Below are positions 1 to 8,759 of a stretch of 8,759 nucleotides of DNA, piece by piece. This stretch comes from Pseudomonadota bacterium (GTDB lineage Bacteria > Pseudomonadota > Gammaproteobacteria > Steroidobacterales > Steroidobacteraceae). The stretch lies in the NCBI GenBank assembly GCA_021805275.1, contig JAJZFQ010000265.1:1-8759 (forward strand). Reading direction: 5' to 3'. Position numbers and translations under genes: made by a program. The notes beneath the pieces are model-generated. The model was given only the letters and a program-made list of their open reading frames with translations, was not told the origin of the DNA and did not search any database. Every line of letters starts with the position of its first letter. The stretch's first letter is position 1.

Positions 1-141
1 CTCGGCGGCGCCGGCATCAGCGCCGAATACGCCCCCATCCGCCACATGCTCAACCTCGAGAGCGTCATCACCTACGAGGGCACCGAAACCATCCACCAGC
101 TCTCCGTCGGCCGCGCCCTCACCGGGCGCGGCGCGTTCTAA
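1..141 (+). CDS. gcdH: Glutaryl-CoA dehydrogenase-like acyl-CoA dehydrogenase, C-terminal fragment (5' end outside window)
   Basis: The last 46 codons of an acyl-CoA dehydrogenase, in frame from base 1 to a TAA at 139-141. The visible part is the C-terminal helical domain of the family. It contains RHMLNLESV followed by [19 protein letters not shown], which closely resembles the end of glutaryl-CoA dehydrogenases. In that family the Glu of the YEGT motif (bases 76-78 here) is the catalytic base that abstracts the alpha proton, and the following residues bind FAD at the dimer interface. Glutaryl-CoA dehydrogenase oxidises and decarboxylates glutaryl-CoA to crotonyl-CoA in lysine, tryptophan and benzoyl-CoA breakdown. 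It converges on the iorB-like gene, so it belongs to a different transcript from the rest of the window. Whether it serves the same pathway is unknown. A close acyl-CoA dehydrogenase relative with another substrate cannot be excluded from 46 residues. Confidence 0.8.
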
Positions 142-146
142 TCGAG

Positions 147-162
147 CACCCTCAGGCGGGTG
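147..162. terminator. Possible weak bidirectional hairpin between convergent genes
   Basis: CACCC at 147-151 and GGGTG at 158-162 form a 5-bp perfect stem with a 6-base loop. It spans the 10-bp gap between the two convergent stop codons and runs into the last codons of the iorB-like gene. There is no T-tract on either side, so it is not a canonical intrinsic terminator. Position is the main argument for it. Confidence 0.2.
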
Positions 163-1705
163 TGGCCGCGTTCAGACGCAGATCCGCGAGTGCCTTGGCC
201 AAAGCCACGCCCTCCTCGTCGGCGAGCGCCGCAGTGTGAAGACAGGCGAGCGCTGCGGCACCGTCCGGGCGTGACGCGAGCGCATCGACCTGCGCGAACA
301 GCATGCTGAAGTTGCGCCAGCCGCGTTCGTGCGTCTCGCCGTATCCCTTGATCAGCCGCTGTGCGCGGGCCAGTTCGATGGCCAGGCGATGATGATCGGG
401 CGTCAAGCGTTCCAGTGTGGCCAACCACTTCTCGATGCGCCGGTCCTCGGTGCGGTACCGCAAGGTGGCACGCCGCCACCGGCGCAGCCCCGCGAGCATG
501 TAGAGCAGCAGAAATCCGCCGAGCGATGTGGTGCGGATGCGCCGCCCGCGGGCGAATCGAGCGAGCCGGGCGGCGATCCGCGGTGAGCGCAGGATCCAGC
601 CGCCGAGTCCCGCCGGCAGCGAATCGGCGATTTCCTGCACGCGCGGATGAACGAATTCCGTGATGCCGACGATCTGCTGTGCGCCGGCGCGCACTTCGCC
701 CCGCACGCGCTCGAAGCGCCCCGCGCGCGTCTTCAGGTCGGCGACCCGGATGGTGTCCTCGAACGTCATCCACAGAGCGAGCGAGCGAGCCGTCGCCTCG
801 CTGAGCGTCCAGGACCCGCTACCGTGGCCGGCCTCGAGCGCGACAATGCGCTTCAACCGCCCCAAATAAAGTGCAGCGTACTCGCGGTCCTGATATTCCA
901 AGGCGCGCCGCACGCCAGCCAAGGCGAGCGGCTGGACTGAGGGCGGCAGCGCTCGCAGCGCCGCGAGCAACGGCTCGAGCGCAGGCACCGCCGCCTGCTC
1001 CGGGAGCGACGGAAGTTCCGGGGCGGCATCCGACGAGCGTGGCCGCGCTGGCACAAGCTCGCCGCGCGCCACGCGCACCGCGTCCTCGAACGCCGCGAGA
1101 TTGGTCTCGACCGCGATCCCGCTGGCGCGTACGGCATGCTCGAACGCGCCGTGACGGAACGGCAGCACACCGCTGCCGCAGATCGCGCCGAGCACCACGG
1201 AACTGATCACGCTGTTGTGACGCTCGGCGAGCTCATTCATATCGAACAACACCAAACGTTTCGCCTGCTCGCTCAGCAGCTTGCTCAGCGCCTGCACATC
1301 GGCAATGCCCTGACCCATCGCACTTTTCTCGGCAATCGCAAAAGTGCGGTGAGAGGAGGCGATAACCGTCGTACGCGCGGGGTCGATGAGTCCGCGCTGC
1401 AGAGCCCGCCCTGCTTCTGCGAGCTCCGATGCCACGACGCAATCGACGTCTCCAGGTACCGGCATTAGCGCCATGACCGGTTCGAGACCGGCGGCCTCGG
1501 CGGCGGCGCGCGGAAAGAATTCCAGATAATAGATCGTCGCGCCAGTGCGCTGGGCCACACCGGGCACGGAAGTCGACTGGGCCAAGTAGCCTTCCGCTTC
1601 CGCGATTTGCACCAGCCAGTCCGCCAGCACACCGCCGCCCTGACCGCCCAGCGCAGCGATCGTCAGCGTGATCGGTCGGATGTCTGTCGTGGTTGCATCA
1701 CTCAT
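152..1705 (-). CDS. iorB: Indolepyruvate oxidoreductase beta-subunit family protein (long form, 2-oxoacid:acceptor oxidoreductase small subunit)
   Basis: A 517-residue protein, probably the small subunit partner of the iorA-like gene just upstream. Residues about 11-220 form the gamma-type domain of 2-oxoacid:ferredoxin oxidoreductases. The glycine-rich loop ALGGQGGGVLADW sits at residues 18-30 and is followed by VPGVAQRTGATIYYLEF, both typical of IorB. Classical IorB subunits are about 200 residues. Here about 290 more residues follow, mostly Ala/Leu/Arg helix-like sequence with a basic stretch (LRRWRRATLRYR) and a late conserved-looking block RLIKGYGETHERGWRNF. I take this to be the C-terminal extension seen in long IorB-family proteins and in fused IOR enzymes; its function is not known to me. 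The start is ATG at 1703-1705. The GGAG of its ribosome binding site overlaps the TAG stop of the iorA-like gene (only 11 bp between the genes), suggesting translational coupling. No membrane segments or Cys clusters are apparent. The substrate is uncertain: indolepyruvate is the family name, but an aryl 2-oxoacid such as isatinate is possible. Confidence 0.85.
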   Translation of the reverse strand: MSDATTTDIRPITLTIAALGGQGGGVLADWLVQIAEAEGYLAQSTSVPGVAQRTGATIYYLEFFPRAAAEAAGLEPVMALMPVPGDVDCVVASELAEAGRALQRGLIDPARTTVIASSHRTFAIAEKSAMGQGIADVQALSKLLSEQAKRLVLFDMNELAERHNSVISSVVLGAICGSGVLPFRHGAFEHAVRASGIAVETNLAAFEDAVRVARGELVPARPRSSDAAPELPSLPEQAAVPALEPLLAALRALPPSVQPLALAGVRRALEYQDREYAALYLGRLKRIVALEAGHGSGSWTLSEATARSLALWMTFEDTIRVADLKTRAGRFERVRGEVRAGAQQIVGITEFVHPRVQEIADSLPAGLGGWILRSPRIAARLARFARGRRIRTTSLGGFLLLYMLAGLRRWRRATLRYRTEDRRIEKWLATLERLTPDHHRLAIELARAQRLIKGYGETHERGWRNFSMLFAQVDALASRPDGAAALACLHTAALADEEGVALAKALADLRLNAATPA

Positions 1706-1716
1706 GCAGCGTTCTC

Positions 1717-3849
1717 CTACAGCGCATCACGGCGCAGGCGCCGCTCGCGCCGCCGCTGCAGCGTGCCGATGACGGCACGGCGTAGCTTGGCCATCACCCG
1801 GTCCCAGGCCGTGGGGTTGTAGAGCAGATCTGCACGGTAGAACGATGGACACAGCACCGCCGCGTGCGCGACCTCACCGCACACGCCGCAGCCGACGCAG
1901 CTGTGATCCACGTGAGCGACCGGATCGGTGCGCAGCGGATCTGGATTCGGCCGGAGGGTGAGGGAAGGGCAGCCAGACAGTCGGATGCAGGAATGATCCC
2001 CCGTGCAGGTATCGGCATCAACCCCGAAACGCTCCTGCACGACGCGCTCGCCCTTCTGGATCGCCGTGCGCGTCAGCGGGCGAATGCGCCGCTGACGATT
2101 CAGCTGACACTCTCCCTCGGCGACGATGATTTTCGGTCCTGGGGCTTCAGTGCTCAGCGCCTCGCGCAGCACGGCCAGGGTACCCTGCATATCATACGTC
2201 TTCGTGCGGCGCACCCACTGCACGCCGACACCCTTCACCGCCGTGACGATGGAATTGTTCCCCTGTCGCCCCGCCCTGACAGCACGAGAGGAGGGTATAT
2301 CCTGTCCGCCGGTGGCCGCCGAGTAATTGTTGTCGACAATGACCGTGACGTCGTCGTGACGATTGAATACTGCGTTGCCGATGCCACTGGTGAGTCCGTT
2401 GTGCCAAAATCCGCCATCGCCCATCACCGCCATGGCACGTCTCCCGCCGGCGCCGCTCAGCGCCGATGCTCCGGCGGAGCCGAGTCCGTACCCCATGATG
2501 CTGTTGCCCATGTTGAACGGCGGTAGCGTCGCAAAGGAATGACAGCCGATATCCGCACTGATGTGCAACGGCCCGATCTGCCGCTGCAGCAACTTCATGG
2601 CAGCAAAGAGCGGTCGCTCCGGGCAACCGGTGCACAGGCCCGAGGGACGCGGCGGGACGAGGTCGGCGAGTCTCTGAGACGGCACAGTGGAACGCGGCGG
2701 TCGCGCCGCGAGGGCCAGCTGCGGAGCCCAGCGCTCCAGCAGTACACAGATTCCCCGGCGCAGGACATCGACGGTGTACTCCCCGGCCATCGGCAGCAGG
2801 TCTTTGCCGAGCAACCGCGTACCGATCTCGTGACGGCGCAAAATCTGGCTCGCTCCCTGCTCAATGAACTCCGGTTGCCCTTCCTCGACCACCAGCACCG
2901 CGCGCTTGCCAGTGCAGAAGCGCACCCATTCGTCCGCGACCAGCGGGTACGTGGCGTTCAGTACATACAACGGTACGCGACTGATACCGAAGACGTCGGC
3001 ACAGCCGAGAATTTGCAACGCCCGCAGCACGCTGTTGTATAACCCACCCTGCAGAACGATCCCGATGTCGTTACGCTCGGCGTCGAGCAACTGGTTCACG
3101 CCGCGCTCGCCGAGGAAGCGCACTGCAGCGGGCAGGCGTTGCTCGATCTTCTCCCGTTCCTGTGCATACGTGGAGGGCGGGAGGATGATGCGCCCGTAAT
3201 CGCGCGAAGGTGACGCCAGCGCATCGGCGCGCGAGAATGTGGGGCGCCGATTGTCCGAGGCGATGAACCGTCCGTACACGTGGCAGGCACGGATGCGCAG
3301 CATCAACATCACCGGAGTGTGACTAGCCTCGGACAACTCGAATCCCTGTTCCACCGCGCGCACGATTTCCGGCAAATGCGGCCGCGGATCGAGCAGCCAC
3401 ATCTGCGACTTCATGGCAAATGCGTGGGTGCGCTCCTGCATGATGCTGGCACCCTCACCGTAATCCTCACCGAGGATGATCAGCGCCCCGCCCTTGACGC
3501 CCGCGGAGGCAAGGTTCGAGAGAGCGTCGGATGCGACGTTCGTGCCCACCGTAGACTTCCAGGTAACGGCGCCGCGCAACGGATAGTTAATGGAGGCCGC
3601 GAGCATCGCCGCAGCGGTCGCCTCGGACGCGCTCGCCTCAAAGTGCACGCCAAGCTCGGCCAAGATGTCCTCGGCGTCAGCCAGCACGTCCATGAGGTGG
3701 GAGATGGGCGCACCCTGATAGCCGCCCACGTATGCGACGCCTGACTGCAGCAACGCCTTGGTGACCGCCAGAATCCCTTCGCCGCGAAACTCCGCGCCCG
3801 CGCCGAGCCGAAGAGACTCCACTTGCTTCGCAAACGAGCGCTCTGCCAT
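1717..3849 (-). CDS. iorA: Indolepyruvate ferredoxin oxidoreductase alpha-subunit family protein (TPP and Fe-S large subunit)
   Basis: A 710-residue large subunit of a thiamine pyrophosphate-dependent 2-oxoacid:acceptor oxidoreductase. The family converts an aryl 2-oxoacid plus CoA to acyl-CoA and CO2, passing electrons to ferredoxin. Domain order: pyrimidine-binding domain about 20-200 (GGYQGAPISHLMD; Glu76 region; WKSTVGTNVASDAL); a transketolase-C-like domain about 265-375; CTGCPERPLF at 406-415; a TPP/Mg-binding domain about 410-560 with GDGGFWHNG from Gly477 and VDNNYSAATGGQ from Val505; and a C-terminal ferredoxin domain about 610-675. The ferredoxin domain has Cys615, Asp618, Cys621, Cys627-Pro and Cys651, Cys654, Cys657, Cys667-Pro. 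The first cluster motif is therefore CxxDxxC rather than CxxCxxC. The loop after the pyrimidine domain reads GEDYGEGASIMQERTHA where classical IorA has a DDPxxxSSQNEQD-like sequence, so this is a divergent subfamily. The ATG at 3847-3849 lies 14 bp after the cyclase-family gene, with only a weak GGCGGG ribosome binding site. It is second in a three-gene leftward operon. Family assignment is firm; the substrate is not. Confidence 0.88.
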   Translation of the reverse strand: MAERSFAKQVESLRLGAGAEFRGEGILAVTKALLQSGVAYVGGYQGAPISHLMDVLADAEDILAELGVHFEASASEATAAAMLAASINYPLRGAVTWKSTVGTNVASDALSNLASAGVKGGALIILGEDYGEGASIMQERTHAFAMKSQMWLLDPRPHLPEIVRAVEQGFELSEASHTPVMLMLRIRACHVYGRFIASDNRRPTFSRADALASPSRDYGRIILPPSTYAQEREKIEQRLPAAVRFLGERGVNQLLDAERNDIGIVLQGGLYNSVLRALQILGCADVFGISRVPLYVLNATYPLVADEWVRFCTGKRAVLVVEEGQPEFIEQGASQILRRHEIGTRLLGKDLLPMAGEYTVDVLRRGICVLLERWAPQLALAARPPRSTVPSQRLADLVPPRPSGLCTGCPERPLFAAMKLLQRQIGPLHISADIGCHSFATLPPFNMGNSIMGYGLGSAGASALSGAGGRRAMAVMGDGGFWHNGLTSGIGNAVFNRHDDVTVIVDNNYSAATGGQDIPSSRAVRAGRQGNNSIVTAVKGVGVQWVRRTKTYDMQGTLAVLREALSTEAPGPKIIVAEGECQLNRQRRIRPLTRTAIQKGERVVQERFGVDADTCTGDHSCIRLSGCPSLTLRPNPDPLRTDPVAHVDHSCVGCGVCGEVAHAAVLCPSFYRADLLYNPTAWDRVMAKLRRAVIGTLQRRRERRLRRDAL

Positions 3850-3863
3850 GGGCCCGCCGGCGC

Positions 3864-4670
3864 CTAGCTCGCCGGCACCAGCGCCAGCACCCGCAAGGGG
3901 CTGCCGGAACCATTGACGATCTTCAGCGGCGGGGCGATCACGATGGCACCGGTCGCGGGCAACTGGTCAAGATTCGTCAAACTGGCGAGCCCGAAGCGGT
4001 TCGACCCGTGCATGATGGTATGACAAGGGAACATCGGCTCGAAAGTCGGTGCCTGTCCGGCATCGGTGCCAACCGTCTCGACTCCGACGCCGAGGATGTC
4101 TCGTTCGCGCGCAAGAAACGGCACGCACTGCGGATGAAGCCCAGGGGTGTGTGCCCCATCTGAGCCGATGTTCAGGAACTCTTTTGCGGCCGTGCGCTTC
4201 GACCAGTCGGTCCGGATCAGCACCCAGGCGCCAACTGGAATTCGCCCATGACGGGACTCCCACACTTCGACATTTTCGCGCGTCAGCAGATAGTCCGCAT
4301 TGGCGCGAACGTTTTCCGACACGTCGATCACGCACGCCGGACCGATGAAGCGCTCGACCGGAATGTTGTGGGTCGCGTTCTGGGGATAATCCCTACCGGT
4401 CACCCAGTGGATCGGGGCGTCGAAATGCGTCCCGGTGTGCTCCCCGCAGGAAATATTGTTCCAGTACCACGCCGGTCCCCGTTCGTCGTAGCGGGAGATC
4501 TCCTGCAGCGCGAATGGCTTCGACGGCGCGAATTGCGGCGGTAGCTGGATCGTGGCCGTCGAGGGGTCCAGCGGCACGGTCAGGTCAACGACTCGAACGG
4601 CACCACCACCCAGCGCTGCTACAAGTTCAGCGAGGACCTGGGACTGGGGGGCTTTGGCAGCAGCACTCAT
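3864..4670 (-). CDS. Cyclase-family metal-dependent hydrolase (isatin hydrolase / kynurenine formamidase superfamily)
   Basis: A protein of 268 residues from the preferred start. The hallmark is HTGTHFDAPIHW, with metal-ligand candidates His78, His82, Asp84 and His88, matching the HxGTHxDxPxH motif of the cyclase superfamily (Pfam family PF04199). Later family features include GVGVETVGTDAG, CHTIMHGSNRFG (His217, His221) and LTNLDQLP. Members hydrolyse cyclic or linear amides using Mn or Zn. Known cases are bacterial kynurenine formamidase (about 210 residues) and isatin hydrolase (about 260 residues, opening isatin to isatinate). The length and the indole-related neighbours favour the second type, but this is inference. 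An in-frame GTG at 4683-4685 would add five residues. I chose ATG at 4668-4670 because GGAG lies nine bases upstream of it, while the GTG has no visible ribosome binding site. There is no signal peptide, so it is probably cytoplasmic. It is the first gene of the leftward operon and is divergent from the flavoprotein gene. Confidence 0.85.
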   Translation of the reverse strand: MSAAAKAPQSQVLAELVAALGGGAVRVVDLTVPLDPSTATIQLPPQFAPSKPFALQEISRYDERGPAWYWNNISCGEHTGTHFDAPIHWVTGRDYPQNATHNIPVERFIGPACVIDVSENVRANADYLLTRENVEVWESRHGRIPVGAWVLIRTDWSKRTAAKEFLNIGSDGAHTPGLHPQCVPFLARERDILGVGVETVGTDAGQAPTFEPMFPCHTIMHGSNRFGLASLTNLDQLPATGAIVIAPPLKIVNGSGSPLRVLALVPAS

Positions 4671-4711
4671 GTCACTTGTCTCCACTTGAGCGAACCGGGC
4701 GGGTCGGGGGA

Positions 4712-4740
4712 CTTATAGTTGACACCTCAAGCATTTGAGA
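4712..4740 (-). promoter_or_regulatory. Possible weak promoter of the leftward cyclase-iorA-iorB operon
   Basis: On the minus strand, TATAAG (4712-4717) could be a -10. A hexamer 17 bp upstream (4735-4740, TCTCAA) is a poor -35 and falls within the palindrome. The transcript would start about 35-40 bases before the ATG at 4670. A weak -35 would fit an activated promoter, or a promoter repressed jointly with its divergent neighbour. This rests on the sequence pattern only. Confidence 0.3.
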
Positions 4741-4747
4741 ATATAAC
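4719..4747 (+). promoter_or_regulatory. Sigma-70-type promoter of the rightward flavoprotein operon
   Basis: TTGACA at 4719-4724 (a perfect -35) and TATAAC at 4742-4747 (one mismatch from TATAAT) are separated by exactly 17 bp. The expected transcript start is about 4753-4755, giving an untranslated leader of roughly 40 bases before the GTG at 4796. A strong constitutive-looking promoter with an inverted repeat in its spacer suggests control by repression. Confidence 0.75.
4726..4739. promoter_or_regulatory. Palindromic operator candidate in the divergent control region
   Basis: CTCAA-GCAT-TTGAG is a perfect inverted repeat with 5-bp arms, lying between the -35 and -10 of the rightward promoter. 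It also covers the place where a -35 for the leftward operon would lie. MarR-family dimers commonly bind short AT-containing palindromes over promoters, and a MarR gene is third in the rightward operon, so it is the natural candidate to bind here. No second copy was noticed elsewhere in the window. Confidence 0.5.
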
Positions 4748-4783
4748 ACAGGCCCTCGGTGAATGCGATACCGCCTGAAGACT

Positions 4784-4789
4784 GAGGAG
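4784..4789 (+). promoter_or_regulatory. Ribosome binding site that fixes the flavoprotein start at GTG 4796
   Basis: GAGGAG lies six bases before the GTG at 4796-4798. The upstream in-frame ATG at 4763 would begin only about nine bases after the predicted transcript start and has no ribosome binding site. The GTG reading also gives the N-terminus expected for an FAD-binding monooxygenase, with the glycine-rich loop starting at residue 8. Confidence 0.7.
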
Positions 4790-4795
4790 ACCGCC

Positions 4796-7078
4796 GTGAA
4801 ACGAGTCGTCTGTGTCGGCGGCGGGCCGGCTGGACTGTACGCTGCCATCTTGCTGCGTAAAGCATTGCCACGCGCCCGGATCGACGTATTTGAGCGCAAT
4901 CGCCCGGATGACACCTTTGGCTGGGGAGTCGTGTTCTCCGATCGAACCATTGACAACTTCCGCCGTGCCGATGCGCCCACACATGCAGCGATCACCGCGG
5001 AGTTCCATCACTGGGACGGCATCGCAATCCACTTTCGCGACCGCACCTTCCTCAGCGGCGGGCACGGATTTTGCGGCCTGGGTCGCAAACGGCTGCTCGC
5101 GCTTCTGCAGGAGCGCGCGCATGAGCTCGGCGTGCAGCAGCATTTCCAGCGTGAAATCGACTGCGACGAGGAATTCGACGATGCCGATCTGATCGTGGCG
5201 GCCGATGGGATCAACAGCAGGACGCGAACCCGCTATGCCGAGGCGTTCGCACCGGAGCTCGACCGGCGCAATTGCCGCTACATCTGGCTCGGCACGACTC
5301 AGCACTTCGCAGCCTTCACCTTCGCGTTCGAGCAGACCGAGCATGGCTGGTTCCAGATCCACGCCTACCAGTTCAGCGATGAGCTCTCGACGGTAATCGT
5401 CGAGACGCGCGAGGAGACCTGGAAGGCCCACGGACTCGACCGCTGCGACACTGCTGGATCGATTGCCTTCTGCGAGCATCTGTTCGCCCGCTACCTCGGT
5501 GGCCACCGTTTGCAGAGCAATGCCACGCACCTGCGCGGCTCCGCGTGGTTGAATTTTCTGCGAGTCAACTGCAAACACTGGTCGCACGGCAAGAGGGTGC
5601 TGATCGGCGATGCGGCGCACACTGCGCACTTCTCTATCGGTTCGGGCACGAAGCTCGCGATGGAGGACGCCATCTCGCTCTCGCAGCACGTGATCTCGGG
5701 TGCGCCGCTCGCCGAAGCGCTGCAGTCGTATCAGAAGGAGCGCAGCCTCGAGGTATTGAAGCTGCAGAGCGCGGCACGCAACCGCATGGAATGGTTCGAG
5801 CACGTCGCACGCTACGCGCAGCTCGAGGCGGAGCAGTTCGCCTACAGCCTGCTCACTGGCAGCCAGCGCATCGGTCACGAAAACCTCAAAGCGCGCGACT
5901 CTCGATTCGTCGAGGGCTTCGAGCACTGGCTCGCCGGGCGTGCCGGCCTCGAGAAGCGGCGCCCGCCGATGTTCCTGCCGTTTCGACTGCGCGGGTTGGA
6001 GCTCGAGAACCGAGTGGTCGTCTCCCCCATGGACCAATACAGCGCCACCGATGGGATGCCCGATGAGTGGCATCTCGTACACTACGGTCACCGGGCACTC
6101 GGCGGGGCAGGACTCATTTATACAGAGATGACCTGCGTCTCGCCGGAGGGGCGCATCACGCCGGGCTGCACCGGTCTGTGGAACGAGGCGCAGCGCGATG
6201 TCTGGCGGAAAATCGTCAGCTTCGTGCATGCCCGCACGCCGGCCCGAATCTGCTTGCAGCTCGGCCACGCCGGCCGCAAAGGATCGACTCAGCTCGGCTG
6301 GCAGAGAATGGACCACCCGCTCGAGCGCGACAACTGGCCGCTCATGGCGCCCTCAGCCCTGCCCTACCTCGACGGTATCAGCGCGACCCCGCAAGAAATG
6401 TCCCGCGCGGACATGGATGCGGTACGCGAGCAGTTCGTGCACGCTGCCCGGCTCGGGGCCGAAGCGGGCTTCGACATGCTCGAACTGCATATGGCACATG
6501 GCTATCTGCTCGCCTCGTTCCTCTCGCCGCTGACCAATCAACGGCGCGATAAATACGGCGGCAGCATCGGCGGCCGGTTGCGCTTCCCGCTCGAGGTCCT
6601 GAATGCGGTGCGCGCAGTGTGGCCCGACGAACGGCCGCTCTCGGTGCGTCTTTCGGCCACGGATTGGGCCGAGGGGGGACTTTCCGACGAGGATCTGCTT
6701 GCGATCGCCCGGGCACTGAAGGCCGCGGACACCGATCTGATCGATGTCTCGACCGGCCAGACTGTCCCCTGGCAGGCGCCCGTGTACGGGCGGATGTGGC
6801 AGACCCCCTTCGCCGACGAAGTGCGCAACGAAATTGGCATCGCCACGCTGGCCGTCGGGAACATCTACGAGTCGGATCACGTCAACACCATCATCGCCGC
6901 GGGTCGCGCCGACCTGTGTGCGGTCGCCCGGCCGCATCTGGCCAACCCGGCCTGGACGCTCGAGGCAGCTGCCCGACAGGGCTACTCGGCGCAATGGTGG
7001 CCGAAACCGTATTTGGCGGGCAAGGCACAGCTTGAACGCAACTTGCAACGCTCGGCAGCAGCCGGAGCCTCGGAGTGA
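4796..7078 (+). CDS. Bifunctional 2-aminobenzoyl-CoA monooxygenase/reductase (salicylyl-CoA 5-hydroxylase/oxidoreductase family)
   Basis: A two-domain flavoprotein of 760 residues from GTG 4796. Residues 1 to about 380 are a class A FAD monooxygenase: [11 protein letters not shown] dinucleotide loop near residue 8, DVFERN at the end of the second strand, DG motif at Asp137-Gly138, and [15 protein letters not shown] around Asp272. From about residue 392 to the end is an old-yellow-enzyme reductase with FMN. It shows [45 protein letters not shown], the substrate-binding pair His565/His568 in HMAHGY, and [14 protein letters not shown]. This fusion and length match 2-aminobenzoyl-CoA monooxygenase/reductase. 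In Azoarcus evansii that enzyme uses O2 and NADH to hydroxylate and then reduce the thioester, producing a non-aromatic oxocyclohexene-carboxyl-CoA. Salicylyl-CoA is an alternative substrate often used in database names. Where YqjM-type enzymes carry Cys near the FMN (SPMC), this protein has Asp413. First gene of the rightward operon; its TGA overlaps the SDR start. Confidence 0.9.
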
Positions 7079-7875
7079 TGCACACGGGCACGGCTGCCGA
7101 GAATCCGTCGCTCCACGGCAGGCATGCGGTCGTGACCGGCGCGGGCCGCGGCATCGGAGCCGCATGCGCCGCGGCGCTCGCCGCGAATGGTGCGCGCGTG
7201 ACACTTCTCGGCCGAGACCTGAGCCGTCTGGAGGACACCGCACAAGCTGTCGGTGGTGCGCCGCGGGCTCTGCCGCTCGAGGCGGATGTCACCGACGAGG
7301 CCTCGTTGGAGCGCGCATTCGGCGCGGCCCGCGTCGAATTTGGACCGGTGCACATTCTCATCAACAACGCCGGACGGGCCGCGAGCGCGAAATTCACCGA
7401 CACCGATCCGGCACTCTGGCAAGCGCTGCTCGCCGTCAATCTCACTGGTCCGTACCTGTGTGCCCGGCAAGCGATTCCGGACATGCTGACTGAAGGGTTC
7501 GGACGCGTCGTCAACATAGCGAGTACCGCTGGCCTGCGCGGTGGCGCTTACATCGCTGCGTACGCCGCCTCCAAGCACGGTGTCATCGGACTGACGCGCT
7601 CGCTCGCGCTCGAGTACGCCGCGCGACCGATCACCGTCAATGCTCTGTGCCCTGGATTCACCGACACCGACATCGTCAAAGACGCCATCGCCCACATCAC
7701 GAGCAAGACCAACCGCACCCCGGAACAGGCGCTCGAGTCACTGCGCACCGCAAACCCGCAACGGCGACTCATCACACCGGTCGAAGTGGCCCACGCGATG
7801 CTGTGGCTGTGTCGTCCGGGAACCGAGAGCATCACGGGCCAAAGTCTCGCGATAGCCGGCGGAGAGGTGTACTGA
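7078..7875 (+). CDS. SDR-family NAD(P)-dependent dehydrogenase, likely 3-hydroxyacyl-CoA dehydrogenase
   Basis: A classical short-chain dehydrogenase of 265 residues. It has the coenzyme loop TGAGRGIG at 20-27, a NNAG motif, the catalytic serine in IASTAG (Ser149), and YAASK with Tyr162 and Lys166. The ending GQSLAIAGGEVY is the usual SDR C-terminus. The family oxidises or reduces hydroxyl/keto groups with NAD(H) or NADP(H). In this operon it most likely handles a hydroxyacyl-CoA or ring hydroxyl/keto intermediate formed after ring reduction. That role is inferred from its place between the monooxygenase/reductase and the enoyl-CoA hydratase. The start is ambiguous: ATG 7078 overlaps the previous stop (TGATG), while GTG 7075 would add one residue. 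GGAG at 7064-7067 could serve either. Its TGA overlaps the MarR start by one base, so translation is probably coupled on both sides. Confidence 0.87.
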   Translation: MHTGTAAENPSLHGRHAVVTGAGRGIGAACAAALAANGARVTLLGRDLSRLEDTAQAVGGAPRALPLEADVTDEASLERAFGAARVEFGPVHILINNAGRAASAKFTDTDPALWQALLAVNLTGPYLCARQAIPDMLTEGFGRVVNIASTAGLRGGAYIAAYAASKHGVIGLTRSLALEYAARPITVNALCPGFTDTDIVKDAIAHITSKTNRTPEQALESLRTANPQRRLITPVEVAHAMLWLCRPGTESITGQSLAIAGGEVY

Positions 7876-8390
7876 TGGCCCGTAACACAGATTGCAAGGA
7901 AAGGACTGCAGCCGTCCCAGTCGACGCCGAGACCCGGCTGAATGACGATCATCACATCTCGGTACGCCTGTGGCTGCGACTGCTCTCCTGCACCAACCAG
8001 GTGGAGGGCCGTATCCGCCAGAATCTGCAGACACGTTTCAGTACCACGCTGCCGCGCTTCGATCTGATGGCGCAGCTCGAACGGGCGCCGGACGGGTTGA
8101 AGATGAGCGAACTGTCGCAGCGCATGATGGTCACCGGCGGCAACGTCACGGGCATCACCGACGGATTGCAGAAGGAGGGGCTGGTGATCCGCGAGGTCGA
8201 TCCGGCCGACCGGCGGGCATTTCGCGTCAAACTCACCGCCGAGGGTGTACGCCAGTTCGCACGCATGGCAAGCGAGCATGAACAATGGGTCATCGATCTG
8301 TTCAGCAAGCTCTCGGTGCGCCAGAAACGCGACCTGATGGATCTGCTCGGGCTCCTGAAGGAGTTCGTGCAGCTGCCGGCGCAGCACTGA
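7875..8390 (+). CDS. MarR-family transcriptional regulator
   Basis: A 171-residue protein starting at ATG 7875-7877. The ATG overlaps the SDR stop in a TGATG arrangement and has GGAGAGG at 7861-7867 as ribosome binding site. The same frame is open further upstream over the SDR gene, but that extension is a shadow. It shows the MarR plan: N-terminal helix VRLWLRLLSCTNQVEGRIRQ (about 30-49), core PRFDLMAQLERAPDGLKMSELSQRM, recognition-helix region VTGGNVTGITDGLQKEGLV (about 86-104), the wing DPADRRAFRVKLT at 109-121, and C-terminal dimerisation helices. MarR proteins are usually repressors released by a small ligand, and several in aromatic catabolism respond to CoA thioesters (BadR, CouR, FerC). 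Its position inside the operon suggests it controls this divergon, probably through the palindrome at 4726-4739, with an aryl-CoA intermediate as inducer. Both points are inference. Confidence 0.9.
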   Translation: MARNTDCKERTAAVPVDAETRLNDDHHISVRLWLRLLSCTNQVEGRIRQNLQTRFSTTLPRFDLMAQLERAPDGLKMSELSQRMMVTGGNVTGITDGLQKEGLVIREVDPADRRAFRVKLTAEGVRQFARMASEHEQWVIDLFSKLSVRQKRDLMDLLGLLKEFVQLPAQH

Positions 8391-8400
8391 GGTGGTCCGT

Positions 8401-8759
8401 ATGAACCCTGATAGCATATTTGACATCGAGCGATTCGAGCCCCGCCACTTCCGTTGGCACGCACACGACCACATTGGCGTGATCACCCTTGACCGACCAG
8501 AACGCAAGAATCCGCTGACGTTCGACTCGTACGCCGAGCTTCGCGATCTGTTTCGCAATCTGCGCTCGATTCGGAGCGTCCGCGCCATCGTTATCACGGG
8601 CGCCGGCGGCAACTTCTGCTCCGGCGGCGACGTGCACGAGATCATCGGCCCGCTCACGACCATGGATGCGGCCGGACTGCTTGCGTTCACGCAGATGACC
8701 GGCGATCTGGTCAAGGCGATGCGTGGCTGTCCGCAGCCGATCATCGCCGCCGTCGATGG
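8401..8759 (+). CDS. Enoyl-CoA hydratase/isomerase family protein, 5' part (runs off window end)
   Basis: The first 119 codons of a crotonase-fold protein, starting at ATG 8401. The preceding GAGGTGG (8389-8395) overlaps the MarR stop, and the gap between the genes is 10 bp. Recognisable pieces are GVITLDRPERKNPLTFDSY (first strand and CoA-binding turn), RAIVITGAGGNFCSGGDVHEI (the SGGD oxyanion-hole loop, about residues 76-81), and CPQPIIAAVDG leading into the second oxyanion region, which is cut off. The catalytic acidic residues lie beyond the window, so hydratase versus hydrolase or isomerase cannot be decided. Enoyl-CoA hydratases of this sort accompany the 2-aminobenzoyl-CoA and benzoyl-CoA pathways, where they add water to, or open, cyclic dienoyl- or oxo-CoA intermediates. 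The N-terminus is about 20 residues longer than the minimal fold. Confidence 0.88.
   Translation, partial: MNPDSIFDIERFEPRHFRWHAHDHIGVITLDRPERKNPLTFDSYAELRDLFRNLRSIRSVRAIVITGAGGNFCSGGDVHEIIGPLTTMDAAGLLAFTQMTGDLVKAMRGCPQPIIAAVD

Follow-up and report, generated by a model that had tools for sequence, protein, structure and literature searches.

A divergon of a Steroidobacteraceae bacterium suggests a ligase-free route from isatin to 2-aminobenzoyl-CoA

According to our analysis, a divergon of a member of the family Steroidobacteraceae probably encodes the breakdown of isatin through 2-aminobenzoyl-CoA without a CoA ligase. The window (the whole stretch of 8,759 nucleotides analysed) carries the genes of an isatin hydrolase (IH), IorA and IorB on the minus strand and the operon of a 2-aminobenzoyl-CoA monooxygenase/reductase (ABM) on the plus strand. 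Isatin is a breakdown product of indole and plant auxin, and the divergon would act as one catabolic unit for it. IH would open isatin to isatinate (2-aminophenylglyoxylate), and IorAB, a thiamine diphosphate (ThDP)/Fe-S enzyme, would oxidatively decarboxylate isatinate onto CoA, yielding 2-aminobenzoyl-CoA, CO2 and reduced ferredoxin. ABM would then hydroxylate and reduce the thioester to 2-amino-5-oxocyclohex-1-ene-1-carbonyl-CoA, and enamine/imine removal and beta-oxidation would fall to RidA, a short-chain dehydrogenase (SDR), an enoyl-CoA hydratase (ECH) and ACAD. An ATP-dependent aminobenzoate-CoA ligase would be dispensable, because the thioester would form during decarboxylation. A sequence-only reading of the window had proposed this route; our results support it as the best reading of the divergon, with the use of isatinate and CoA by IorAB as its predicted element.

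Organization of the Divergon

Reading frames and family matches confirmed that a cyclase-family hydrolase of the expected length (about 268 residues) and an Ior-type oxidoreductase are paired with ABM and beta-oxidation enzymes (Table 1). The text of the sequence-only reading rightly included IorAB; the interval that it gave, 3864–8759, leaves these genes (152–3849) outside. The likely starts of the hydrolase and ABM were picked by eye from the sequence: the ABM frame is open from 4763 on the plus strand, and its GTG at 4796 is preceded by GAGGAG. IorA starts 14 bases after IH. The ECH frame is interrupted by the window end, and further along the contig the operon has the order ABM-SDR-MarR-ECH-ACAD-RidA-OYE, without a CoA ligase, and is followed by an unrelated ABC-F-like gene.

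Table 1. Features of the divergon and of the continuation of its plus-strand operon.
Feature	Position	Strand	Evidence
IorB, 2-oxoacid:ferredoxin oxidoreductase gamma-type subunit with DUF6537	152..1705	−	PF01558, PF20169; NF006179 646.8 bits, cut-off 348
IorA, thiamine-diphosphate subunit, C-terminal Fe-S cysteines	1717..3849	−	PF02775; TIGR03336 272.8 bits, below cut-off 650.9
Isatin hydrolase	3864..4670	−	268 codons from ATG 4670; open frame up to 4685; PF04199 137 bits
Divergent control region	4671..4795		Read from sequence
2-Aminobenzoyl-CoA monooxygenase/reductase (ABM)	4796..7078	+	FAD_binding_3 + Oxidored_FMN; NF006101 1249 bits, cut-off 1078
Short-chain dehydrogenase (SDR) of ABM operon	7075..7875	+	PF00106
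MarR-family regulator	7875..8390	+	PF12802/PF01047
Enoyl-CoA hydratase (ECH), PRK08258 type, 5' part	8392..8759	+	NF006107 182 bits on partial protein
ECH beyond window	Gene end at contig base 9228	+	Reading frames
ACAD, outside window	9185–10459		Contig reading frames
RidA, outside window	10446–10847		Contig reading frames
Second OYE, outside window	10876–12324		Contig reading frames

The 125-bp gap between the hydrolase ATG and the ABM GTG holds a promoter-like pair directed towards ABM (TTGACA at 4719–4724, a 17-bp spacer and TATAAC at 4742–4747). The overlapping TTGA-N4-TCAA (4719–4730) is a candidate operator, through which the MarR-family protein may control the locus. Among 31 further loci carrying IH and/or IorAB, the two sites recur together, in the same arrangement, only in the two nearest ones, L034 and L037; L046 and L220 have the operator-like site alone and L027 and L204 the promoter-like site alone, and neither site was found in nine control loci. 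A promoter scanner, whose rule requires T at the sixth −10 base, found no promoter.

Absence of a Ligase in the Operon and in the Genome

As controls, 11 ABM loci of the same class that lack IH were fetched (L160–L170). Like the window operon, control operons of the Aromatoleum evansii kind have ABM, SDR, MarR, ECH, ACAD and RidA; an SDR match stands beside ABM or within its operon in most control loci, and a MarR match was found in 9/11. A ligase is visible in six of them (L160, L161, L163, L166, L169, and L170) and absent from locus L162, and the other four (L164, L165, L167, and L168) are cut or partial. The AMP-forming aminobenzoate-CoA ligase of classical abm operons is missing here. We measured the ACAD–RidA spacing in 20 loci, picked since both genes were visible: in the window operon they overlap, leaving no room for a ligase, whereas the four controls that share the order ACAD-ligase-RidA (L161, L163, L166, and L169) have 1,662–3,686 bp between them, occupied by the ligase. 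The earlier observation that no ligase is visible thus holds for the operon beyond the window, which ends without one. We suggest that this slot may serve as a simple genomic marker separating the two routes.

No ligase was found on the rest of the 18,455-base contig, which has no AMP-binding match and no match to ligase protein probes. The genome assembly (97.4% complete) contains seven AMP-binding matches, all scored against the benzoate-CoA-ligase model TIGR02262; the best reached 228 bits and none passed the cut-off, so that a recognised ligase of this kind elsewhere in the assembly was rejected as well. By comparison, ligases near ABM genes elsewhere score about 339–430 bits, and the two ligases of A. 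evansii, which are separated from its pair of ABM genes by 4.2 kb, score 370–371 bits. A scan against NCBIfam covered four of the seven, all except L012, L013 and L011, which by eye resembles an acetoacetyl-CoA synthetase. One matched long-chain fatty acid ligase models best and another a fatty acyl-AMP ligase model, both below the cut-offs; the third is an acetate-CoA ligase, above the cut-off. The fourth, a protein of 513 aa on contig C20, received no NCBIfam assignment.

Distribution of the Cluster and of Ligases

The ligase tally covered 80 genomes with ABM (16 of 369 genomes of the class and 64 new ones from a 398-genome draw of the phylum); G314, with IH and IorA, and G228, with a 39% IH-like match, stayed outside for want of ABM. 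Eight of the 28 genomes with IH yielded no TIGR02262 ligase, versus none of the 52 genomes without IH (Fisher p = 1.1e-4), where part of the scoring used a threshold of E 1e-98 (about 330 bits), which leaves weaker ligases uncounted, and at most 19 candidates per genome. The corresponding counts were 6/18 versus 0/35 by genus (p = 8e-4) and 6/13 versus 0/20 by family (p = 1.5e-3). The absence is less sure for G672 (19 of 76 candidates scored) and G725 (19 of 20); without these two, it amounts to 6/26 versus 0/52 (p = 9e-4).

A similar picture emerged at the level of loci. Of the 15 ABM genes with IH no more than 10 kb away, 3 have a ligase within the same distance, versus 52 of the 67 others (p = 5e-5); at 15 kb the values are 5/17 and 51/65 (p = 2.5e-4). 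Both IH and ligase are found within 10 kb of ABM in G202, G703 and G707. The 12 ABM loci in which IH but no ligase is found within 10 kb belong to five families, eight of them to a single one.

The co-occurrence of IH, IorAB and ABM implied by the earlier proposal was borne out. ABM is present in 5/7 IH genomes versus 16/369 genomes of the class (hypergeometric p = 1.6e-6), and in 26 of 27 IH genomes compared, which were selected from the 80 named loci mostly for IorA. In 19 of the 80 named loci, IH has IorA or IorB within 3 kb, and in nine more (iad auxin loci) the distance is 3–10 kb; an IorA cut by the contig end directly follows IH in three further loci. When 27 of the 80 loci were scored against TIGR02262 (at most 37 candidates per genome), 8 of the 19 genomes with IorA/IorB within 3 kb of IH had a match of at least 340 bits. 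Among these eight is the second-nearest relative with the cluster (L037), which has an 805-bit benzoate-type match; none was present in the nearest one (L034) at E 1e-85.

Substrate of IorAB

IorB passes its subfamily cut-off, and IorA, which carries the ThDP domain and the C-terminal cysteines C651-x2-C654-x2-C657-x9-C667, fails the equivalog cut-off of classical IorA (Table 1). Window IorA thus appears to be a relative of the indolepyruvate ferredoxin oxidoreductase subunit, and the model score does not imply indolepyruvate activity. Phenylglyoxylate:acceptor oxidoreductase is a multi-subunit enzyme that converts an aryl-2-oxoacid to aryl-CoA by oxidative, CoA-dependent decarboxylation. The same type of reaction is proposed here for a two-gene IorAB, and the likeness drawn is one of reaction type.

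The main competing explanation is that IorAB uses another 2-oxoacid (indolepyruvate, phenylpyruvate or phenylglyoxylate), while isatinate is otherwise converted to free anthranilate, which an unrecognised ligase or CoA-transferase would activate before ABM. IorA relatives do exist away from IH: at seven such places (L221–L227, one of only 4.1 kb) neither IH nor ABM is present, and one relative stands beside KorAB-like frames and one beside a PaaK-like frame, as named by eye. IH-linked IorA does not form one clade either; the tree requires seven changes, with seven IH-unlinked rows interspersed, one of them (L215) from a genome whose IH is on a different contig. In L163, IorAB adjoins a ligase-containing ABM operon in a genome where no IH was found; in L162, which lacks IH, the ligase slot is closed and a ligase lies elsewhere in the genome; and 20/28 IH genomes keep a ligase. 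All three run counter to the ligase-free reading. In addition, a cloned Variovorax region, iadC-K2, which by name excludes iadA and iadB, restores anthranilate according to the excerpted preprint (PMC12633357), so that isatinate can apparently reach anthranilate by another way. The 513-aa protein on C20 could be such a ligase, but its TIGR02262 score is only 182 bits, and it sits among molybdenum-hydroxylase-like frames (by eye). Against this explanation, ligase absence in the 80-genome tally is restricted to IH-bearing genomes, and IorA adjoins IH in many loci. The 14-base distance between the two genes, and the pairing of IH with another thiamine-dependent 2-oxoacid enzyme in other phyla, also make it less likely that IorAB acts on indolepyruvate and the hydrolase elsewhere, as the sequence-only reading had alternatively suggested. 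This other enzyme, of two subunits and sulfopyruvate-decarboxylase-like, accompanies IH in 23/80 loci, none of which has IorAB in the stretches examined. Overall, we consider use of another 2-oxoacid unlikely and prefer isatinate as the substrate.

Identity of the Hydrolase and of ABM

The four best PDB matches of the hydrolase (5nmp, 5nna, 5nnb, and 4j0n) are all isatin hydrolases (272–348 bits, E 4e-103 to 7e-80); the fifth, an unnamed cyclase-family protein, reached 117 bits. We located the reference residues of isatin hydrolases (Mn ligands His-His-Asp, catalytic Asp-His-His and a GLAS or GLQC motif; excerpts of PMC6117287) through the alignment of these matches. H83, H87, D89, H93, D208 and H222 (numbering from 4685) are invariant across six homologues, and GLAS is found at 232, so that the Mn ligands, the catalytic residues and the motif are all in place. 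The hydrolase resembles LaIHA, LaIHB and RsIHA over about 255 residues and in the metal ligands, shares GLAS with LaIHB, and shows no difference at the catalytic residues named for the three enzymes in the same excerpts. Judged by sequence and active-site residues, it is an isatin hydrolase, nearer to these enzymes than to arylformamidase, and the earlier assignment stands. The view that it is a kynurenine formamidase or another cyclase-family amidase, in a cluster leading from tryptophan/kynurenine to anthranilate, can draw on the common superfamily and fold, a weak TIGR03035 arylformamidase match (40.6 bits, cut-off 223) and the annotation of Variovorax iadI in the excerpted accounts, but is very improbable: in the PDB comparison no kynurenine formamidase exceeds 32 bits, the Ala of GLAS replaces the metal-binding Glu of verified KynB enzymes in the source excerpts, and a single kynureninase-like probe had no match on the contig.

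ABM has an FAD monooxygenase domain fused to an OYE domain, above the family cut-off, and shares 60 and 61% identity with the two ABM proteins of A. evansii KB740, a species whose enzyme has been purified (excerpts of PMC4539516). The family name in NCBIfam, bifunctional salicylyl-CoA 5-hydroxylase/oxidoreductase, would suit an enzyme acting on salicylyl-CoA or another aryl-CoA beside the isatin branch by chance; this is hardly credible given the identity above and an IH–ABM co-occurrence far beyond chance, and the operon's RidA, which would suit an enamine product, lends indirect support to 2-aminobenzoyl-CoA as the substrate.

Comparison With Known Pathways

In the aerobic 2-aminobenzoyl-CoA pathway of Aromatoleum (Azoarcus) evansii, as excerpted (PMC4539516), the ABM flavoprotein is followed by beta-oxidation enzymes, as here, but anthranilate enters it through an AMP-forming ligase, whereas the window has no ligase and a divergent IH-IorAB branch. 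The iad auxin loci of Variovorax, Bradyrhizobium and Achromobacter already provide a known case of IorAB lying together with such a hydrolase: they have the IorAB homologues IadA/IadB and a hydrolase, IadI, annotated as kynurenine formamidase; their route passes through isatin and isatinic acid, the product is given as anthranilate, and the role of IadAB is left unassigned in the excerpted accounts (PMC9613470; PMC12633357). The iad locus also has Rieske (IadDE), IadF ligase and thiolase genes, none of which is on the window contig, where the ABM operon stands instead. Five Rieske matches were found in the genome, one of them resembling the iad large subunit at 33%; the small subunit was not found on its stretch, nor was the iad front end on that stretch or the window contig. 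A Haliea locus (L087) unites iad-like Rieske, IadF-like ligase, thiolase, IH-IorAB and ABM genes, in this order, within 20 kb. In the literature searched, with most subscription papers outside its scope, we found no statement that IorAB converts isatinate to 2-aminobenzoyl-CoA.

Variovorax strains overexpressing iadC-K2 accumulate C8H7NO3 and C7H7NO (excerpts of preprint PMC12633357), the formulas of isatinate and of isatinate minus CO2. A broader reading, for which we see the case as evenly balanced, is that IorAB of IH loci, including IadA/IadB, is an isatinate:ferredoxin oxidoreductase (CoA-acylating), with a substrate as yet undescribed for the family, and joins indole and auxin breakdown to 2-aminobenzoyl-CoA without ATP. 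In iad strains, anthranilate would then arise as overflow and not by the main route, the build-up of the two compounds would reflect a block from missing IadAB, and the sulfopyruvate-decarboxylase-like enzyme would take isatinate without CoA in Chloroflexota, Acidobacteriota and others.

If the proposed route is true, it would provide a function for the IorAB genes of auxin-degradation loci, left without a role in the excerpted accounts, and a branch of aromatic breakdown that spares the ATP of acid activation and regains electrons as ferredoxin. For soil and plant-associated bacteria, it would also revise which compound is regarded as the end product when isatin and auxin are broken down.

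Organization of the locus

According to the proposed route, isatin hydrolase (IH) opens isatin to isatinate, the 2-oxoacid:ferredoxin oxidoreductase IorAB would convert isatinate to 2-aminobenzoyl-CoA and CO2, and the 2-aminobenzoyl-CoA monooxygenase/reductase (ABM) would dearomatize the product, with no ligase involved. The genes lie as a divergon on contig C16, which has 18,455 bases and begins with the 8,759 bases of the window (assembly of 3.52 Mb, 76 contigs, 97.4% complete). The gene list of the sequence-only reading was correct, but its interval omitted IorAB, on which its own text drew.

Features of the locus and of two further regions (window or own-locus coordinates; starts of IH and ABM read from the sequence)
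Feature	Location	Coordinates	Strand	Basis
Acyl-CoA dehydrogenase (ACAD) gene, C-terminal end	left edge of window	1–141	+	glutaryl-CoA dehydrogenase-like by eye
IorA, IorB	leftward arm of divergon		-	reading frames, family profiles
IH	leftward arm of divergon	start ATG 4670	-	reading frames, family profiles
TTGACA-17-TATAAC overlapped by TTGA-N4-TCAA	window	4719–4747
ABM	rightward arm, inside window	start GTG 4796	+	reading frames, family profiles
SDR, MarR, enoyl-CoA hydratase	rightward arm, inside window		+	reading frames, family profiles
ACAD	beyond window, rightward	end 10459
RidA	beyond window, rightward	start 10446		by eye
Second OYE-type flavoprotein	beyond window, 3' of RidA	10876–12324 (L005, the window's contig region)
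ABC-F-like gene	beyond window, after the flavoprotein			by eye
Molybdenum-hydroxylase-like frames and following genes	L031, contig C20 of the same genome	4683–12126		family names partly by eye
iad-like, IH-IorAB, and ABM genes	L087, Haliea sp. E1-2-M8	3500–20700

Along 139 bases, the left edge of the window shares 97% identity with the beginning of contig C7, which places the contig break within a repeated gene. The overlapping motifs of the window are kept in loci L034 and L037, and TTGA-N4-TCAA is a candidate MarR operator. The second flavoprotein matches BaiCD-type and ABM reductase models weakly and over part of their length, and has homologues (60–70%) in L037, L046, and L083.

Identity of the hydrolase

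The top four PDB matches of the window hydrolase are isatin hydrolases (5nmp, 5nna, 5nnb, and 4j0n), with E values from 4e-103 to 7e-80; the matches to kynurenine formamidases are at E 1e-6 or worse. In the source describing these enzymes (PMC6117287), isatin hydrolases carry His69, His73, Asp75, His79, Asp193, and His207 with a GLAS or GLQC motif, where kynurenine formamidases have a glutamate. H83, H87, D89, H93, D208, and H222 of the window hydrolase are unchanged in an alignment across six homologues, and the GLAS motif is present. Judged by sequence, the case that this enzyme would perform the isatin-opening step is strong, and that for the predicted ABM step is good; the IorAB step is proposed from chemistry, linkage, and ligase loss.

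Distribution of the ligase

The own genome has no match over the cut-off of the benzoate-CoA-ligase model TIGR02262 (best 228 bits vs. 375), and ABM-neighboring ligases score about 339–430 bits; these include the two of Aromatoleum evansii KB740 (370 and 371 bits), whose pair of ABM genes lies 4.2 kb away. An AMP-binding protein gene follows the molybdenum-hydroxylase-like frames of L031, together with enoyl-CoA hydratase-like and SDR-like genes, and this is another catabolic cluster of the genome.

Among 369 genomes of the class, IH occurs in 7 and ABM in 16, with ABM in five of the seven IH genomes (hypergeometric p 1.6e-6). A draw from the phylum yielded ABM in 68 of 398 genomes, and the 64 new ones were searched for IH (found in 23) and for a TIGR02262 ligase at E 1e-98 (found in 60); all four ligase-less genomes (G672, G439, G725, and G752) bear IH. 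Taking all 80 ABM genomes, the search for such a ligase found none in 8 of the 28 with IH vs. 0 of the 52 without it (p 1.1e-4). The eight belong to seven families, and the comparison is 6/18 vs. 0/35 by genus and 6/13 vs. 0/20 by family. In G672, 19 of 76 ligase candidates were scored, and in G725 19 of 20; leaving out both genomes gives 6/26 vs. 0/52 (p 9e-4). Counted over the 82 ABM genes, 3 of 15 with IH within 10 kb also have a ligase within that distance, vs. 52 of 67 without IH near (p 5e-5), a value that overstates independence because the 12 cases with IH near and ligase not near are spread over five families, with eight in a single family. Neither gene lies within 10 kb of 15 of the 82, several of which are at contig ends.

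In a control set of 11 ABM loci from class genomes without IH (4 of them cut or partial), six have a ligase within the locus: between ACAD and RidA in L161, L163, L166, and L169, where these genes are 1,662–3,686 bp apart, and adjoining ACAD in L160 and L170. On the window contig ACAD and RidA overlap, and the spacing between them ranges from -21 to 17 bp in L034, L037, L046, L028, L201, L209, L171, and L172, 2 bp in L083, and 33 bp in L213; in L038, L047, and L204 it is 382–404 bp, without a ligase. There are two exceptions: L162 has the ligase slot between ACAD and RidA closed and neither ligase nor IH in the locus, with a 390-bit ligase elsewhere in the genome, and L027 has IH with a ligase 3' of RidA.

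Neighborhoods of the isatin hydrolase

When genomes of named species were scanned with the IH alignment, at least 587 relatives were confirmed, and the counts by locus that follow refer to the best 80 of these. In 19 of the 80, IorA or IorB is no more than 3 kb from IH, and in nine, which are auxin-degradation (iad)-type loci (Aromatoleum, Achromobacter, Bordetella), the distance is 3–10 kb. Another 22 have a two-subunit thiamine enzyme within 3 kb of IH, and one has it farther away; it was found together with IorAB in none of the 80 fetched stretches. Neither is present in 29; in three of these, IH is followed directly by an IorA truncated at the contig end, and in one a TPPb fragment adjoins IH.

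The thiamine pair stays under the cut-offs of the sulfopyruvate and phosphonopyruvate decarboxylase models that it matches, and could possibly be an isatinate decarboxylase. Its 23 loci (L043, L055, L076, L102, and L110 among them) come from records titled Chloroflexi, Acidobacteria, Gemmatimonadetes, Planctomycetota, and others. In a single case, L110, the pair, IH, an ABM operon, and a ligase-like gene share one locus, as expected if the pair makes no thioester.

Of 27 IH genomes checked for ABM, which represent 27 of the 80 loci and were picked mostly for IorA, 26 have it. Within this subset, TIGR02262 is matched at 340 bits or more in 8 of the 19 that have IorA or IorB no more than 3 kb from IH (L037, L042, L044, L058, L067, L070, L075, and L079), in neither of two with a cut IorA (L082 and L084), and in all five iad-type cases (L049, L073, L080, L088, and L094); L110 also has one. 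The Haliea locus combines iad-like genes of the Rieske, IadF-like ligase, and thiolase types with IH-IorAB and ABM genes, and possibly encodes the whole path from auxin to ring opening.

Evidence against the proposed direct route and its implications

Several observations speak against the direct route. In L163 (contig C115 of genome G087), IorAB adjoins an ABM operon with a ligase, and a search of that genome for IH found none. Linked and unlinked rows are intermingled on the IorA tree: 32 have IH within 3 kb, two have it farther away, and nine lack it on the stretch, seven of which sit among IH-linked rows. The ligase is kept in 20 of the 28 IH- and ABM-bearing genomes, which would make the direct route an addition in the majority of them.

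A further point against it comes from a preprint (PMC12633357), in which anthranilate is restored by Variovorax iadC-K2. In strains overexpressing this region, compounds accumulate with the formulae C8H7NO3, as for isatinate, and C7H7NO, as for isatinate less CO2; its authors regard both as intermediates. In the legend by Conway, IadA is COG4231 and IadB is COG1014; from this legend and the gene names, we infer that iadAB lay outside the cloned region. The build-up would be consistent with a block of the IorAB reaction.

Prior knowledge covers the classical ligase-dependent pathway, the iad locus, and isatin hydrolases. The partial literature covered contained no published statement of the IorAB step from isatinate to 2-aminobenzoyl-CoA, and no paper joining these two terms was found in it; what is new is the substrate proposed for IorAB and the ligase-free junction. 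Overall, isatinate is probably converted directly to 2-aminobenzoyl-CoA by the locus described here, and the chances that the same route extends to iad loci appear evenly balanced.
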